Assembly (NCBI GenBank): GCA_958296385.1
Contig: OY282494.1
Coordinates: 2,455,537-2,519,536 of the forward strand
Direction of reading: 5' to 3'
Source: an uncultured Dehalococcoidia bacterium
Lineage (GTDB): Bacteria; Chloroflexota; Dehalococcoidia; Lucifugimonadales; UBA3495
Length of the DNA: 64,000 nt
The translations under genes were made by a program, and so were the position numbers. Shown here in pieces: positions 1 to 64,000 of this stretch. Every line of letters starts with the position of its first letter. Position 1 is the stretch's first letter. The notes under the pieces were generated by a model that saw nothing but the letters and a program-made list of their open reading frames with translations, was not told the DNA's origin and searched no databases.

Positions 1-1443
1 AGCAATCACCACCAGCGCCAGCAGGTCGAGATAGTAGCGGTGGATGAACGGCGTGCGCGCGGGGCGTGCGCCGGCCTGCCGGAACTCGACGATGCCCTTG
101 CCGGCCGCCGCCAGCGTGGCCAGCGACAGCACGACGACGGCCAGCAGCGCGCCGGCGGCGCCCATGCCAAAGGCTTGCCACGACAGCGACACCGGGGCGC
201 CGGCCCAGGCGGCGTCAAAGACCAGCCCGCCCAGCGCGCGGGCCAGCAGGGGGGCCAGCAGCGTGCCGGCAATCAGGGCCGGGCCGGCCAGCAGCAATCC
301 TTCGACTAGCGTCAGGATGCCGATTTGCCACGTGGTAGCGCCCCGGCTTTTCAGCATTGCAATCTCGGCGGAGCGGGCGCGGATTACCATTCCGGCCGTT
401 AGAGTGAGGTAGTAGGCGAGGATGCCGGCCACGAGGAACACCATCAGGAACAGCGGAATACGCGCCAGCAGCAGCTGCTCCTCGTAGGTGTCCAGGATGC
501 GGGCCAGGCCGGTGGAGGTGCTGCCGTTGGGCAGGTTGTTGGCGACTTCCCGGCGGGCCTGCCGCAGGGCTTGTTGCAGGTCGTCAACCCGCCGGGCGCG
601 CACGCCCAGCCGGTCAACTTGCAGGAACCACGCCGAGCTGGTGTACAGCCCCGGGTAGCGCCGCCCCACCTGCTGCCGGATGGCCTCCTCGGAGGCGAAC
701 AGCGGCACCAGCGTCCAGTTGTCGTCGTGGTAGGTGAGGAGCTTAGCGCGCCGGAACCAGTACTCATCGGCGGGGTTCACCGGCTCAATTACGCCCACCA
801 CCGCCACGTCGGTAGCCGCCTGGCCATCGCCGCCGGTGGCCGGGATAATCTGAAAGCGCTCGCCTAATTCCAGACCCAGAAACTCCAGCCCCGGCGCGTC
901 CACGGCGACCTCGATGACCACGCCGTCCGTAGCGCCGGTACTGTCATCGTAGCCGGGGTCGTCGGGAACCGATGGCCAGCGGCCGGCGAGCAGGCGGCCT
1001 TTGTCGTCCTGTAATCCCGATAGATGCTGGAGGCGGCCCCGGGGCCGGCGGTCGTTGGGCAAGTCCAGGTTGGGCCGGCCGGAGAAGTAGAACGTGGCCG
1101 TTTCAACCTGCATTGACGCTGCGCTGATGGCCTCGGACAGCGGCGGCAGCACCCGCTCGGCGACAAACCGCTGGCTGGTCTGATAGCGGTCGCTGGACGC
1201 CGTGGCAATGCGGGGGTCGTCCAAATCGTTGAACACCCGCACCCAAACGTTGACGTCGCTGGAATCGGCCTCGGACAAGGCCCGGCGCAGCGCAGTCTCC
1301 GCCAGCAAGTCGTTAAACACCGCCGCGCTGGACAGCAGCACCACCGCCAGCGTAACCCCCAGCAGCACCGTAAGCTCAATGCGAAACGACGACATCAGCC
1401 GCCGCCGCGCCAGCACGTAGCCAAGATTGAGGATGGCAGTCAT
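1..1443 (-). CDS. ABC transporter permease, FtsX/MacB type (partial, C-terminus off the left edge)
   Basis: The reading frame is open from an ATG at 1443 down to base 1, giving 481 codons with no stop. The start reads MTAILNLGYVLARRRL, followed by a membrane segment (about residues 20-45). A long extracytoplasmic domain (about 50-340) comes next, then hydrophobic segments with the sequence RSAEIAMLKSRGATTWQI, the hallmark of FtsX/MacB-type permeases just after the second membrane segment. Further hydrophobic stretches continue to the edge. Such permeases work with an ATPase in lipoprotein export or mechanotransmission; no partner ATPase is next to it inside the window. It starts 9 bp after the gatA stop, so it may be read from the gatCA transcript. 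The exact substrate cannot be told. Confidence 0.8.
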   Translation of the reverse strand, partial: MTAILNLGYVLARRRLMSSFRIELTVLLGVTLAVVLLSSAAVFNDLLAETALRRALSEADSSDVNVWVRVFNDLDDPRIATASSDRYQTSQRFVAERVLPPLSEAISAASMQVETATFYFSGRPNLDLPNDRRPRGRLQHLSGLQDDKGRLLAGRWPSVPDDPGYDDSTGATDGVVIEVAVDAPGLEFLGLELGERFQIIPATGGDGQAATDVAVVGVIEPVNPADEYWFRRAKLLTYHDDNWTLVPLFASEEAIRQQVGRRYPGLYTSSAWFLQVDRLGVRARRVDDLQQALRQARREVANNLPNGSTSTGLARILDTYEEQLLLARIPLFLMVFLVAGILAYYLTLTAGMVIRARSAEIAMLKSRGATTWQIGILTLVEGLLLAGPALIAGTLLAPLLARALGGLVFDAAWAGAPVSLSWQAFGMGAAGALLAVVVLSLATLAAAGKGIVEFRQAGARPARTPFIHRYYLDLLALVVIA

Positions 1444-1452
1444 CGTCGCAAT

Positions 1453-2970
1453 CTACCGGATGGGCGGGCGCTGCTGGTGCCAGGGGGTGGTTTGCTGGTA
1501 GGCTTGGGCGATTTGCAGCAGGGTTGGTTCGGACAGGCGGGGGCCGATTAGCTGGAGGCCGACGGGTAGGGGGGTATTGGTATCGGTGTCGGCATCGGCG
1601 GGGGTGAAGCCGGCGGGGATGGAGATGGCGGGGAGGCCGGCTATGTTGACGGGGAGGGTGTAGATGTCCACGAGGTACATTCGGATGGGGTCGTCGGCGC
1701 GCTCGCCCAGGGGGAAGGCTACTATGGGGGATACCGGGGCTACCAGCGCATCTACGTTGGCGAATACGCGGTCGAAGTCCTGGCGGATTAGGGTGCGTAC
1801 TTGCTGGGCTTTGTGGTAGTAGGCGTCGTAGTAGCCGGAGGACAGGGCGAATGCGCCGAGCATGATGCGCCGTTTGACCTCAGGGCCAAAGCCGTGCTGC
1901 CGGGTGCGCTCCATCGCCGCCCACATATCGCCGTCGCCCTGGTGGGAGTAGCCGTATTTCACGCCGTCGTAGCGGGCCAGGTTGGCGGAACATTCCGACG
2001 GGGCGATGATGTAGTAGCAGGCCAGGGCGTACTCGGTGCTGGGCAGGGAAACCTCCCGGATGTCGGCGCCCATAGCGGCGAGCTGGTCGATGGCGGCGGT
2101 TACTACGGAGCGGACGCCGGCGTCCATACCGTCGGCGAAATACTCGGCGGGCACGCCCAGCCGCAGCCCGGCGATTTCGCCATCAAGGGTAGCGGCAAGT
2201 CCGGCGGCGTAGTCGGGAACCGCAGCGGGCAGCGAGGTGGCGTCGCGGGGGTCGTGGCCGGCGATGGCTTGCAGTATCAGGGCGCAGTCGGCGGCGTCGC
2301 GGGCCAGGGGGCCAATCTGGTCCAGCGACGATGCGTAGGCTACCAGACCGTAGCGGCTGACGCGGCCGTAGGTGGGCTTGAGGCCGGTGATGCCGCAGAA
2401 TGAGGCGGGCTGCCGGATGCTGCCGCCGGTGTCGGTGCCGAGGGCAAAGGCGGCCAGGCCGCCGGCCACCGCCGCCGCCGAGCCGCCGCTGCTGCCGCCG
2501 GGGACGCGGGCGGTATCCCAGGGATTGCGGGTGGGAAAGAACGCCGAGTTCTCGGTGGACGAACCCATGCCAAACTCGTCCAGGTTGCCCTTGCCCAGCA
2601 GCACGGCATCCTGCGCGCGCAGGCGGGCAACGGCGGTGGCATCGTACACCGGCGTGTAATCGGCCAGCATCGCCGAGGCGCAGGTGGTGCGGACGCCGGC
2701 GGTGCTGAGCAGGTCTTTAATTTGCATCGGGATGCCGGTCAGCGGGGCGGCGTTGCCGGCGGCGATGCGCCGGTCGGCAGCGGCGGCCTGCTCACGGGCG
2801 GCGTCGGCGGTTACGGTGATGTACGCGGACAGCCGGCCATCAACGGCGGCGATGCGCTCCAGGTAGGCATCGGTTAGTTCCGCGCTGCTGATAGCGCGGC
2901 GGGCCAGCAGGTCAGACGCTGCGGCTACCGATAACTGCCAGAGTTCGCCGGGATGTTGCGGTTCGCTCAC
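1453..2970 (-). CDS. gatA: Asp-tRNA(Asn)/Glu-tRNA(Gln) amidotransferase subunit A
   Basis: This 505-residue amidase-signature protein has the GatA catalytic triad at standard spacing: Lys85 (in IPMQIKDLLST), Ser160 in the GGSSGGSAA loop and Ser184 in TGGSIRQPAS. GatA releases ammonia from glutamine for GatB to amidate misacylated Glu-tRNA(Gln) or Asp-tRNA(Asn). The motifs ITGLKPTYGRVSRYGLVAYASSLDQIGP are those of true GatA rather than a general amidase, and gatC lies 37 bp upstream on the same strand, so the pair forms an operon. No gatB is in the window. Length matches the family. Confidence 0.95.
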   Translation of the reverse strand: MSEPQHPGELWQLSVAAASDLLARRAISSAELTDAYLERIAAVDGRLSAYITVTADAAREQAAAADRRIAAGNAAPLTGIPMQIKDLLSTAGVRTTCASAMLADYTPVYDATAVARLRAQDAVLLGKGNLDEFGMGSSTENSAFFPTRNPWDTARVPGGSSGGSAAAVAGGLAAFALGTDTGGSIRQPASFCGITGLKPTYGRVSRYGLVAYASSLDQIGPLARDAADCALILQAIAGHDPRDATSLPAAVPDYAAGLAATLDGEIAGLRLGVPAEYFADGMDAGVRSVVTAAIDQLAAMGADIREVSLPSTEYALACYYIIAPSECSANLARYDGVKYGYSHQGDGDMWAAMERTRQHGFGPEVKRRIMLGAFALSSGYYDAYYHKAQQVRTLIRQDFDRVFANVDALVAPVSPIVAFPLGERADDPIRMYLVDIYTLPVNIAGLPAISIPAGFTPADADTDTNTPLPVGLQLIGPRLSEPTLLQIAQAYQQTTPWHQQRPPIR

Positions 2971-3007
2971 GGGGTTACTTGTCCAAGAGGATTACTCATC
3001 CGGGCGG

Positions 3008-3298
3008 CTATTCGTCCAGCACGGCGCGCACCTGAAAGAAATCGCCGCGCCGGCGGGGGGCGTTGCGCAGGGTGTCCTCGGCGGGCAGGCAGTCATCGGT
3101 TTGGTCAGCGCGCATCACGCTGTCCAAATCGGCGACGTGGGCCGTGGGGGTTACGCCGGCGGTGTCCAGGGTTTGCAAGACGTCAAACTGGGCCAGTATC
3201 TGGGACAGCTGGCGGGTGAAAACGGCGATTTCGTCGTCGGAAAGGGAGATGCGGGCCAAGGCGGCGATGTGCTCTACCTGCGTGCGGTCGATGGGCAT
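3008..3298 (-). CDS. gatC: Asp-tRNA(Asn)/Glu-tRNA(Gln) amidotransferase subunit C
   Basis: This 96-residue protein has the GatC pattern: an N-terminal helix with VEHIAALARISLSDDE, then a helix with LSQILAQFDVLQTLDTAGV, and a C-terminal LRNAPRRRGDFFQVRAVL. GatC is the small clamp subunit that stabilises GatA and GatB. It is the first gene before gatA on the minus strand, 37 bp upstream. The SDR gene ends only 6 bp upstream of its start, so the three genes may share a transcript. Confidence 0.95.
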   Translation of the reverse strand: MPIDRTQVEHIAALARISLSDDEIAVFTRQLSQILAQFDVLQTLDTAGVTPTAHVADLDSVMRADQTDDCLPAEDTLRNAPRRRGDFFQVRAVLDE

Positions 3299-3304
3299 GG
3301 TGGT

Positions 3305-4153
3305 TCAGCTCATCTCGGAGCCGCCGGAGACGCTGATGCTGAGGCCGGTCATGTAGTCGGATTCGGCGGAGGCGAGGAAGGCGGCGGCGCGGGCGATGTC
3401 GTCGCCCTGGGCGATGCGGCCCATGGGGACGCGCAGCTCGCGCTCGCGCACCATCAGGGCGCGGTGTTCCTCGCCGGAGGTGCCCTCGGGGGCGAGGGCG
3501 GCGGCGATGAAGTCAACCCGCTCGGTGTCCACCAGGCCGGGGCAGATGGCGTTGACGTTGACTTTGTAGGGCGCCATCTCGTGGGCCAGCGATTGAGTGA
3601 ATCCGATGACGGCGAACTTGCTGGCGCAGTAGGCGCCGTAGCGGGCGATGCCGCGCTTGCCGGCGCCGGAGGAGATGTTGATGAGCTTGCCGGGGCCGCC
3701 GCGCGCCACCATGTGCCGGCACACGGCCCGGCTGACCAGATAGGTGCCGCGGACGTTGACGCGCATCACTTCGTCAAAGGCGTCCTCCTCCAGCTCTACG
3801 ATCAGCACCCGGTCGCGGCCGGGGCGGGAGCCGGCGTTGTTGACCAGAATGTCAATCTGGCCGTATTCGTTCAGCACGTCGCTGACCATGCTGTCAACCT
3901 GAGCGCTGTCGGCGACGTCGTAGTAGAGGCCGGAGCTGCGGCGGCCCATGGCCTGAATCTCTTTCACCACGCTGGGCAAACCCTCCCAGCCCTCCCGCCG
4001 GTCCTCGGTGCGGATGGCGTCGAGGGATGCTGCGACGTCGGTGACGACGACGTCGGCGCCTTCGGCAGCCAGGCGGGTGGCGATGGCGCGGCCGATGCCG
4101 TGGCGCCCGCCGGCGCCGGTAACGAGGGCTACTTTGCCGTTGAGGTCGTACAT
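3305..4153 (-). CDS. short-chain dehydrogenase/reductase (SDR)
   Basis: This is a 282-residue classical SDR. The cofactor loop reads VTGAGGRHGIG (one residue longer than the usual TGxxxGxG), NNAG follows near residue 105, and the active site shows ISSGAGKRGIARYGAYCASK with Ser, Tyr and Lys in place. The C-terminal end YMTGLSISVSGG is typical of the FabG-like group. The ATG at 4153 is chosen over an upstream TTG because AGGAGA lies 8 nt before it and the protein then begins with the family's MYDLNGKVALVTG. Substrate unknown. It ends 6 bp before gatC. Confidence 0.88.
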   Translation of the reverse strand: MYDLNGKVALVTGAGGRHGIGRAIATRLAAEGADVVVTDVAASLDAIRTEDRREGWEGLPSVVKEIQAMGRRSSGLYYDVADSAQVDSMVSDVLNEYGQIDILVNNAGSRPGRDRVLIVELEEDAFDEVMRVNVRGTYLVSRAVCRHMVARGGPGKLINISSGAGKRGIARYGAYCASKFAVIGFTQSLAHEMAPYKVNVNAICPGLVDTERVDFIAAALAPEGTSGEEHRALMVRERELRVPMGRIAQGDDIARAAAFLASAESDYMTGLSISVSGGSEMS

Positions 4154-4258
4154 GGGCGGTCTCCTGTTAGCGTGGTTTGCTGGCGTGTTGGGGGTGTTGA
4201 TTTTAACAGATTTGGGCGGTGTGCGGGCGGCCAATCCGGTTATTCCGCCATACAAACT

Positions 4259-4358
4259 GTCATTCTGAGCGCAGCGAAGAATCTCGATGGCGTAGCAGCG
4301 GCGTTGTCCCCAAAGTGTGCGCTACGTCGCCGAGATTCTTCGCTGCGCTCAGAATGAC
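4259..4358. repeat. palindromic dispersed element, family 1, copy 1
   Basis: Perfect 28-bp inverted arms lie at 4259-4286 and 4331-4358, beginning GTCATTCTGAGCGCAGCGAA. The 44-bp centre contains GCGTAGCAGCGGCGTTG and CCCCAAAGTGTGCGCTACG. Near-identical copies occur near 6.3, 20.3 and 42.0 kb. A further partial arm (CTCAGAATGACATTAGG) follows at about 4372-4388. The copy lies between the SDR start and the end of the ABC ATPase gene. It codes for nothing visible and could form a long hairpin RNA or be a MITE-like element. Confidence 0.9.
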
Positions 4359-4400
4359 ATTGGGGGGAGGAACTCAGAATGACATTAGGGAATAGGGGTT

Positions 4401-5255
4401 TTACCGGCGGCCGGGCCAGTTTATCTCGTGGTCGTGGTGGTGCAGGGCGTAGGCGCTGCCGGCTTTGTGGACTACCAGCTGATGGCCGAATACGTCGGTT
4501 AGCACGGACTCGATGAGAACTTCCTCCGGCGGGCCGTAGGCGATGAGGTGGCTGTTGATGAGGGCTACGTCGCTGGCGCGGGCGGATACGCAGGTCAGGT
4601 CGTGGGTGCTCATTATGACCGTTGTGCCGCGGGCGCGCAGCTCGTCCAGGATGTCCAGAAAGCGATGCTGGGCTGTGGGGTCGAGGCCGTTCATGGGTTC
4701 GTCCAGCAGCAGTACGGAGGGGTTGGCGGCGATGGCGCGGGCCAGCAGGGCGCGCCGGCGCTGGCCGCCGGACAGCTCGCCGACGGAGCGGCGGCGCAGG
4801 TGGCTGAGGTCAACGGTGTCCAGCGCGGCGGCGGCGGCGGCCCGGCTGGACTTGCTGTGCCAGCGGAACAGTCCCCGCTGCGGCGTCAGGCCCATCAGCG
4901 CCACGTCCCAAACCGTCGCCGGAAAGTTCCAGTCCACCTGCTCCAGCTGGGGTACGAATCCAATATCTTTACGCATACCGACGCTGTGCTGGCCGTGCAC
5001 CTTAATCTCGCCGCGCTGGGGCTTGACCAGGCCGACGACGGATTTGAGCAGGGTGGATTTGCCGCTGCCGTTGGGGCCGACGACGCCGGCCAGGCTGCCG
5101 GTTTCCACCGAGAACGACACGCCGCGCAGGGCGGTAGTTTGGCCGTAGCGGACGGTCAGGTTGTCAAAGGCAACCGCCTGGAGCGCGTGGCCGTTGTGGG
5201 TATGCGTCTGGCCGTCGCGGGAGTGAACGTGGCTGTGGGCGCCGCCGGAGTGCAT
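4401..5255 (-). CDS. ABC transporter ATP-binding protein, zinc/manganese uptake type, with His-rich ends
   Basis: This 284-residue ATPase has Walker A GPNGSGKST (60-68), a Q-loop in IGFVPQ, the signature LSGGQRRR, Walker B VLLLDEP and the switch His in MSTHDL. The stretch FPATVWDVALMG with LDEPMNGLDP is like ZnuC/MntA-type ATPases of metal uptake systems. The first 23 residues carry seven His and the C-terminus reads YALHHHDHEINW, suggesting metal binding. The membrane and binding-protein partners are not nearby. It begins 3 bp after the end of the VOC gene, so the two are probably co-transcribed. Confidence 0.85.
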   Translation of the reverse strand: MHSGGAHSHVHSRDGQTHTHNGHALQAVAFDNLTVRYGQTTALRGVSFSVETGSLAGVVGPNGSGKSTLLKSVVGLVKPQRGEIKVHGQHSVGMRKDIGFVPQLEQVDWNFPATVWDVALMGLTPQRGLFRWHSKSSRAAAAAALDTVDLSHLRRRSVGELSGGQRRRALLARAIAANPSVLLLDEPMNGLDPTAQHRFLDILDELRARGTTVIMSTHDLTCVSARASDVALINSHLIAYGPPEEVLIESVLTDVFGHQLVVHKAGSAYALHHHDHEINWPGRR

Positions 5256-5258
5256 GGG

Positions 5259-6197
5259 CTAGGCCTGCCGATACCAGTCGTCGCCGGCCGGCGGCCAGGG
5301 GTTGGCGCCGTCAAACACCTGGGACAGCTGGGTGAAAGCGCCCTTGAAAGTGGCCGGGTGCAGCCAGATGCTGTTGAACCCCAGGTTGGTGTAGTTGTCG
5401 GTGCGGCGGGAGGTGGTAAAGCGGATGTCCTGCGTCTGCAAGTGGGCATCGGTGGCCAGCGAGTCGGCAATCTGGTAAATGGTGAGGTAGATGCCGGCGC
5501 CGTAGCGGGCCAGGAACCGCCCGGAGGGGGAATCGTCGCTGGTGGGCTGCGCCAGCTCGATGAACGTATCGCCGCCGGCCAGCGGCAGGACGGCAATCTC
5601 CAAATCGGTAAAGCTGATGGCAAACCGCCGGGTGGGGCGCAGGTCAAACATCCGGCTCCAATGGTCAATGGCGGCGTCCAGGTCCGGCACGATAATCGCC
5701 ACCTGGCGCAGCTGGAGGGTGCCGGGCTGGTGCGTGGCTGATTGCCAGTCCGGGCCGGCGGCGGGCCAGGGATTGCCGGGGTCGGTTACCTCCACGATTT
5801 CCAGGAACGCGCCGTTGCAGGATGCGGGATGCAGAAAGGCGGAACGGGCGCCGTCGCGCTGCGTTTCGGCAGTGATACGCACGCCCATCGCCCGCAGGCG
5901 GGGAATCAGCCGGTCGTACTCGGCAGTCTCAAATATGATGAGATAGGGCGCCTCGCCCCTGCGCCGGAGGAACCGGGCGCCGGCCGATGGGGTAGCAAAC
6001 CGCTGTCCGGATGGGGTCAGCAGCTCAACGAAAGTGCCGTTGCCAGCCGGCAGCACGGCGTTGTCCAGCCCGAACTGCGGCAGCCCACCCGTGCGGCACG
6101 GCTCCATACCGAGGATGCGACCGTACAGGGCCGCAGCCTCCGGCAGGTCGTTGACCATCATTGCGATTTGGCGGAGCTTGTGGAGCATAATGGGCAT
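5259..6197 (-). CDS. double VOC (glyoxalase/bleomycin-resistance fold) protein
   Basis: About 312 residues with two VOC modules. The first starts near LRQIAMMVNDLPEAAALYGRILGM and ends with FLEIVEV. The second starts near LRQVAIIVPDLDAAIDHWSRMF and ends with FTQLSQVFDG. In both, the first-strand metal-ligand position usually held by His is Gln, while the Glu of FVELLTP and FIELAQP is kept, so metal binding may be altered. Each module is followed by a similar NPWP tail, so the gene arose by internal duplication. The start at 6197 (MPIMLHKL) is a choice; 6188 is equally possible, and no clear Shine-Dalgarno is seen. Substrate unknown. Confidence 0.78.
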   Translation of the reverse strand: MPIMLHKLRQIAMMVNDLPEAAALYGRILGMEPCRTGGLPQFGLDNAVLPAGNGTFVELLTPSGQRFATPSAGARFLRRRGEAPYLIIFETAEYDRLIPRLRAMGVRITAETQRDGARSAFLHPASCNGAFLEIVEVTDPGNPWPAAGPDWQSATHQPGTLQLRQVAIIVPDLDAAIDHWSRMFDLRPTRRFAISFTDLEIAVLPLAGGDTFIELAQPTSDDSPSGRFLARYGAGIYLTIYQIADSLATDAHLQTQDIRFTTSRRTDNYTNLGFNSIWLHPATFKGAFTQLSQVFDGANPWPPAGDDWYRQA

Positions 6198-6243
6198 CCA
6201 GTATAAGGATTGCGGGGTAGATGGCAATAGCCGGGGCGTCACT

Positions 6244-6273
6244 CGCAGCGTTCCGTTTTAGGTGGTTTAATCA
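6244..6273 (+). repeat. 30-bp dispersed motif, family 3, copy A
   Basis: The sequence GCAGCGTTCCGTTTTAGGTG and its continuation to TCA recur, with a few changes, at about 8298 (minus), 9076, 42898 and (shortened) 44459. Here it sits about 31 bp before a family 1 palindrome, the same arrangement as at 42898-42957, so the two motifs can form a composite unit. It lies upstream of the DUF429 gene. Confidence 0.7.
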
Positions 6274-6304
6274 GCCCGCCGCCGGCCATTCTGCCATTCC
6301 CCCT

Positions 6305-6410
6305 AATGTCATTCTGAGCGCAGCGAAGAATCTCGACAGCGTAGCGACGGCGTTGCCCCCAAAGTGTGCCCTACGTCATCGAGATTCTTCGCTGCGCTCA
6401 GAATGACATT
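6305..6410. repeat. palindromic dispersed element, family 1, copy 2
   Basis: Inverted arms of 31 bp lie at 6305-6335 and 6380-6410. The arms match copy 1, and the centre has GCGTAGCGACGGCGTTGCC and CCCCAAAGTGTGCCCTACG. It lies between the divergently read VOC gene and the DUF429 gene. Confidence 0.9.
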
Positions 6411-6448
6411 GGGGAAAAAGGCGCTCAGAATTACCGGGAGGTGTTCAG

Positions 6449-7297
6449 ATGCCCACTACCATAATCGGCGTTGATTTCAGCGGGGCGCGGGGTGACCGCA
6501 ACACCTGGGTTGCGCAGGGCGTGCTATCCGACGGCGGCGCGCTTTGGCTGCACAGCGCGCGTTCCACCCCGCGCGCTGACTTGTACCGGCTACTGGCGAG
6601 CATCCCGACGCCGGCTGTTGCCGCTCTGGATTTTCCTTTTGGAGTGCCCCGGCAATTTGCCAACTATCTGTCGGATGAACGGCCGGCCGGTTTTGCGCCG
6701 GCGGCAATGCCCGAGGTGTGGCGCATTGTTTCGGGTATGGGCAAGGATGGGTTTATTGCCGCGCGGAATCGGTTTGTGGGCCGGTTTGGCGAGCCGAAAC
6801 GGGCCGGTGACCAAAAGTATTTTTCCGAAAGTTATTCGCCGCTGCACGCGGTGAATCCGAATATGCTGCCGATGACTTGCCTGGGCATTGATATGCTGCA
6901 TCGCTGGCACGATGCGTTGCCCAATCGCTGGCACGTGCCGCCGCTGGCGCCGCCGGGCCGCCCGGACGATGCCGTTACTCTGTTGGAAACGATGCCGGGC
7001 GCGTTTCTCAGGGCTATCGGCTTGCCTTATAGAGGATATAAAAAGGGGCGCAACGCGCGGCAACTGCGCCAAACCATCCTGGACGGCCTTGCGGAATCAT
7101 CCGGCGTACCGCTGGCGAATTTGGACGCCCGGCGTGGGGATTGCATGGCCAACGATGATTGTCTGGACTCGGTGGTTGCCGCCGTTGCCGCCGCAGCGTG
7201 GGCGCTGGACTCCGGGCGTTTCCGGCGGCCCGATGCCGATGAACTGGCCGATGCTCAACTGGAGGGATGGATTTACGTTCCGCGCCGGGCGGATTGA
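6449..7297 (+). CDS. DUF429-like protein (predicted RNase-H-fold nuclease)
   Basis: This 282-residue protein starts IIGVDFSGARGDRNTW, matching the first strand and acidic residue of the DUF429/RNase-H-like fold. A second conserved block reads AALDFPFGVPRQF and a third acidic block reads NDDCLDSVVAAVAAAAWAL, the usual C-terminal helix of the family. The reaction and target are not known for the family. GGGAGGTG lies just before the ATG. Two more distant proteins of the same kind lie at 34462 and 35189. Confidence 0.7.
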   Translation: MPTTIIGVDFSGARGDRNTWVAQGVLSDGGALWLHSARSTPRADLYRLLASIPTPAVAALDFPFGVPRQFANYLSDERPAGFAPAAMPEVWRIVSGMGKDGFIAARNRFVGRFGEPKRAGDQKYFSESYSPLHAVNPNMLPMTCLGIDMLHRWHDALPNRWHVPPLAPPGRPDDAVTLLETMPGAFLRAIGLPYRGYKKGRNARQLRQTILDGLAESSGVPLANLDARRGDCMANDDCLDSVVAAVAAAAWALDSGRFRRPDADELADAQLEGWIYVPRRAD

Positions 7298-7382
7298 CCG
7301 GCGGTTGTCTTGCCCCCGTCCTCTGGCGGCGGTACTATGGCCGCAGCACGGATGCAAACTAGACGCTAAGGCAGGTGAGGCA

Positions 7383-7718
7383 ATGGCTATTTACCGACTT
7401 TTTACCGGCGACGACGGGCAATCCCACATTGAGGAAACCGCGCTGGCCGACCATCCGGAGCTGGGGGAGGCGCAGGCCGCACAGTCCATCACGTTTCGCG
7501 AATGGCCGCCGGGACATTTCATCGACTGGCATCCGGCGCCGCGCCGGCAGTACATCATATCGCTGCGGGGCGAGATTGAGATTGGCCTGGGCGACGGCAC
7601 CACCATGCGCTACGGCCCCGGCGACGCCCGCCTGGTCGAAGACACCACCGGACAAGGCCACACCACCCGCGTAATAGGCAGCCAACCCAGCCTGACCGCC
7701 GTCATACCGCTGGCCTGA
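7383..7718 (+). CDS. small cupin-domain protein
   Basis: This 111-residue single cupin barrel has the motifs DWHPAPRRQYIISLRGEIEIGLGDG and YGPGDARLVEDTTGQGHTTR, which are cupin motifs 1 and 2. It begins MAIYRLFTGDDGQSHIE. A paralogue with the same opening and the same motifs lies at 42151-42489. AGGTGAGG lies before the ATG at 7383. A longer in-frame extension upstream overlaps the DUF429 gene and is not used. Ligand and function unknown. Confidence 0.75.
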   Translation: MAIYRLFTGDDGQSHIEETALADHPELGEAQAAQSITFREWPPGHFIDWHPAPRRQYIISLRGEIEIGLGDGTTMRYGPGDARLVEDTTGQGHTTRVIGSQPSLTAVIPLA

Positions 7719-7742
7719 GATTAGCCAATTTCGCGCCAGCGG

Positions 7743-7949
7743 ATGGCCCGGTTAGTTAGTATGACTGCACGCACCAGGGCGGCCAACTTGCACCGGGCCT
7801 TGATTGGCATGGCGCTGGTTTTGCTGATTGGGTTGGCGCTGTCGGCCTGCGGAACTGAGGCGGCGGCTGAGCGGACGGTTGCCGATAATCAAGAACGCCC
7901 CATTGATGCAGCCGTTGATCGGGGCGGCGGAGAAGTGGACGTCCAGTGA
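7743..7949 (+). CDS. small putative lipoprotein
   Basis: This 68-codon frame has basic residues, then a hydrophobic stretch (about 19-35) ending in the lipobox-like LALSAC at Cys36, then a short polar tail. The start could also be the ATG at 7761. No strong ribosome site is seen and the tail is short, so it may be the remnant of a longer lipoprotein. Confidence 0.35.
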   Translation: MARLVSMTARTRAANLHRALIGMALVLLIGLALSACGTEAAAERTVADNQERPIDAAVDRGGGEVDVQ

Positions 7950-8452
7950 TGCGGCGCCGGCCGGCTATAGACCATCCGGATGCCTGCGGCGATGGCTGCA
8001 TCCCAGTCGCTCTCCAGATGCGTCGGCTGGATTGCACTCTGCTGCCAGGCTTGGTCAATCACATTTTCCCAACCGCCAAACGACCCCAGAGCTACGCCGT
8101 TTTCATCCCGAATTACCTGCAATTCCGTGGCCCCGGTTCGCGTTCTAGTACATAATCCGTCAAATATCTACTCCGGCCTGAGGTAGGCGGGCGGGCGTTG
8201 GCAGTTAGTATGGAATTGCTTTACGATTTAGAAACCTGGCTGGAGTAGGGGATGGGCGCCGCCAATCTGCTGGTGCTTTTCCAAAACCGGGGGCTGTTAA
8301 GCCAAACCGACTGAAACGGAACGCTGCCTGCTGGCAAGCCGTTGTTTCCGGTTTTCGGGCGCAGCAGGGGCGGCGCGAAATGCGGCATCATCTGCTCTCC
8401 AAACCGGCGTAGGGACTTTTACGCCCGGCGCTTATCAATGTCGCTCACCGGC
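7950..8452. other. stretch without a convincing gene; possible gene debris
   Basis: No convincing gene is seen. A minus-strand frame at 7889-8122 has a plausible amino-acid make-up (for example GVALGSFGGWENVIDQAWQQ) but only a TTG start, and it overlaps the small lipoprotein frame. The start of a plus frame near 8211 reads MELLYDLETWLE and then stops. These look like decayed fragments. A family 3 repeat copy lies at 8298-8328. Confidence 0.4.
8298..8328 (-). repeat. 30-bp dispersed motif, family 3, copy E
   Basis: Read on the minus strand, the sequence is GGCAGCGTTCCGTTTCAGTC followed by GGTTTGGCTTA, a close match to the copies at 6244 and 9076 but in the opposite orientation. Confidence 0.65.
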
Positions 8453-8971
8453 TTACTGCGGGATGGTAAATACGATGCGCCCGTCGGCGTCGTGGCCGTG
8501 ATTGGCCAGCGCCGCCAGCGTCCGATTGCTTTGCTGGATCTCTGCGCGCAACGCCGCCATATCGTCGGCCATCCGGTCAAACTTCGAGTCAACCCGATCG
8601 GCCAGCGCGTCAATTTTCGCGTCAAACTTTATGTCCATCGCATCAAACTTCGCGTCAACCCGATCGGCCAACGCGTCAATTTTCGCGTCAAACTTTATGT
8701 CCATAGCGTCAAACTTCCTGTCCATCGCATCAAACTTCGCGTCAACCCTATCGGACAGCGCGTCAATTTTCGCGTCAACCTTATCGTCCAGCGCGTCAAC
8801 TTTCGCGTCAACTCCGTCAACCCTTTTGTCCAGTCCGTCAAACCTTACATTCAGGTTGTTAACGTTGTTGGACAGGGTGCCCAACATAAAGGTGCCTCTG
8901 ACCAGTAGCACGATCAGCGTGATGCCGACACCGGCTACGGTGGCGATGGCAATGGCGGTTGGGGCGTCCAT
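8453..8971 (-). CDS. membrane-anchored coiled-coil protein with 22-residue repeats
   Basis: This 172-residue protein has one N-terminal membrane helix (about residues 6-30). A long, strongly charged helix-forming region (40-140) follows, built from units such as FDAMDIKFDAKIDALADRVD repeating every 22 residues. A short C-terminal tail ends GRIVFTIPQ. The regular spacing of Val, Phe, Ile, Leu and Ala fits a rod-like coiled coil. AGGAG lies 7 nt before the ATG. Function unknown. Such repeats can change length by recombination. Confidence 0.7.
   Translation of the reverse strand: MDAPTAIAIATVAGVGITLIVLLVRGTFMLGTLSNNVNNLNVRFDGLDKRVDGVDAKVDALDDKVDAKIDALSDRVDAKFDAMDRKFDAMDIKFDAKIDALADRVDAKFDAMDIKFDAKIDALADRVDSKFDRMADDMAALRAEIQQSNRTLAALANHGHDADGRIVFTIPQ
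8588..8719. repeat. 66-bp tandem repeat inside the coiled-coil gene
   Basis: Two copies with a period of exactly 66 bp (22 codons), each starting GTCAACCCGATCGGCCA on the plus strand, at 8588 and 8654. They differ at only a few bases. More diverged copies flank them. The period keeps the reading frame. Confidence 0.8.
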
Positions 8972-9075
8972 AAAGTTCTCCTAGCGTAACGGCGGATGCT
9001 TTGTGTCGGGTCTGCCGTAGGCATAGGCTACATTTGCCTTTTATCCGCTGTCAAGGATGCGGGTTCGCGAGGCGA

Positions 9076-9105
9076 GGCAGCGTTTCGTTTCAGGTGGTTT
9101 GGTCA
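9076..9105 (+). repeat. 30-bp dispersed motif, family 3, copy B
   Basis: GGCAGCGTTTCGTTTCAGGT followed by GGTTTGGTCA, matching the other copies at most positions. It is not followed by a family 1 palindrome here. Confidence 0.65.
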
Positions 9106-9215
9106 AGTCATGATAGGTCATCCTTGGGGAGTGGGTTTGGGGTTGGCTGTATCGGGCGGGTGTCGTAATCGGGCTATCGGTATCGGGCGGTTGGTTTGGT
9201 TGGTTTGGTGTTGGT

Positions 9216-9428
9216 GTCGGAGATTCAAGTCGTTGTCAGCCCTACGGCCGGAGGTTGGTACGCAACTATTTTGGACCTTCATTTTACGTGTCCTGCCCTA
9301 ATGAGAGGCAGCACGCGGGCTGAAGCTCGATACCCTGCGGAGGCAGCCCACGCCGTGTAAGCGGGGATGGGACTACCCTTGCCGATTGCGATTTTTTGCT
9401 GACTGGCCGTTTTGACTTGAATCTCCGA
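9216..9428. repeat. inverted repeat pair enclosing about 180 bp
   Basis: GTCGGAGATTCAAGTC at 9216-9231 is repeated as its exact reverse complement, GACTTGAATCTCCGAC, at 9413-9428. The sequence between has no clear reading frame. This could be a small non-autonomous transposon or the ends of a decayed insertion sequence. No clean target duplication is seen. Confidence 0.6.
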
Positions 9429-9560
9429 CGATGGTGCTAGCGGTGTCCCCGATTCCCAGGTGCGCCCTCTATATGAGAAACGGCTGGTAGCGGGGTTGGT
9501 TGATTTGCCCGATAGATGTATCCTACACGAACTGGTGTGCGGTTGCAAGAGGTTGGCGTC

Positions 9561-9657
9561 GCTGATTTTTGGATTGGCGGGGGATTTTGACGGGAGGGTG
9601 TGCGCTGGGGGAGTAAGGGGGGACGCTGGGGGAAATGATTTCCCCCAGACCCCCTCG
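9561..9657 (-). repeat. dispersed element, family 2, copy 1
   Basis: A roughly 95-bp element found again in the opposite orientation at 38034-38127. The core is a 23-bp near-perfect palindrome at 9626-9648 (CTGGGGGAAAT and its complement around one base). The shared sequence extends through GTCAAAATCCCCCGCCAA on the minus strand. Confidence 0.75.
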
Positions 9658-9674
9658 GTGTAGCATTGGGGGCA

Positions 9675-9727
9675 AGGGGCTGCTACGGCATCGGGATTTT
9701 GCGCGGCGCTCAGAATGACATTGGGGG
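9675..9727. repeat. decayed right half of a family 1 palindrome
   Basis: GCTGCTACGGCATCGGGATT followed by the intact end GGCGCTCAGAATGACATTGG matches the right half of the family 1 element with several substitutions. The left half is missing. Confidence 0.55.
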
Positions 9728-9799
9728 TTCGGAATTGGGGGGTTGGATAGGGGGGTTGTGGTTGCGTGGGGGTGGTGGGGCTGATAATCTGGGTTGGCT

Positions 9800-10759
9800 A
9801 TGTTTTCTCTTTTTAAGCGCAATCGGGATGATGTTAACCGCAAGCAGACTGATGCCGGCGTTAAGCGCAGCCGGGAGGGTTGGTTTGGGCGGATTCGCAG
9901 TTTGCTGAGCTCGTCCAGCCTGGATGATTCGGTTTGGGATGAGATTGAGGAGGTGCTGGTTTCGGCCGACGTGGGCGTGGCTACTACTCTGACGGTGCTG
10001 GACGAGCTGCGGGCGGAGGTGCGCTCCGGGCGGGTTTCTGATGGCGACGGGGCGTTCCGGCGGCTTAAGGATTTGCTGGCCGCGGAGCTGGCGGCGGAGT
10101 CGGATGCTGACGCCTGGCTGGATGACGACGGTATCGCTCCGCCTTACGTCATTTTAATGTGCGGGGTCAATGGCGTGGGCAAGACGACCAGCATCGCCAA
10201 GCTGGCGCATCATTTTACCGGCGCCGGTAAAAAGGTGGTGCTGGGCGCCGCCGATACTTTTCGCGCCGCCGCCGAGGAGCAGCTGGAGATTCTGGGGGAA
10301 CGGGTTGGCGTGGATGTAATCAGTCATCAGCCCGGCGCCGACCCTGGGGCGGTGGCTTACGATGCGTGGCAGGCCGCCCGGGCCCGGGGCGCGGACGTCC
10401 TGATTGTAGACACCGCCGGGCGGCTGCACACGCGGCACAATCTGATGGACGAGCTGCGCAAGGTGCGGCGGGTTATCAACGGGCTGGACGCGGCGGCGCC
10501 GCATCAGGTGCTGCTGACGCTGGATGCTACGACCGGACACAACGGGTTGACGCAGGCGCAGGCTTTCACCAGCGCGGTGGGCTGCACCGGCATCTTTCTC
10601 GCCAAGCTGGACGGCACGGCGCGGGGCGGCATCGTGCTGTCAATCCGGCGGGAGCTGGGCGTGCCTATCCTCTTTATCGGCACGGGCGAGGGGCTGGACG
10701 ACATCGCGCCGTTTGACCCGGACGAATTCGTTGACGCACTGCTGGCGCCGGCGGCCTGA
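9800..10759 (+). CDS. ftsY: signal recognition particle receptor FtsY
   Basis: About 319 residues of SRP-family GTPase (NG domain) with G1 GVNGVGKTT (122-130), DTFRAAAEEQL, G3 DTAGR, G4 AKLDG and the closing GTGEG loop. FtsY docks ribosomes bearing SRP at the membrane. The protein is short at its N-terminus, with only a small basic lead (MFSLFKRNRDD) and no long acidic A domain. The ATG at 9800 is chosen over a TTG two codons earlier. The DUF2298 gene starts 27 bp downstream. Confidence 0.95.
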   Translation: MFSLFKRNRDDVNRKQTDAGVKRSREGWFGRIRSLLSSSSLDDSVWDEIEEVLVSADVGVATTLTVLDELRAEVRSGRVSDGDGAFRRLKDLLAAELAAESDADAWLDDDGIAPPYVILMCGVNGVGKTTSIAKLAHHFTGAGKKVVLGAADTFRAAAEEQLEILGERVGVDVISHQPGADPGAVAYDAWQAARARGADVLIVDTAGRLHTRHNLMDELRKVRRVINGLDAAAPHQVLLTLDATTGHNGLTQAQAFTSAVGCTGIFLAKLDGTARGGIVLSIRRELGVPILFIGTGEGLDDIAPFDPDEFVDALLAPAA

Positions 10760-10786
10760 ATTTTCGCCGGTTTATTAGATGTATAG

Positions 10787-13228
10787 ATGGTGCAGGATGT
10801 CCTCGTCTGGCTGATTGCGCTGCGGGTGCTGGCGCTGGCGGCGTTTCCGCTGGCCAACCCGGCGCTGGGGCGGCTGGCGGACCGGGGGTGGACGGTTTCG
10901 GCCGCGCTGGGGCTGCTGCTGCTGGCGTGGGCAACGTGGCTGGGGGGCAGCGTTGGCGTCTTGCCAAACTCGCCGGCGGGCATCGCCATCGTGCTGGCGG
11001 CGCTGCTGGCGGGTTCGGGGTGGCTGGCGTACCGTCAGCGGGCGGAACTGGCCGACTTTTTCCGACGGCGCTGGACGGTGGTGGTCGTCGCCGAGCTTAC
11101 GTTTCTGGCGATGTTCGCTTTCTGGGCGCTGGTGGTGAGCGAGGCGCCGGCAATCAGTCATACGGAAAAGCCGATGGACTTCGGCATCCTGAACGCCATC
11201 GTGCAGGCCGACGGGTTTCCTCCGGAGGACCATTGGCTGTCCGGGCATGGCATCGCCTACTACTACGGCGGGCATTTCAGCTACGCGATGCTGACGACGC
11301 TGACCGGGGTTGCCAGCGACGTGGCGTACAATCTGGCGATGGCAACCGTGCCGGCGCTGCTCGCTACCGGGCTGCTGGGGCTGGTGTATAACCTGCTCCG
11401 CAGCTCCGGCGCGCGGGTGCGGCCGGCGCTCCTGGTGGGCAGCGCGGCGGCGGCGGCAATCGGCTTGCTGGGCAATCTGACCGGGCTGCTGGAGCTGGCT
11501 AACGCGCGGGGATGGGGCGGCGCCGGGGTGTGGGAGTGGATCGGCGTCAAGGGGCTGGACGCTCCGGCGGGGGCCAGCGGCTGGCTGCCCGGCGATTTCT
11601 GGTGGTGGTGGCGCGGCTCGCGGGTCATTGATACGCTGGGAATGGACGGCGCATCATTGGACTACACCATCACGGAGATGCCGTTTTTCAGCTTTCTGCT
11701 GGGGGACTTGCACGCACACGTGACGGCGCTGCCGTTCCTGATGCTGGCGTTGGCGCTGGCGCTGGCGGTGCTGGTCGCGCCGGAACCGCCGGGGCTGGAC
11801 TGGATACGGCGGCGTCCGTGGGAATCCGGCCTGCTGGCGCTGGCGGTGGGGGCGCTGGCCTTTGTGAACGCCTGGGATTTTCCCGTCTATATCGGCATCG
11901 TGGCACTGGCGGCAATCGCCCGGTGGTTCGCCTGGTTCACAATGCCTACCGGAGCGGCAGCTGCGGATGATGCGCCGCTGGGTTCGGCGCTGGGGCGCGC
12001 GGCAGGGCGGGCGGGGCTGCTGGCAATCGGGCTGGCGGCGGCGGGACTGGTGCTCTATCAGCCGTTCTATTTATCCTTTGACAGCCAGGCGGGAGGCATC
12101 CTGCCGGTGTTGGGGCCGGCGACGCGTCCGGTGCATTTTCTGCTGGTGATGGGGGTGCCGGCGCTGCTGGCGGCCGGGCTGGTGGCGCGGGTCTGCATCG
12201 ACGTGGGCTGGCCGGCGCTGCGGCTGCGGGGCGTGGCGGTGACGATGCTGGCGGTCAGCGCGGCGCCGTTTCTGGCCTGGCTGGTGTTCGTTGGGCTGCG
12301 TCTGTCCATCGCTCCGGATGCCGTTGATTTGGTGGACGGCGTGGTTATCAAGAGGCTGATGCTGGCGGCGCCGCTGTCGCTGGTGGGCGGCGTGGCCGGA
12401 TACTGCGCGCTGGCATTGCTGGCGGCCCGGCGGCCCAATCAGTGGCTGGTGTTTGCGCTGCTGCTGGCGGCGGCGGGGTTTTACCTGCTGGCGGGGGCGG
12501 AGCTGTTTCACATCGCCGACCAGTTTGGCAACCGGATGAACACGGTTTTCAAGGTGTACTATCAGGCGTGGCTGCTGCTGGGGATTGCCGGCGCGGTGGG
12601 CAGCTATTATATTGTCGCTGCGCCACTGCCGCGCCGCCGGCCGGACTTGCGGCGGGCGCTGCTGCGGGCCGTTGGCATCGCCTACGCGGCGCTGGCGTCG
12701 CTGCTGCTGCTGGCGTCGGCGTACTATCCGGCGGGGGCGATAGTGGAGCGAACCGGCTGGGGGCAGCCCGGCGAGAATTGGGACGACAACACGCTGTCCG
12801 GCCTGGCGTATCTGCAAGTCGCCGCGCCGGGCGAATACGAGGCCATCAGATGGCTGGCGACGGTAGAGGAGCCGGGGCGCATCGTGGAGGCAGTTGGCGA
12901 TGACTACACCGACTACGGACGCATAGCGTCGGCTACGGGCCGGGCGACGATACTGAACTGGCCGGGCCACGAGCGGCAATGGCGGGGCGATGACCGGGAG
13001 TTTGCCGGGCGCGCCGATGACGTGGCCGCCATCTACGGCAGCGACGACGGCGCAGCGGCGCGAAACCTGCTGGCCCGCTACGACGTGCGCTGGGTGATTG
13101 TCGGGCCACGGGAGCAGTCAACCTACGGCAGCGGAGTTCAACAGCGTATGATGGGGTGGACGGACGCCGGGTGGCTTACTGAGGTATTCTCATCCGGCGG
13201 TGTCCGCATCTACGAGTTTAGCAACTGA
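10787..13228 (+). CDS. DUF2298 multi-spanning membrane protein (Chlor_Arch_YYY type)
   Basis: This 813-residue protein has many membrane segments and the family's conserved blocks in order: PMDFGILNAIVQADGFPPED, AYYYGGHFSYAMLT, TITEMPFFSFLLGDLHAHV, FVNAWDFPVYIGIV, NRMNTVFKVYYQAW and, in the C-terminal soluble part, EAIRWL, ILNWPGHERQWRG and YDVRWVIVGPRE. The acidic and His residues in GDLHAHV resemble the layout of membrane glycosyltransferases (GT-C fold), so a lipid-linked sugar transferase role is plausible but unproven. The family is known mainly from Chloroflexota and Archaea, which supports the taxonomic reading. Confidence 0.88.
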   Translation: MVQDVLVWLIALRVLALAAFPLANPALGRLADRGWTVSAALGLLLLAWATWLGGSVGVLPNSPAGIAIVLAALLAGSGWLAYRQRAELADFFRRRWTVVVVAELTFLAMFAFWALVVSEAPAISHTEKPMDFGILNAIVQADGFPPEDHWLSGHGIAYYYGGHFSYAMLTTLTGVASDVAYNLAMATVPALLATGLLGLVYNLLRSSGARVRPALLVGSAAAAAIGLLGNLTGLLELANARGWGGAGVWEWIGVKGLDAPAGASGWLPGDFWWWWRGSRVIDTLGMDGASLDYTITEMPFFSFLLGDLHAHVTALPFLMLALALALAVLVAPEPPGLDWIRRRPWESGLLALAVGALAFVNAWDFPVYIGIVALAAIARWFAWFTMPTGAAAADDAPLGSALGRAAGRAGLLAIGLAAAGLVLYQPFYLSFDSQAGGILPVLGPATRPVHFLLVMGVPALLAAGLVARVCIDVGWPALRLRGVAVTMLAVSAAPFLAWLVFVGLRLSIAPDAVDLVDGVVIKRLMLAAPLSLVGGVAGYCALALLAARRPNQWLVFALLLAAAGFYLLAGAELFHIADQFGNRMNTVFKVYYQAWLLLGIAGAVGSYYIVAAPLPRRRPDLRRALLRAVGIAYAALASLLLLASAYYPAGAIVERTGWGQPGENWDDNTLSGLAYLQVAAPGEYEAIRWLATVEEPGRIVEAVGDDYTDYGRIASATGRATILNWPGHERQWRGDDREFAGRADDVAAIYGSDDGAAARNLLARYDVRWVIVGPREQSTYGSGVQQRMMGWTDAGWLTEVFSSGGVRIYEFSN

Positions 13229-13246
13229 TTATTGAGGAGGCGCAAC

Positions 13247-13681
13247 ATGGAATTCAGCGACGTCAAGAGTTTCTTTCAGACGAATCACCGGGGGGTGATA
13301 ACGACGTTCCGGCAGGACGGAACCGGGCAGAGCAGCATCGTGGTTTGCGGGGCATCGCCTTTTGACGGCGATGAGGCGCCGATATTCGTGACGGTGCGGG
13401 GTACGTCGTACAAGGTTCGCAACCTGCGGCGCAACGCCCGCTGCAACGTGATGGCAGTAGCCGAGGACTGGCGGCAGTTTGCAGTAGTAGAGGGCACGGC
13501 CACGCTCACCGACTACCACAACACCGAGGCCGAGGCGATGCGGGTGAAACTGCGCGATGCGTTTATGGCCTGCGGCGACAACGAACACCCGGACTGGGAG
13601 GAATACGACCGGGCAATGGTGCAGCAGGACGCCGTGATAGTGGTGGTGCAGCCGGAACGAGTGTACGGACTGATACGGTAG
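13247..13681 (+). CDS. PPOX-class (pyridoxamine 5'-phosphate oxidase fold) flavin/F420-binding protein
   Basis: This 144-residue split-barrel protein has NHRGVITTFRQDGTGQSSIV, then VRGTSYKVRNLRRNARCNVM, and AVVEGTATLTD, the usual order in the PPOX/F420 family. Cofactor (FMN or F420) and substrate cannot be decided. The ATG at 13247 is preceded by GAGGAGG 8 nt upstream, which decides the start over an in-frame codon at 13232. Confidence 0.82.
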   Translation: MEFSDVKSFFQTNHRGVITTFRQDGTGQSSIVVCGASPFDGDEAPIFVTVRGTSYKVRNLRRNARCNVMAVAEDWRQFAVVEGTATLTDYHNTEAEAMRVKLRDAFMACGDNEHPDWEEYDRAMVQQDAVIVVVQPERVYGLIR

Positions 13682-13789
13682 GGGGCGGGCCGCCGTCATT
13701 CCCCCGGTCGTTCCGGTTTGACAGGGTAGGCAGGGCAACGCTACCTTTAAACCGGGAGCTATCGTCGATTAAGGCAGGGACGGTTCGCA

Positions 13790-14029
13790 ATGCAAATCAT
13801 CCATACCGAAGCGAAAACCTTTCTGGAAGCTTACGCTGAGGCGCAACGGCGCAAGGCGCTGCCGGAGGGTGAGGGGCTGGTTCACAAAGTGGTCAACGCG
13901 CGCTACCGCAAGGGGTACGACATTGTAGTGATTGAGCCGTGGCTGCTCGCGGACATGATAACCGGGCAAATCCCGGCGATCCCCCAGCTGAAAAAATCCC
14001 CTAAAAATCCGCTGGGGCTTATCCGCTGA
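13790..14029 (+). CDS. small hypothetical protein
   Basis: This 79-residue protein begins MQIIHTEAKTFLEAYAEAQR, has a central YRKGYDIVVIEPW and ends in a basic tail KKSPKNPLGLIR. I do not recognise a family. It overlaps the next gene by one base (TGATG), so the two are translationally coupled. Confidence 0.6.
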   Translation: MQIIHTEAKTFLEAYAEAQRRKALPEGEGLVHKVVNARYRKGYDIVVIEPWLLADMITGQIPAIPQLKKSPKNPLGLIR

Positions 14030-14487
14030 TGGCCACGCTGCCCGATAAGCCCAATGGCGATAGTGCGGAGAGAGAGACGGCAAACGCCCTGAACTCTATT
14101 GCTTCCGCCATGACGGGGATGCTTGACCAAGGACGGGAACGCAACGCAATACAGACTGAGATTGCGTTGCGTACTTTGGAACTATCACAAAATGCTGACC
14201 AGCTTCAGCATGACTTATCCCTCAAAGAAATTGAATACACCAACCAGCAACAAGCAAGGCGATACGGGTTGGGACGCCTTATCGTTATCATAGCGGGAAT
14301 CGCTTTGTTAGCCGTTATGTCCCTTATTGGGCTGGTAGTGGGCATGGTGTTTTACGGCAGCGAAATGCAGTCGCAGAACGCCCTTACTATGCTTGGCTAT
14401 GGCTTTGCCGCTATCGGCGGCGGCGGCGTCCTGCTGCTCTTTGTGGTTGCTGCGAATGTTGTTTATCGCTGGTGGCGGGTAACGTGA
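14029..14487 (+). CDS. small membrane protein with coiled-coil N-terminus
   Basis: This 152-residue protein has a polar, helix-prone N-terminal half (about 10-75, rich in Gln, Glu and Asn), then two membrane helices (about 83-110 and 120-145) ending in YRWWRVT. Base use is visibly less GC-rich than in neighbours, which hints at transfer. Its start overlaps the stop of the preceding small gene, so the pair probably acts together. No family recognised. Confidence 0.6.
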   Translation: MATLPDKPNGDSAERETANALNSIASAMTGMLDQGRERNAIQTEIALRTLELSQNADQLQHDLSLKEIEYTNQQQARRYGLGRLIVIIAGIALLAVMSLIGLVVGMVFYGSEMQSQNALTMLGYGFAAIGGGGVLLLFVVAANVVYRWWRVT

Positions 14488-14517
14488 GGTTGCGGATTTT
14501 GCCTGGGCTGCCCTTGC

Positions 14518-17626
<3,109 letters not shown>

Positions 17627-17660
17627 CCCTTGCTGAACGGACTGTGCTGAAAGAAATCCC

Positions 17661-18437
17661 ATGCTGAATAAACTTTTGCCTCTCACCCTGACCGCCGCGC
17701 TGCTGGCGCTGCTGGCCACCGGCTGCGCCCTGCTGGAGAACCCGGCCCTTGGGGGTTCGGATGCCCCGGCTAATCCGACGCCGGCGGCCGCCACGTCGGC
17801 CGCTGCGGATGCGCCCACCACCGTTGCGGATGCCGCTGCGATGTCGTCCGAGCCAACCGCGGCGGCGCCGGCGATGCCGGACAATCCGCTCACGCCCGAA
17901 GTGCTGGTGGCGGGCGGCCGGTCAATCAAGCAGTGGGGCCAGCCGCCGCCGCAAACGATTGACACTACGTCGCCCTATCAGGCGATTATCAACACGTCGG
18001 CCGGGTCGCTGACGGTGGAACTGTTCACATCCGATGCGCCGGTAACGGTGAACAACTTTGTCTTTCTGGCCCGCGAGGGGTTTTACGACAACGTGATTTT
18101 CCATCGCACGATACCGGGCTTTATGATACAGGGGGGCGATCCTACCGGCACCGGCGCCGGCGGCCCCGGCTACCGCTTTGCCAACGAGCCGGTGCAGCGT
18201 CCGTACAGCCGGGGCGTGATTGCGATGGCCAACGCGGGGCGGGATACCAACGGCAGCCAGTTCTTTTTGATGCACGCCGATTACCCGCTGCCGCCCGATT
18301 ACACCATATTCGGCCAGACGGTTTCGGGGGTGGAAACCATCGACGCCATCGCTACCGCGCCCACGCAGACCGGCGGCGAGGGCTCAACCCCGGTCAGTCC
18401 GGTAGTTATCCAGTCGGTCGAGATAACCGGCCCCTGA
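17661..18437 (+). CDS. peptidyl-prolyl cis-trans isomerase, cyclophilin type, lipoprotein
   Basis: This 258-residue protein has a lipoprotein signal peptide ending LLATGC (Cys22), an Ala/Pro/Thr-rich linker to about residue 80 and a cyclophilin domain. The domain shows VTVNNFVFLAREGFYDNVIFHR, GFMIQGGDPTGTGAGGPGY, GVIAMANAG and GSQFFLMHA. It should catalyse proline isomerisation outside the membrane. It lies 34 bp after the RraA-like gene. Confidence 0.92.
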   Translation: MLNKLLPLTLTAALLALLATGCALLENPALGGSDAPANPTPAAATSAAADAPTTVADAAAMSSEPTAAAPAMPDNPLTPEVLVAGGRSIKQWGQPPPQTIDTTSPYQAIINTSAGSLTVELFTSDAPVTVNNFVFLAREGFYDNVIFHRTIPGFMIQGGDPTGTGAGGPGYRFANEPVQRPYSRGVIAMANAGRDTNGSQFFLMHADYPLPPDYTIFGQTVSGVETIDAIATAPTQTGGEGSTPVSPVVIQSVEITGP

Positions 18438-18472
18438 TTTGCAAAACGCCGTCGGGTTAGTGAGTTTGCGCC

Positions 18473-19294
18473 ATGCCATTTGAAACGCTGCTGTACGAGG
18501 AACGGGACGGCATCGGGTACTTGACCCTGAACCGCCCGGACAAGCTGAACGCCCTCAGCCAGACGCTGATGGCCGAGTTCCGCGAGGCCCTGGACGGCAT
18601 TGAGGCTAACCCGGACGTGCGGGTTGTCATCCTCACCGGCGCCGGCCGGGCCTTTTCAGCCGGCTTTGACATTGAATCGGAGGCCGCCGAGAGCGCAACC
18701 GGGGCGCCGTTATCAGTGGACGGCCGGCGCTCCCGCCTCAAGGCCAGCATTGACACGTTCCTGATGGTGTGGAACCTCAGCAAGCCCGTCATTGCGGCGG
18801 TGAACGGCTACGCGCTGGGCGGCGCCTGCGAACTGGTGCAGGTCTGCGACGTCAAAATCGCCTCGGAGCGGGCGATGCTGGGCGAACCGGAGATACGGCT
18901 GGGCTACGGCGCGCCGTTCCTGATGACGCCCTACTCGGTCAACCTGGCGATGGCCAAAGAGATGATGCTGACCGGCGACATCATTGACGCCCACGAGGCG
19001 GCCCGCATCGGCATGGTCAACCGCGTGGTGGCCCACGATGCGCTGCTGGCCGAGTGTGAGCGGGTGGCCGTCAAGATGCGCAACATCCCCGCCATCGGCA
19101 TCAAGACCACCAAACTTGCCGTCAACCGGGCGCTGGAGTCGGCGGGGTTTATCGCCGCCCTCCAGCACAACCTGGAGCTGATGACGCAGTTTGACACCGC
19201 CGAAACGCCGGAGCAGGCCGAGTTCAGCCGGGTGCGGGCCGAAAGCGGGCTGCGCGCCGCCCTGGAATGGAGCCGCAGCCGCTTTCCGGACTAA
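18473..19294 (+). CDS. enoyl-CoA hydratase/isomerase family protein
   Basis: This 273-residue crotonase-fold protein has GAGRAFSAGFDIES (first oxyanion-hole block), KPVIAAVNGYALGGACELVQ (second block) and AMLGEPEIRLGY, where Glu acts as the acid/base. The C-terminal helical part is complete. It probably hydrates or isomerises an acyl-CoA; the substrate is not evident. It starts 35 bp after the cyclophilin gene on the same strand. Confidence 0.88.
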   Translation: MPFETLLYEERDGIGYLTLNRPDKLNALSQTLMAEFREALDGIEANPDVRVVILTGAGRAFSAGFDIESEAAESATGAPLSVDGRRSRLKASIDTFLMVWNLSKPVIAAVNGYALGGACELVQVCDVKIASERAMLGEPEIRLGYGAPFLMTPYSVNLAMAKEMMLTGDIIDAHEAARIGMVNRVVAHDALLAECERVAVKMRNIPAIGIKTTKLAVNRALESAGFIAALQHNLELMTQFDTAETPEQAEFSRVRAESGLRAALEWSRSRFPD

Positions 19295-19318
19295 ACTAAT
19301 CCGCTTGACGCCGCCGCA

Positions 19319-20215
19319 CTAGCCGCCGCGCTGCACCTCAACGCCGGCCAGCTTTTCGACGAAGTGCAGTATGGCGGCATGGTCGGATTCCTGCTCGCCG
19401 TCGTTGACCAGCGAACCGAGCATCTGCTGCACCAGGGCCGTTACGGGCAGCGGCACGCTGAGCTCGCCGGCCGTTTGCAGCACGTTGCGCAGGTCTTTCT
19501 GATGCAGGCGGATGCGGAAACCGGCCTGGAAGTTGCGGTTCAGCATCATCGGGCCTTTGGCCTCCATGACGGCGCTGCCGGCCAGCCCGCCGCGAATGGC
19601 GTTGAACACCCGCTCCGGGTCCACGCCGGCCTTTTGCGCCAGCACCAGCGCCTCGCTCAGCGCCTCAATGTTGGCGGCGACGATAATCTGATTGGCCAGC
19701 TTGGTGATGTTGCCGGCGCCCACGTCGCCGGTAAGCACCACGTTGCCGCCCACGACTTGCAGCAGCGGCGCGCAGGCGTCAAACACCGACTGCTTGCCGC
19801 CCACCATAATTGCCAGCGTGCCGGCGATGGCGCCGGGTTCGCCGCCGCTCACCGGAGCGTCCAGAAACTCAACGCCCTTGTCGGAGCAGGCGGCGCCAAT
19901 CTTTTGCGACATTGACGGCGCGATGCTGCTCATGTCAATTATCACCGAACCCGGCGCCGCGCCCTCCAGCACGCCATCCGGCCCCAGAATCGCCCGCTCC
20001 GAGTCTGCCGAATCGGGCAGCATCGTAATCGTCTTGGCGTTGCCGTCGGCAGCGCCCCGGGGCGATGAGGCCGCCGCTGCGCCCTCCGTCGCCAGCTCCT
20101 CCACCGGCTCGCCCACAATGTCGTACACGGTCAGCGCATAGCCGGCCGCCATCAAGTTCCGGGCCATCGGCTTGCCCATAATCCCCAGCCCCACAAATCC
20201 AATCTGCTCAGCCAT
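19319..20215 (-). CDS. NAD(P)-dependent oxidoreductase, 3-hydroxyisobutyrate dehydrogenase family
   Basis: This 298-residue beta-hydroxyacid dehydrogenase has the Rossmann start IGFVGLGIMGKPMARNLM, the substrate loop FLDAPVSGGEPGAIAGTLAIMVGG and the catalytic-Lys helix GAGNITKLANQIIVAANIEALSEAL. A C-terminal block reads LHQKDLRNVL. The closest described types are tartronate semialdehyde reductase (GarR) and 3-hydroxyisobutyrate dehydrogenase. GGAGGAT lies before the ATG. It converges with the enoyl-CoA hydratase gene. Confidence 0.9.
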   Translation of the reverse strand: MAEQIGFVGLGIMGKPMARNLMAAGYALTVYDIVGEPVEELATEGAAAASSPRGAADGNAKTITMLPDSADSERAILGPDGVLEGAAPGSVIIDMSSIAPSMSQKIGAACSDKGVEFLDAPVSGGEPGAIAGTLAIMVGGKQSVFDACAPLLQVVGGNVVLTGDVGAGNITKLANQIIVAANIEALSEALVLAQKAGVDPERVFNAIRGGLAGSAVMEAKGPMMLNRNFQAGFRIRLHQKDLRNVLQTAGELSVPLPVTALVQQMLGSLVNDGEQESDHAAILHFVEKLAGVEVQRGG

Positions 20216-20291
20216 TGTAAATCCTCCATCGGTAATCGCTCATACAAAGATTGCGAAACGCCCTTTTGCTATCGCCATTTTATCCCCTACT

Positions 20292-20391
20292 GTCATTCTG
20301 AGCGCAGCGAAGAATCTCGAAAGCGTAGCAACGGCGTTTCCCCCAAAGTGTACGCTACGTCATCGAGATTCTTCGCTGCGCTCAGAATGAC
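20292..20391. repeat. palindromic dispersed element, family 1, copy 3
   Basis: Arms of 28 bp lie at 20292-20319 and 20364-20391, identical to those of copy 1. The centre reads AAGCGTAGCAACGGCGTTTC with CCCCAAAGTGTACGCTACG. It lies between two minus-strand genes. Confidence 0.9.
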
Positions 20392-20457
20392 ATTGGAGGA
20401 TGGGATGTGGGGATACGTTCAGACGGCCAGTCGTGCGGCAATGTATCATACCCGATG

Positions 20458-21645
20458 TCAGGCCGCCAACGGTTGCAGTATCAGGGCGGAATCAACCGAC
20501 GCCGGAACTTGGCCCAGACTGCCGGCCGCCAGATTGGAGAGCGTAGTTTCCAGCGTTTGCGGCGCATTTGCCATCCCGATAACCAGCCGGACGGCGGCTG
20601 CGGATGCCACGCCAGCAGCGGCCAGCGCGCCCCCGATGTCCGTCCAATCGCCGGCGCTGTCGGCCCCCAATACCACCACCGCGCGCCGGCCGGACAGGTC
20701 GGCAAGCACCCCATCCGTACTCCCGTCGGAGATACGTCCGGCCGACGTGCAGACGGCGTCCAGCGGCGATACGCCCGCCGCGGCCAACGCCGCTTGGTAG
20801 AACCCCGGAGCGGATACGATTGACACGGCGGCGGCCTCCTCTTGCAAGCGATGCAGCAAATTGGGCGCGGATTCGGCCGGATTGCCCAGCGTAACCACCA
20901 TTGACCACAGCCCGGCGCGGGCGTCCCGGCCCAGCCGGTTCGCCAGCTCATTGAGGTTGTCGTCGCGCAGCGGCAGCTCCACGCCGCGCAGCCAGAGACG
21001 GGCCAGCGCCAGGGCATCATCCGAACCGGCTACGTAGTCGGCGTTGGCCAGCAGTTCGCGGGTTTGCGCCGGGACTTGGGCCGGGCCGCCGGTGCCCAGC
21101 CCGGCGACGGTTACGGCGCGCTGCGCGGAGCTAAACGCCGCCACGAACTTGCGGGTTTCCGACACCTGCCGGGCGTGATTGCCCTCATGCCCGGCCACGC
21201 GCTCGATAAGCTCCAGCAGCGACAGACTGGGAAAGTTATTCTCCGGATTGGGCGGCGTTGCCGGGCGGCTCAGCTGTGCCTCCGACAGGCCGGCAATCAG
21301 TTTGCGAAACCGCTGGTAGTTGGCCTCCAGCCGGGCGGTGTCGGCGGCGACCCGGCTGGCCCGCGCGTCAAAAGCGGGCAGCATCTCCCGCTGGCCGGCG
21401 GCAATCTCCTCCAGGGCCTCGACAAAGTTCTCGGTGAGCAAGTGCTGCATCACCTCCCAAACCGACCACCGCGAACCGAGAAACGCCTCGGCGTCGTCCA
21501 AATCCGCTAACGCTTGGAGCAAAGCGGCGTGGCCGTCGTCCAGCCGCCGCAACGCCCGCGTCTGCCGTTCTGCTATCGTGATGCCGTCATTGCCGGCATC
21601 GGCCGGCATATCGTGTGAAACCATCAGCTCGCCCCGTTCGACCAT
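20458..21645 (-). CDS. DinB-like domain fused to a tetrapyrrole-methylase-like domain
   Basis: A 395-residue protein in two parts. Residues 27-170 form a DinB/YfiT-like four-helix bundle with the three metal-ligand His of that family: His68 in SVWEVMQHLL, and His153 and His157 in GHEGNHARQ. Residues 177-385 follow the plan of cobalamin-pathway (tetrapyrrole) methylases: VTVAGLGTGGPAQVPAQTRE with ADYVAGSD at the start, GNPAES where GDPG is usual, VSIVSAPGFYQAALAAAGVSPLD, and a C-terminal VRLVIGMANAPQTLETTLSNL. The GDPG change suggests altered SAM use or lost methylation. No other cobalamin genes are nearby. The start could also be the ATG at 21624. Confidence 0.65.
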   Translation of the reverse strand: MVERGELMVSHDMPADAGNDGITIAERQTRALRRLDDGHAALLQALADLDDAEAFLGSRWSVWEVMQHLLTENFVEALEEIAAGQREMLPAFDARASRVAADTARLEANYQRFRKLIAGLSEAQLSRPATPPNPENNFPSLSLLELIERVAGHEGNHARQVSETRKFVAAFSSAQRAVTVAGLGTGGPAQVPAQTRELLANADYVAGSDDALALARLWLRGVELPLRDDNLNELANRLGRDARAGLWSMVVTLGNPAESAPNLLHRLQEEAAAVSIVSAPGFYQAALAAAGVSPLDAVCTSAGRISDGSTDGVLADLSGRRAVVVLGADSAGDWTDIGGALAAAGVASAAAVRLVIGMANAPQTLETTLSNLAAGSLGQVPASVDSALILQPLAA

Positions 21646-21698
21646 CTATGGATTGACCGCAGATTATCGCACATCGCAAGCATCGTATATCATTAGCT

Positions 21699-22508
21699 AT
21701 GCCCACATCCGATATGCCCACATCCGATGACAGCCTGATACGACGGTTCCGAGCCGGCCAGATTGTTTCCGCCGCAACGGTACTCCGCGCGCTGGACGAG
21801 TTGCAGCGGGCCGCCCCGGACGCCGGCCAGACGGCCAGCCGGTACATCCCGTCAACCCTGCCCGCCGCCGGTGAAACCGTTGCGCCGGCATCCGATGAGT
21901 GCGAATCCTTTTGGCAAAGCGCTCTGGAAACGGCGGGCGCGCCAGTGTTGAGTTCCAAAACCGGCGTGGCGGCGTTCCGGGCCGGGAACGCGGGACTGGC
22001 CGTTTTGCCCACGCTGCCGCTGCGCTCCGGCGGTTCCGCAGACGGCATAGACGCTGCGCCGCTCCAAGAGCTGTTGGCGTCGGAATACACCGTTGGCGTG
22101 GCGTTGCTGCGGCTGGGGCGGTACGCCATTGGCGTGTATCAGGGCAAACGCCTGCTGGTATCCAAAACCGACACCCGCTACGTCAAAGGACGGCATCACG
22201 CCGGCGGCACATCGCAGCGGCGGTTCCAGCGGGTGCGCGAGCAGCAGATACACCGGCTCTACGTCAAAGCGTCGGGCATCCTAACCGAGCAGTGGCGGCC
22301 ATTCCAGGGGCAGCTGGACTACGCAGCCCTGGGCGGCGAAGCCGCCACCATCGCCGGATTCGTCAAAGAATGCCGCCTGCTGCAAACCCTCTCCCCCATC
22401 ACCCTGCCCCGCCGGCTGGACGTGCGCGAGCCCAACCGGGCCGCCCTGCAACAAGCCGGCGCAATGCTCTACGAATGCCAGGTGTACCCGCTGAGCTGGG
22501 CTGACTGA
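21699..22508 (+). CDS. VLRF1-domain protein (Vms1/acVLRF1-like peptidyl-tRNA release factor)
   Basis: This 269-residue protein contains LRLGRYAIGVYQGKRLLVSK, then YVKGRHHAGGTSQRRFQRVR (161-180), then an EQQIHRLYVKA helix. This is the pattern of the VLRF1 domain of eukaryotic Vms1/ANKZF1 and actinobacterial acVLRF1, which cut nascent chains from tRNA on stalled 50S subunits. S172-Q173 is the likely position of the catalytic loop. The N-terminal 120 residues and the end (LSPITLPRRLDV) are lineage-specific. It is divergent from the DinB fusion gene, with about 50 bp between. Confidence 0.7.
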   Translation: MPTSDMPTSDDSLIRRFRAGQIVSAATVLRALDELQRAAPDAGQTASRYIPSTLPAAGETVAPASDECESFWQSALETAGAPVLSSKTGVAAFRAGNAGLAVLPTLPLRSGGSADGIDAAPLQELLASEYTVGVALLRLGRYAIGVYQGKRLLVSKTDTRYVKGRHHAGGTSQRRFQRVREQQIHRLYVKASGILTEQWRPFQGQLDYAALGGEAATIAGFVKECRLLQTLSPITLPRRLDVREPNRAALQQAGAMLYECQVYPLSWAD

Positions 22509-22560
22509 GCCGACTTTGGGAATGGTAGAATGACCAGGCCATCTAAATCGGCGCAGACGC

Positions 22561-22692
22561 CCCTACGCTCTCGGGCCGCTTGAACTTGAATCGGATTGGG
22601 TTACTTACATCTCCACCGCCCGGAACTTGCTGGCGGGAGAGTGGTTTGTTCAGATTTACGGATGGCCTTATCTGCACTGGCCGCCGCTGTAG
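22561..22692 (+). pseudogene. fragment of a GT39-like (PMT_2) membrane glycosyltransferase
   Basis: The frame from 22582 reads ELESDWVTYISTARNLLAGE and continues WFVQIYGWPYLHWPPL to a TAG at 22690. This is close to the first-loop motif of bacterial membrane mannosyl/arabinosyl-type glycosyltransferases (acidic residue, AARNLLAG, HWPPLYP). There is no start codon with a ribosome site, and the rest of the gene is absent, so this is a decayed remnant. Confidence 0.5.
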
Positions 22693-22729
22693 CCCATGAT
22701 TGATGCTGGCCGGCGCCGGCTAATGACAA

Positions 22730-23725
22730 TTAAGGTGGGGCGGCGGCCAGCAGGGTTCCCACGGCGCGATTTACCAGGTTGGCGGCCATTGGCGCTTTGT
22801 AGGCGTTGTCGGGCAGGGGGCGGGGGTTGGGTATGGCTTGGGCGCCGGCCTGCTCTGCCGATATTTGGCTGACGCGGCGGTTGTGGAGGTAGGCTTCGGT
22901 GGCGGCGGCCCGGTAGGGTATGGGGGCGACGCCGCCCAGGACTATTGATGCTTGCTGCACGGTTGCGCCGGCGAGGGTTAGCGCGGCGGCTACGCTGACC
23001 AGGGCAAAGTCGCCGGATTCGCGCTCGCGGGCTTTCAGGTAGATACTCCGCTGGCCATCCGACGGAGGGGGCAGCGTTACGGCGGTGAGCAGTTCGCCGG
23101 GTTGCAGGATGTTCTCCCGCATCAGGTCAACGTCCGGGCCGGTGAAGTAATCTGCGATGGGCACGGTGCGGATGCCGCCGGCGGTGGCGATGTCAACCGA
23201 TGCGCCCAGGGCGGCCAGGGCTACGGCGGTATCCGACGGATGCACGATGAAACAGCGGTCGCCGCCGGTTATGCAGAGGTACTTGCCGACTCCGGGGACG
23301 GCGTAGCAGCGGTCGCCGCCCCGCTTGAGGCAGACGGTTAGCGGATGGCGGTAGTACCAGCAGCGGGGGCGCTGGTTGAGGTTGCCGCCCAGGGTGCCCA
23401 GGTTGCGAACCTGCGGCGTGGCCAGCCCGGCGGCGGCCTGTGCCAACGCAGCGTAACGCGTCCGGATGGCAGCATCGGCGGCGATGTCGGCGATGGTAGT
23501 AAGCGCGCCGATGCGCCGGCCGCCGTCAGCCGTATCGCTGATGCCGTGCAGTGCGCCGTCGGCTATGCTGTCCAGCGCAACCAGCGTATCCGGCGCGGCG
23601 GTGCCGTTGCGGATTTCGGACAGCAAATCGGTGCCGCCGGCGATGGCCGCCGCTGCGCCGCCGTCCGACGCCAGCAACGTACTCGCTTCAGCCAGGGATG
23701 TGGGACGGAGTAAGCGGAAAGTCAT
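22730..23725 (-). CDS. molybdenum hydroxylase, FAD-binding subunit with Fe-S cysteines
   Basis: This 331-residue FAD_binding_5/CO_deh_flav_C protein has AAAIAGGTDLLSEIRNG (FAD loop) and VRNLGTLGGNLNQRPRC. It carries an extra Cys-rich insertion with Cys122, 132, 140, 151 and 158 ending in FIVHPSD. The same insertion in PaoB (YagS) and in 4-hydroxybenzoyl-CoA reductase beta holds a [4Fe-4S] cluster, so one is likely here. Its ATG overlaps the stop of the molybdenum subunit gene by 4 nt (ATGA). Confidence 0.88.
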   Translation of the reverse strand: MTFRLLRPTSLAEASTLLASDGGAAAAIAGGTDLLSEIRNGTAAPDTLVALDSIADGALHGISDTADGGRRIGALTTIADIAADAAIRTRYAALAQAAAGLATPQVRNLGTLGGNLNQRPRCWYYRHPLTVCLKRGGDRCYAVPGVGKYLCITGGDRCFIVHPSDTAVALAALGASVDIATAGGIRTVPIADYFTGPDVDLMRENILQPGELLTAVTLPPPSDGQRSIYLKARERESGDFALVSVAAALTLAGATVQQASIVLGGVAPIPYRAAATEAYLHNRRVSQISAEQAGAQAIPNPRPLPDNAYKAPMAANLVNRAVGTLLAAAPP

Positions 23726-26016
23726 GTGGTCACGCTGCTACCTGACTGTTGGGCCAGGGCGTTGAGAATCTGGTCGGGTGTTATTGGAAGGCCGACGAAT
23801 CGGATGCCGATGGCATCATACAGGGCGTTGGCAATGGCCGGCGCCACGCCCACCGAGGGCACTTCGCCCAACGCCTTTGCGCCCATTGGCCCTACCGGGT
23901 CAATGACGTCGGCAAAGATGACGCGGATGTCGGGGTAGTCCTGTATGGTGGGGCTTTTATGCTCCAGGTAGCTGCCGTTGAGCGTTACGCCGGTGGGGGT
24001 GTCGGTTACCAGCTCCTCGCTGAGGGCAAACCCCAGCATCTGGGAGATGGCGCCCTCAACCTGATTCAGCGCGGTGCGCGGGTTGATGATGCGCCCGGAG
24101 TCGTGGGCGGCGACGTAGCGGGCGATGCGAACCCGGCCGGTGGCAGTGTCCACCTCAACCGCGCAGAAATGCGCCCCGAACGAGTTGACGATGTAATCAG
24201 GGCTGCCCGGCGTTACGGTTGCCTCGGCGGTTAGCGACGCGGAGCCGGCATCTTGGGCCAGCCGGGCAAAGGATACTCTACGCTGGGCATCGCCGGCTAC
24301 GAACACGGCGCCGTCGGCGATGCTCAATGCGTCTCGGGGCGCTGCCAGATGATTAGTCGCTGCGTCAAGGATGCGTTCCCGCAGCGCGGCCGCCGCTTGC
24401 AGCACCGCCGTGCCGGTGGAGAAAGTGGCCGTTGAACCGGCGGTTATCGGAGCATCGGGCGTGCTGTCGGTGTCGGCGAACCGGGGCAGGATGTCGTCGT
24501 AGCCTACGGACAGGGCCTCGGCGGCCATCTGGGCCAGCACCGTTACCGCGCCCTCGCCGACGTCAATCAAGCCGCTCACCAGCTGCACTTTACCATCGTC
24601 ATTAATGGACAGGCGGGCCGCCGAATCGGAACCGACGCCGCCCCGGTAGAGCATCATGCTCATACCCCGACCCCGCTTGAGGAACGGGTTTTGCGGGTCG
24701 TCGCGCCGGTATGATTCGTGCCAGCCAAACTCGGCCGCGCCCCGCCGCAAACATTCGGCCAGCCCGTTGCTGGAGAAAGGGATGCCGCCCTCCACCGGCT
24801 GCCCGTCCACAATCTCGTCGGGCGGCGTGAGACGGGGCCCGTCCTGTCCCTCCGGCGGCACGTGGTTGCGCTGGCGAAACTCCAGCGGGCCCATCCCGAC
24901 GGCGGCGGCGGCCCGGTCGATGAGGGTTTCCAGGGCAAAATGACCTTGCGGCGCGCCCAAAGCCCGGTAGCTGCCCGACACGGGCTTGTTGGTCGTGGCC
25001 GGCCGCGCGTCAAACCGGACGTTGGGGCACTTATAAAGGTAAAGCATCCCCTGCCCGGTGCGGCGGGCCACGCCGGGGGCGGACGCCTGATAGGCGCCGG
25101 AGTCCATGATGGCGTCGCCGTGAATGGCGGTAATGTCGCCGTTGCTGCGGACGCCCAGACGCAGCCTGATGCGCCCGCCGTGGCGAGTCCGTCCGGCGAC
25201 GAACTCCTCCTCCCGGCTGTACTCGATACGCACGGGACGGCCAGCGCGCCGGGCCAGCAGAGCCGCCAGAACCGCCAGGCGGGATTCATCCTTGTTGCCG
25301 TAGCCGCCGCCCATGTAGGGGCCGATAACCCGTACCAGCGCCGGGTCAATGCCGAGGACGTGGGCCAGGGCCGCCCGGTCCACGTGGACGCCGCGCGTGG
25401 ATTTCCAGACGGTGAGCCGCTGCCCCTCCCAGGCCGCCAGCGCCGCGCGGGGTTCCAGCGGCGTAGCCGAGTGAGTGGGCAGAGCGTAGGTTTCCTCAAG
25501 CACAATGTCGGCGTCAGCGAACCCGGCGGCGATGTCCCCGCGTTGCAAGGACAAGGGCTGGGGAATGGCCAGGTTGCCGCCGGGATGGATGGCCGGGGCG
25601 TCGGGTTCCAGCGCTGCCACCGGGTCGGTGACAAAGGGCAGCGGAGCGTACTCCACGCGCACCAGAGCGGCGGCCCGGCGGGCGGTGTCCAGGTCATCAG
25701 CTGCCACGGCGGCCACCTCATCGCCAGCGAACCGAACCCGCGTGTCCAGAACCGGCAAGTCCGGGGCCAGGCGCGCGGCGGGAGCATCAGCAGGCGTTAG
25801 CGCCGCCCGCACGCCGGGCAAAGCGAGGGCCGGCCCGACGTCAACGGAAAGCACGTCGGCGTGCGGATGCGGGCTGCGGACGATAACGCCGTGCAGCAGG
25901 CCGGGCAGCGCAATGTCAGCCGAGTAATCGGCAACGCCGGTCAGCTTATCGGCCAACTCCCGCCGGGGCACGCTGCGGCCGACGATGGAGAAAGATGGGG
26001 ATGGAGTGCTAGTCAT
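23722..26016 (-). CDS. molybdenum hydroxylase, molybdopterin-binding large subunit
   Basis: This 764-residue xanthine dehydrogenase/CoxL-family protein shows the N-terminal ADKLTGVADYSADIALPG, the PYMGGGYGNKDE block, SGSYRALGAPQGHFALE and the C-terminal GPMGAKALGEVP with the catalytic Glu718. It lacks the AYRCSFR loop of CO dehydrogenase, so it is not a CO oxidiser. It hydroxylates an aldehyde, purine or aromatic acyl-CoA type substrate. The FAD subunit follows directly; the [2Fe-2S] subunit is about 1 kb away on the other strand at 27012. Confidence 0.9.
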   Translation of the reverse strand: MTSTPSPSFSIVGRSVPRRELADKLTGVADYSADIALPGLLHGVIVRSPHPHADVLSVDVGPALALPGVRAALTPADAPAARLAPDLPVLDTRVRFAGDEVAAVAADDLDTARRAAALVRVEYAPLPFVTDPVAALEPDAPAIHPGGNLAIPQPLSLQRGDIAAGFADADIVLEETYALPTHSATPLEPRAALAAWEGQRLTVWKSTRGVHVDRAALAHVLGIDPALVRVIGPYMGGGYGNKDESRLAVLAALLARRAGRPVRIEYSREEEFVAGRTRHGGRIRLRLGVRSNGDITAIHGDAIMDSGAYQASAPGVARRTGQGMLYLYKCPNVRFDARPATTNKPVSGSYRALGAPQGHFALETLIDRAAAAVGMGPLEFRQRNHVPPEGQDGPRLTPPDEIVDGQPVEGGIPFSSNGLAECLRRGAAEFGWHESYRRDDPQNPFLKRGRGMSMMLYRGGVGSDSAARLSINDDGKVQLVSGLIDVGEGAVTVLAQMAAEALSVGYDDILPRFADTDSTPDAPITAGSTATFSTGTAVLQAAAALRERILDAATNHLAAPRDALSIADGAVFVAGDAQRRVSFARLAQDAGSASLTAEATVTPGSPDYIVNSFGAHFCAVEVDTATGRVRIARYVAAHDSGRIINPRTALNQVEGAISQMLGFALSEELVTDTPTGVTLNGSYLEHKSPTIQDYPDIRVIFADVIDPVGPMGAKALGEVPSVGVAPAIANALYDAIGIRFVGLPITPDQILNALAQQSGSSVTT

Positions 26017-26025
26017 AATGCTTCA

Positions 26026-26565
26026 TCAAGCTCTTTGGTTCTGGAATTGCGATAGTCGTTCTACTTCCGCAGTGGTTCTTAGTTCCTCTATAATCAGTTG
26101 GCAGATTTTGATACCGGGGGTTAAGCGGCAGACAAAGTTGCCGACGTTGGCGATTTCCAGCCGGATTTGTCCGGCGAATCCGGCATGTATTGTTGGGGCG
26201 GATTGATGAATGGATACACCCCACCGGGCCAGGGAACTCTTACCTTCAACGCGCGCCGCTAAGTCCAAAGGCAATGCAACTCGTTCCTGGGTGAAAGCCA
26301 AGGCGAAATGGTGGGGCCTTAACTCCAGATATTCACCAGTCCGCAGGGTGACTGTTCGCCCGTATCGTTGGGTTGCCTCCTCCGGATCTGCGGTTCCAAC
26401 CATAACGGAGGTTTCAGTGCCCTCAACCGGGGCGTAAATCGTGAACTTGTCGTCTAACAGCAAATCTACCGCTGACGTGGAAAACATATCACGCGTAGGC
26501 TGGGGGTCGATGACTAATTTCCCGGATGCCAGAGCATCCCTGATGTCCAGGTTGCTGTAAATCAT
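26026..26565 (-). CDS. dCTP deaminase-like (dUTPase-fold) protein
   Basis: About 179 residues. The motif ARVEGKSSLARWGVSIHQS followed by PTIHAGFAGQIRLEIAN matches the core of dCTP deaminases (GRSSLGRxG ... DPGFxGxxTLE), including the Glu that activates water. The segment FALAFTQERVALPLDLAA is also typical. It may convert dCTP to dUTP or act as a dUTPase relative. The ATG overlaps the stop of the preceding gene (TAATG), so the two are coupled. The region is less GC-rich than its neighbours. Confidence 0.78.
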   Translation of the reverse strand: MIYSNLDIRDALASGKLVIDPQPTRDMFSTSAVDLLLDDKFTIYAPVEGTETSVMVGTADPEEATQRYGRTVTLRTGEYLELRPHHFALAFTQERVALPLDLAARVEGKSSLARWGVSIHQSAPTIHAGFAGQIRLEIANVGNFVCRLTPGIKICQLIIEELRTTAEVERLSQFQNQRA

Positions 26566-26879
26566 TACCACCAGCCCTTGAGTATCGCATCCTGGTGTTC
26601 TTTGGGAACGAAAATGTTATGCCCCGACGACAGGGTTTCGTGAGGAATTTGAAGCAGCCAGCGACCGTCGTCGAAATCGGCGACGATGAGTGCCTTGAGC
26701 CATTTCTCGGTTTCGTTGACCGAGTAATCCGGCATCCAGCCTCCGTAGATTTGGTCGCCGATGTTGAACTTTACGAACCGCTCGTCGTACATCATTCCGG
26801 GGCCGACGTAGGTGAGCTGGATTTTGACGCCTTCCGGTTTCTCCCGGTTGGTTCCCCATTCAATTTTGGTGCCTGCCAT
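26565..26879 (-). CDS. small hypothetical protein coupled to the dCTP-deaminase-like gene
   Basis: A 104-residue protein starting MAGTKIEWGTNREKPEGVKI and ending HQDAILKGWW. It is rich in Trp, Tyr and acidic residues with no signal peptide or membrane segment. GGAGA lies 7 nt before this ATG, which decides the start over longer in-frame extensions. Not recognised. The coupling by TAATG suggests a shared role in nucleotide handling, but this is inference. Confidence 0.65.
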   Translation of the reverse strand: MAGTKIEWGTNREKPEGVKIQLTYVGPGMMYDERFVKFNIGDQIYGGWMPDYSVNETEKWLKALIVADFDDGRWLLQIPHETLSSGHNIFVPKEHQDAILKGWW

Positions 26880-27011
26880 TACGGTTCTCCAGCGGTGTGG
26901 TGTGGTAAGCAATATAATGACGGGCTGCCTAATCGTCAATGCTGCGGCGGTCACTGCCGGCGGTTGCGGCGGGTTGCCGGCGTGGTTGGGCTGGGGTAGG
27001 ATACTGGTGTT

Positions 27012-27491
27012 ATGACGGATTTGCCTACTGTTGCCATCACTTTTACGGTCAACGGCGTGGCGCGTACTCTGGAGGCGGCGCACCACTGGTCGCTGCTGGA
27101 CGTGCTGCGGGACGCGCTGGGGCTGACCGGCTCCAAGCGGGGCTGCGACCGGGGCGAGTGCGGCTCTTGCACCGTTTTGCTGGACGGCAAGCCGTTCAAC
27201 GCCTGCCAGGTGCTGGCCGCGCGCATTGACGGCGCCTCTGTGTTGACTATTGAGGGTCTGGCGTCCGGCGGGCGGCTGTCCGGGGTGCAGCAGGCGTTTC
27301 TCGATGAAGATGGCGGGCAGTGCGGTTTCTGCACGCCGGGGTTTGTGATGGCGTCTTACGCCTTGCTGTCATCCAACCCATCGCCTACCGATGCGGAGAT
27401 TCGCGAGGCGCTGTCGGGCAACCTGTGCCGGTGCAACGCCTACGGGCGCATCCTGGCGTCGGTGCGGGCCGCGGCCCATCGGAACGAGTAA
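27012..27491 (+). CDS. molybdenum hydroxylase, [2Fe-2S] small subunit
   Basis: This 159-residue CoxS/XdhC-type protein has the plant-ferredoxin-like motif GCDRGECGSCTVL with the following Cys in NACQVL, and the second cluster motif QCGFCTPGFVM with GNLCRCNAYGRI. It passes electrons from the molybdenum site to the FAD subunit. It is separated from the other two subunits by two genes and read from the other strand. Confidence 0.92.
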   Translation: MTDLPTVAITFTVNGVARTLEAAHHWSLLDVLRDALGLTGSKRGCDRGECGSCTVLLDGKPFNACQVLAARIDGASVLTIEGLASGGRLSGVQQAFLDEDGGQCGFCTPGFVMASYALLSSNPSPTDAEIREALSGNLCRCNAYGRILASVRAAAHRNE

Positions 27492-27595
27492 CCGCGCCGG
27501 CCGCCCACCGCCGGCCGCCGGGTCTCTGCCCGACGCCGGGGCTTTTGATTTGTTATTATGGATGCGCCGGTGGGCCGCGCGCCGCCGGATTCGTT

Positions 27596-27623
27596 CTGTC
27601 CAATCCCATCTGTCCAATCCCAG
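27596..27623 (+). repeat. 14-bp direct repeat upstream of glyA
   Basis: TCTGTCCAATCCCA occurs twice in a row, ending just before the AGGAGA ribosome site of glyA. It may be slippage or a binding site. Confidence 0.6.
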
Positions 27624-27637
27624 GAGACTTCTGAATT

Positions 27638-28888
27638 ATGGCTACCGTTTTGGAGCGTATTGACCCCGCCGTTGCCGACGCCATCGCCAGCGAACATCGC
27701 CGCCAGCGCAACTCTATCGTCCTTATCGCCTCGGAGAACTATGCGAGCAAGGCGGTTGTTGAGGCGCAGGCGCAGCTGATGGGGAATAAGTACGCCGAGG
27801 GCTACCCCGGGCGGCGCTACTACGGCGGCTGCGAGTACGTGGACGTGGTGGAAACGCTGGCCATTGACCGGGCCAAAGCGCTGTTCGGCGCCGAACACGC
27901 CAACGTGCAGGCCCACAGCGGCGCGCAGGCCAACATGGGCGCCTACTTCGCCGTGCTGGAGCCGGGCGACACGGTGCTGGGGATGCAGCTGGACATGGGC
28001 GGCCATCTGACCCACGGCGCCGGCGTCAACTTCTCCGGCAATCTGTACAACTTCGTGGCTTACGGCGTTGACCGGGATACCGAGACCATTGACTACGATG
28101 CGGTGGAGCGGCTGGCCGGCGAGCATCGCCCCAAGCTGATTGTCGCCGGATGCAGCAGCTACTCCCGCACGCTGGACTTCCCGCGTTTTCGCGCCATCGC
28201 CGACGGGGTGGGCGCGCTGCTGATGGTGGACATGGCGCACATCTCCGGCCTCATCGCCGGCGGCGCGCATCCTTCGCCCTTTCCCCACGCGCAGATTGTA
28301 ACGTCAACCACGCAAAAAACCCTGCGCGGCCCACGGGGCGGGATGATTCTGGCTGACGGGGATTTGGGACGCAAGATTGACTTTGCCGTCTTTCCTTATA
28401 TGCAGGGCGGCCCGTTCATGCACATCATCGCCGCCAAAGCGGTCTGTTTCGGTGAGGCGCTGCAACCGGATTTCTCCCGCTATGCCCACCAGGTGGTGGC
28501 CAACGCGCAGGTGATGGCGCAGGAATTGTCCGAGGCCGGCGTGCGGCTGGTTGCCGGCGGCACGGACAATCATTTGATGCTGGTTGACCTGACCCCGCTG
28601 GGCATCACCGGCCGCCAGGCGGAGCGGGCGATGGAGTCGGTGGGCATCGTGGCCAACAAGAACGCCATCCCCTACGACCAACTGCCGCCGCGCACCGCCT
28701 CCGGCCTGCGGCTGGGGACGCCGGCGATAACCAGCCGGGGCATGGGCGAGGACGACACCCGGCAGGTAGCCCGCCTCATCGTGCGCACGCTGTCCGGTAT
28801 CGGCGATGCTGCGGCGCTGACCGCGGTTAGCGACGAAGTGCAGCAGCTGGGCAACAAGTTCCCGGTGCCGGGGCTGGACGACGAATAG
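27638..28888 (+). CDS. glyA: serine hydroxymethyltransferase
   Basis: This 416-residue PLP enzyme interconverts serine and glycine with tetrahydrofolate. It shows [14 protein letters not shown] at the start, [33 protein letters not shown] and the PLP-lysine block [15 protein letters not shown] with Lys227. The residue before it is Gln226, where His is usual. [16 protein letters not shown] completes the C-terminal part. CAGGAGAC lies before the ATG. It converges with the next gene, with 3 bp between. Confidence 0.95.
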
Positions 28889-28891
28889 CGG

Positions 28892-29644
28892 TCAAGGGCC
28901 GGCGCGCCGGGTGCCCACAAACAGATGGCCGCCAATCTCGCCGTCGTAGCCCTCCGTCTCCAGATATTCGGCGTCAAACCCGGCGGCCTCCAGCAGCGTC
29001 AGCCAAGTTGACTTGGGGAACAGGCCGCTGGTGTGCCGGTCTTGCTCAACGGTTATCTCGCCGTCCCGGTTGATGATAAACAGGAACACCGACTCAATGG
29101 TAGTGTCCGCCGGGTTGGGGTCGGCGGTGTACTCAATAAACGTAACGTCGCGCTGGCGGTCGTGCCGGGTCCAGTCGATGACGCGCGGCCCGCGGAAAGA
29201 ATCCCGCAGGCAGTCGGGGGCCAGCAGCAGCAGGCCGCCGGGGTTGAGATGATGGACGGCGGTAGCAATCGCCGCGCGCAGGTCGGCTTCGTCCAGCATA
29301 TAGTTGACGGCATCGTAGATAGCAACCACGTCAAAACGCCGGTCAAGCCGTATCGTGCGCATATCGCCCAGATGATGCACCGTAGTGGGGTTCAGGTTGC
29401 GGGAAAGTTCCAGCATACGGGGCGATAAATCCACCGCCTCGGCATCAAAATGCGCCGTCAGATGGGACAGCAAATGACCGCCCCCGCAGCCCAATTCCAG
29501 CAGCCGGGGGCGCCGTCCGTCGCTGAAACACGCCGGTTCCAGCCGCTCCAGAATCACGTTCCGCCAGAGAAAAGCATCGGGAATATACTCCTCAGGCGGG
29601 CTGATAATTGGCCACAGATCGGCCAGGTCGTCGTACAGTCGCAT
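28892..29644 (-). CDS. class I SAM-dependent methyltransferase
   Basis: This 250-residue protein has motif I LLELGCGGGHLLSHL, the acidic end of strand 2 in AEAVDLSPRML, DVVAIYDAVNYM after strand 4, and HHLNPGGLLLLAPDCL. The C-terminal half has the strand-rich pattern typical of the small-molecule methyltransferase group. Target unknown. Confidence 0.82.
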   Translation of the reverse strand: MRLYDDLADLWPIISPPEEYIPDAFLWRNVILERLEPACFSDGRRPRLLELGCGGGHLLSHLTAHFDAEAVDLSPRMLELSRNLNPTTVHHLGDMRTIRLDRRFDVVAIYDAVNYMLDEADLRAAIATAVHHLNPGGLLLLAPDCLRDSFRGPRVIDWTRHDRQRDVTFIEYTADPNPADTTIESVFLFIINRDGEITVEQDRHTSGLFPKSTWLTLLEAAGFDAEYLETEGYDGEIGGHLFVGTRRAGP

Positions 29645-29692
29645 GGGCAGAACGGGTAATCAGAAAGCGGGTAATCAGATGGACGGCAGACG

Positions 29693-30436
29693 CTATTCGT
29701 CCTGCAACTCGTTCAGGAGCGACTGGATTAGCAAAACCCCTCTGGCCCCGGAGCTGGTATGAGCGATAAAGCCGTCCCGATCCAGAAACGCGTAGCTAGG
29801 AACGCCGCTCACGCCGTAGGCCGAGGCCAGCAGCGCCTGTTCGTCATATATGTTAGGGAACGACAGCCCGTTGCCCGCGACAAAAGCGCTGGTGTCGGCC
29901 TCCGTAGTGTTAAACTGCGACACGCCAACAACATTAATGCCGGCAGCCTCCAACTCGTCGGCGTAAAGCGACTGGACAGCGGGCAACTCCCGCTGGCAGT
30001 GCGGTCACCAGGGCGCCCAAAACACCACCAGCGTAGGCGTCCCCAAAGTATCCGCCAAGTCAAACTCCCCCCCATCCAGCAAAACCGCCTGAAACAGCGG
30101 CGCCGGCTGGCGCTCGCCCTCAACCGCGCGGGTAGGCAGCGGCCGGGGGGTGTAGGTGGGCCGGAGCGTAGCGGCAGGTTGGAGCGCAGCAGTAGGCGCC
30201 GGCGGCTCGGTTGCGACGGCGGCGGCGTCCGGGCTGGCGGTGGGCGCGATGCTGGGGATTAGAGCCTGCACGGTAGATTCGTAGCTGACAGTCGCCGGCT
30301 GCGCCGCCGGATTGGCGCAGCCGATTACGGCCAACGCCAACAACGCAACCAGCGCCGACGCTAAAATCGCCGGCCGCCGGCGGGAGTGCCGGGCCGGGTT
30401 GCGGGTATGGTGGTGGCTGGGGATTGGGGCGTCCAT
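29693..30436 (-). CDS. TlpA-like thioredoxin lipoprotein with in-frame UGA in the active site (probable selenoprotein)
   Basis: Reading UGA at 30007-30005 as selenocysteine gives a 247-residue protein. It has a basic start, a hydrophobic stretch ending in the lipobox VIGC, and an Ala/Pro/Thr linker. A TlpA/ResA-like thioredoxin domain follows with FWAPW-U-PHCQRE, where U is residue 144 and the partner Cys is 147, plus the cis-Pro loop GVPSYAFLD. The frame is intact on both sides of the UGA. A stem-loop follows at once (29971-30000). Without Sec the protein would stop exactly at its redox centre. The alternative is a Cys-to-stop point mutation. It would act as an extracytoplasmic thiol reductase. 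No selA, selB, selC or selD is in the window. Confidence 0.75.
29971..30000 (-). promoter_or_regulatory. candidate bacterial SECIS element
   Basis: Read on the minus strand after UGA and a few bases: ACUG-C-CAGCGGG-AGUUG-CCCGCUG-UC-CAGU. The upper stem is 7 perfect base pairs, the lower stem 4 pairs, and the 5-nt loop has G at its second position, 18 nt after the UGA. This fits the published bacterial SECIS rules: a loop with G in its first two positions, 16-37 nt from UGA. SelB would bind the loop. Confidence 0.7.
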
Positions 30437-30602
30437 ATCGGTAAAACAGCGCTTTATTGGGGCAGTGGGCGTTGCGTGAGCATATCTGCTTGCATCGTAC
30501 AGCGCAATACAGTGTAACACCTCGCGCGTGCCAACTTTCGCCGGGAATTGCGGCGTCGGGAAAATGCGGGCACGGTATGGATGCTGCGATGACACGCTTG
30601 CC

Positions 30603-30631
30603 TTGACATCCGACTACCCCTGTAACAGAAT
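30603..30631 (+). promoter_or_regulatory. possible sigma-70-like promoter
   Basis: TTGACA, 17 bp, CAGAAT, upstream of the alpha/beta hydrolase gene. The -35 box is perfect and the -10 box is weak (4 of 6). Confidence 0.35.
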
Positions 30632-30663
30632 AATGCCAACCCAATATTGACAGGAACGAAAGC

Positions 30664-31464
30664 ATGACAACAGCACTGAGCGGTTCAAGAACTACCGTGA
30701 ATGTTAATGGCACTGCCGTTGAGATGTACTCCGGCGGCAGCGGCCCGCCCCTGGTGTTCTTCCACGGCGCCGGCGGTTCCTCCGGCTGGCAGCCGTATCA
30801 CGAGGACCTGGCCGCCGAGTACACCGTGTACGTCCCCAGCCAGCCCGGTTTCAACGGCACCGAGGCCCCCGGCTGGGTCAAGACCATCGCCGACGTGGCC
30901 CACTTCAACCATATGTTCATCGCGGCCCTGGGCTTGCAGGACATCGTGCTGATGGGCTCCTCCATGGGCGGGTGGGTGTCCGCTGAGATGGCCGCTATGG
31001 ACGACCACAACATTGACGCCCTGATTCTGATTGACGCTGCCGGCATCAAGCCCCGCGACGGCGAGATTGCGGAAATCTTTATGGTCTCCGCCGACACCCG
31101 GTTGCAGCAGCGTTTCCACGACCCCAGCCAGGTTGAGAACTACGCAAACTACACGCGGGAACTGTCGCCGGAGGAGCAGCTGGTCGTGCACTCCAACGCC
31201 ATCACCGCGTCCCAGCTCTGCTGGCGCCCCTACCTGCACAACCCCAGCCTGCCCCACTACCTGGCCCGCGTCAACTCGCCCACCCTAATCGTCTGGGGCC
31301 GCGAGGACGCCATCATCCCCGTCGAGTGCGGCCACCTGTTCCAGCAGGCCATCAACGGCAGCCAGCTCTATATCATTGATAACTGCGGCCATTCTCCGGC
31401 CATCGAAAAGCGCGGCGAGTTCGTTTCCGCCGTAACCGGCTTCCTCAACAGCAACAGCTTCTGA
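30664..31464 (+). CDS. alpha/beta hydrolase
   Basis: This 266-residue alpha/beta-hydrolase-fold protein has the oxyanion block VFFHGAGGSSGWQPY, the nucleophile elbow LMGSSMGGW with Ser100, the acid-bearing VWGREDAIIP and the catalytic His in NCGHSPAIEK. Its layout resembles the C-C bond hydrolase (MhpC/BphD-like) and haloperoxidase groups. Substrate unknown. AGGAACG lies before the ATG. The LLM gene follows 113 bp downstream. Confidence 0.85.
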   Translation: MTTALSGSRTTVNVNGTAVEMYSGGSGPPLVFFHGAGGSSGWQPYHEDLAAEYTVYVPSQPGFNGTEAPGWVKTIADVAHFNHMFIAALGLQDIVLMGSSMGGWVSAEMAAMDDHNIDALILIDAAGIKPRDGEIAEIFMVSADTRLQQRFHDPSQVENYANYTRELSPEEQLVVHSNAITASQLCWRPYLHNPSLPHYLARVNSPTLIVWGREDAIIPVECGHLFQQAINGSQLYIIDNCGHSPAIEKRGEFVSAVTGFLNSNSF

Positions 31465-31577
31465 TTCTGACGGGCCGAATCCCCGAACCGAACGCCCGCC
31501 GCCCGCAAACCCGCCGGCCCGCCGCCGCGCAACGACGCCACCGGCCCACGCACGCCAACGAGAAGGAGCAAACCATT

Positions 31578-32729
31578 ATGGCGCACGACCTCGAAGTATT
31601 CTGGTTCTCGGAACAGCCCTACGGCCACGTCACCGAAGACGACCTGGCCCCTTACGAATCGGGCCGGATGCACTTCCCCAACACTTACTTTGACCCGGAG
31701 AAGGCCCACACCCTCTACTCCAACTACCACGACCAGTACCAGCTGGCCGACGAAGTGGGCTTTGACGGCATCATGTCCAACGAGCATCACAGTTCCTACT
31801 GGTGCATGAAGCCGTCGGTCAACGTTGACGCCGCCGTCATCACCCAGCGCACCAAAAAGGCCAAAATCGCCATGCTGGGCAACGTCATCGCCGTCAACGA
31901 CCCCGTGAAAATGGCCGAGGAGATTGCCATGCTCGACTGCATCAGCGGCGGGCGCATCATCTCCGGTTTCGTGCGCGGCACCGCCGTGGAAACCCTCCAC
32001 GCCGGCTATCCCCCCACCGAGAACCGCCCCCGCTTTGAGGAGGCCCACGACCTCATCGTCAAGTGCTGGACGGAACCCGGCCCCTTCCGCTGGGACGGCG
32101 AATACTGGCCCCATCGCATGGTCAACCCCTGGGTCGTCCCCATCCAGAAGCCCCATCCCCCGGTCTGGTTCCCCGGCACCGGCAGCCCCGAATCCGTAAT
32201 CTGGGCCGCCAAACACCGCTACCCCTACATGAACCTCGGCTCCCTGCTCGACCTCACCAAGCAGCTGAAAGGCATCTACCACGAAACCGCCGCCGCGGAA
32301 GGTTACCAGGCCGGCCCGGAGCACTTCGGCTACCTCATCCGCTGCCTGGTCGCCGACACCGACGAGAAAGCGCAGGAGATTGGCCGCACTTTCCTGTGGA
32401 CGGAGAACCACCGCAACCGTGGCCCCGTCGAGTTCAACGACCCGCCCGGCTACCAGTCCCGCGAGGCCCTGCGCATCAAGATGTCCCGCCCCCTGATTGG
32501 CACCGGCACCATGGGCCGCCGGATGTCCTACGAGGAGCTGCAAGACGCCTACAACATCATCGTCGGCAGCCCGGAAACGGTAACCGAAAAGCTCCGCCAC
32601 ATCCGCCGCGACCTGGAACCCGGCTACATCCTGATTTACGGCAACGAAGGCCATATGCCCCACCAGGACGTAATGCGCTCCGTAGAGCTGCTCGGCACCA
32701 AGGTAATACCCGCCCTGAAAGAAGGGTAA
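31578..32729 (+). CDS. LLM-class flavin-dependent oxidoreductase
   Basis: This 383-residue luciferase-like monooxygenase has LADEVGFDGIMSNEHHSSYW early (the NEHH block of the family), then LGNVIAVNDPVKMAEEIAMLDCISGGR, GFVRGTAVE and the C-terminal IVGSPETVTEKL. It uses reduced FMN and oxygen, or F420, on an unknown substrate. GAAGGAGC lies before the ATG. Together with the hydrolase upstream it may form a degradative pair. A strong terminator follows. Confidence 0.88.
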   Translation: MAHDLEVFWFSEQPYGHVTEDDLAPYESGRMHFPNTYFDPEKAHTLYSNYHDQYQLADEVGFDGIMSNEHHSSYWCMKPSVNVDAAVITQRTKKAKIAMLGNVIAVNDPVKMAEEIAMLDCISGGRIISGFVRGTAVETLHAGYPPTENRPRFEEAHDLIVKCWTEPGPFRWDGEYWPHRMVNPWVVPIQKPHPPVWFPGTGSPESVIWAAKHRYPYMNLGSLLDLTKQLKGIYHETAAAEGYQAGPEHFGYLIRCLVADTDEKAQEIGRTFLWTENHRNRGPVEFNDPPGYQSREALRIKMSRPLIGTGTMGRRMSYEELQDAYNIIVGSPETVTEKLRHIRRDLEPGYILIYGNEGHMPHQDVMRSVELLGTKVIPALKEG

Positions 32730-32753
32730 GCGCCTGAACGGCCCCCACATTTT

Positions 32754-32788
32754 AGCGCCGGCCGCTGTGCGTGGCTGGCGCTTTTTTT
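32754..32788 (+). terminator. Rho-independent terminator after the LLM gene
   Basis: AGCGCCGGCC pairs with GGCTGGCGCT (one G-U pair) around a short loop, followed directly by seven Ts. Confidence 0.8.
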
Positions 32789-32826
32789 CACGCCGGAATA
32801 GCGGCAATTTGCGAGGTGCCAGCAGC

Positions 32827-33000
32827 ATGAATGATAGCAATAGCCTTACCCAAATTTACGATGAGCTGCGCCGGCGCGCCGTCGCCCAGTTCGGCGCAGC
32901 CCGCGCCGCCGAACTGGAATCATTCCTGCGGGCGGCGGCCGAGCAGGTTTCCGACGTCAACCGCGCCGACGTACACCCCGACCTGGAGCCGCTGCGCTAG
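32827..33000 (+). CDS. small protein preceding the amidase, possible AtzG/GatC-like partner
   Basis: A 57-residue helical protein (SLTQIYDELRRRAVAQFG ... HPDLEPLR) ends 39 bp before the amidase. Small helical partners of this size accompany several amidases (GatC with GatA, AtzG with AtzE). The position and size suggest the same role, but the sequence likeness is not strong enough to name it. GCGAGGTG lies before the ATG. Confidence 0.6.
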   Translation: MNDSNSLTQIYDELRRRAVAQFGAARAAELESFLRAAAEQVSDVNRADVHPDLEPLR

Positions 33001-33039
33001 GCCCATTCGTCTCCTCTCACCGTCAAACGAGGTTTAACG

Positions 33040-34395
33040 ATGCCCGAACTCTACGAGCTAACGCTGTCCGCAGCCGCCGCGCAGATTCGCGCCGGCGCCC
33101 TTTCCCCGGTTGCCCTGGCCGAGTCCCTGCTGTCCCGCATTGACGCGCTGGACGCCGACTTGCGCGCCTGGGTCACCATCGACCGGGATGCCGTCCTGTC
33201 AACGGCCCGGCAGCGTGAATCCGCCGTCCACAGCGGCGAACCCCTCGGCCCCCTCCACGGCGTCCCCGTTGGCCTCAAAGACATCTTTTACACCGCCGGT
33301 ATGCTCACCGCCTGCGGTTCCAAAGTGTACGCCGACTTCGTACCGGACTTTGACGCCGCCTCGGTTGCCAAAATCAAAGCGGCCGGCGGCATCATCCTCG
33401 GCAAGGCGGTCACCACCGAGTTTGCCACCTCCGACCCCTCGCCCACGCGCAACCCCTGGAACCCGGCGCACACCCCTGGCGGTTCCAGCAGCGGCTCGTC
33501 GGCGGCGGTGGCTGCCCGCATGGTTCCCGCCGCCCTCGGCTCCCAAACCGGCGGCTCCACCTGCCGCCCCGCCGCCTACAACGGCATCGTCGGCCTCAAA
33601 CCCACCTACGGCCGCATCAGCCGCTATGGTGTCGTCCCCGTCAGCTGGTCGCTTGACCACGTCGGCATCCTCACCCGCACCGTCGCCGACGCCGCCCGGC
33701 TGCTATCCGTACTGAGCGGCTCCGACGACAACGACCCCGGCAGCCTGCAACACCCCGTACCCGACTTCGCCGCGCAGCTGGCCGAGCACGACCGCCCCCC
33801 GCGCATCGGCCTGGTGCGCCAGTACTATCAGGACTACGCTACGCCGGAGATCTGGGCCCACACCGAGTCGGTAGCCAGTCAACTGGCCGCCGCCGGCGCC
33901 GAAATCGTAGAGCTGCCGCTGCCCGACAGTTTCGCCCGGGTGCACAGCCTCCAGCGCATCGTGATGAACGTAGAGTGCGCCGCATTCCACCAGGCCAATC
34001 ACCGCATCCGCGCCGCCGACTACGCCCCCCGAATCCGCGCCGGCATCGAGATGGGCCTGATTATGCCCACCGCCGCCTACCTGCAAGCCCAGCGCCTCCG
34101 CCGCCAATTCCAAACCGACTTCAACAACCTGACCGCCCGCGCCGACGTCATAATGACGCCAACCACACCGGCCCCCGCCCCCCCAGACCTCAACACCACC
34201 GGCGACGCCGCATTCCAGGTGCCCTGGACCGCCGCCGGCCTGCCCACCATAACCATCCCCACCGGCCTGAGCGCGCAAGGTATGCCAATGGCAGTACAAC
34301 TCGGCGGCCCCTGGGCGCAAGAGGGCAAAGTTCTGGGCGCCGCCCAATGGTGCGAACGGGTAGCCGGCCTCAACCAGGCTCCCCCCATTTCTTGA
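33040..34395 (+). CDS. amidase (amidase signature family)
   Basis: This 451-residue amidase has Lys80 (GVPVGLKDIFYTAG), Ser149 in the [13 protein letters not shown] loop and Ser173 in SQTGGSTCRPAAY, making up the Ser-cisSer-Lys triad. The segment IVGLKPTYGRISRYGVVPVSWSLDHVG is shared with GatA but the rest differs, and no gatB or gatC is here, so it is likely a catabolic amidase such as an AtzE/biuret or aryl-amidase relative. A small gene upstream may be its partner. Confidence 0.88.
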   Translation: MPELYELTLSAAAAQIRAGALSPVALAESLLSRIDALDADLRAWVTIDRDAVLSTARQRESAVHSGEPLGPLHGVPVGLKDIFYTAGMLTACGSKVYADFVPDFDAASVAKIKAAGGIILGKAVTTEFATSDPSPTRNPWNPAHTPGGSSSGSSAAVAARMVPAALGSQTGGSTCRPAAYNGIVGLKPTYGRISRYGVVPVSWSLDHVGILTRTVADAARLLSVLSGSDDNDPGSLQHPVPDFAAQLAEHDRPPRIGLVRQYYQDYATPEIWAHTESVASQLAAAGAEIVELPLPDSFARVHSLQRIVMNVECAAFHQANHRIRAADYAPRIRAGIEMGLIMPTAAYLQAQRLRRQFQTDFNNLTARADVIMTPTTPAPAPPDLNTTGDAAFQVPWTAAGLPTITIPTGLSAQGMPMAVQLGGPWAQEGKVLGAAQWCERVAGLNQAPPIS

Positions 34396-34424
34396 CGTCC
34401 CTTAACGATGACGTCCCTTAACGA
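34393..34424 (+). repeat. 16-bp tandem repeat, two copies
   Basis: TGACGTCCCTTAACGA occurs twice without a gap, starting at the amidase stop codon. It brings a -35-like TTAACG to the right distance from the -10 box at 34425. Confidence 0.8.
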
Positions 34425-34430
34425 TATGAT
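34402..34430 (+). promoter_or_regulatory. probable promoter of the RNase-H-like pair
   Basis: TTAACG, 17 bp, TATGAT. Both boxes lie within or at the edge of the 16-bp tandem repeat, 32 bp before the start of the next gene. Confidence 0.45.
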
Positions 34431-34461
34431 AGCATCAACACGCCGGTAAGGAGGAGGGAAT

Positions 34462-35124
34462 ATGACGACCGCTGAACCAGACTATCTTTTCCTGGGATTC
34501 GATCCGGGCGGTCATAACACTTTCGGGTGGAGCGTATGTAGAGAGGTCAATTACAGTCTGGAGTGCCTTGACTCCGGCTTGGCAAATGACGCTCGCGACG
34601 CCATTGACCAAGTGCGCGAGTTAATCGCCGCCTACGATAACGTGCACGTCTGGGCCGCGGGTATTAACGCCCCCCTGCTCTGGAATGAGCGCGGCACCCG
34701 GAACGTTGACGACAGAGTCCGCCATGCGATGGTGGTCGCCGGCTTCCCGGCGCGTCAGGTGGGTGGCACGGTTCAGGCTGTGAACGGCCTGCGCGGTGCG
34801 TGCGTAGTGCAAGGTACATTGCTGGCCCGGCATCTCAGCGAGGATGCCGATTGGGATTTGACGATTACGGAGTCCCATTCCAGAGCATTTCATCACTTGC
34901 TCACCAGTACCGGAGAATCTGAGTTGTCAGTAAGGGAATCTATAGTCACCAACGGACTGGACGAACACCAACTGGACGCCACTCGTTGCGCCCTAGCCGC
35001 CTGGGGAGCAATGCGAAACCTGCCCTTGCCCCAGCGCACCTGGCAAAACCTCTACGAGGGCGAACCCACCCTAATCTACCCGCACCAAATCCCCGTCAGC
35101 TACTGGATGCCCCTACCCGCCTAA
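34462..35124 (+). CDS. DUF429-like / RNase-H-fold protein
   Basis: A 220-residue protein with FLGFDPGGHNTFGWSV at the start (the first acidic strand of the fold), VWAAGINAPLLWNERG in the middle (the acid of strand 4 is replaced by Asn), ITESHSRAFHHLL, and LDEHQLDATRCALAAWGAM as the C-terminal acidic helix. It resembles DUF429 proteins and more distantly the one at 6449. AAGGAGGAGGG lies before the ATG. Function unknown. Base use is less GC-rich than around it. Confidence 0.6.
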   Translation: MTTAEPDYLFLGFDPGGHNTFGWSVCREVNYSLECLDSGLANDARDAIDQVRELIAAYDNVHVWAAGINAPLLWNERGTRNVDDRVRHAMVVAGFPARQVGGTVQAVNGLRGACVVQGTLLARHLSEDADWDLTITESHSRAFHHLLTSTGESELSVRESIVTNGLDEHQLDATRCALAAWGAMRNLPLPQRTWQNLYEGEPTLIYPHQIPVSYWMPLPA

Positions 35125-35188
35125 CCCGCCAACCGATACCCCCCAACTCCTGCGCAAGCAAACACAACCCCCCACAGGAGGCGCAAAG

Positions 35189-35818
35189 ATGATGGCACCT
35201 AGAATAATCGCAGGTCAAGTCGCTGACATTAATGAGGATGCGGGTCAATGGCTGATTGTCGATATGGGCTTTTCCAGTACGAAACGCTCATGTGGTGTTG
35301 GGAATGACGCTGGAGAACCTTATGTGGTCACGTTCAGCGGCCTAGTAACATTGGCGACCCAGGAAGTCCAGAGGGCCGATTCACGGCCCCTGAACTTGCT
35401 ACTTGAAGCCCCACTCTCAGTGGCATTTCAGCAAAATGGCAACCCTACTCGTCGGATATGTGATACCTACGATGGCCAACACCGAGATTGGTATGTGAAT
35501 GCCGGGGCCACAACGCTTATTGCCGCTAGCTATTTGTTGCGGGCTCTGCACGCCTGTCAAATACAACGCGACGTGCGGTTGTTCGAAGGTTTTGTTTCAT
35601 TCGGGCGTCACCAGGGCAGAACTAGAAATAATGCAGAGCGGATCGCAGCGCACAGAGCGGACGTATTGGCCCTCAGAAATGCCGTTTGGTATGGGGCTAA
35701 TGCTCAGATCTTCGATCCAGGGGAGCTCGTACAACATCCCAACCGCATTGAGTCGGCATTCCATTTCTTGGATGAGGATTTGATACCTCCCGTAATTCGC
35801 ATTAACCCCGCCCCTTGA
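35189..35818 (+). CDS. hypothetical protein, possible RNase-H-fold partner
   Basis: This 209-residue protein has IVDMGFSSTKRSCGVG near the start, LNLLLEAPLSVAFQQNG in the middle, FEGFVSFGRHQG and RADVLALRNAVWYG near the end. The order of acidic blocks (D, E, E, D) parallels its neighbour at 34462, so an RNase-H-like fold is likely but not certain. It follows that gene by 64 bp with its own CAGGAGGCG site. Base use is clearly less GC-rich than most of the window, hinting at transfer. Confidence 0.5.
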   Translation: MMAPRIIAGQVADINEDAGQWLIVDMGFSSTKRSCGVGNDAGEPYVVTFSGLVTLATQEVQRADSRPLNLLLEAPLSVAFQQNGNPTRRICDTYDGQHRDWYVNAGATTLIAASYLLRALHACQIQRDVRLFEGFVSFGRHQGRTRNNAERIAAHRADVLALRNAVWYGANAQIFDPGELVQHPNRIESAFHFLDEDLIPPVIRINPAP

Positions 35819-35824
35819 TTCGTA

Positions 35825-37159
35825 CTAGTTGGAAAGCCGATAAATCCCGGATTCCTGCGATAGCAAGTACAATTCCCCCTCGCCGTCCTCCCCAAACGAC
35901 ATAATCCGCAGCCCCGTATCGGCCAGTTCCCGGTGTTCCGTCACGACGCCCCCGGCGTAGCGCAGCCCATACACCTTGCCGGAGCAAAAATCGCCGTACA
36001 CGTAGGCGCCGTTCAGCCAGGGGATGCTGCCGCCCCGGTACACGTACCCGCCAATCACCGAGCAGGGTTCGCCGTCCAGCGCGTACTCCCACACCGGCGG
36101 CGTCATCCCGGCGCCGTCGCAGCCGTCCCGCGGCTGGAAACAATGGCCGCCCTCCAGCACGTTCCACCCATAATTGCCGCCCCTTTCAATGAGGTCAATC
36201 TCCTCCCAGCGATTCTGCCCCACGTCGCCAGCCCATATATCGCCGGTAACGCTGTCAAACGTAAATCGCCAGGGATTGCGCAGCCCGTAGGCCCAGATTT
36301 CGCCGCGCCCGCCGCCGCCGGCAAAAGGGTTGTCCGGCGGAATGACGTAGGGCAACTCCGCCGTAGCATCAGCTACGTCAATCCGCAAAATCGCCCCCAG
36401 CAGCGTTGCCGTATTCTGCCCGTGTCCCTGCGGATCGCCTCCCGACCCGCCGTCGCCCAGCCCGATGTACAGGTAGCCGTCCGGCCCAAAAGCCAGCATC
36501 CCCCCGTTGTGATTCGGGTAAGGCTGCCCAACGGACAGTATCACCAGCTCGCTGTCCGGGTCGATTGCGGCTGCGTCCGGCGCCAGGTCAAAGCGCGCCA
36601 CCACCGACCGGCGCGGCTTGGACGCCGAATAGTACAGGTACAGATGCCCCGCATCGTTCGGGTCAAGCGCCATCCCCAGCAGCCCCTCCTCCGAACCCCG
36701 GCTGCTCACCCGCCCGGTAATGTCCAGCAGCTCCGCTGCGGCCGCGTCCGGCTGCCATCCGTCAAACCCCCAAACCCGCCCGTCCCGCTCGGATACCAAC
36801 ACCCGCCCCGCCGGCGTCTGAACCAGATTGGTAGGCTCATCAAACCGCCGGCCCGTCAGCGCCGGTTCCAACCGCAGCATCCCCAGCGGCGGCGCGGCAG
36901 TTGGCGATGGCGATGGCGATATTGTTGCTGATTGAATCACCGTCGGCGATGCTGCCGTTGTCGGCGCCGGCGCCGCTGCCGGTGCCAGGAACGTCGGTGC
37001 TGGGAACGTCGCTGATGTCGGCGCCGCCGTTGCGAACGATGGTGCCGCCGTCGGTGTCGGTGTCGGCTCCGCCGTCATCGCTGGCATCGGCCCGGCGTCA
37101 ACGCAGCCCGCCGCCAGCGCCATCAGCAAAACGATTAGAATGGTTGCGATTACTGCCAC
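35825..37159 (-). CDS. PQQ-type sugar dehydrogenase (beta-propeller lipoprotein)
   Basis: This 444-residue lipoprotein has a signal peptide ending ALAAGC, a Thr/Pro/Ala linker to about residue 95 and a GSDH/HHIP-like six-blade propeller. The propeller shows LVSERDGRVWGFDG, GSEEGLLGMALDP, NHNGGMLAFGPDGYLYIGLGDGG, YGLRNPWRFTFD, GDVGQNRWEEIDLI and GGNYGWN. It probably oxidises sugars outside the membrane; the cofactor PQQ is assumed from the family. It starts with GTG. It ends 6 bp from the convergent gene upstream. Confidence 0.87.
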   Translation of the reverse strand: MAVIATILIVLLMALAAGCVDAGPMPAMTAEPTPTPTAAPSFATAAPTSATFPAPTFLAPAAAPAPTTAASPTVIQSATISPSPSPTAAPPLGMLRLEPALTGRRFDEPTNLVQTPAGRVLVSERDGRVWGFDGWQPDAAAAELLDITGRVSSRGSEEGLLGMALDPNDAGHLYLYYSASKPRRSVVARFDLAPDAAAIDPDSELVILSVGQPYPNHNGGMLAFGPDGYLYIGLGDGGSGGDPQGHGQNTATLLGAILRIDVADATAELPYVIPPDNPFAGGGGRGEIWAYGLRNPWRFTFDSVTGDIWAGDVGQNRWEEIDLIERGGNYGWNVLEGGHCFQPRDGCDGAGMTPPVWEYALDGEPCSVIGGYVYRGGSIPWLNGAYVYGDFCSGKVYGLRYAGGVVTEHRELADTGLRIMSFGEDGEGELYLLSQESGIYRLSN

Positions 37160-37204
37160 GTCCCCACCATACTACAATCACCCAAACAAAATTGGAGCAG
37201 CCTG

Positions 37205-38020
37205 ATGAGCGCAATTGAAATCTGGGGCGAAATGGTGCGTTTGGAACACGCGCAGTCCGACCGGATGCGGGGTGTGCGCCCCGACGACCACTGGACGCAA
37301 TGCGCGCCGCAGTTCAAGGCCGACCCCCACCGCAGCGGCGATACGCTGGTTGACGCGCTGCGTGCACACCTGCGGCCCGCTGATACCCTGCTTGACGTAG
37401 GCGCCGGCGGCGGCCGGCTGGCCCTCCCGCTGGCCCTGGCCTGCCAGTCCGTAACCGCCGTAGAACCGTCCCCCAGTATGTGCGCCGTCCTGCGCGCAAC
37501 CGCCCGCGAATACAACATCGCCAACGTCTCCATCATCCCGGCCGGCTGGCCCGAAGCCGACGTTGCGCCGGCCGACGTAACGCTGTGCAGCCACGTAGTC
37601 TATGTCGTCGAGGACATCGCGCCATTCGTCCACAAGCTGCACAGCCACGCCCGCCGCCTGGCGCTGGCCGTCCTGTTCCAATCGCCGCCCCAATCGCAAA
37701 TCTACCCGCTATGGGAGCAGGTGCACGGCGAAAAGCGCCACCCCCTCCCCAGCCTCCCGGAGTTCCTCCCCGTCTTGCACGAACTCGGCATCCAGCCGCA
37801 GGTAACCGAACTGGCAGCCCAACCCCCGCGCGGCTACGACAGCGCCGCCGATGCGATAGAATCCATCGCCAGCCGCCTCTACGTAACCCCCAACACCGAC
37901 GCCATGGCCCGGCTGGAACAGGCATTAGCAGATTCCCTCCACGAAACCGGCGGCGTCTGGCAAGTCCGGGGAACCCAACCCCTGCGCCCCTGCCTAGTAG
38001 CGTGGCCAACCGCCGCCTAA
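37205..38020 (+). CDS. class I SAM-dependent methyltransferase
   Basis: This 271-residue protein has motif I LLDVGAGGGRLALPLAL, the strand 2 end in VTAVEPSPSM, and LCSHVVYVVEDIAPFVHKL after strand 4. The C-terminal part has a long insert (YPLWEQVHGEKRHPLPS). Substrate unknown. It is divergent from the sugar dehydrogenase gene. Confidence 0.82.
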   Translation: MSAIEIWGEMVRLEHAQSDRMRGVRPDDHWTQCAPQFKADPHRSGDTLVDALRAHLRPADTLLDVGAGGGRLALPLALACQSVTAVEPSPSMCAVLRATAREYNIANVSIIPAGWPEADVAPADVTLCSHVVYVVEDIAPFVHKLHSHARRLALAVLFQSPPQSQIYPLWEQVHGEKRHPLPSLPEFLPVLHELGIQPQVTELAAQPPRGYDSAADAIESIASRLYVTPNTDAMARLEQALADSLHETGGVWQVRGTQPLRPCLVAWPTAA

Positions 38021-38033
38021 CCCCGACACACAA

Positions 38034-38127
38034 CGAGGGGGTCTGGGGGAAATCATTTCCCCCAGCGTCACCCCCAAAGAATTGCGCCGCCGCCGTCAAA
38101 ATCCCCCGCCAAATCCAAAAAATCAAT
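38034..38127 (+). repeat. dispersed element, family 2, copy 2
   Basis: The same element as at 9561-9657 in reverse orientation. The 23-bp palindrome core lies at 38043-38065 (CTGGGGGAAAT / ATTTCCCCCAG). Downstream it shares GTCAAAATCCCCCGCCAA and TCCAAAAA with copy 1. It lies just after the methyltransferase stop, where the hairpin might act as a weak terminator. Confidence 0.75.
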
Positions 38128-38254
38128 GACACCGCCCTCTTTACAATCCGAATGTTCGTTCGCCATAATACATCCATAGGGCAAATCAAGCAACCCCCGC
38201 TACCATGCCGCCATCCAACCGCGCCCCCCCCCGCTGCCCAACCGCCGCCGCCAT

Positions 38255-38283
38255 TTGACAAATGCTTGCGCCGTTCCTAGACT
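38255..38283 (+). promoter_or_regulatory. probable promoter of the phn operon
   Basis: TTGACA, 17 bp, TAGACT: a perfect -35 and a 4-of-6 -10 at ideal spacing. It would give a leader of about 290 nt before phnD. Confidence 0.5.
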
Positions 38284-38289
38284 GGCTTG

Positions 38290-38580
38290 CGTTGTGAATG
38301 CGACTACCTCCATACCAGCCACGCCGTTGACGCTGCCGGCCGCCGATCCCGGCCCGTTCCGTCCGTCCGTCGGCTTTACTTGAGTAGGCCGCCGCGGGGC
38401 CCGGAACGGCCGGCGGTTCCTGCGCGTGGCGATTTTGCGCTGATTTTTCGGCGCAGCTCCCCGCATCCTTGTACCTCCCGCCTCCTTGCCCCAGGTATTC
38501 CGTTGGAGTGCCCTGTCCCGCTTTTTTAGGGGCGTCTCCAGTTGCCAATCGGAGCAATCTCGGCAGGAGGTTTTTTTTTC
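38290..38580 (+). other. long, structured leader before phnD
   Basis: About 290 nt with no gene. CCGGCCCGTTCCG (about 38350) can pair with CGGAACGGCCGG (about 38402) nearly perfectly. A second hairpin is possible around GCGCTGATTTTTCGGCGC, and TTTTTT follows a GC-rich stretch near 38520. The leader ends with GGCAGGAGG, nine Ts (38571-38579) and the ATG. It fits no riboswitch class that I recognise. The T tract in the ribosome-site spacer could slip. Confidence 0.45.
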
Positions 38581-39483
38581 ATGCCGTTCCGAATCGTTTT
38601 CCTGTTTCTGTCCATCCTCGTTCTGGCGTTGCCGCTGGCCTTGTCCGGCTGCGGCGGCCCATCTGACGCCGACGACCGGCCCACCCTCAAAGTCGGCGGC
38701 ATCCCCGACCAGGACACCGCCCGTCTGGCCCGCCGCTATCAGGTGTTCGCCGACTATCTGGCCGCTGAGCTGGACGTCAACGTGCAGTACGTCCCCAGCG
38801 TCAACTACTCCGCCGTCGTAACCGCTTTCGTCCAGGATGAGCTGCAACTGGCCTTCTTCGGCGCACTCACCGGCGTCCAGGCCCGCCTGCGCGACCCCGG
38901 CGCCGCCGCCATCGCCCAGCGCGAACACGACGCCCGGTTCCACTCCAAGTTCATCGCCCGCCCCGACTTGAACCTTACCTCCCTGGACGACCTCGCCGCC
39001 CAGTCATCCAACCTGACCATCACCTTCGGCAGCGAAAGCTCCACGTCGGGCCATCTGATGCCGCGCCACTTCCTGACTGAGGCCGGCATTGACCCCGATA
39101 CCGATTTCCGCAGCGTCCCCAACTTCTCCGGCTCCCACGATTTAACCTGGGAACTGGTGCAAAGCGGTTCCTTTGACGTAGGCGCTCTCAGCGCGGACGT
39201 CTGGCGCCGCGCCGTGTCGGAGGGCCGCGCCGACCCCGCCCGCGTCACCGAGTTCTACACCACGCCCGACTATTACGATTACAACTGGACGGTGCGTTCC
39301 AACCTGGACGAAGCCTACGGCGCCGGTTTCACCGAGCAAATCCGGGCCGCCCTGCTCAATCTCAACACTGCCGAGCATAGCGAGATTCTGGAGCTGTTCA
39401 GCACCGATAAGTTCATCGCCACCGAGAACGCCAACTACGCAACCGTTGAGGACATCGGCCGGCGTCTGGGGCTAATCCGGTGA
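38581..39483 (+). CDS. phnD: phosphate/phosphite/phosphonate ABC transporter substrate-binding lipoprotein
   Basis: This 300-residue PhnD-like protein has a lipoprotein signal ending LALSGC, then LKVGGIPDQDTARLARRYQV, AFFGALTGVQARLRD and TFGSESSTSGHLMPRHFL, the ligand-loop motif of PhnD/PtxB proteins. It binds a phosphonate or related anion outside the membrane. The ATG at 38581 has AGGAGG ahead. Its stop overlaps the GTG of the ATPase gene. Confidence 0.88.
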   Translation: MPFRIVFLFLSILVLALPLALSGCGGPSDADDRPTLKVGGIPDQDTARLARRYQVFADYLAAELDVNVQYVPSVNYSAVVTAFVQDELQLAFFGALTGVQARLRDPGAAAIAQREHDARFHSKFIARPDLNLTSLDDLAAQSSNLTITFGSESSTSGHLMPRHFLTEAGIDPDTDFRSVPNFSGSHDLTWELVQSGSFDVGALSADVWRRAVSEGRADPARVTEFYTTPDYYDYNWTVRSNLDEAYGAGFTEQIRAALLNLNTAEHSEILELFSTDKFIATENANYATVEDIGRRLGLIR

Positions 39484-40268
39484 GCGACGCCGCCGGCGCC
39501 CCTCCCCCGCTGGTGGCGACGGATGGCGTGTCCAAAGCCTACGCCGGCGCCCCCGCCCCGGCGCTGGCGCCGCTGAGCATCGCCGTTGCCCCCGGCGAAA
39601 TCGTCGCCCTGGCCGGCCCCAGCGGCAGCGGCAAAACCACCCTGCTGAACCTGCTGGCCGGCATCATCCAACCCGACGCCGGCCAGGTCGCCATCGCCGG
39701 CCGCCCCCTGTCCCAGCTGCGCTCCGGCCGCGAACTTTCCGAACTGGTGGGCCTCATTCACCAGCAATACGACCTCGTGCCCCACCTGCCCGTCATCCAC
39801 AACGTGCTGGCCGGGCGGCTGGGGCAATGGGGCCTGCTGCGTTCCGTCGCATCGCTGGTCTGGCCGCAGGAACGGCAAACGGCCCTGGCGGTTTTGGCCC
39901 AAATGGGCATCGCCGACAAAATCAACGAACGCACGTCGCACCTGTCCGGCGGCGAGCAGCAGCGCGTCGCCATCGCCCGCCTGATGGTGCAGTCCCCCCG
40001 CCTCATCCTCGCCGACGAGCCGGTAGCGTCATTAGACCCGGCCCGCGCCGACGAGATGCTCAGCCTGCTGACCGCTCTGGCCTCCGCCTCCGGCAAGACC
40101 CTAATCGTCAGCCTCCATTCGCCCCACCTGATACGCCAGTATTGCACCCGCGTAATCGGCCTGAACCGGGGGCGGCTGGAGTTTGACGTCCCCACCTCCG
40201 CCGCCACCGCCGACCTGCTTGACCGCCTGTACGACCTGGAGCAGCTCCCGCCCGAGGTCATAGTGTGA
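39480..40268 (+). CDS. phnC: phosphonate-type ABC transporter ATP-binding protein
   Basis: This 262-residue ATPase has Walker A GPSGSGKTT, the Q-loop in GLIHQQYDLVPHLPV, the signature LSGGEQQR and Walker B LILADEPVASLDP. HQQYDLVPHLPVIHNVLAGRLG is typical of PhnC. It starts with GTG and overlaps the neighbours on both sides by 4 nt (GTGA), so translation is coupled through the operon. Confidence 0.9.
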   Translation: MSDAAGAPPPLVATDGVSKAYAGAPAPALAPLSIAVAPGEIVALAGPSGSGKTTLLNLLAGIIQPDAGQVAIAGRPLSQLRSGRELSELVGLIHQQYDLVPHLPVIHNVLAGRLGQWGLLRSVASLVWPQERQTALAVLAQMGIADKINERTSHLSGGEQQRVAIARLMVQSPRLILADEPVASLDPARADEMLSLLTALASASGKTLIVSLHSPHLIRQYCTRVIGLNRGRLEFDVPTSAATADLLDRLYDLEQLPPEVIV

Positions 40269-41050
40269 GATTTCTGCAAAGCAGCCGCCTGTTGACCGTG
40301 CTGCTGGCCGCCGCTGGCGCGTGGAGCCTGACCGCCATCGACTGGAACGGCCCCTGGCTCCACACCGGCGGGGCCGCCTCGTTCCTGCGCTTCCTGCTCG
40401 CCCTGTTCCCCCCCGACTTGTCGGCCGATTTCCTGCTGATTGCGCTAACCGCCAGCGGGCAAACCCTCGCCTACGCCGTAGCCGGCATGACCGTCGCCAT
40501 CCTGATTGGCGTCCCCTTGGGCATCATCGCCTCCGGCGTCGCCTTTACCCCCGGCTCCCGACTGCGCCGGCCGTCAGTTGCCGCCACCCGGTTCCTGCTG
40601 GGGGGTATGCGGGCCGTTCACGAACTAGTCTGGGCCGTGCTGTTCGTCGCCGCCATCGGCCTCTCGCCCCTTGCCGCCATTTTTGCCCTGGGCTTGCCCT
40701 ACGCCGGCATCCTGGGCCGCATTTACGCCGACTTGCTGCAAGACGTGCCGCCCGAACCCATCGCCGCCCTGCGCACGACCGGCGCCTCGCCCCTGCGCTT
40801 GTTTTCCTACGGCTACTGGCCCATGGCCCTGCCGGATTTAATCGGCTACACCTTTTACCGCCTGGAGTGCGCCATCCGCGCCGCCGCCATCATGAGTTTC
40901 GTCGGCATCCCCGGCCTGGGCTACCAAATCCAACTGTCCCTCCACGACCTGCTGTTTGACCAGGTGTGGACGCTGCTGCTGTTCCTCGTGGCAATCATCG
41001 TCGCCGTTGACCTGTGGAGCAGCCGCATCCGCCGGAGCCTGCTGTCATGA
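40265..41050 (+). CDS. phnE: phosphonate-type ABC transporter permease (first)
   Basis: This 261-residue permease has about five or six membrane helices, with the PhnE-type lead GGMRAVHELVWAVLFVAAIG and the EAA-like loop PPEPIAALRTTGASPLRLFSYG. FVGIPGLGYQIQLSLHDLLFD marks the C-terminal part. GTG start with a 4-nt overlap before, and ATGA overlap after. Confidence 0.88.
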   Translation: MRFLQSSRLLTVLLAAAGAWSLTAIDWNGPWLHTGGAASFLRFLLALFPPDLSADFLLIALTASGQTLAYAVAGMTVAILIGVPLGIIASGVAFTPGSRLRRPSVAATRFLLGGMRAVHELVWAVLFVAAIGLSPLAAIFALGLPYAGILGRIYADLLQDVPPEPIAALRTTGASPLRLFSYGYWPMALPDLIGYTFYRLECAIRAAAIMSFVGIPGLGYQIQLSLHDLLFDQVWTLLLFLVAIIVAVDLWSSRIRRSLLS

Positions 41051-41928
41051 TTAACCCGGCGTCCGCATTGCGCAGCTACCGCGCCCAGCGCCGTCCGCTG
41101 ACTTTCGCCAAAGCGTCGCTGTACGGATTCGTCCTGTTGGCCGCCCTGTCCTGGGGATTCATCCTGCTGGACGGCGACAGTGGTTTCGTTGACCTTTTCG
41201 CCGTCAAGACGTGGCGCAGCGCCGGCCGCTTTCTGGCCGAACTGTTCGGCGTCGGCGCCCCCGGCACGCCGGCCTTTTTGCAGCCGGCCCGCTGGCTGGA
41301 AACCGGCCAACTGGCCTACCGCACGCTGGCGATGAGCGTACTGGCCATCGGATTCGCCGGCGCCGGCGCCCTGCTCACGATGCTGCCCGCCGCCCGCAAC
41401 GTAAGCTCCGGCGAGCTGGGCGGCGCCCCATCCCGACTGGGCCGCCCCCTCTATTTCGCCGTCCGCATCCTGTTCACGCTAACCCGCGCCATCCCCGAAC
41501 TGGTGTGGGCCATGATTATCGTATTCTTTCTATCGCCGGGCGTGCTGCTGGGCGCCATCGCCCTGGGCATCCACAACTACGGCATCGTCGGCCGCCTCAC
41601 CGCCGAAGTCGTCGAGAACCTGGACCCGGCGCCCGCCCGGGCCCTCCGCGCCGCCGGCGCCAGCAACACCCAAATGTTCCTCTACGGCATCCTCCCCCGC
41701 GCCCTCCCCCAATTCACCACCTACCTCCTCTACCGCTGGGAAGTAGTAATCCGCACCACCGTAGTAGTCGGCTTCGTCAGCGCCGGCGGCCTGGGCCGCG
41801 AATTCCGCCAACGCCTCAGCTGGTTCCACTACGACGAAGTATTCCTCCTCATAATGTGGTACCTCCTGCTAGTAATAGCCGTCGACCTCATCAGCGCCCT
41901 AATCCGCCGCCGCCTCCGCTACGCCTGA
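41047..41928 (+). CDS. phnE: phosphonate-type ABC transporter permease (second)
   Basis: This 293-residue permease is similar in plan to the first: RAIPELVWAMIIVFFLSPG, then the EAA-like loop DPAPARALRAAGASNTQMFLYG and GFVSAGGLGREFRQRLSWFHYDE. It probably forms a heterodimer with the first. Operons with two phnE genes are known. The ATG at 41047 overlaps the previous stop (ATGA). Confidence 0.88.
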   Translation: MINPASALRSYRAQRRPLTFAKASLYGFVLLAALSWGFILLDGDSGFVDLFAVKTWRSAGRFLAELFGVGAPGTPAFLQPARWLETGQLAYRTLAMSVLAIGFAGAGALLTMLPAARNVSSGELGGAPSRLGRPLYFAVRILFTLTRAIPELVWAMIIVFFLSPGVLLGAIALGIHNYGIVGRLTAEVVENLDPAPARALRAAGASNTQMFLYGILPRALPQFTTYLLYRWEVVIRTTVVVGFVSAGGLGREFRQRLSWFHYDEVFLLIMWYLLLVIAVDLISALIRRRLRYA

Positions 41929-41956
41929 TTGCCCCCGGCCATTATGAGCCCTCCCC

Positions 41957-42067
41957 CCAATGTCATTCTGAGCGCAGCGAAGAATCTCGATGGCGTAGCA
42001 GCGGCGTTGCCCCCAAAGTTTGCGCTACTCGTCGAGATTCTTCGCTGCGCTCAGAATGACATTGGGG
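41957..42067. repeat. palindromic dispersed element, family 1, copy 4
   Basis: The longest and best copy: perfect 36-bp arms at 41957-41992 and 42032-42067. The centre has TGGCGTAGCAGCGGCGTTG and CCCCAAAGTTTGCGCTAC. It follows the phn operon. Confidence 0.92.
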
Positions 42068-42150
42068 TAACGGACGTAATGACAGTGGGAAAGATGGTAA
42101 AATCCCGCCAACACGCCATCAGCAGACACAATACCGCCCGGAGGAACGCT

Positions 42151-42489
42151 ATGCCAATCGCCAGACTTTACACCGGAGACGACGGACAATCTCACATCGA
42201 GCATCTGGAACTTGACACCCACCCCGAACTAGCCGCCCTGCAATCCACCACCGGCATCATATTCCGACGCGTCGAGCCGGGCTACTTCAGCGACTGGCAC
42301 CGCGCCCCCCGCCGCCAGTTCGTAATAACGCTGGAGGGCGAAGTTGAAATCGGCCTCGGCGATGGCACCCTCCACCGTTTCGGCCCCGGCCAGGCCATGC
42401 TCGCCGAAGACCTCACCGGCCACGGCCACACCACCCGCGCCGTAGGCCACACCCCCCGCCTAACCGCCACCATCCCCCTGGACGGCTAG
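42151..42489 (+). CDS. small cupin-domain protein (paralogue of the gene at 7383)
   Basis: This 112-residue cupin begins MPIARLYTGDDGQSHIEHLE and has DWHRAPRRQFVITLEGEVEI and FGPGQAMLAEDLTGHGHTTR. More than half the residues agree with the protein at 7383, including the opening YTGDDGQSHIE. GGAGGAA lies before the ATG. Function unknown. Confidence 0.75.
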   Translation: MPIARLYTGDDGQSHIEHLELDTHPELAALQSTTGIIFRRVEPGYFSDWHRAPRRQFVITLEGEVEIGLGDGTLHRFGPGQAMLAEDLTGHGHTTRAVGHTPRLTATIPLDG

Positions 42490-42540
42490 GCATTGCAGAT
42501 TATTGCCCGCGACGAAAAGACCGCACCGGAGGCCATTGCT

Positions 42541-42858
42541 ATGGAGAAAGGAACCTTACAGCCGGAGCAAATTCGCCTGTACACCGAGCCGGTGGCCGCG
42601 ACTTTGCGCTACGTCAAAATCCAAAAAGACCCTTTCCCAACGCCGCAGGAAGCGCAAGTCTGGTTCCAGCTGAACGGAATCCGCAGAACCGCCTTCGTCC
42701 CCCTGGACATCGTAGATGAGGAGCATGAGGCAGTCACCGCCACGCTGCTCGGAGAGTACAAAGGCAAAATCATCGTGTCGTTTCCACCGACAAACTTCGG
42801 ACAGACCCGGTTCTCCGCCAACGAAGCCGACCTGGAAAAAATCGCCATAGCAGACTAA
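42541..42858 (+). CDS. small hypothetical protein
   Basis: A 105-residue protein beginning MEKGTLQPEQIRLYTEPVAA, with a strand-rich middle (EYKGKIIVSFPPTNFGQTRF) and an acidic end. CCGGAGG lies 9 nt before this ATG, which is preferred over an in-frame TTG at 42493. Not recognised. It follows the cupin gene by 51 bp and may be co-transcribed. Confidence 0.6.
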   Translation: MEKGTLQPEQIRLYTEPVAATLRYVKIQKDPFPTPQEAQVWFQLNGIRRTAFVPLDIVDEEHEAVTATLLGEYKGKIIVSFPPTNFGQTRFSANEADLEKIAIAD

Positions 42859-42897
42859 CCTGCCGGAGCATAGAATGGTACTGTCCGACATCGCCGT

Positions 42898-42927
42898 GGC
42901 AGCGTTCCGTTTCAAGTGCTTTAACCA
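42898..42927 (+). repeat. 30-bp dispersed motif, family 3, copy C
   Basis: GGCAGCGTTCCGTTTCAAGT with GCTTTAACCA. As at 6244 it is followed, after about 30 bp containing CATTCTGCCATTCC, by a family 1 arm at 42957. Confidence 0.7.
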
Positions 42928-42954
42928 TCCCACCGTCTGACATTCTGCCATTCC

Positions 42955-42994
42955 TAATGTCATTCTGAGCGCAGAGCGCAGAATCTCGGCGCAA
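42955..42994. repeat. decayed left half of a family 1 palindrome
   Basis: AATGTCATTCTGAGCGCAGA and the following GCGCAGAATCTCGGCG match the left arm with changes. The right arm is lost. Two GAACGCCGGCAT-like repeats follow. Confidence 0.6.
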
Positions 42995-43031
42995 CGGCAA
43001 CGCCGGCGTTCCGCTATTTGAACGCCGGCAT

Positions 43032-44084
43032 TTACTTAAACGCCGGCATCACCTCTTGCGTCAGCAGTTTCAGGCTGCGCTGGACGGCTTCTTTGGGCAG
43101 GAATCCCCCCGGATTCAGCTCGGCGGTGATTCCGCTTACCCCCAGCATTTCCTTGAACTCGTGCAGCCGGTCAATCACCTGCTCCGGGCTGCCGAACACC
43201 ACCCGCGTTTCCAGCAGGTCTTCGTAGGTTGAGTTCACCAGACGCTCGTAGCGGGCCTGCCGCCCCGCCGACAGGTCGGCCCCCTGCCGTCCGCGCGAGT
43301 ACTCAAACAACTCCCGCTGCCGCTGGAAAAACGCCTCAATGCTCTCTTTCGGTTCCTCAATGGCCTCCGCCTCGCTGGGCGCAATGTACATCGGCACGCG
43401 CACGTTAATATCGCCGCCGTCGCCGTCGTGGGCCGCCGCCCGCCATTCCTGCTTATATTCTTGCAGGTTGGTTTTCAGGTCTTCAACGTCCATCGTGCGC
43501 AGCCCCAGGAATATGGGGTAGCCCAGCCGTCCGATACGCCCGAAACTGTCTTCGCTGCTGGCGGCAATCCGCACTTTGGGATGCGGGTCCTGGTAGGGCA
43601 GCGGCGAGATGCTGGCGTTGGTGATGGTGTTGTACTTGCCCTCGTAAGAGAAAGTCTCCCCCGACCACGCCAGCAGAATGATGTCCAGTGCCTCCTGAAA
43701 CCGCTCCTTGCTCTCGCCGTAGTCGATGCCCATGATGTCGTAGGCGCGGACGTTGCCGCTGCGCCCGACGCCAAACTCAAACCGCCCCTCGCTGATTTGG
43801 TCAACGGTAGCCGCTTCCTCAGCAATTCGCAGCGGATGAATCAGCGGCAGCACTTGAACCGCCATACCGACGCGCAGATTCCTGGTGCGGGTGGCGATGG
43901 AGCTGGCGATGACGATAGGCGCCGACAGCACGGAGCGGTTGGGATTGAAGTGCATCTCCCCCAGCCAAACCGTATCCAGCCCCATCCGCTCGGCCAGGTC
44001 AACCTCCTCCATAGCCTCGCGCAAAGCGGCCTGATGAGTAGGCGCCTGTCCAATGTTAAAGTTCAAGTTGATGCCAAAGTCCAT
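43032..44084 (-). CDS. LLM-class flavin-dependent oxidoreductase
   Basis: This 350-residue luciferase-like monooxygenase has MDFGINLNFNIGQAP, AERMGLDTVWLGEMHFNPN, VGMAVQVLPLIHPLRIAEEAATVDQISEGR, GVGRSGNVRAYDIMGIDYGES and VFGSPEQVIDRL. Flavin and substrate specificity cannot be told. GGAGAGG precedes the ATG at 44084, so longer in-frame extensions are not used. Confidence 0.88.
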   Translation of the reverse strand: MDFGINLNFNIGQAPTHQAALREAMEEVDLAERMGLDTVWLGEMHFNPNRSVLSAPIVIASSIATRTRNLRVGMAVQVLPLIHPLRIAEEAATVDQISEGRFEFGVGRSGNVRAYDIMGIDYGESKERFQEALDIILLAWSGETFSYEGKYNTITNASISPLPYQDPHPKVRIAASSEDSFGRIGRLGYPIFLGLRTMDVEDLKTNLQEYKQEWRAAAHDGDGGDINVRVPMYIAPSEAEAIEEPKESIEAFFQRQRELFEYSRGRQGADLSAGRQARYERLVNSTYEDLLETRVVFGSPEQVIDRLHEFKEMLGVSGITAELNPGGFLPKEAVQRSLKLLTQEVMPAFK

Positions 44085-44295
44085 TAGGAAACCTCTCCAC
44101 CGGCCAGCCAGCCAGACGGACACACAACAGCCCATCGCCCCCGGCCGCCGGTTCGCCAAAATCAGATAGCGGTTACGGTTACAGTCACGGTCAACATATA
44201 GTAAGCGCCGGGCCGGGTCAAGCAAACCCACACCGCGCCAACGCCCCCCGTCCGCACATCAAAAAAGCCCGCCAACAAGACGGGCCCAACAAACC

Positions 44296-44370
44296 TGGCT
44301 CCCCCGGTAGGATTCGAACCTACGACCTAGCGGTTAACAGCCGCCCGCTCTACCGCTGAGCTACGGGGGA
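44296..44370 (-). tRNA. tRNA-Asn (anticodon GTT), with encoded CCA
   Basis: The full cloverleaf is visible on the minus strand: acceptor TCCCCCG with CGGGGGA, D-arm GCTC/GAGC, anticodon stem GGCGG/CCGCT around CTGTTAA (anticodon GTT at 44338-44336), T-arm GTAGG-TTCGAAT-CCTAC. The discriminator is G and CCA is encoded at 44298-44296. Confidence 0.97.
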
Positions 44371-44476
44371 AAACAGTCAACCGGCCAATGCCAAAAACAC
44401 CAACCGTCCAACAATTCTAACACCCCCCACCCAACCCGGCAACCCGGCAGCCCAACGGGGCAGCGTTACGTTTTAG

Positions 44477-44839
44477 CGGGAGGACTGCTGGATCTGGACG
44501 GCGGTGGTGGAGGAAAAGGATGGCAGTCGTTGGCTGGACTTTGAGGTGGGCGACCGCAGCGAAAAGCCGCTCCTGCGGCGGTACGAGCGGCTGCCGGAGG
44601 CGGAGCGGTATTGCAGCGACGGGTATGCGGTGTACGGCTGGCTGCCGACAAACCGGCACGAGGTGGGCAAGTACGGGCCGGTGAACTGGAACGAGGGGCT
44701 GCACTCGTGGCTGCGGGGTAAGCTGAACCGGCTGGTGCGGCGGACGAAAGGGTACACCAAAAGCGTGGCAATGCTGGTGTATTCGCTGGCATTGGTCTGC
44801 TGGAACCGACGGGCCAAATCCAACTTCAGCTCAAGTTGA
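44477..44839 (+). pseudogene. IS1-family transposase, C-terminal remnant
   Basis: After an in-frame TAG at 44474 the frame reads EDCWIWTAVVEEKDGSRW, then VGDRSEKPLLRRYERL, SDGYAVYGWLPTNRHEVGK, NEGLHSWLRGKLNRLVRRTKGYTKSVAM. This is the DDE part of IS1 InsB-like transposases, with both Asp and a plausible Glu (WNEGLHSWLR). The N-terminal zinc and helix-turn-helix parts are missing and no terminal repeats are seen. A shortened family 3 motif (GGCAGCGTTACGTTTTAGCG, 44459) lies at its left edge. Confidence 0.75.
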
Positions 44840-44985
44840 GAATACCGTCCTGCTGGGGGGATGGCGCCGGCGGGGGGGTGTGGTGAAATTGTGGTTGTTT
44901 TGTGCCTGCTTTACTTGGCCTTGTTTGGAGGGTTTGACGATGTTGGCCCGGTTTGGACGCACTTCGTTTAACAGTCGGATAGGTC

Positions 44986-44999
44986 GGGGGGGGGGGGGG
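44986..44999 (+). repeat. 14-G homopolymer tract just before a start codon
   Basis: Fourteen consecutive Gs end 4 nt before the ATG at 45004 of the large surface-protein gene, so they occupy the Shine-Dalgarno position. Tracts like this are prone to slippage and can switch genes on and off. Confidence 0.85.
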
Positions 45000-45003
45000 C
45001 AGA

Positions 45004-48000
45004 ATGATGGCGCGCCGTAGCACCCACACCCGCGTTGGCATCGGCGTTGGGCTGGGCGGGGTTGTGGGGCTTTTGCTGGTGCTGGCGGGACTGGCTTGGT
45101 TTGGCGTTGCCGGGGACGCATTGGCTCAAAGCACTATTGATTACGACACCGATGACGATGGGCTGATTGACGTTACTACGCTGGCCCAGCTGGACGCTAT
45201 TCGCCACGACCTGAACGGCGACCCCGGCACCGGAGCGGCGCTTACCGCTTACAACGCCGCTTTTCCGAGCCGCGTAGCCGGCGCTACCGGACGGATGGGC
45301 TGCCCCACCTCCGGCGGCTGCACCGGCTACGAGCTGCTGAACGACCTGGACTTTAATACCGACGGCAGCAGCGATAACAGCGCGGACGCGCCCTACGCCA
45401 ACTGGACGCCCATCGGAACTTACACGGGCACTTTTGAGGGCCGGGGCTATACCATTTCCAACCTGAACACCAGCGCAATGGATGACGTGGGACTGTTCGC
45501 GGAATTGGGCGCTGGCGGCACTATTGCCACAGTGGGGCTGATTAATCCCACTGTACGCCGTGTAGTTATTGGCAACCCGGGCTTCTCGGGAGTCAGCATC
45601 ACCACTCTGGGCCCTCTGGCCGGCAAGAACCAGGGCACAATCAACGCCTCCTTTGTCAGTGGCGGTTCCGTTGCCACTGAGCATCGGAACGCACGCAGCG
45701 GCGGACTGGTGGGGTGAGAACAGGGGCACGATACGCGCCTCCTGGTCCACCGCCGTCGTCGACAACACCAGCAATCATGGTCAGCCTCATTCCGGCGGGC
45801 TGGTGGGCAACAACGCGGACGACGACGCCAGCATCATCGCCAGCTACGCCGCCGGCAACGTTGACAGTTTCGCTCAGACAAGTGCAAACACGCACTGCCT
45901 GGTAGGCCGGAACTCCGAAGGCACTACGGCTACCACCGGCACCGTAACCAACAGCTACTGGGACTCCACCCTTTGCGGCCGCTCCGGCGGCGGCGAGGGC
46001 AAGACCACCAGCCAGTTGCAGACGCCCACCGAGTACGGAACGCACCGGCATCTACTCCGCCTGGAACGTGAACGTTGACGGCATATCCGGCAACGACAAC
46101 CCCTGGCACTTCGGCACCGCCGCCCAATATCCTATCCTGTATAACGGCTTCAGCGACGCCTCCGGCATCGACTGGCAACGCAACCCGAACCTGGCCCGCA
46201 AGGACTACGACAGCGACGACGACAACCTGATTGAGGTTAGTACGCTGGACAGTCTCAACGGCATCCGCTATGACCTGGACGGGAAAGGCTTCGTCGCAGC
46301 AAAGAATGACCGCGTCAACTACGCGGCGGCGTTCCCCGGCCTGACCAAAGGGATGGGCTGCCGCACCACCTGCGCCGGCTACGAGCTGGTGAGCGACCTG
46401 GACTTTGACACCGACGGCGATGACACGGCCGACGCGCCCTACGCCAGCTGGTCGCCCCTCGGCAATTACACGTCCACCTTTAACGGCAACGGCCATACCA
46501 TCGCCAACCTGTCCGCATCGGCCACCGGCAATGATGCCAGAGGGGGACTGTTTGCGGAATTGGGCAGCGGCGGCGCCATCTCCGCAGTGGGACTGGTTAA
46601 CCCCACGGTAAGCTCTTCGGGCACTGCTAACCGCACCGGCGGACTGGTGGGCGAAAACGCTGGCACAGTCAGCGCCGTTTTTGTCAGTGGCGGCACTGTT
46701 ACCTCCAACAGTGCGGACGCTTTCACCGGCGGGCTGGTCGGCCGGAACAACGGCACAATAAGGGCCGCCTATGCCACCGCCAGCGTCTCCAACAGCAACC
46801 GGCCCTACAGTGACGTCGGCGGGCTGGTGGGCAACAATCAAAACGGCGCCGTCATTGCCAGCTACGCGGCCGGCTCCGTTAACGGCGGCGGCACCAGCAC
46901 TGAACTCGGCTGTCTGGTGGGCAAAAACACCGGCGGAGGCTTGAACGGCACCATGACCAACAGCTATTGGGACTCTACCCTCTGCACCCGCACCGGCGGC
47001 GGCGGCGCGGGCCATTCCACCACCGACCTGCAAACCCCCACCTAGTACGGAACTACCGGCATCTACTCCCTCTGGAACCTGAACCTGGACGGCGTGGCCG
47101 GGGGCGATGACCCCTGGTACTTCGGCGGCGCATCCGACTACCCCATCCCGCAATACGGCCGGGACGCCGCCGGCATCTACCGGCTCAGAAACCCGGGCGC
47201 GGCCACCAAAGACGACGACGACGACAACAATCTGATTGACGTCAAGACGCTGGCTCAGCTGGACGCCATCCGCTACGACCTGGACGGCGATGGCGCGGTG
47301 GCCGCCGGTAACGCCATCGCCTACGGCCAGGCGTTCCCCGGCCTGACGACGGGGATGGGCTGCCCCGACGCCTGCACGGGCTACGAACTGCGGGAAAACC
47401 TGGACTTTGACACCGACGGCAGCGGCACCGTGGACGCCGACGACGAATATGCCAGCTGGGCGCCCATCAGCGATAATACTACGGCGTACAGCGGCGTCTT
47501 TGAGGGCAACGGCCGTACCATCGCCAACTTGACCATCAACGACACCAACGCCGTGGGAATCAGTTGGGTGGGGCTGTTCGGCAACGCCGGCGGGGCCATC
47601 TCCGGCGTGGGCCTGCCCGACGTCAGCGTGGCCACGGCCCATATCATCGGTCTGAATGCCGGCGCGCTGGCGGGCCGCGTGTCCAGCGGGGGGGCGGTAA
47701 CTGCCAGCTGGGCCACGGGCAGCCTGACGGCCAGCGCCACTACCGCCGCGCCCAGATATATCGGCGGCCTGGTGGGTAATGCCAGCGGCCCGGTACGGGC
47801 CAGCTATGCCGGGGTGTCGGTAACCGGCTCCGGTAATGAGACCAGGGCCGGCGGCCTGGTTGGGGTGCTCTTTGGCCAGCCGTTAACGGCCAGTTACGCC
47901 ACCGGCGCAGTATCCGGCGGCGCCGGCGGCACGGCTGACAACGGCGGGCTGGTCGGCACTGCCGACGGCAGCGCGGCCGTCATCACGGCGTCTTACTCAA

Positions 48001-50221
48001 CAGGTAGGGTCACCGGCCGGCACTCCAGTAACACCGGGCTGGTCGGCATCTTTGAGAATAACGGATCGGCCGTCAACAGCTATTGGGACGTCGACACCAG
48101 CGGCGTTGCCGACGACGCCGACGACCCCCCCACCGCTCCGGAGGGCAAGAGCACCAGCGACTTGCAGACGCCGACCGCCTACGGCAGCAGCGGCATTTAC
48201 TCGGACTGGAACGTGGACGTTGACGGCGAGGCCGGGGGCGACGACCCCTGGCACTTCGGCGGCGCCGGCGAATACCCGGCGCTGCAATACGGGGGCCTGG
48301 AACTTTACCGGCAGGGGCGCGCTTTCGCTTTCAACCCCGTCGCGGTGACCGTAACCGAGGGTGCTGCGGCCGGTTCCACTTACACCGTTGCGCTGAGCAA
48401 CCGGCCATCGGGCACGGTAACCGTCGCCATCGCCGACGCCAACGACAAAGTAACCGCAACGCCGGCATCTCTAACCTTCAACGCCGGCAACTGGAACACG
48501 GCGCAGACGGTAACGGTAAAAGCAGTGTCCGACACCACCCTGGATGACAACACCTACACGCTGACGCACACGCCCACCGGAACCGGCTACAGCGCCGGGG
48601 ACGCGGCCAGCCTGTCCGTAACCATCCTGGACACCACCGCGCCGGGCATCACCTTTGTGCCAACCAGCCTGTCCATCGCGGAGGGCACCGACGGCACCGA
48701 GTACACGGTGGTACTGGACGCCGCACCCCAGGCGGAGACCACCGTCGCCATCACCAGCGACATCGCCGGCGTTACCGTTGATATGGCGAGCATAACTTTC
48801 TCCACTACCAACCACGACACCCCTCAAACGATAACGGTTGACACGGAGACGGACAGCGACGATGAGCACGCTGCGTCCGGGCTGACGCACACCCCCACCA
48901 TCCGGGGCGTGGCCAGCACGCCGCGCTGCTGCCGCTGCTGCTGTACGAGCCCGGCAACTCAACCACAACCCCAATCGAGTTCAGCGCGCCGCCGCCCGGC
49001 GGCTCCGGCACCTACACCTTTGGCCCCCCGGGGGAAACGGTAACGTACACGATAAGCAGCGAGGCCGGCGTCCCCGAGGGGATAACGATCAAGACGAGGG
49101 AGGCCCAGGGGGCCAGCGTGGCCACCACGACGACCATCACGCTCAGCGTGCCAGCCGACCCCGGCGCGCGCTCCGGCTACACTCTGGACGGGACTACACT
49201 GGTGGACATCAGCGCAACGTCGGTGCCGCCGGGCGGCCTGGAAATCTGCCTGCCGCTGCCGGCGCCCGGCAGCAATCCGCCAGTGCTGATGCACTACACG
49301 GCGGGCAGCTGGCGAACCGTAGGAACGACCGTGCGCGGCACCCAAGTCTGCGGCACGGTAAGCAGCCTCTCGCCGTTCATAACCGGCCGCGCCGCCGCAC
49401 CCACAACGCCAACGCCAACAGTAGCGCCGCCCGATGAGGAGGATGACGACGAACAGACCGGCGCCGGGAGCGGCGGCAGTTCCGGCGGCGGCGGCGGTGG
49501 CGGCAGCAGCTTCGGAGCCGGCGGCACAACGCCCAAGCCGACGCCAACCCCGGCGCCCACGCCCACGCCCACGCCCACGCCCACGCCAACGCCAACGCCA
49601 ACGCCGGCCACACCGACCCCGGCGCCAACCGCGATGCCGACGGCAGTACCGGCCACGCCGGCCCCAGCCCCAGCCCGTCCCACGCCAACGCCGGCGCCGA
49701 CAGCGGCCCCAACGCTGGCCCCGGCCCCGCCGACGGCTACACCGCCAACCCAACCGCCCCCGGTAGCGGCCATCGTTCCGCAGCCGGCCGTAATCGGAGA
49801 CATTACGTTCAGCATCAACAACCCGCCGCCGGGCAGCGCGCTGATGGTAGAGTTCCCCGTAACCAACCCCGGCGCCGTAACCGCCGAGTACCAACTAACC
49901 CTGGAAATAGCCGGCGAAGTCGTACAGCGCCAAACGCTAACCATCCCACCCGGCGAAACCCAAACCTTGCAGCTGCCCATCGTAGCCCCGGACGCCCGCG
50001 CCGAGGTAACCGTGCGGGTGGACGAGCAATCCCAAATCGCAATACTGACGCCGGCAATGGCTGCGCCTACGCCCGCTGCCGGAGGCGAAACCGTCGTCAC
50101 AACGCCGGCCGCTGAGCCGGCCGGCGGCGGCGCGCCCTGGCTGATAATCGGCATTATCGCCGTAATCGCCCTGGCCATCATCGGCGGCGGCATCGCCCTG
50201 CTGGTGCGCAGGCGGGGGTGA
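45004..50221 (+). pseudogene. giant GLUG/Calx-beta-like surface protein, interrupted
   Basis: One gene of about 1,700 codons broken at four places: a +1 shift at about 45714 (after SGGLVG), a +1 shift at about 46042 (in EYGT), a stop TAG at 47043 where sister repeats have GAG, and a shift at about 48895-48935. The N-terminus has a signal or membrane segment ending ALAQ. Three tandem units with GLUG-type motifs (GGLVGxN, ASYAAGxV) follow, then two Calx-beta-like stretches (VTVTEGAAAGSTYTVALSN; LSIAEGTDGTEYTVVLD). After these come a Gly/Ser run, a long Thr-Pro linker, a CARDB-like domain ([19 protein letters not shown]) and a C-terminal membrane helix with RRRG. It was probably a wall- or membrane-anchored adhesin. 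Sequencing errors are an alternative cause. Confidence 0.75.
45139..48297 (+). repeat. three tandem coding units of about 1 kb in the surface protein
   Basis: Units begin at about 45139, 46203 and 47211. Each starts with an acidic run and LIDVxTLAQLDAIRYDL, passes through MGCxxxCxGYEL, DLDFDTDG and GLUG motifs, and ends NSYWDSTLC ... DLQTPTxYG ... DDPWHFG ... YP. Unit 3 is the most diverged in its middle. Confidence 0.8.
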
Positions 50222-50419
50222 TACCGGCTGCCACATCAGCATCGCTCACCATCACATCGGGCGTCACACCATATAGCAGCAGGGGGAAATTGAACGAGTG
50301 ACGCCTGCCAGGTTGACATCTTTCGGGCATTTTGAGTATTCTCGGCTGTGCAGTGTGCCCGCGATTGGCTGTACGTCAGGAATAGCCGGGCCGGGAATCT
50401 CCAATTACGAGGAAGGTAC

Positions 50420-50830
50420 ATGGTAAAGCAGGGTGTGATACCGGACGAATTGACGAAACCTTATTGGGACGCCGCCAACGAGGAGCGCCTGGTGATTCAG
50501 AACTGCTCGGCTTGCGGCCGTTTGCAGCATCCCCCCGCCCGGGCCTGCGCGCTGTGCGGCTCCGGCGCTAATCTGGAATGGAAAGAAACCGTCGGGCGCG
50601 GCACCATCTACAACTACGGCGTGGTGTACGACTGCCCGGTGGCCTCCCTCAAAGAGGACTTGCCTTTTAACCTGGCCGTCATCATGCTCGAGGAGGACCC
50701 GGGCATCCTGTTCTACTCCCACCTGCCCGGCACTCCGGTGGACGACGTGCCGGTGGGCGCCACCGTCGAGGTGGTTTTTGAGGCGACGGCCAACGGCCAG
50801 AAAGTACCCGAGTGGCAGGTGCCGGGCTAA
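50420..50830 (+). CDS. DUF35 zinc-ribbon/OB-fold protein (thiolase partner)
   Basis: This 136-residue protein has a rubredoxin-like zinc site NCSACGRLQHPPARACALCG and an OB fold with GRGTIYNYGVVYDCPVA and PVGATVEVVFE. Such proteins pair with SCP2/thiolase-like enzymes, which is exactly the next gene. GAGGAAGG lies before the ATG at 50420. Confidence 0.88.
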   Translation: MVKQGVIPDELTKPYWDAANEERLVIQNCSACGRLQHPPARACALCGSGANLEWKETVGRGTIYNYGVVYDCPVASLKEDLPFNLAVIMLEEDPGILFYSHLPGTPVDDVPVGATVEVVFEATANGQKVPEWQVPG

Positions 50831-50951
50831 CGCCGTCATCTATATGATGGCCCGATATTGACGGCCCGATTATGGATGGCCCGAACTACGGACTGGCCCG
50901 GCATTTGCACTGGCCCGCTATTTGCTCAGAGCGCGCAATCAGGAGTGAACC

Positions 50952-52289
50952 ATGACCACCACCACCCCTAACGCCCCCGATTCCATGTACCGCTCCCGCG
51001 AAGGGATGGGTGTATGGGAACATCGCGGCAAGGTTGCCGCCGTCGGTATCGGACACTCGCCAACCGCCCGCCGCTGGGACGGCCGGCCCGAAACCTCGGT
51101 CGGCGCCAACAGCATCATCGCCCTGCGTCAGGCCATCGCCGACGCCGGCGTGCCCCCCGACCAGGTGGACGGCATCGTGCTGGTGCCCGTTACCACCACC
51201 GGCGCCTACTGGCCGTCCGACACCCCCGTGCCGCAGGACGTAGTCAACGCGTTCAATCCCACCGACGACCCGCTGGACGGCATCGGCCAGCTCAGCGCCG
51301 AATGGCTGCTCAAAAATATGCCCGAACTCACCAACGTCAAGTTCACGATGAACGCCCCCGGCTGTATGTCGGCGGCCATCACGGTGGCGGCCCAGGCCGT
51401 CGGCGACGGCTTGACCAGCACTTGCCTGGTGCTGAAAGGCTGGCACAACCTGGAGGGGCGCTACAATCACGGCGGCATCAGCGCCGCCGACGCCGTGCCG
51501 GGCACCTTTGCCATCAGCCCCGGCCGCACCCTGTGGGGCGCCCCCGGCTGCTACGGCACCGCCTTGCAGTTTGCCGAGTACTGCCGCAAGTACGGCAAGC
51601 ACCACGACATGATGGCGCCCTTTATGCAGAACTCCCGGCGCAACGGCCTGCTGTTCCCGGAGGGCTACTGGGCCCAGCACCGCCCCGAACAGCTCCTGCC
51701 GGAGGACTACCTGACCTCCCGCTGGATTGCCAAGCCGGCCAACCTGTTTGACAACGACATCCCAATCATGGCCTCCGCCGCCTACCTGTTCACCACCGCC
51801 GACCGGGCCCAGGACATGGCGCAAAAGCCCGTCTATATCCTCGGCCACGCCTCCAGCCGGGGTACTGCCCGCAGCATTACGCCTACCCTGGAGGAAATCC
51901 AGGCCGAAACCGGCAGCACCGGGCGCAAGATTTACGAAAGCGCCGGCATCACCGCCGACGACCTCTCCTTTGAGAATATGTACGACGGCTTTGCCCAATT
52001 CCACCAGTTCCACATCGAGGGACTGGGCTACCGGGGTATGAAGTTCGGCGATGCGCTGGACTTTTACCAGACCGACATCAGCATTGAGGGGCCCAATCCC
52101 ATCCTGCCCAGCGGCGGCAACATCGGCAGCGGCCGCAGCCGCTTTTGGATGCACACCGACTGCATCCAGCAGATTCAGGGACGGGCCGGCGCCCGCGCCC
52201 TCACCGGCGTCAAACCCGAAATCGGCGTTTCCGGCGGCCCCATGCCAATGGGCGGCAACTTCACCGTATGGAGCGCCACCCCCAACTAA
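50952..52289 (+). CDS. thiolase-like protein (SCP-x/lipid-transfer type)
   Basis: This 445-residue thiolase-fold protein has AAVGIGHSPTARRWDGR at the start and the nucleophile Cys138 in MNAPGCMSAAI. The second-half block reads DLSFENMYDGFAQFHQF. At the end the usual GGGxxxGHP is SGGNIGSGR, so the catalytic His of biosynthetic thiolases is missing, as in many SCP-x-like members. With the DUF35 protein it may act in steroid or branched acyl-CoA cleavage; this is inference. Confidence 0.82.
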   Translation: MTTTTPNAPDSMYRSREGMGVWEHRGKVAAVGIGHSPTARRWDGRPETSVGANSIIALRQAIADAGVPPDQVDGIVLVPVTTTGAYWPSDTPVPQDVVNAFNPTDDPLDGIGQLSAEWLLKNMPELTNVKFTMNAPGCMSAAITVAAQAVGDGLTSTCLVLKGWHNLEGRYNHGGISAADAVPGTFAISPGRTLWGAPGCYGTALQFAEYCRKYGKHHDMMAPFMQNSRRNGLLFPEGYWAQHRPEQLLPEDYLTSRWIAKPANLFDNDIPIMASAAYLFTTADRAQDMAQKPVYILGHASSRGTARSITPTLEEIQAETGSTGRKIYESAGITADDLSFENMYDGFAQFHQFHIEGLGYRGMKFGDALDFYQTDISIEGPNPILPSGGNIGSGRSRFWMHTDCIQQIQGRAGARALTGVKPEIGVSGGPMPMGGNFTVWSATPN

Positions 52290-52422
52290 CCCAACAGCCC
52301 AACGACACCCCAAACACCCGATGCGGAATGCAGCCGGCAACCAGGTCGGCTGTATTCCTTGACGCCAGCCGCCCGCCGGATGCAAGAATCCGGCGCCGGC
52401 CGACAAGGAGACGTACACCGCT

Positions 52423-52776
52423 TTGGCGATACTGATTAGCTTTGACATTGACGGCACCCTGGAAGTTGGCGACCCCCCCGGCGCCTTGACTATGGATATG
52501 GTCAGGCGGGTGCGGGACAAGGGTTTCCTCATCGGCAGCTGCTCCGACCGCCCCCCCAGCAGCCAGCGCACCATCTGGGAGCAGCACAACATCCCCGTAG
52601 ATTTCGCAGTCCCCAAGCATATGCTTGCCGAAGTGAAAGCCCAGTTTGACGCGGAATCCTACTACCACATCGGCGACCGCGAGGATTTGGACAAGCGGTA
52701 CGCGCTGGAGGCCGGCTTCGAGTTCCTCTGGCCCGACGAAGCCGCCGCCCTCCCCTGGTTCATCTCCGACGACTGA
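52423..52776 (+). CDS. small HAD-like protein
   Basis: This 117-residue protein starts with ILISFDIDGTLEVG (HAD motif I, DxDGT), has IGSCSDRPPSSQRT as motif II and YYHIGDREDLDKRYA as a motif IV-like block. The motif III Lys is not clear and no cap domain is present. A TTG start with AAGGAG upstream is used. Substrate unknown. Confidence 0.65.
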   Translation: MAILISFDIDGTLEVGDPPGALTMDMVRRVRDKGFLIGSCSDRPPSSQRTIWEQHNIPVDFAVPKHMLAEVKAQFDAESYYHIGDREDLDKRYALEAGFEFLWPDEAAALPWFISDD

Positions 52777-52865
52777 CGGCCCACGATTGACCGGGCCCGA
52801 CAGCCAACCGATGCGCGGCCCGGTATCCGTCGCTGACGCAGCCGGCCGGATGGTAACTAACCACG

Positions 52866-54059
52866 ATGCTTGAACTCAGGACGGTAACCAGCGACGAATT
52901 CATCCCGTGGCTCCACGCCGAGTCGCGGGCTTACGGCAATCGTCTGGACAACGACCCGGAGGTGCTGCGCCCGCATTTTGACCTGGCCCGTTCCATCGCC
53001 ATCTTTGAGGATGGCAGCGTAGTCGGCGGCGCCCACTCGCACAGCATCGCAATGTCCATCCCCGGCGGCGCGGCACGCATCGCCGGCGTCGCCAACATCG
53101 CCGTCCAGCCCACCCACCGGCGCCAGGGCGTGTTGACCCAAATGATGCGCCATCAAATCCACGACATCCACGCGCGCGGCGAGCCAATGGCCGCCCTGTT
53201 CGCCTCGGAGAGCGCCATCTACGGACGGTTCGGCTACGGCATCGGCTCCCTGCGCGAGCAGTGGGCCATCGACCGCCACCACAACCGCTACGCCCGGCGC
53301 CACGAACCCGGCGGCCGCCTGCGGTTCGTTGACCCCGCTGATATTACTCGTGAACTGCCCGAAGTCTGCCGCCGGAGCACCGTGGGCCGGCCGGGCCTGA
53401 TTGAGAAACCCTTGCATCATTGGGAGCAGGAATCCCGCGCGCCGGAGCATCAGCAGGGCGGCCGGGGCGGCCTGTTCTACGTCGCTTACGACGACGACGC
53501 CGGCCGGACGCAAGGCTACGCCAAATATCGCACCACCGGCAGCACTCTGGTCGTCAACGAGCTGATGGCCGTCACCCGCGACGCCAACGCCGCCCTGTGG
53601 CGGTTCTGCTTTGACGTTGACCTGATTACCCGCACCGAGGCCGAGAAACGCCCCGTTGACGACCCCATGCCCTGGCTGCTGGCCGACCCCCGCCGGTTGC
53701 AGCGCTCCACGCGGGACGGTATGTGGCTGCGCCTGGTTGACGCCCCCGCCGCCTTGCAGCTGCGCACCTACCAAACCGACGACCGCCTGACGCTGCAAAT
53801 CAGCGACGACCTGTGCGACTGGAACAACGGATGCTTTGACCTGGCAGGTTCCCCCGACGGCGCCGCCTGCCGCCCGTCCCAATCTACCCCCGACCTGTCG
53901 CTAACCATCGCCGGCCTGGCCTCCGCCTACCTGGGCGCCGCCGGTTTCACCACCCTGTCCCAGGCCGGCCTGGTCAACGAACAAACCCCCGGCGCCCTGC
54001 ACCGCGCCGACAAAATGTTCGCCGTCCCGCAGCAACCCTGGACACCCCACAACTTTTAG
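52866..54059 (+). CDS. Eis-like GNAT N-acetyltransferase
   Basis: This 397-residue protein has the Eis plan. The GNAT core shows VANIAVQPTHRRQGVLTQMM (acetyl-CoA loop) and ALFASESAIYGRFGYG. A second GNAT-like domain follows, then an SCP2-like C-terminal domain (LTIAGLASAYLGAAGFTTLS) ending in a free Phe carboxylate (PHNF), which Eis uses in catalysis. Substrate unknown. Confidence 0.87.
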   Translation: MLELRTVTSDEFIPWLHAESRAYGNRLDNDPEVLRPHFDLARSIAIFEDGSVVGGAHSHSIAMSIPGGAARIAGVANIAVQPTHRRQGVLTQMMRHQIHDIHARGEPMAALFASESAIYGRFGYGIGSLREQWAIDRHHNRYARRHEPGGRLRFVDPADITRELPEVCRRSTVGRPGLIEKPLHHWEQESRAPEHQQGGRGGLFYVAYDDDAGRTQGYAKYRTTGSTLVVNELMAVTRDANAALWRFCFDVDLITRTEAEKRPVDDPMPWLLADPRRLQRSTRDGMWLRLVDAPAALQLRTYQTDDRLTLQISDDLCDWNNGCFDLAGSPDGAACRPSQSTPDLSLTIAGLASAYLGAAGFTTLSQAGLVNEQTPGALHRADKMFAVPQQPWTPHNF

Positions 54060-54200
54060 GAATACCAGGCCCAAGTCAAAATCCCGCCAACAAATTGACC
54101 GCTTACCGGCGCAGTGCTAAAATCGGGATGTTGCGCGTATTCCCCGGCGCGGCGTTTGTCGCCGGTGCCGTTATTCATCCATCATTAAGGAGGGCTGGTT

Positions 54201-54527
54201 TTGCCTCGCTACGATTATCGATGTAAGGAGTGCGAGTCGGAGTTTGAGCTGCTGCAAAAGTTCAGCGAAGCCGGTTCCGGGGAATGTCCTTCCTGCGGCG
54301 GCGACGGCCAGCGCGTGTTTCACGCCGTCCCCGTCATTTACAAGGGCAGCGGCTTTTACACCACCGACTACGGACGCCCCAAGCGCCCATCCGAGGCCAA
54401 AGAAGCCGCCGCCGAGTCATCATCCAACGGCAGCAGCGACTCGTCATCCGGCGATAGCAAGAGCGGCGATTCGTCATCGTCCACCCCGGCGGCAGCGCCG
54501 GCCGCCAGCGGCAGCGACTCGGCCTAG
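54201..54527 (+). CDS. FmdB-type zinc-ribbon protein
   Basis: This 108-residue protein starts PRYDYRCKECESEFELLQKF with a second CPSCGG, giving the four-Cys zinc ribbon of FmdB/CxxC_CxxC_SSSS proteins. HAVPVIYKGSGFYTTDYGR follows, then a low-complexity Ser/Asp/Ala tail. It starts with TTG at 54201, fixed by GGAGGG 9 nt upstream. The tail is typical of the family. Confidence 0.88.
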   Translation: MPRYDYRCKECESEFELLQKFSEAGSGECPSCGGDGQRVFHAVPVIYKGSGFYTTDYGRPKRPSEAKEAAAESSSNGSSDSSSGDSKSGDSSSSTPAAAPAASGSDSA

Positions 54528-54563
54528 CCCGTCGTCGCCCGCCCCGGCAGCGCTCGCATACCC

Positions 54564-54592
54564 AAAAGGCCGCCCGCCCGGTACGGCCTTTT
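54564..54592. terminator. bidirectional hairpin terminator
   Basis: AAAAGGCCG and CGGCCTTTT form a perfect 9-bp stem with an 11-nt loop between the FmdB-type gene and dtd. It has T and A tracts suited to both strands. Confidence 0.75.
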
Positions 54593-54604
54593 CCCATTCG
54601 CCCC

Positions 54605-55069
54605 ATGCGCGCCCTGCTGCAACGGGTAACGTCCGCCTCGGTGAGCATTGACGGCCGGACGGTGGGCGCCATCGGCCCCGGCCTGGTGGCCCTGCTGGGC
54701 GTTGCCGACGGCGATGACGAATCCGATGCCCGCTACATCGTTGATAAGGTGGTGAACCTCCGCATTTTTGCCGATGACGCCGGGCGTTTCAACCTGTCCG
54801 CTCGGGACGTGAACGCCGCGCTGCTGGCCGTATCGCAGTTCACCCTCTACGCCGACACCCGGCGGGGCCGCCGCCCCGATTTCACCAAAGCCGCCGCGCC
54901 CGATGACGCCAATCGCCTGTACGAGCGGGCGGTTGCAATGTTCCGTGAGGCCGGCCTGACCGTGGCCACCGGCCAGTTCCAGGCGTATATGCAAGTCAAC
55001 ATCGCCAACGACGGCCCGGTTACCCTACTGGTGGACAGCGCCGACCGGAACCGACCCCGGCGGGGATAG
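54605..55069 (+). CDS. dtd: D-aminoacyl-tRNA deacylase
   Basis: This 154-residue protein has MRALLQRVTSASVSIDGR, LLAVSQFTLYADTRRGRRP (the SQFTL motif) and VNIANDGPVTLLVDS with the Gly-cisPro motif. It removes D-amino acids from tRNA. Length and motifs are standard. It converges with the M20 gene, 3 bp apart. Confidence 0.95.
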   Translation: MRALLQRVTSASVSIDGRTVGAIGPGLVALLGVADGDDESDARYIVDKVVNLRIFADDAGRFNLSARDVNAALLAVSQFTLYADTRRGRRPDFTKAAAPDDANRLYERAVAMFREAGLTVATGQFQAYMQVNIANDGPVTLLVDSADRNRPRRG

Positions 55070-55072
55070 CGC

Positions 55073-56332
55073 TTACCGTCCGTCAGCCAGCAGCAGCGCG
55101 TTCAGCAGCACCTGGGCGCCGTTGGCGCAGTCGGCCGGCGTCGTGTACTCGGCCGGCGCGTGGCTGATGCCGCCCACGCTGGGCACAAACACCATCGCCG
55201 CCGGCGTAATTGCTGCGATGGCCTGCGCGTCGTGGCCCGCGCCGCTGGGCAGGTTGATATGCTCCAGGCCGGCCAGCTGCGCCGCATCGGCGATGAGCTG
55301 CTGCATATTGCCGGCGATTGGCACCGACGGCGTGTTGCGCTGGGCGGTTACCGCTATCGCCACGTTCTCGGCGTGGGCAATCTCCTCTGCCGTGCGCCGC
55401 AGTTCCACCTCGGCGGCGGCCAGCGATTCCATCCGCTCGTCGCGAAACTCCACCCCCATTTGCACCCGTCCGGGGATGACGTTGCCAGCGTTAGGATGCA
55501 CCTCCATACTGCCGACGGTGCCGACGCGCACCACCTCCATTTCGCCGGCGATGCGGCGCACCGCCAGGGCCAGCCGGGCCGCCGACGACATCGCATCCCG
55601 CCGCATCGCCATCGGCGTAGTGCCGGCGTGATTCGCCTCGCCCACGATGTCCACGTGGTACATTGAGCGCCCCGTGATGCCGGTAACCACGCCGATGGGA
55701 AACCCGCCCCGGTGCAGCAGCGGCCCCTGCTCAATGTGCAGTTCCAGATAGCAGGCCAGCTCGTCCGGCCGGCGCCGGGCCTCGGCGATGCGGGAGATGT
55801 TGCCGCCCACGTCGGGCAGCCGCGCCGTCAGCGTAGCGCCGTCGTCGGCCACCGCCGCAAAGTCCTCCGACTCCCACAGCCCGGCCACCGCCCGGCTGCC
55901 CAGCAGCCAGCGATGAAAACTCGTCCCCTCCTCGTTGGTGAACACCATCACCTCAACCGGATGCCGCAAAGTCTGCCCGGCGTCGGCCACCGCCTGCACC
56001 ACCTCAATCGCCGCAATGACGCCCAGCGCGCCATCATACTGCCCGCCGGCCGGCACCGTGTCGGTATGCGAACCCAGCACGATAGCCGGCGCAGACGCCT
56101 CCCCTCCCTCAACTCGCCCGATGATATTACCGGCCGCGTCAACCCGCACCGCCATACCCGCCGCCGCCATCAGCCCAACGACGTAATCCCGCCCGGCAAC
56201 GTCCGGCGCCGAGAACGCCACCCGCTGCATCCCCGCCTCAGTAATCCCAATCTGCCCCAACGCCGCCAGATGGTCATTCAGGCGGGATGCGTTAATCGCA
56301 ATGGAATCGGACGGAATTGACTGCGTACTCAT
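55073..56332 (-). CDS. M20-family amidohydrolase (N-carbamoyl-amino-acid hydrolase / allantoate amidohydrolase type)
   Basis: This 419-residue zinc hydrolase has GSHTDTVPAGGQYDGALG (His89, Asp100), FTNEEGTSF (Glu134, Glu135), YLELHIEQGPLL and SGAGHDAQAIA with SHAPAEYT near the end. These match the hydantoinase/carbamoylase (HyuC, AllC) branch rather than peptidases. It cleaves carbamoyl or ureido groups. It fits with the amidases elsewhere in the window. Confidence 0.92.
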   Translation of the reverse strand: MSTQSIPSDSIAINASRLNDHLAALGQIGITEAGMQRVAFSAPDVAGRDYVVGLMAAAGMAVRVDAAGNIIGRVEGGEASAPAIVLGSHTDTVPAGGQYDGALGVIAAIEVVQAVADAGQTLRHPVEVMVFTNEEGTSFHRWLLGSRAVAGLWESEDFAAVADDGATLTARLPDVGGNISRIAEARRRPDELACYLELHIEQGPLLHRGGFPIGVVTGITGRSMYHVDIVGEANHAGTTPMAMRRDAMSSAARLALAVRRIAGEMEVVRVGTVGSMEVHPNAGNVIPGRVQMGVEFRDERMESLAAAEVELRRTAEEIAHAENVAIAVTAQRNTPSVPIAGNMQQLIADAAQLAGLEHINLPSGAGHDAQAIAAITPAAMVFVPSVGGISHAPAEYTTPADCANGAQVLLNALLLADGR

Positions 56333-56344
56333 AGCTGCTCCAAA

Positions 56345-56929
56345 TCAGACGTCCGGGCCCCGCGAGGGGCTTTCGATGTACTGGCCCAGTTTCAGCGAGC
56401 TAACCACGTCGTTCCAGACCCCGCGCGCGGTGGCGCCGTCCTCCGGCCAAAAGTCCATCGTAATCAGCGCCTGCACTCCCCCGCCTCTGGCCAGGCATAT
56501 TCGGGTGTGGGCGGGCCGCTTTTCGCCCGGGTCCATAAACTCCGTTTCCAGCCACGCCATTTCCAGGCCCGGAAACTGTATGGCAAAAGTCTGCCCCCGG
56601 CGCGTCTGTTCCCGGCTCCGGTCGCGCGTAACGTCGTCAATCATCTGCGCCAGCGGCAGCCCCTTCCAGTCGATTGGCTGCCCGCGCTCGTTAAATCCGG
56701 GCAGGTAAAAGTGCGATACCTCCAGCCGGATGTTGTCGTTTGGCGGCTTGCCGTCGTACATTTGAAACGATCGGCGGTTGCCTTTTGGCGGCGACAGTTC
56801 CCAATCTCCGGGAAACTCAAACCGCACCGCCCCCCGGTCGGCGACAAAGATCTTGTAGCCTTCCTTCTGCGTCTTCCAGCCGTGGTTCGGCTGCATCCGT
56901 ATCTCGCGCTTTTCCCATTCGCTGCTCAT
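56345..56929 (-). CDS. hypothetical protein
   Basis: A 194-residue soluble protein with no signal peptide. It has VRFEFPGDWELSPPKGNRRS, then YDGKPPNDNIRLEVSHFYLP and GVQALITMDFWPEDGATARGVWNDVVSSL. The pattern of a Trp-containing strand and a final helix resembles PsbP/Mog1-like proteins, but this is weak. Start 56929 is chosen because GGTGAG lies just before. It is 12 bp upstream of the M20 gene and may be co-transcribed. Confidence 0.6.
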   Translation of the reverse strand: MSSEWEKREIRMQPNHGWKTQKEGYKIFVADRGAVRFEFPGDWELSPPKGNRRSFQMYDGKPPNDNIRLEVSHFYLPGFNERGQPIDWKGLPLAQMIDDVTRDRSREQTRRGQTFAIQFPGLEMAWLETEFMDPGEKRPAHTRICLARGGGVQALITMDFWPEDGATARGVWNDVVSSLKLGQYIESPSRGPDV

Positions 56930-56999
56930 AGCCACTCACCCGCTGCCAGTATCGCCGCCAGTATAACCGACTTGCCATTCCGATTTAAAGACTGGTCCT

Positions 57000-57034
57000 A
57001 CTGAGCGCAGCAAAGAACCTCTGACGCAGCAACG
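57000..57034. repeat. decayed left half of a family 1 palindrome
   Basis: ACTGAGCGCAGCAAAGAACC followed by TCTGACGCAGCAACGACGCGG resembles the left arm and centre of family 1 with many changes. Confidence 0.45.
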
Positions 57035-57041
57035 ACGCGGT

Positions 57042-57899
57042 TCACCCGTTCCCGCTGCCCAAATCCCGCCGCGACAGCAGCGCCAGCGTCAGCCCCCAGA
57101 ACAGCCCGGTGTACGCCAGCACTACCGGCACGAAGTACCAGGCGTTGGTCGTTTCGTCAAACCGCCCGGCCAGCCCCGACGTTGCGCCCCGCAGCGTCCA
57201 GCGCAGGTACTCCCAGATGTCTATGCCGTAGAGTTCGCCGGCGATTAGCGCCGCCACCGGGTAGGCGGTGGATTCGCCAATCAGGATGGCGGACGACACG
57301 GCCAGCCCGAACGTCGTCGAGCGCCCCAATACGCACAGCAGCGCGGTCAGGCTCATGTAGGCGATGGGCGCCAGCACGTTGCCGAAAAACAGCAGCGCCG
57401 TCTCGCCCCAGCCCACCGTTTCGCCCGTAAAAGGCACTATCGCCGACGCTATCCCGTACTCGCCGGCCAGCAGCCCCGTTGCGGTGGACAGAATCCACGA
57501 CACAATCCAGACGACCGCCAGCACGATGCTCACCAGCAGCAGTTTCGCCGACGCCGCCTGCCAGCGCGGATTGCCCCGCGCCGCCAGCGCCCGCAGCGTC
57601 CCCCAGCCGTACTCCCCGCTGAACACGATGGCCGTCAGAAAGATGCCCAGGAACGGCCCCACCACCGTCAGCGCCAGAAAGATGAGAAACGGAAAGGCCG
57701 CCGGCGCTACGGGGGAATCGTCAAATTCATTCCGCAGCAGCACCGCCCCCACCAGTATCAGCACCACCGCCAGCGCAATCATCCCCATAATCGCCCGGAA
57801 CGCCATCCGCCGGTGCAGGCGGAACCATTCCCAACGCAGCGCGCTGATTACCGGGGCGATACTGCCCGATACAATCGTGCCCGGTGCAATCATTGTCAT
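57042..57899 (-). CDS. ABC-2 type transporter permease
   Basis: About 285 residues with six predicted membrane helices and GPFLGIFLTAIVFSGEYGWGTLRALAARGNPR, the conserved block of ABC-2 permeases (EYxxGTLR). It ends SRRDLGSGNG. It starts 10 bp after the ATPase gene, forming an exporter pair. Start 57899 is preferred; 57893 is possible. Confidence 0.85.
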   Translation of the reverse strand: MTMIAPGTIVSGSIAPVISALRWEWFRLHRRMAFRAIMGMIALAVVLILVGAVLLRNEFDDSPVAPAAFPFLIFLALTVVGPFLGIFLTAIVFSGEYGWGTLRALAARGNPRWQAASAKLLLVSIVLAVVWIVSWILSTATGLLAGEYGIASAIVPFTGETVGWGETALLFFGNVLAPIAYMSLTALLCVLGRSTTFGLAVSSAILIGESTAYPVAALIAGELYGIDIWEYLRWTLRGATSGLAGRFDETTNAWYFVPVVLAYTGLFWGLTLALLSRRDLGSGNG

Positions 57900-57909
57900 T
57901 GCTACGCCT

Positions 57910-58851
57910 CTATTGAGCTGCCCGGCCCGGTTCCGGCTCGGCGGTAACTTCCAGAAACCCGGCCTCCAGCGCCCCGCCCACGGAACGCAGCTCGGATACA
58001 TAGACGCCGCCGTTGGCCAGCTCCCGGCTGATTTCCCACTCCCGGCCCGGCGCAGCGGCGATTTCCAGGCCGTCATTAGACTGTGCCACAACGTCCCACC
58101 CGGCGGCCCGGAGCAGCGTTGCCGCCGCCCCATCGTCGGTAGTCCGCACGAACACCTGCGCCGGCGCTCCCATCTCGGCAACCGGCCCGGAGTAGCGCAG
58201 CTGGCCCCGCGCCATCACGCCCACCCGGTCGCAAACCTGCTCCACCTCGTTGAGCAGATGGCTGGCCAGAATTATCGTCCGCCCGTCGGCCTGCGCCAGG
58301 CTGCGGATGAGCTGCCGCACCTCAATAATGCCGGACGGGTCCAGCCCGTTGGTCGGTTCGTCCAGAATCAGCAGCGACGGGTTGCCCAGCAAAGCGGCGG
58401 CGATGCCCAGCCGTTGTTTCATCCCGGTAGAGCAGGCGCCAAACTTGCGCCCCGACGCATCCCCCGCCAGCCCAACGGTGTCCAGCAGCTCGTCAATCTC
58501 ACCGGAACCGCCGCCCGTTGCGTAGATGCCTTGCAGACACCGCAGGTTGTCCCGACCGGACAGGTAAGGCCAGAAAGTAGGCCGCTCAATCAGCGCGCCG
58601 GTGCGATGCAAGGCAGCCTGCTGCCCCGATGCCCCGGCCTGCCCCAAAAGCGTTATCTCCCCGGCGGTGGGCCGCAGAAAGCCGGCCAGCATTGACAGCA
58701 GCGTCGTCTTGCCGGAGCCGTTCGGCCCCAGCAGCCCGTACACCCCGCCGGCCGGAATCGCCAGCGTAACGTCGTCAACGGCGCAAACCCGCCCAAACCG
58801 CTTGGTCAGGCCGGACACGGCAACGGCGGCGCTATTGCTATCAATCGTCAT
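57910..58851 (-). CDS. ABC transporter ATP-binding protein (ABC-2 exporter partner)
   Basis: This 313-residue ATPase has Walker A LGPNGSGKTT, the Q-loop region GALIERPTFWPYLSG, the signature CSTGMKQR, Walker B LLILDEPTNGLDP and the switch His in ASHLLNE. The C-terminal 90 residues form the extra domain of the CcmA/drug-exporter group (VFVRTTDDGAAATLLRAAGW). Substrate unknown. Confidence 0.9.
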   Translation of the reverse strand: MTIDSNSAAVAVSGLTKRFGRVCAVDDVTLAIPAGGVYGLLGPNGSGKTTLLSMLAGFLRPTAGEITLLGQAGASGQQAALHRTGALIERPTFWPYLSGRDNLRCLQGIYATGGGSGEIDELLDTVGLAGDASGRKFGACSTGMKQRLGIAAALLGNPSLLILDEPTNGLDPSGIIEVRQLIRSLAQADGRTIILASHLLNEVEQVCDRVGVMARGQLRYSGPVAEMGAPAQVFVRTTDDGAAATLLRAAGWDVVAQSNDGLEIAAAPGREWEISRELANGGVYVSELRSVGGALEAGFLEVTAEPEPGRAAQ

Positions 58852-58863
58852 ACTGCATCCCCA

Positions 58864-60063
58864 TCACGCCAGCACCGCAAAGCCGTAGCCGCCGCCGTTG
58901 AGCGCCCCCTCCGCAAACCTGGACAGCCGCAAGGGACTGATGTCCATAGTTTCGGCGCGCCCCCGGCCCACCAGCTCGGCCATCAAAACCCCCACCATCG
59001 GCGACAGCTTGAAACCATGCCCGCTGAACCCGCCGCACAGGTACAGGCCGTCAATGCCGTCCACCCGGTCCAGCACCGGATGCGCGTCCGGCGTGTCGGT
59101 GTACAGACCGGCGTAGCCGGCCGCCAATTCAGCGTCCGCCAGCGCCGGAATCCGCCGGGCCACCCGCTGCCACACGTCGGCGATGAACGCTTGACTGGCC
59201 CGCTGCGCGTACACCTCCGGGTCATCCACCACGTCGGAATGATTCCCGTTGCCCACCAGCGTCAAATCCTGCCCCTCCGGCCGGAAATAGATGCGATTGG
59301 AGATGTCGGCGCCGCCGGGATGATGCGGCACCACGTCCAGCGGCCGGCGAAAGTGCAGCACCTCGTGACGCGTCGCCACCATCGGAACGTCAATGCCGTG
59401 TCCGGCGAGAAACCGGGCGTTCCAAGGCCCGGCAGCCACCACCGCCACGTTAGTAGCGATGCGGTCGCCGTCAGCCGTGCGCACCCCCTCCACCCGCGTG
59501 CCGTCGCCGTTAGTTTCAATCGCCGCCGCCGGACATTGCAGCCGGATAGTCACGCCCTCAGCCCGCGCCCGCGTCGCGTAAGCATAGGCCGTGCCGGAGG
59601 CATCAGCGTGCCCGGAGTACGGCTCATAGGCAATCCCGGCGGCATCATCCACCGCAAACCCCGGCGCCAACTCCGCAGCGTCAGCCGCCCGGATAATATC
59701 GGTAATAACGCCAACCGACTGCTGCATTGCGATATTAGCGCGAAAAGATTCCACGTCGTCCGCACCGGCAAACACCAGGTATCCCGTCCGCGTAAAACCG
59801 CACTCGCCCCCGATGATGTCGTCAAAGTTGCGAAAAATCTGCAAACTGCGCCAGGCCAGCTCCGCGTTCACCGCCGTAGAGTAGTGCATCCGCACAGCGG
59901 CGCTGCTGCGCCCGGTAGAGCCGCTGCCCAGCGTATCCCGCTCCAGCAGCACAACCCGGCGCAACCCATGCGCCCCGGCAGTAAGGGCCAGGTTGCAAGC
60001 AATACTGCAACCCATAACCCCGCCCCCAATAACAACCGCATCAGCCAACTCAACAGCGCTCAT
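58864..60063 (-). CDS. FAD-dependent oxidoreductase (DAO/sarcosine oxidase beta type)
   Basis: This 399-residue protein has the Rossmann start ADAVVIGGGVMGCSIACNLAL, the flavin loop GSGSTGRSSAAVRMHYS, VAVVAAGPWNARFLAGHG and the C-terminal GLYLCGGFSGHGFKLSPMVG. These are hallmarks of the DAO family acting on N-methylated or secondary amines. The true substrate is unknown. Confidence 0.9.
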   Translation of the reverse strand: MSAVELADAVVIGGGVMGCSIACNLALTAGAHGLRRVVLLERDTLGSGSTGRSSAAVRMHYSTAVNAELAWRSLQIFRNFDDIIGGECGFTRTGYLVFAGADDVESFRANIAMQQSVGVITDIIRAADAAELAPGFAVDDAAGIAYEPYSGHADASGTAYAYATRARAEGVTIRLQCPAAAIETNGDGTRVEGVRTADGDRIATNVAVVAAGPWNARFLAGHGIDVPMVATRHEVLHFRRPLDVVPHHPGGADISNRIYFRPEGQDLTLVGNGNHSDVVDDPEVYAQRASQAFIADVWQRVARRIPALADAELAAGYAGLYTDTPDAHPVLDRVDGIDGLYLCGGFSGHGFKLSPMVGVLMAELVGRGRAETMDISPLRLSRFAEGALNGGGYGFAVLA

Positions 60064-60114
60064 AACACCCCCATTATACCCCCTGCAACCCGGATTAGCC
60101 CGCTGCGGGACACT

Positions 60115-60492
60115 TCACCCCCGGTTCCGGGCCCGCCGCACCGGAAATGACGCCCCCCGCTGTTTGCGAACCCAGCGCAGAAACCCGGCCAGACGCGGAT
60201 CCGATTGCAGCAGCTCCACGCTATACAGTTCCTCCGCAAGCGTAGCGACGGAAAACGTAGCGTGAACTTGACGATGGCAAGTAGAACACAACGCCGCCGT
60301 CGGCCCATGATTCCCGCCCCGGGCCCGCGGCACCAGATGATGCACCGTCACCCGTTCCACCAACCGCCCGCACAAAGCACAGTGCCCATCCAGCACGGCC
60401 CGCGCAACGGGCGCGGCATCGCTGACGGGCGTTTCGCTCCGGGATACGTCCGTCCGGCCCCGCGCGCGCGTCCGTCCGGCCCGTCTAGCCAT
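60115..60492 (-). CDS. HNH endonuclease domain protein
   Basis: This 125-residue protein has a basic, disordered N-terminus and an HNH domain: CALCG (38-42), HHLVPRARGGNHGPTAALC with His51/His52 and Asn61, and CSTCHRQVH (Cys69, Cys72, His73, His77). It nicks DNA in most relatives. Its ATG at 60492 overlaps the end of the previous gene by 8 nt, so both are probably translated together. No toxin/antitoxin or methylase partner is visible. Confidence 0.8.
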   Translation of the reverse strand: MARRAGRTRARGRTDVSRSETPVSDAAPVARAVLDGHCALCGRLVERVTVHHLVPRARGGNHGPTAALCSTCHRQVHATFSVATLAEELYSVELLQSDPRLAGFLRWVRKQRGASFPVRRARNRG

Positions 60493-60973
60493 CCGTATCC
60501 AAATCCGGCCGTTCCTGAAACCGCCAGCCCGGCAAATCCACCTGCCAAACCGCATCCTCCAGCAGCATCGGAATAACCAGCCCCGACATCATCCGACTGC
60601 GCTGAACCACCGTTTCGTCAGTCACCCCAAACGGCAGAAACACAAAAGCGTGAATATCATCAACGTAACGCGTCGGCGCCGCCGCCAAATCCGAAAGGTC
60701 TTCCAAGGGCCAAAGCCGCAGCACCGTAGTACGAAAATCATCCAGCAGCGAGGCCCGCATCGGATGGCTGGCATCATAAGCCGCCCGGTAAGCCACCTGC
60801 ATATCAATGCTGTTGCGAGTAGCCCAAACCCCCAGCCGCATCCCCCGCGTCTCCTTAGACAACATCGACCAGGCCAAATCCATATCGCCATCGCGTATCG
60901 ACTCAGCAAAAAGCCCCGCCCGCTGACCAACCTGGTCCGGCTCCTGACTGCGGCGCTGTCCGGGGATTCGCAT
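60485..60973 (-). CDS. hypothetical protein upstream of the HNH gene
   Basis: A 162-residue soluble protein starting MRIPGQRRSQEPDQVGQR, with FAESIRDGDMDLAWSMLSKETRG and AVWQVDLPGWRF near the end. The arrangement of a helix followed by a strand-rich end resembles NTF2/SnoaL-like folds, but I cannot name it. It overlaps the HNH gene. Base use is less GC-rich than the nearby genes. Confidence 0.6.
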   Translation of the reverse strand: MRIPGQRRSQEPDQVGQRAGLFAESIRDGDMDLAWSMLSKETRGMRLGVWATRNSIDMQVAYRAAYDASHPMRASLLDDFRTTVLRLWPLEDLSDLAAAPTRYVDDIHAFVFLPFGVTDETVVQRSRMMSGLVIPMLLEDAVWQVDLPGWRFQERPDLDTDG

Positions 60974-60988
60974 GATAATCACCAAGAT

Positions 60989-61753
60989 TCAGCTAGAACG
61001 CGAAACACATCCCGGACAATCGCAATAGCCGTCTTGCCGGTTACGGTAATGATGGAGACCGTGGACTATACCGTCTTCCCGGTCAAAGAAATCCGATATT
61101 GCGTCAAAAAACTCGGGGTCATCATGCTCAAATTTTCGCCATAGTGCGTATGAGACCAAGTCTGCGTACTGAATGAGGCGGGTTGCCCTGGAATCTACGA
61201 ACAGCGGGACATCTACCAGATTGCGGGTAACTCCCCAGCGATGCCCGAAAGTCCTGAACTCGGTAGCCAGAGTTTGCAATCGCGTTTCCTGTGAGGATTT
61301 ATCCAGAATGATCAGGCCGCGTTGGTTCTTCCTTTTTCGGCGCAAGCGTGCCAGAAATTGGTCGAACCTGCTGCAAACCTGCGCGAATGCGTACTCGGTA
61401 GGGTCAGTAGGCTCATTCGCGCAAAGTGCGGACTTATCCACTACAACGCCAAACAGTTCCCACTCACCGCGCAAAGCCCGAGCGGTTAGCAGGGCGTCAA
61501 CTATGACAGAACGCTGTTCCTCCCTGCCTAATTCCCGCCACAATCCCCTACCACTTCTAATGGGATTTCCATGAAACTCGAGGCGGCTTGGATCCATACC
61601 GCCTAATCGTCTTGCCAATGTTTCTGCCAGCCGGTCTAGCCCGGTTTGGAGCCAATATGCTTGGCGCTCGAATATGGCAATGCCGGCAAGAACGATATGC
61701 CGGTCGTTCTGATTACCGACTGAACCGGAATCGTCCAAGTAGAGCAGGTACAT
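60989..61753 (-). CDS. DUF3800 protein
   Basis: This 254-residue protein starts MYLLYLDDSGSVGNQNDRHI, the strand with two Asp typical of DUF3800. The middle has GLIILDKSSQETRLQTL and the end IQYADLVSYALWRKFEH, the other acidic blocks. The fold is thought to be RNase-H-like, and members often sit near mobile or defence genes. It ends 15 bp before the unknown gene and the HNH gene, so the three may be one unit. Confidence 0.78.
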   Translation of the reverse strand: MYLLYLDDSGSVGNQNDRHIVLAGIAIFERQAYWLQTGLDRLAETLARRLGGMDPSRLEFHGNPIRSGRGLWRELGREEQRSVIVDALLTARALRGEWELFGVVVDKSALCANEPTDPTEYAFAQVCSRFDQFLARLRRKRKNQRGLIILDKSSQETRLQTLATEFRTFGHRWGVTRNLVDVPLFVDSRATRLIQYADLVSYALWRKFEHDDPEFFDAISDFFDREDGIVHGLHHYRNRQDGYCDCPGCVSRSS

Positions 61754-61891
61754 AATAAAAAGACGGCCGGGCAAGAACCATGTCTTGGCGAACCGGATTA
61801 ATAACCAGTCCTCCCAACCGTGTTGTCACGATAGCACCGCCGTGCCGGGTTGTCAACCCCTTTAACCCCAGCGTCCTGCCGCCAGCCCCGT

Positions 61892-63637
61892 TCAGTACCC
61901 CACCGCGTACCCGTCGTACCTCGGGTCGGCGGCGCCGTGCAGCGCCCCGGTGTCCGGGTCTATTTGCAGCGCCATCTCCCGCCCGGTAACTCCGTCCCAA
62001 GCGTCCAGCACGTGCACCGGGTGGCCCATCGCCCGCAGACGCCGTACCGTCGTTGCGTCAAACCGGGATTCCATCAGCAGCCGGTTCTCCGCACGGTGTG
62101 GAACCGTCGATTCCGTGCCGTCCTGAACATCCTTCCAGCGCGGCGCCTCCACCGCTTCCTGGAGCGTCATCCCGTGGTCAACCAGATTGGCAATCACCTG
62201 CATATTGCTTTGCACCTGGCAGTCGGCGCCGGGTGTGCCCAGCGCGTACATCAGCTGCCGGCCGGCGCCGCTGCCCGCCTGGCCATTGCCGCCGGCCCGC
62301 CCCTCGCGGAACACCATCACCGGATTCATCGTGTGCCGCACCCGCTTGCCCGGTTGCAGGCAATCCACGTGCGCCGGGTCCAGGTGCCAGTAGGTCATCC
62401 GGTTGTTGAGCAGTATGCCAGTGTCGCCCGCTACCAGCGACGAACCCCAGCCGCTCTGGATGCTCTGCAACTGGCAAACCGCGTTGCCCTCCCCATCCGC
62501 CACCACGAAACACGTAGTGTCTTCCTCTTCGGTGCGCGGGCCCCGCCGTCCGGCCCCGGACGCCACCGCCCGGCGCGGCGCCGTCTGGTGACGCCACGGA
62601 TCGCCGGCGGCAACGTTCCAGCCCGCCCGCTCCGGGTCAATCGCGGCGGCCCGCTCGGCGGCGTACTCTGCGGACAGCATCCCGGCCAGCGGCACGTCGA
62701 TATAATCCGGGTCGGCAACGTAGGCTTCCCGGTCCGCAAAGGCCATCTTTTTGGCCTCCACCATCAGATGGATTGACTCCGGCGCGCCAAACCCCAGCGC
62801 CGCGATGTCGTGCCGGTCGATGATGTTCAGTTCCTGCAACAGGATGTGGCCGCTGGAATTGGGCGGCGCCTCGTACACGGTATAGCCGCGATACCGGGTG
62901 GAGATGGGTTCCTGCCAGCGCGCCCGGCAGTCGTTCAAGTCGGCCATCGTCAGCAGCCCGTTCTGCTCGTCGCTGAACCGCACGATGGCCTCGCCGATGG
63001 CGCCCCGGTAAAAAGCATCCCGCCCCTGCTCGGCAATCGTCGAGAGCGTCCGGGCCAAGTCGGTTTGCACCAGAATGTCCCCCGGCTGGAGCGGCAGGCC
63101 GGTTCCCCCCCGCGTGAATATCGCCTTGCTGGTGCTGAACTCCCGCAGCAGCGCGTCGCCGGCGATTGCCCCCGCCAGGTAGTAGCTCACCGGAAACCCC
63201 GCGCTGGCCAGCGCGATGGCCGGGGCCAGCACGTCGGCCAGCGGCAGCCGCCCGCCGGCGTCGTGCACGTCCAGCCACGCGTTGAGCAGCCCCGGCACCG
63301 ACACGCTCATAATCCCTTTCATCGGTATGCCGTCGCGGTAGCGGTCCAGCGTAGCGGCGTAAGGCGCCGCGCCCGTCCCGTTGCAAACCCGCAGGCTGTC
63401 GCTCTCCGCCATATACGACATAATGAACCCGTCGCCGCCGATGCCCGACATCAAAGGCTCCACCACGTTCAGCGCCGCCGCCGTCCCAATGGCAGCGTCC
63501 ACGGCGTTGCCGCCCCGTTGCAAAATTGAGATGCCGGCCTGCGCCGCCAGCGGGTGGCCGGCGCAAACCATGCCGTTGCGCCCCATCACCACCGGGCGAT
63601 GCGCGGAGAACTGAATACCATGCGGCGTAGCAGACAT
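61892..63637 (-). CDS. ggt: gamma-glutamyltransferase
   Basis: A roughly 581-residue Ntn-hydrolase precursor. The large-subunit part has AGISILQRGGNAVDAAIGTAAALNVVEPLMSGIGGDGF. The cleavage site and nucleophile are at EEEDTTCFVVADGEGNAV, with Thr374 as the new N-terminus. QSGWGSSLVAGDTGILLNNRM and the final GAADPRYDGYAVGY complete the fold. There is no signal peptide, so it is likely cytoplasmic, as in many acylase-like relatives. It may act on gamma-glutamyl or acyl amides. Confidence 0.9.
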   Translation of the reverse strand: MSATPHGIQFSAHRPVVMGRNGMVCAGHPLAAQAGISILQRGGNAVDAAIGTAAALNVVEPLMSGIGGDGFIMSYMAESDSLRVCNGTGAAPYAATLDRYRDGIPMKGIMSVSVPGLLNAWLDVHDAGGRLPLADVLAPAIALASAGFPVSYYLAGAIAGDALLREFSTSKAIFTRGGTGLPLQPGDILVQTDLARTLSTIAEQGRDAFYRGAIGEAIVRFSDEQNGLLTMADLNDCRARWQEPISTRYRGYTVYEAPPNSSGHILLQELNIIDRHDIAALGFGAPESIHLMVEAKKMAFADREAYVADPDYIDVPLAGMLSAEYAAERAAAIDPERAGWNVAAGDPWRHQTAPRRAVASGAGRRGPRTEEEDTTCFVVADGEGNAVCQLQSIQSGWGSSLVAGDTGILLNNRMTYWHLDPAHVDCLQPGKRVRHTMNPVMVFREGRAGGNGQAGSGAGRQLMYALGTPGADCQVQSNMQVIANLVDHGMTLQEAVEAPRWKDVQDGTESTVPHRAENRLLMESRFDATTVRRLRAMGHPVHVLDAWDGVTGREMALQIDPDTGALHGAADPRYDGYAVGY

Positions 63638-63730
63638 AACGGAATACCCTCCCCAAGCGTGGCCGGCCAAACTGCGCCTATCTTACCACCAAACACCCCG
63701 CCCCATCGTACCCGTCCGGTCACTAATCCG

Positions 63731-64000
63731 CTAGCGCCCGTTGCCAACTCCCGGCGGCGTGCGGACGGTGCTCAGCAGCTCCCGGGCCACGCCGCCCCGG
63801 GCAAAAAAAGCCTCGTGTTCGGCGGTAAAGTACCCGCCGTTGTTCCGCAGCGTAATCAGCAGCGTGTCCGTGCCAATGCTCAGCGTGGAATCCGGCTCGT
63901 GTTGCAGCGTGTCCAGGTTGACCACCCCGCACAAGTCAACCGCCGCAAAAATGGTGTCGCAGACGGTAGCCTCCCGAAAGTCGGTGTTCTCCAGGATGGC
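63731..64000 (-). CDS. pentapeptide-repeat protein, C-terminal end (partial)
   Basis: The frame is open from 64000 to the stop at 63731 (89 residues). The first part, TDFREATVCDTIFAAVDLCG, shows the A(D/N)LxX five-residue periodicity. The following HEPDSTLSIGTDTLL and FFARGGVARELL match the usual C-terminal cap of bacterial pentapeptide proteins. The N-terminal part lies outside the window. Confidence 0.7.
   Translation of the reverse strand, partial: AILENTDFREATVCDTIFAAVDLCGVVNLDTLQHEPDSTLSIGTDTLLITLRNNGGYFTAEHEAFFARGGVARELLSTVRTPPGVGNGR

Follow-up and report, generated by a model that had tools for sequence, protein, structure and literature searches.

Evidence for a selenocysteine-containing TlpA/ResA-like lipoprotein in a genus of Dehalococcoidia

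A gene on the reverse strand of a Dehalococcoidia genome appears to be broken by a stop codon, and the question that it raises is whether this UGA ends the protein or encodes selenocysteine (Sec). The gene lies in a window of 64,000 nucleotides, by which we mean the whole stretch of DNA that was analysed, and its features are collected in Table 1. Apart from one in-frame UGA, at codon 144, the frame running from 30436 to 29693 is uninterrupted. The N-terminal end of the encoded protein is basic; a hydrophobic segment leading to VIGC and a linker rich in Pro, Thr and Ala come next, and the C-terminal part is an AhpC-TSA/Redoxin domain. An earlier note on this DNA had placed the UGA at the first Cys of a WCxxC motif within an intact frame. 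This is confirmed; the context reads FWAPW-U-PHC, with U at the first Cys position of CxxC. We will argue that the gene is almost certainly intact, its UGA being read as Sec, and that the selenoprotein reading is well supported.

In the explanation that we favor, and hold to be correct with high confidence, the ribosome would read the UGA at 30007-30005 as Sec by means of SelB and tRNA-Sec, directed by a hairpin immediately downstream. The product would be exported and lipid-anchored; a flexible linker would carry its ResA/TlpA thioredoxin domain, and Sec144 and Cys147 would make up a UPHC redox centre. The case draws on the frame, the conservation of the UGA, the Sec machinery, a constraint at the RNA level and the predicted fold.

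Table 1. Features of the locus and the adjoining gene, in positions of the window.
Feature	Positions	Strand	Remarks
Sec-containing TlpA/ResA-like lipoprotein gene (well supported)	29693..30436	-	247 codons including one UGA, then TAG stop
Predicted lipoprotein signal peptide, about residues 20-40, lipobox VIGC, lipid-accepting Cys40	30317..30379	-	From sequence
Pro/Thr/Ala-rich flexible linker, about residues 41-105	30122..30316	-	Low pLDDT, poor conservation
Thioredoxin-like domain, residues 106-247	29696..30121	-	pLDDT 91-98, ResA Foldseek matches
Sec144 codon UGA, first redox residue of UPHC motif	30005..30007	-	20/20 full-length genus homologues; Cys in homologues elsewhere
SECIS hairpin, 7-bp stem, loop AGUUG	29977..29995	-	bSECIS rules, synonymous constraint, compensatory pairs
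Class I SAM-dependent methyltransferase gene, 48 nt downstream	28892..29644	-	Pfam Methyltransf_25 6.9e-13

The source genome, a single contig of 3,298,084 bases, contains all four of the genes that the earlier note had proposed to look for, namely selA, selB, selC and selD. SelA (536.6 bits) and SelB (357 bits) both score over their cut-offs, and the tRNA-Sec (66.4 bits) lies above the Rfam gathering score and is identified by ARAGORN as tRNA-SeC with the anticodon tca (UCA). SelD (374 bits) has an in-frame TGA of its own, in the motif SHCAG-U-AAK, and is thus itself Sec-containing. Since no TGA was found in the formate dehydrogenase matches of this genome, SelD and the TlpA-like protein are the only selenoproteins identified in what is a non-exhaustive inventory. 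Parts of one formate dehydrogenase-like gene lie at the opposite ends of the contig (G000:C1:6-1919 and 3297916-3298083), which is consistent with a closed circular chromosome. SelA is over the cut-off in 84 of the 99 genomes searched in the order. The Sec machinery, being far more widely spread than the TlpA selenoprotein, is probably the older of the two and would have been in the lineage before it.

Directly after the UGA, the RNA can fold into CAGCGGG-AGUUG-CCCGCUG, with the 5′ arm at 29995-29989, the loop at 29988-29984 and the 3′ arm at 29983-29977. The published bSECIS rules specify a loop of 3-9 nt, a stem of 4-16 bp, a G in the first two loop positions, a UGA-loop spacing of 16-37 nt and an MFE of at most -7.5; the values found here are a 5-nt loop, 7 bp, a spacing of 16 and a local MFE of -13.2. 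The stem, the loop and the position of the loop G, 18 nt after the UGA, had all been described in the earlier note, as had the agreement with the bacterial SECIS rules, and they hold up for stem, loop, spacing and MFE. The 4-bp lower stem described along with them was rejected; it is specific to this sequence and not kept in the orthologues. No bulged U is obvious in the hairpin at 29977-29995; the SECIS element of E. coli fdhF has one.

Taken alone, the hairpin is only moderately unusual. Its score is matched or beaten by 129 of 20,000 synonymous recodings (about 0.6%), and an equally good hairpin follows 80 of the 3,137 codon positions in eight neighboring genes (2.6%). An argument for Sec from the hairpin only was rejected as weak on these figures, and the case therefore rests on comparison. 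When only those of the 20 full-length genus homologues that share the amino acid in question are counted, codon +5 after the UGA is CGG in 19/19, codon +6 is GAG in 15/15 and codon +7 is TTG in 19/19. Elsewhere in the same gene segments, TTG makes up 49 of 239 Leu codons (about 20%) and CGG 54 of 184 Arg codons. The loop AGUUG and the upper end of the stem fall within these three codons. The excess codon identity is 0.385 in the hairpin region, compared to 0.081 in the rest (Mann-Whitney p = 0.001). Changes on both sides are seen in three stem pairs, the compensatory ones being in the upper stem, and at columns 17/33 the pairs GC, AU, CG and UA are all found. The covariation score of 0.191, against 0.070 for shuffled alignments, is above all slid controls and was reached in 0 of 500 shuffles, a test that is inflated by the relatedness of the sequences. 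The earlier note had argued that a chance stop mutation would not be expected to bring a hairpin with it; this carries little weight for the hairpin alone, and it is the homologue comparison, with its synonymous invariance of loop and apex and its compensatory stem changes, that is decisive. The CGG-GAG-TTG run is not kept in the Cys homologues from other genera. The possibility raised beforehand, that Cys homologues would have the same hairpin, is thus not borne out, the apical motif being missing outside the genus.

Stems of 6-8 bp, with loops at the same place, are present in 15 of the 20 copies, and the bSECIS fit is weaker in the divergent paralogues than in the gene studied here. Shorter helices are possible around the same AGUU loop in L075, L076 and one L078 copy, L075 and L076 being marginal in the strict hairpin scan; L077 and the other L078 copy have interrupted stems and fail it. 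L078 (genome G007) consists of two adjacent divergent Sec-TlpA paralogues with the motifs UERC and UGYC, whose weaker hairpins are useful for testing the limits of SECIS elements.

These data also bear on the option that a suppressor tRNA or an altered code puts Cys or Trp, and not Sec, at this UGA. The codon stands exactly at a Cys position, and variant tRNAs do recode UGA in some bacteria. However, the true stop codon is TGA in 11 of the 20 full-length homologues, and UGA is therefore not globally reassigned. The codon thus has a double meaning that depends on context; this agrees with decoding through a SECIS and speaks against a change of the genetic code. With a tRNA-Sec(UCA) and the full Sec machinery present, and with the RNA-level constraint exactly at the SECIS position, we consider a Cys or Trp reading to be very improbable.

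Concerning the protein, Pfam assigns residues 110-231 to AhpC-TSA (3.3e-22; 79 bits, cut-off 26) and Redoxin (6.1e-19). The AlphaFold2 model has a hydrophobic helix at residues 20-38, a disordered linker, with pLDDT of 46-63 across residues 41-110, and a thioredoxin domain with pLDDT of 91-98. The best Foldseek matches in the PDB are ResA structures, with an rmsd of 1.6 over 134-137 columns, and 3c71 is the top one. Pfam domain and predicted ResA fold together place the protein in the TlpA/ResA-like thioredoxin-fold family. Judging from the family, it is very probably a lipid-anchored thioredoxin-like protein on the outer side of the cytoplasmic membrane, in which Sec carries out the attack.

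The conservation of this domain is difficult to reconcile with termination at the UGA, which would give a short truncated lipoprotein, the downstream frame being kept by occasional read-through. UGA alone is a stop in the genus, which counts in favor of such a scenario. Nevertheless, the whole thioredoxin domain after the UGA is conserved, with Cys147 and Pro213 (the cis-Pro position), like Cys40 before it, invariant in all 20 homologues; the hairpin is maintained and the Sec machinery is present. Truncation is accordingly given a very small probability.

A protein search of 99 related genomes yielded 21 UGA-bearing homologues, distributed over 14/14 genomes of the genus with 1-3 copies in each. 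One of them, from genome G004, runs off the end of its contig and was left out of the alignment. In the 20 full-length copies (13 genomes), which are 33-58% identical to the protein studied here, the UGA aligns to the same residue and the frame continues without a further stop for 103-106 codons, counted from the UGA. The assumption of a pseudogene or a sequencing error, for which a single base change from TGC or TGT to TGA at 30005-30007 would suffice and which the use of one genome assembly for this locus would allow, is refuted by this conservation across 20 independent full-length loci and can be set aside.

The homologue alignment suggested in the earlier note thus gives UGA together with constraint in the hairpin region within the genus, and Cys elsewhere. 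Among the matches listed, no UGA at the Sec144 position was found outside the genus, in 85 genomes of the order and 399 of the phylum, a result that holds for the stronger matches only. The phylum search covered 400 genomes with the alignment of the Sec copies as query, and outside the genus the matches listed are Cys forms only. L106 was considered as a Sec homologue from outside the genus and rejected; it has the motif ASWCPYC, and its TGA precedes the gene. No relatives were found in the viral contigs scanned. The Sec copies form one clade with an SH-aLRT of 96, in a tree from a short alignment with many unresolved forks. The simplest reading of these sequences would be that Cys was replaced by Sec once, at the base of the genus, and that duplication came later; transfer is a conceivable alternative origin.

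We now come to the redox role. The earlier note had proposed a secreted, lipid-anchored Sec reductase; the evidence supports its anchoring as a lipoprotein and its TlpA/ResA fold. CcdA is the reductant of ResA-type proteins. In the source genome, which is 99.95% complete, neither PF02683 nor PF13386, the CcdA/DsbD families, has a match, while both searches give matches in 10 of 14 control genomes; VKOR has no match either. The membrane routes known to serve thiol redox outside the cytoplasm (CcdA/DsbD, VKOR) are thus apparently missing in this genome, and the protein falls outside a ResA/CcdA-type reductase system, as the CcdA/DsbD donor was not found. DsbA has an oxidising CPHC motif. Because no CcdA/DsbD or VKOR partner was found and UPHC resembles the CPHC of DsbA, the term reductase is not established. 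With less certainty, we predict that its substrates are proteins outside the cytoplasmic membrane, with which it would exchange disulfides or in which it would reduce peroxides or oxidised thiols. A more specific proposal, which we regard as doubtful, is that the genus has an extracytoplasmic selenoprotein of its own, duplicated repeatedly, whose DsbA-like UPHC centre operates without a known membrane thiol conduit; as a lipoprotein it could, for instance, reduce peroxides or disulfides and be recycled by small thiols or another donor.

In five other genomes of the genus, a counterpart of the methyltransferase gene of Table 1, with 62-64% identity, also adjoins the tlpA gene, and the two are possibly co-transcribed. 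Other flanking genes were not found in the homologue flanks examined, which were mostly 1.5 kb. In seven orthologues (L021, L022, L024-L028), the motif TGCTAsGGTA precedes the ATG by a few bases and resembles an extended -10 element as in leaderless mRNAs; the gene studied here lacks this motif. Elsewhere in the window, 22730-26016 (-) and 27012-27491 (+) encode subunits of a xanthine dehydrogenase/CO dehydrogenase-like molybdenum hydroxylase (MoCoBD, FAD, 2Fe-2S), the 2Fe-2S subunit being on the opposite strand to the others, and 61764-61820 (-) matches the Rfam DUF3800-VI RNA motif with 44.2 bits.

Standard annotation would truncate or split this gene, and a genus-wide, often multi-copy redox lipoprotein would thereby be missed. 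The lineage also offers a clean single-clade case, with Sec confined to one genus and the family having Cys elsewhere in the order and phylum searched, and the natural SECIS variants among its paralogues make the SECIS rules testable.

It is finally instructive to compare the protein with known systems. B. subtilis ResA, whose wild-type motif is CEPC, shares the fold (rmsd 1.6, 25% identity) and is likewise a membrane-anchored extracytoplasmic thiol-disulfide oxidoreductase; the top match, 3c71, is an engineered CPHC variant. ResA differs in having Cys instead of Sec and in working with CcdA, which was not found in the source genome. The family of the curated NCBI model NF041054 (ResA-like, WAxxUGC motif selenoprotein) also combines a ResA-like domain with Sec, but membership was rejected at 54.4 bits against a cut-off of 300, the motif being UGC there and UPHC here. 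The Rcas_1661 family, NCBI model NF041057, consists of thioredoxin-like (seleno)lipoproteins with UxxC and a low-complexity linker; here too membership was rejected, as the protein scores 13.9 bits against a cut-off of 190, in the N-terminal/linker region only, and 0 of 31 relatives searched pass that cut-off. The Sargasso Sea metagenome gave the first reported UxxC TlpA-like selenoproteins, which have been known since 2005 (PMC1088965), and the catalogue entries include 'thiol-disulfide isomerase-like, cd02966, UxxC' as well as Prx-like or Redoxin UxxC families (PMC13188914). Since the kind is already catalogued in these two sources, the 'new selenoprotein' of the earlier note is new as a lineage and not as a kind; as far as the literature searched shows, this expanded Sec lineage has not been described. 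Compared by description, the cd02966 UxxC selenoprotein (reference MGB1650493.1) likewise has a TlpA/ResA-like thioredoxin fold with Sec first in UxxC, whereas the present lineage is a long-linker lipoprotein found in one genus among those searched, with 1-3 copies per genome.
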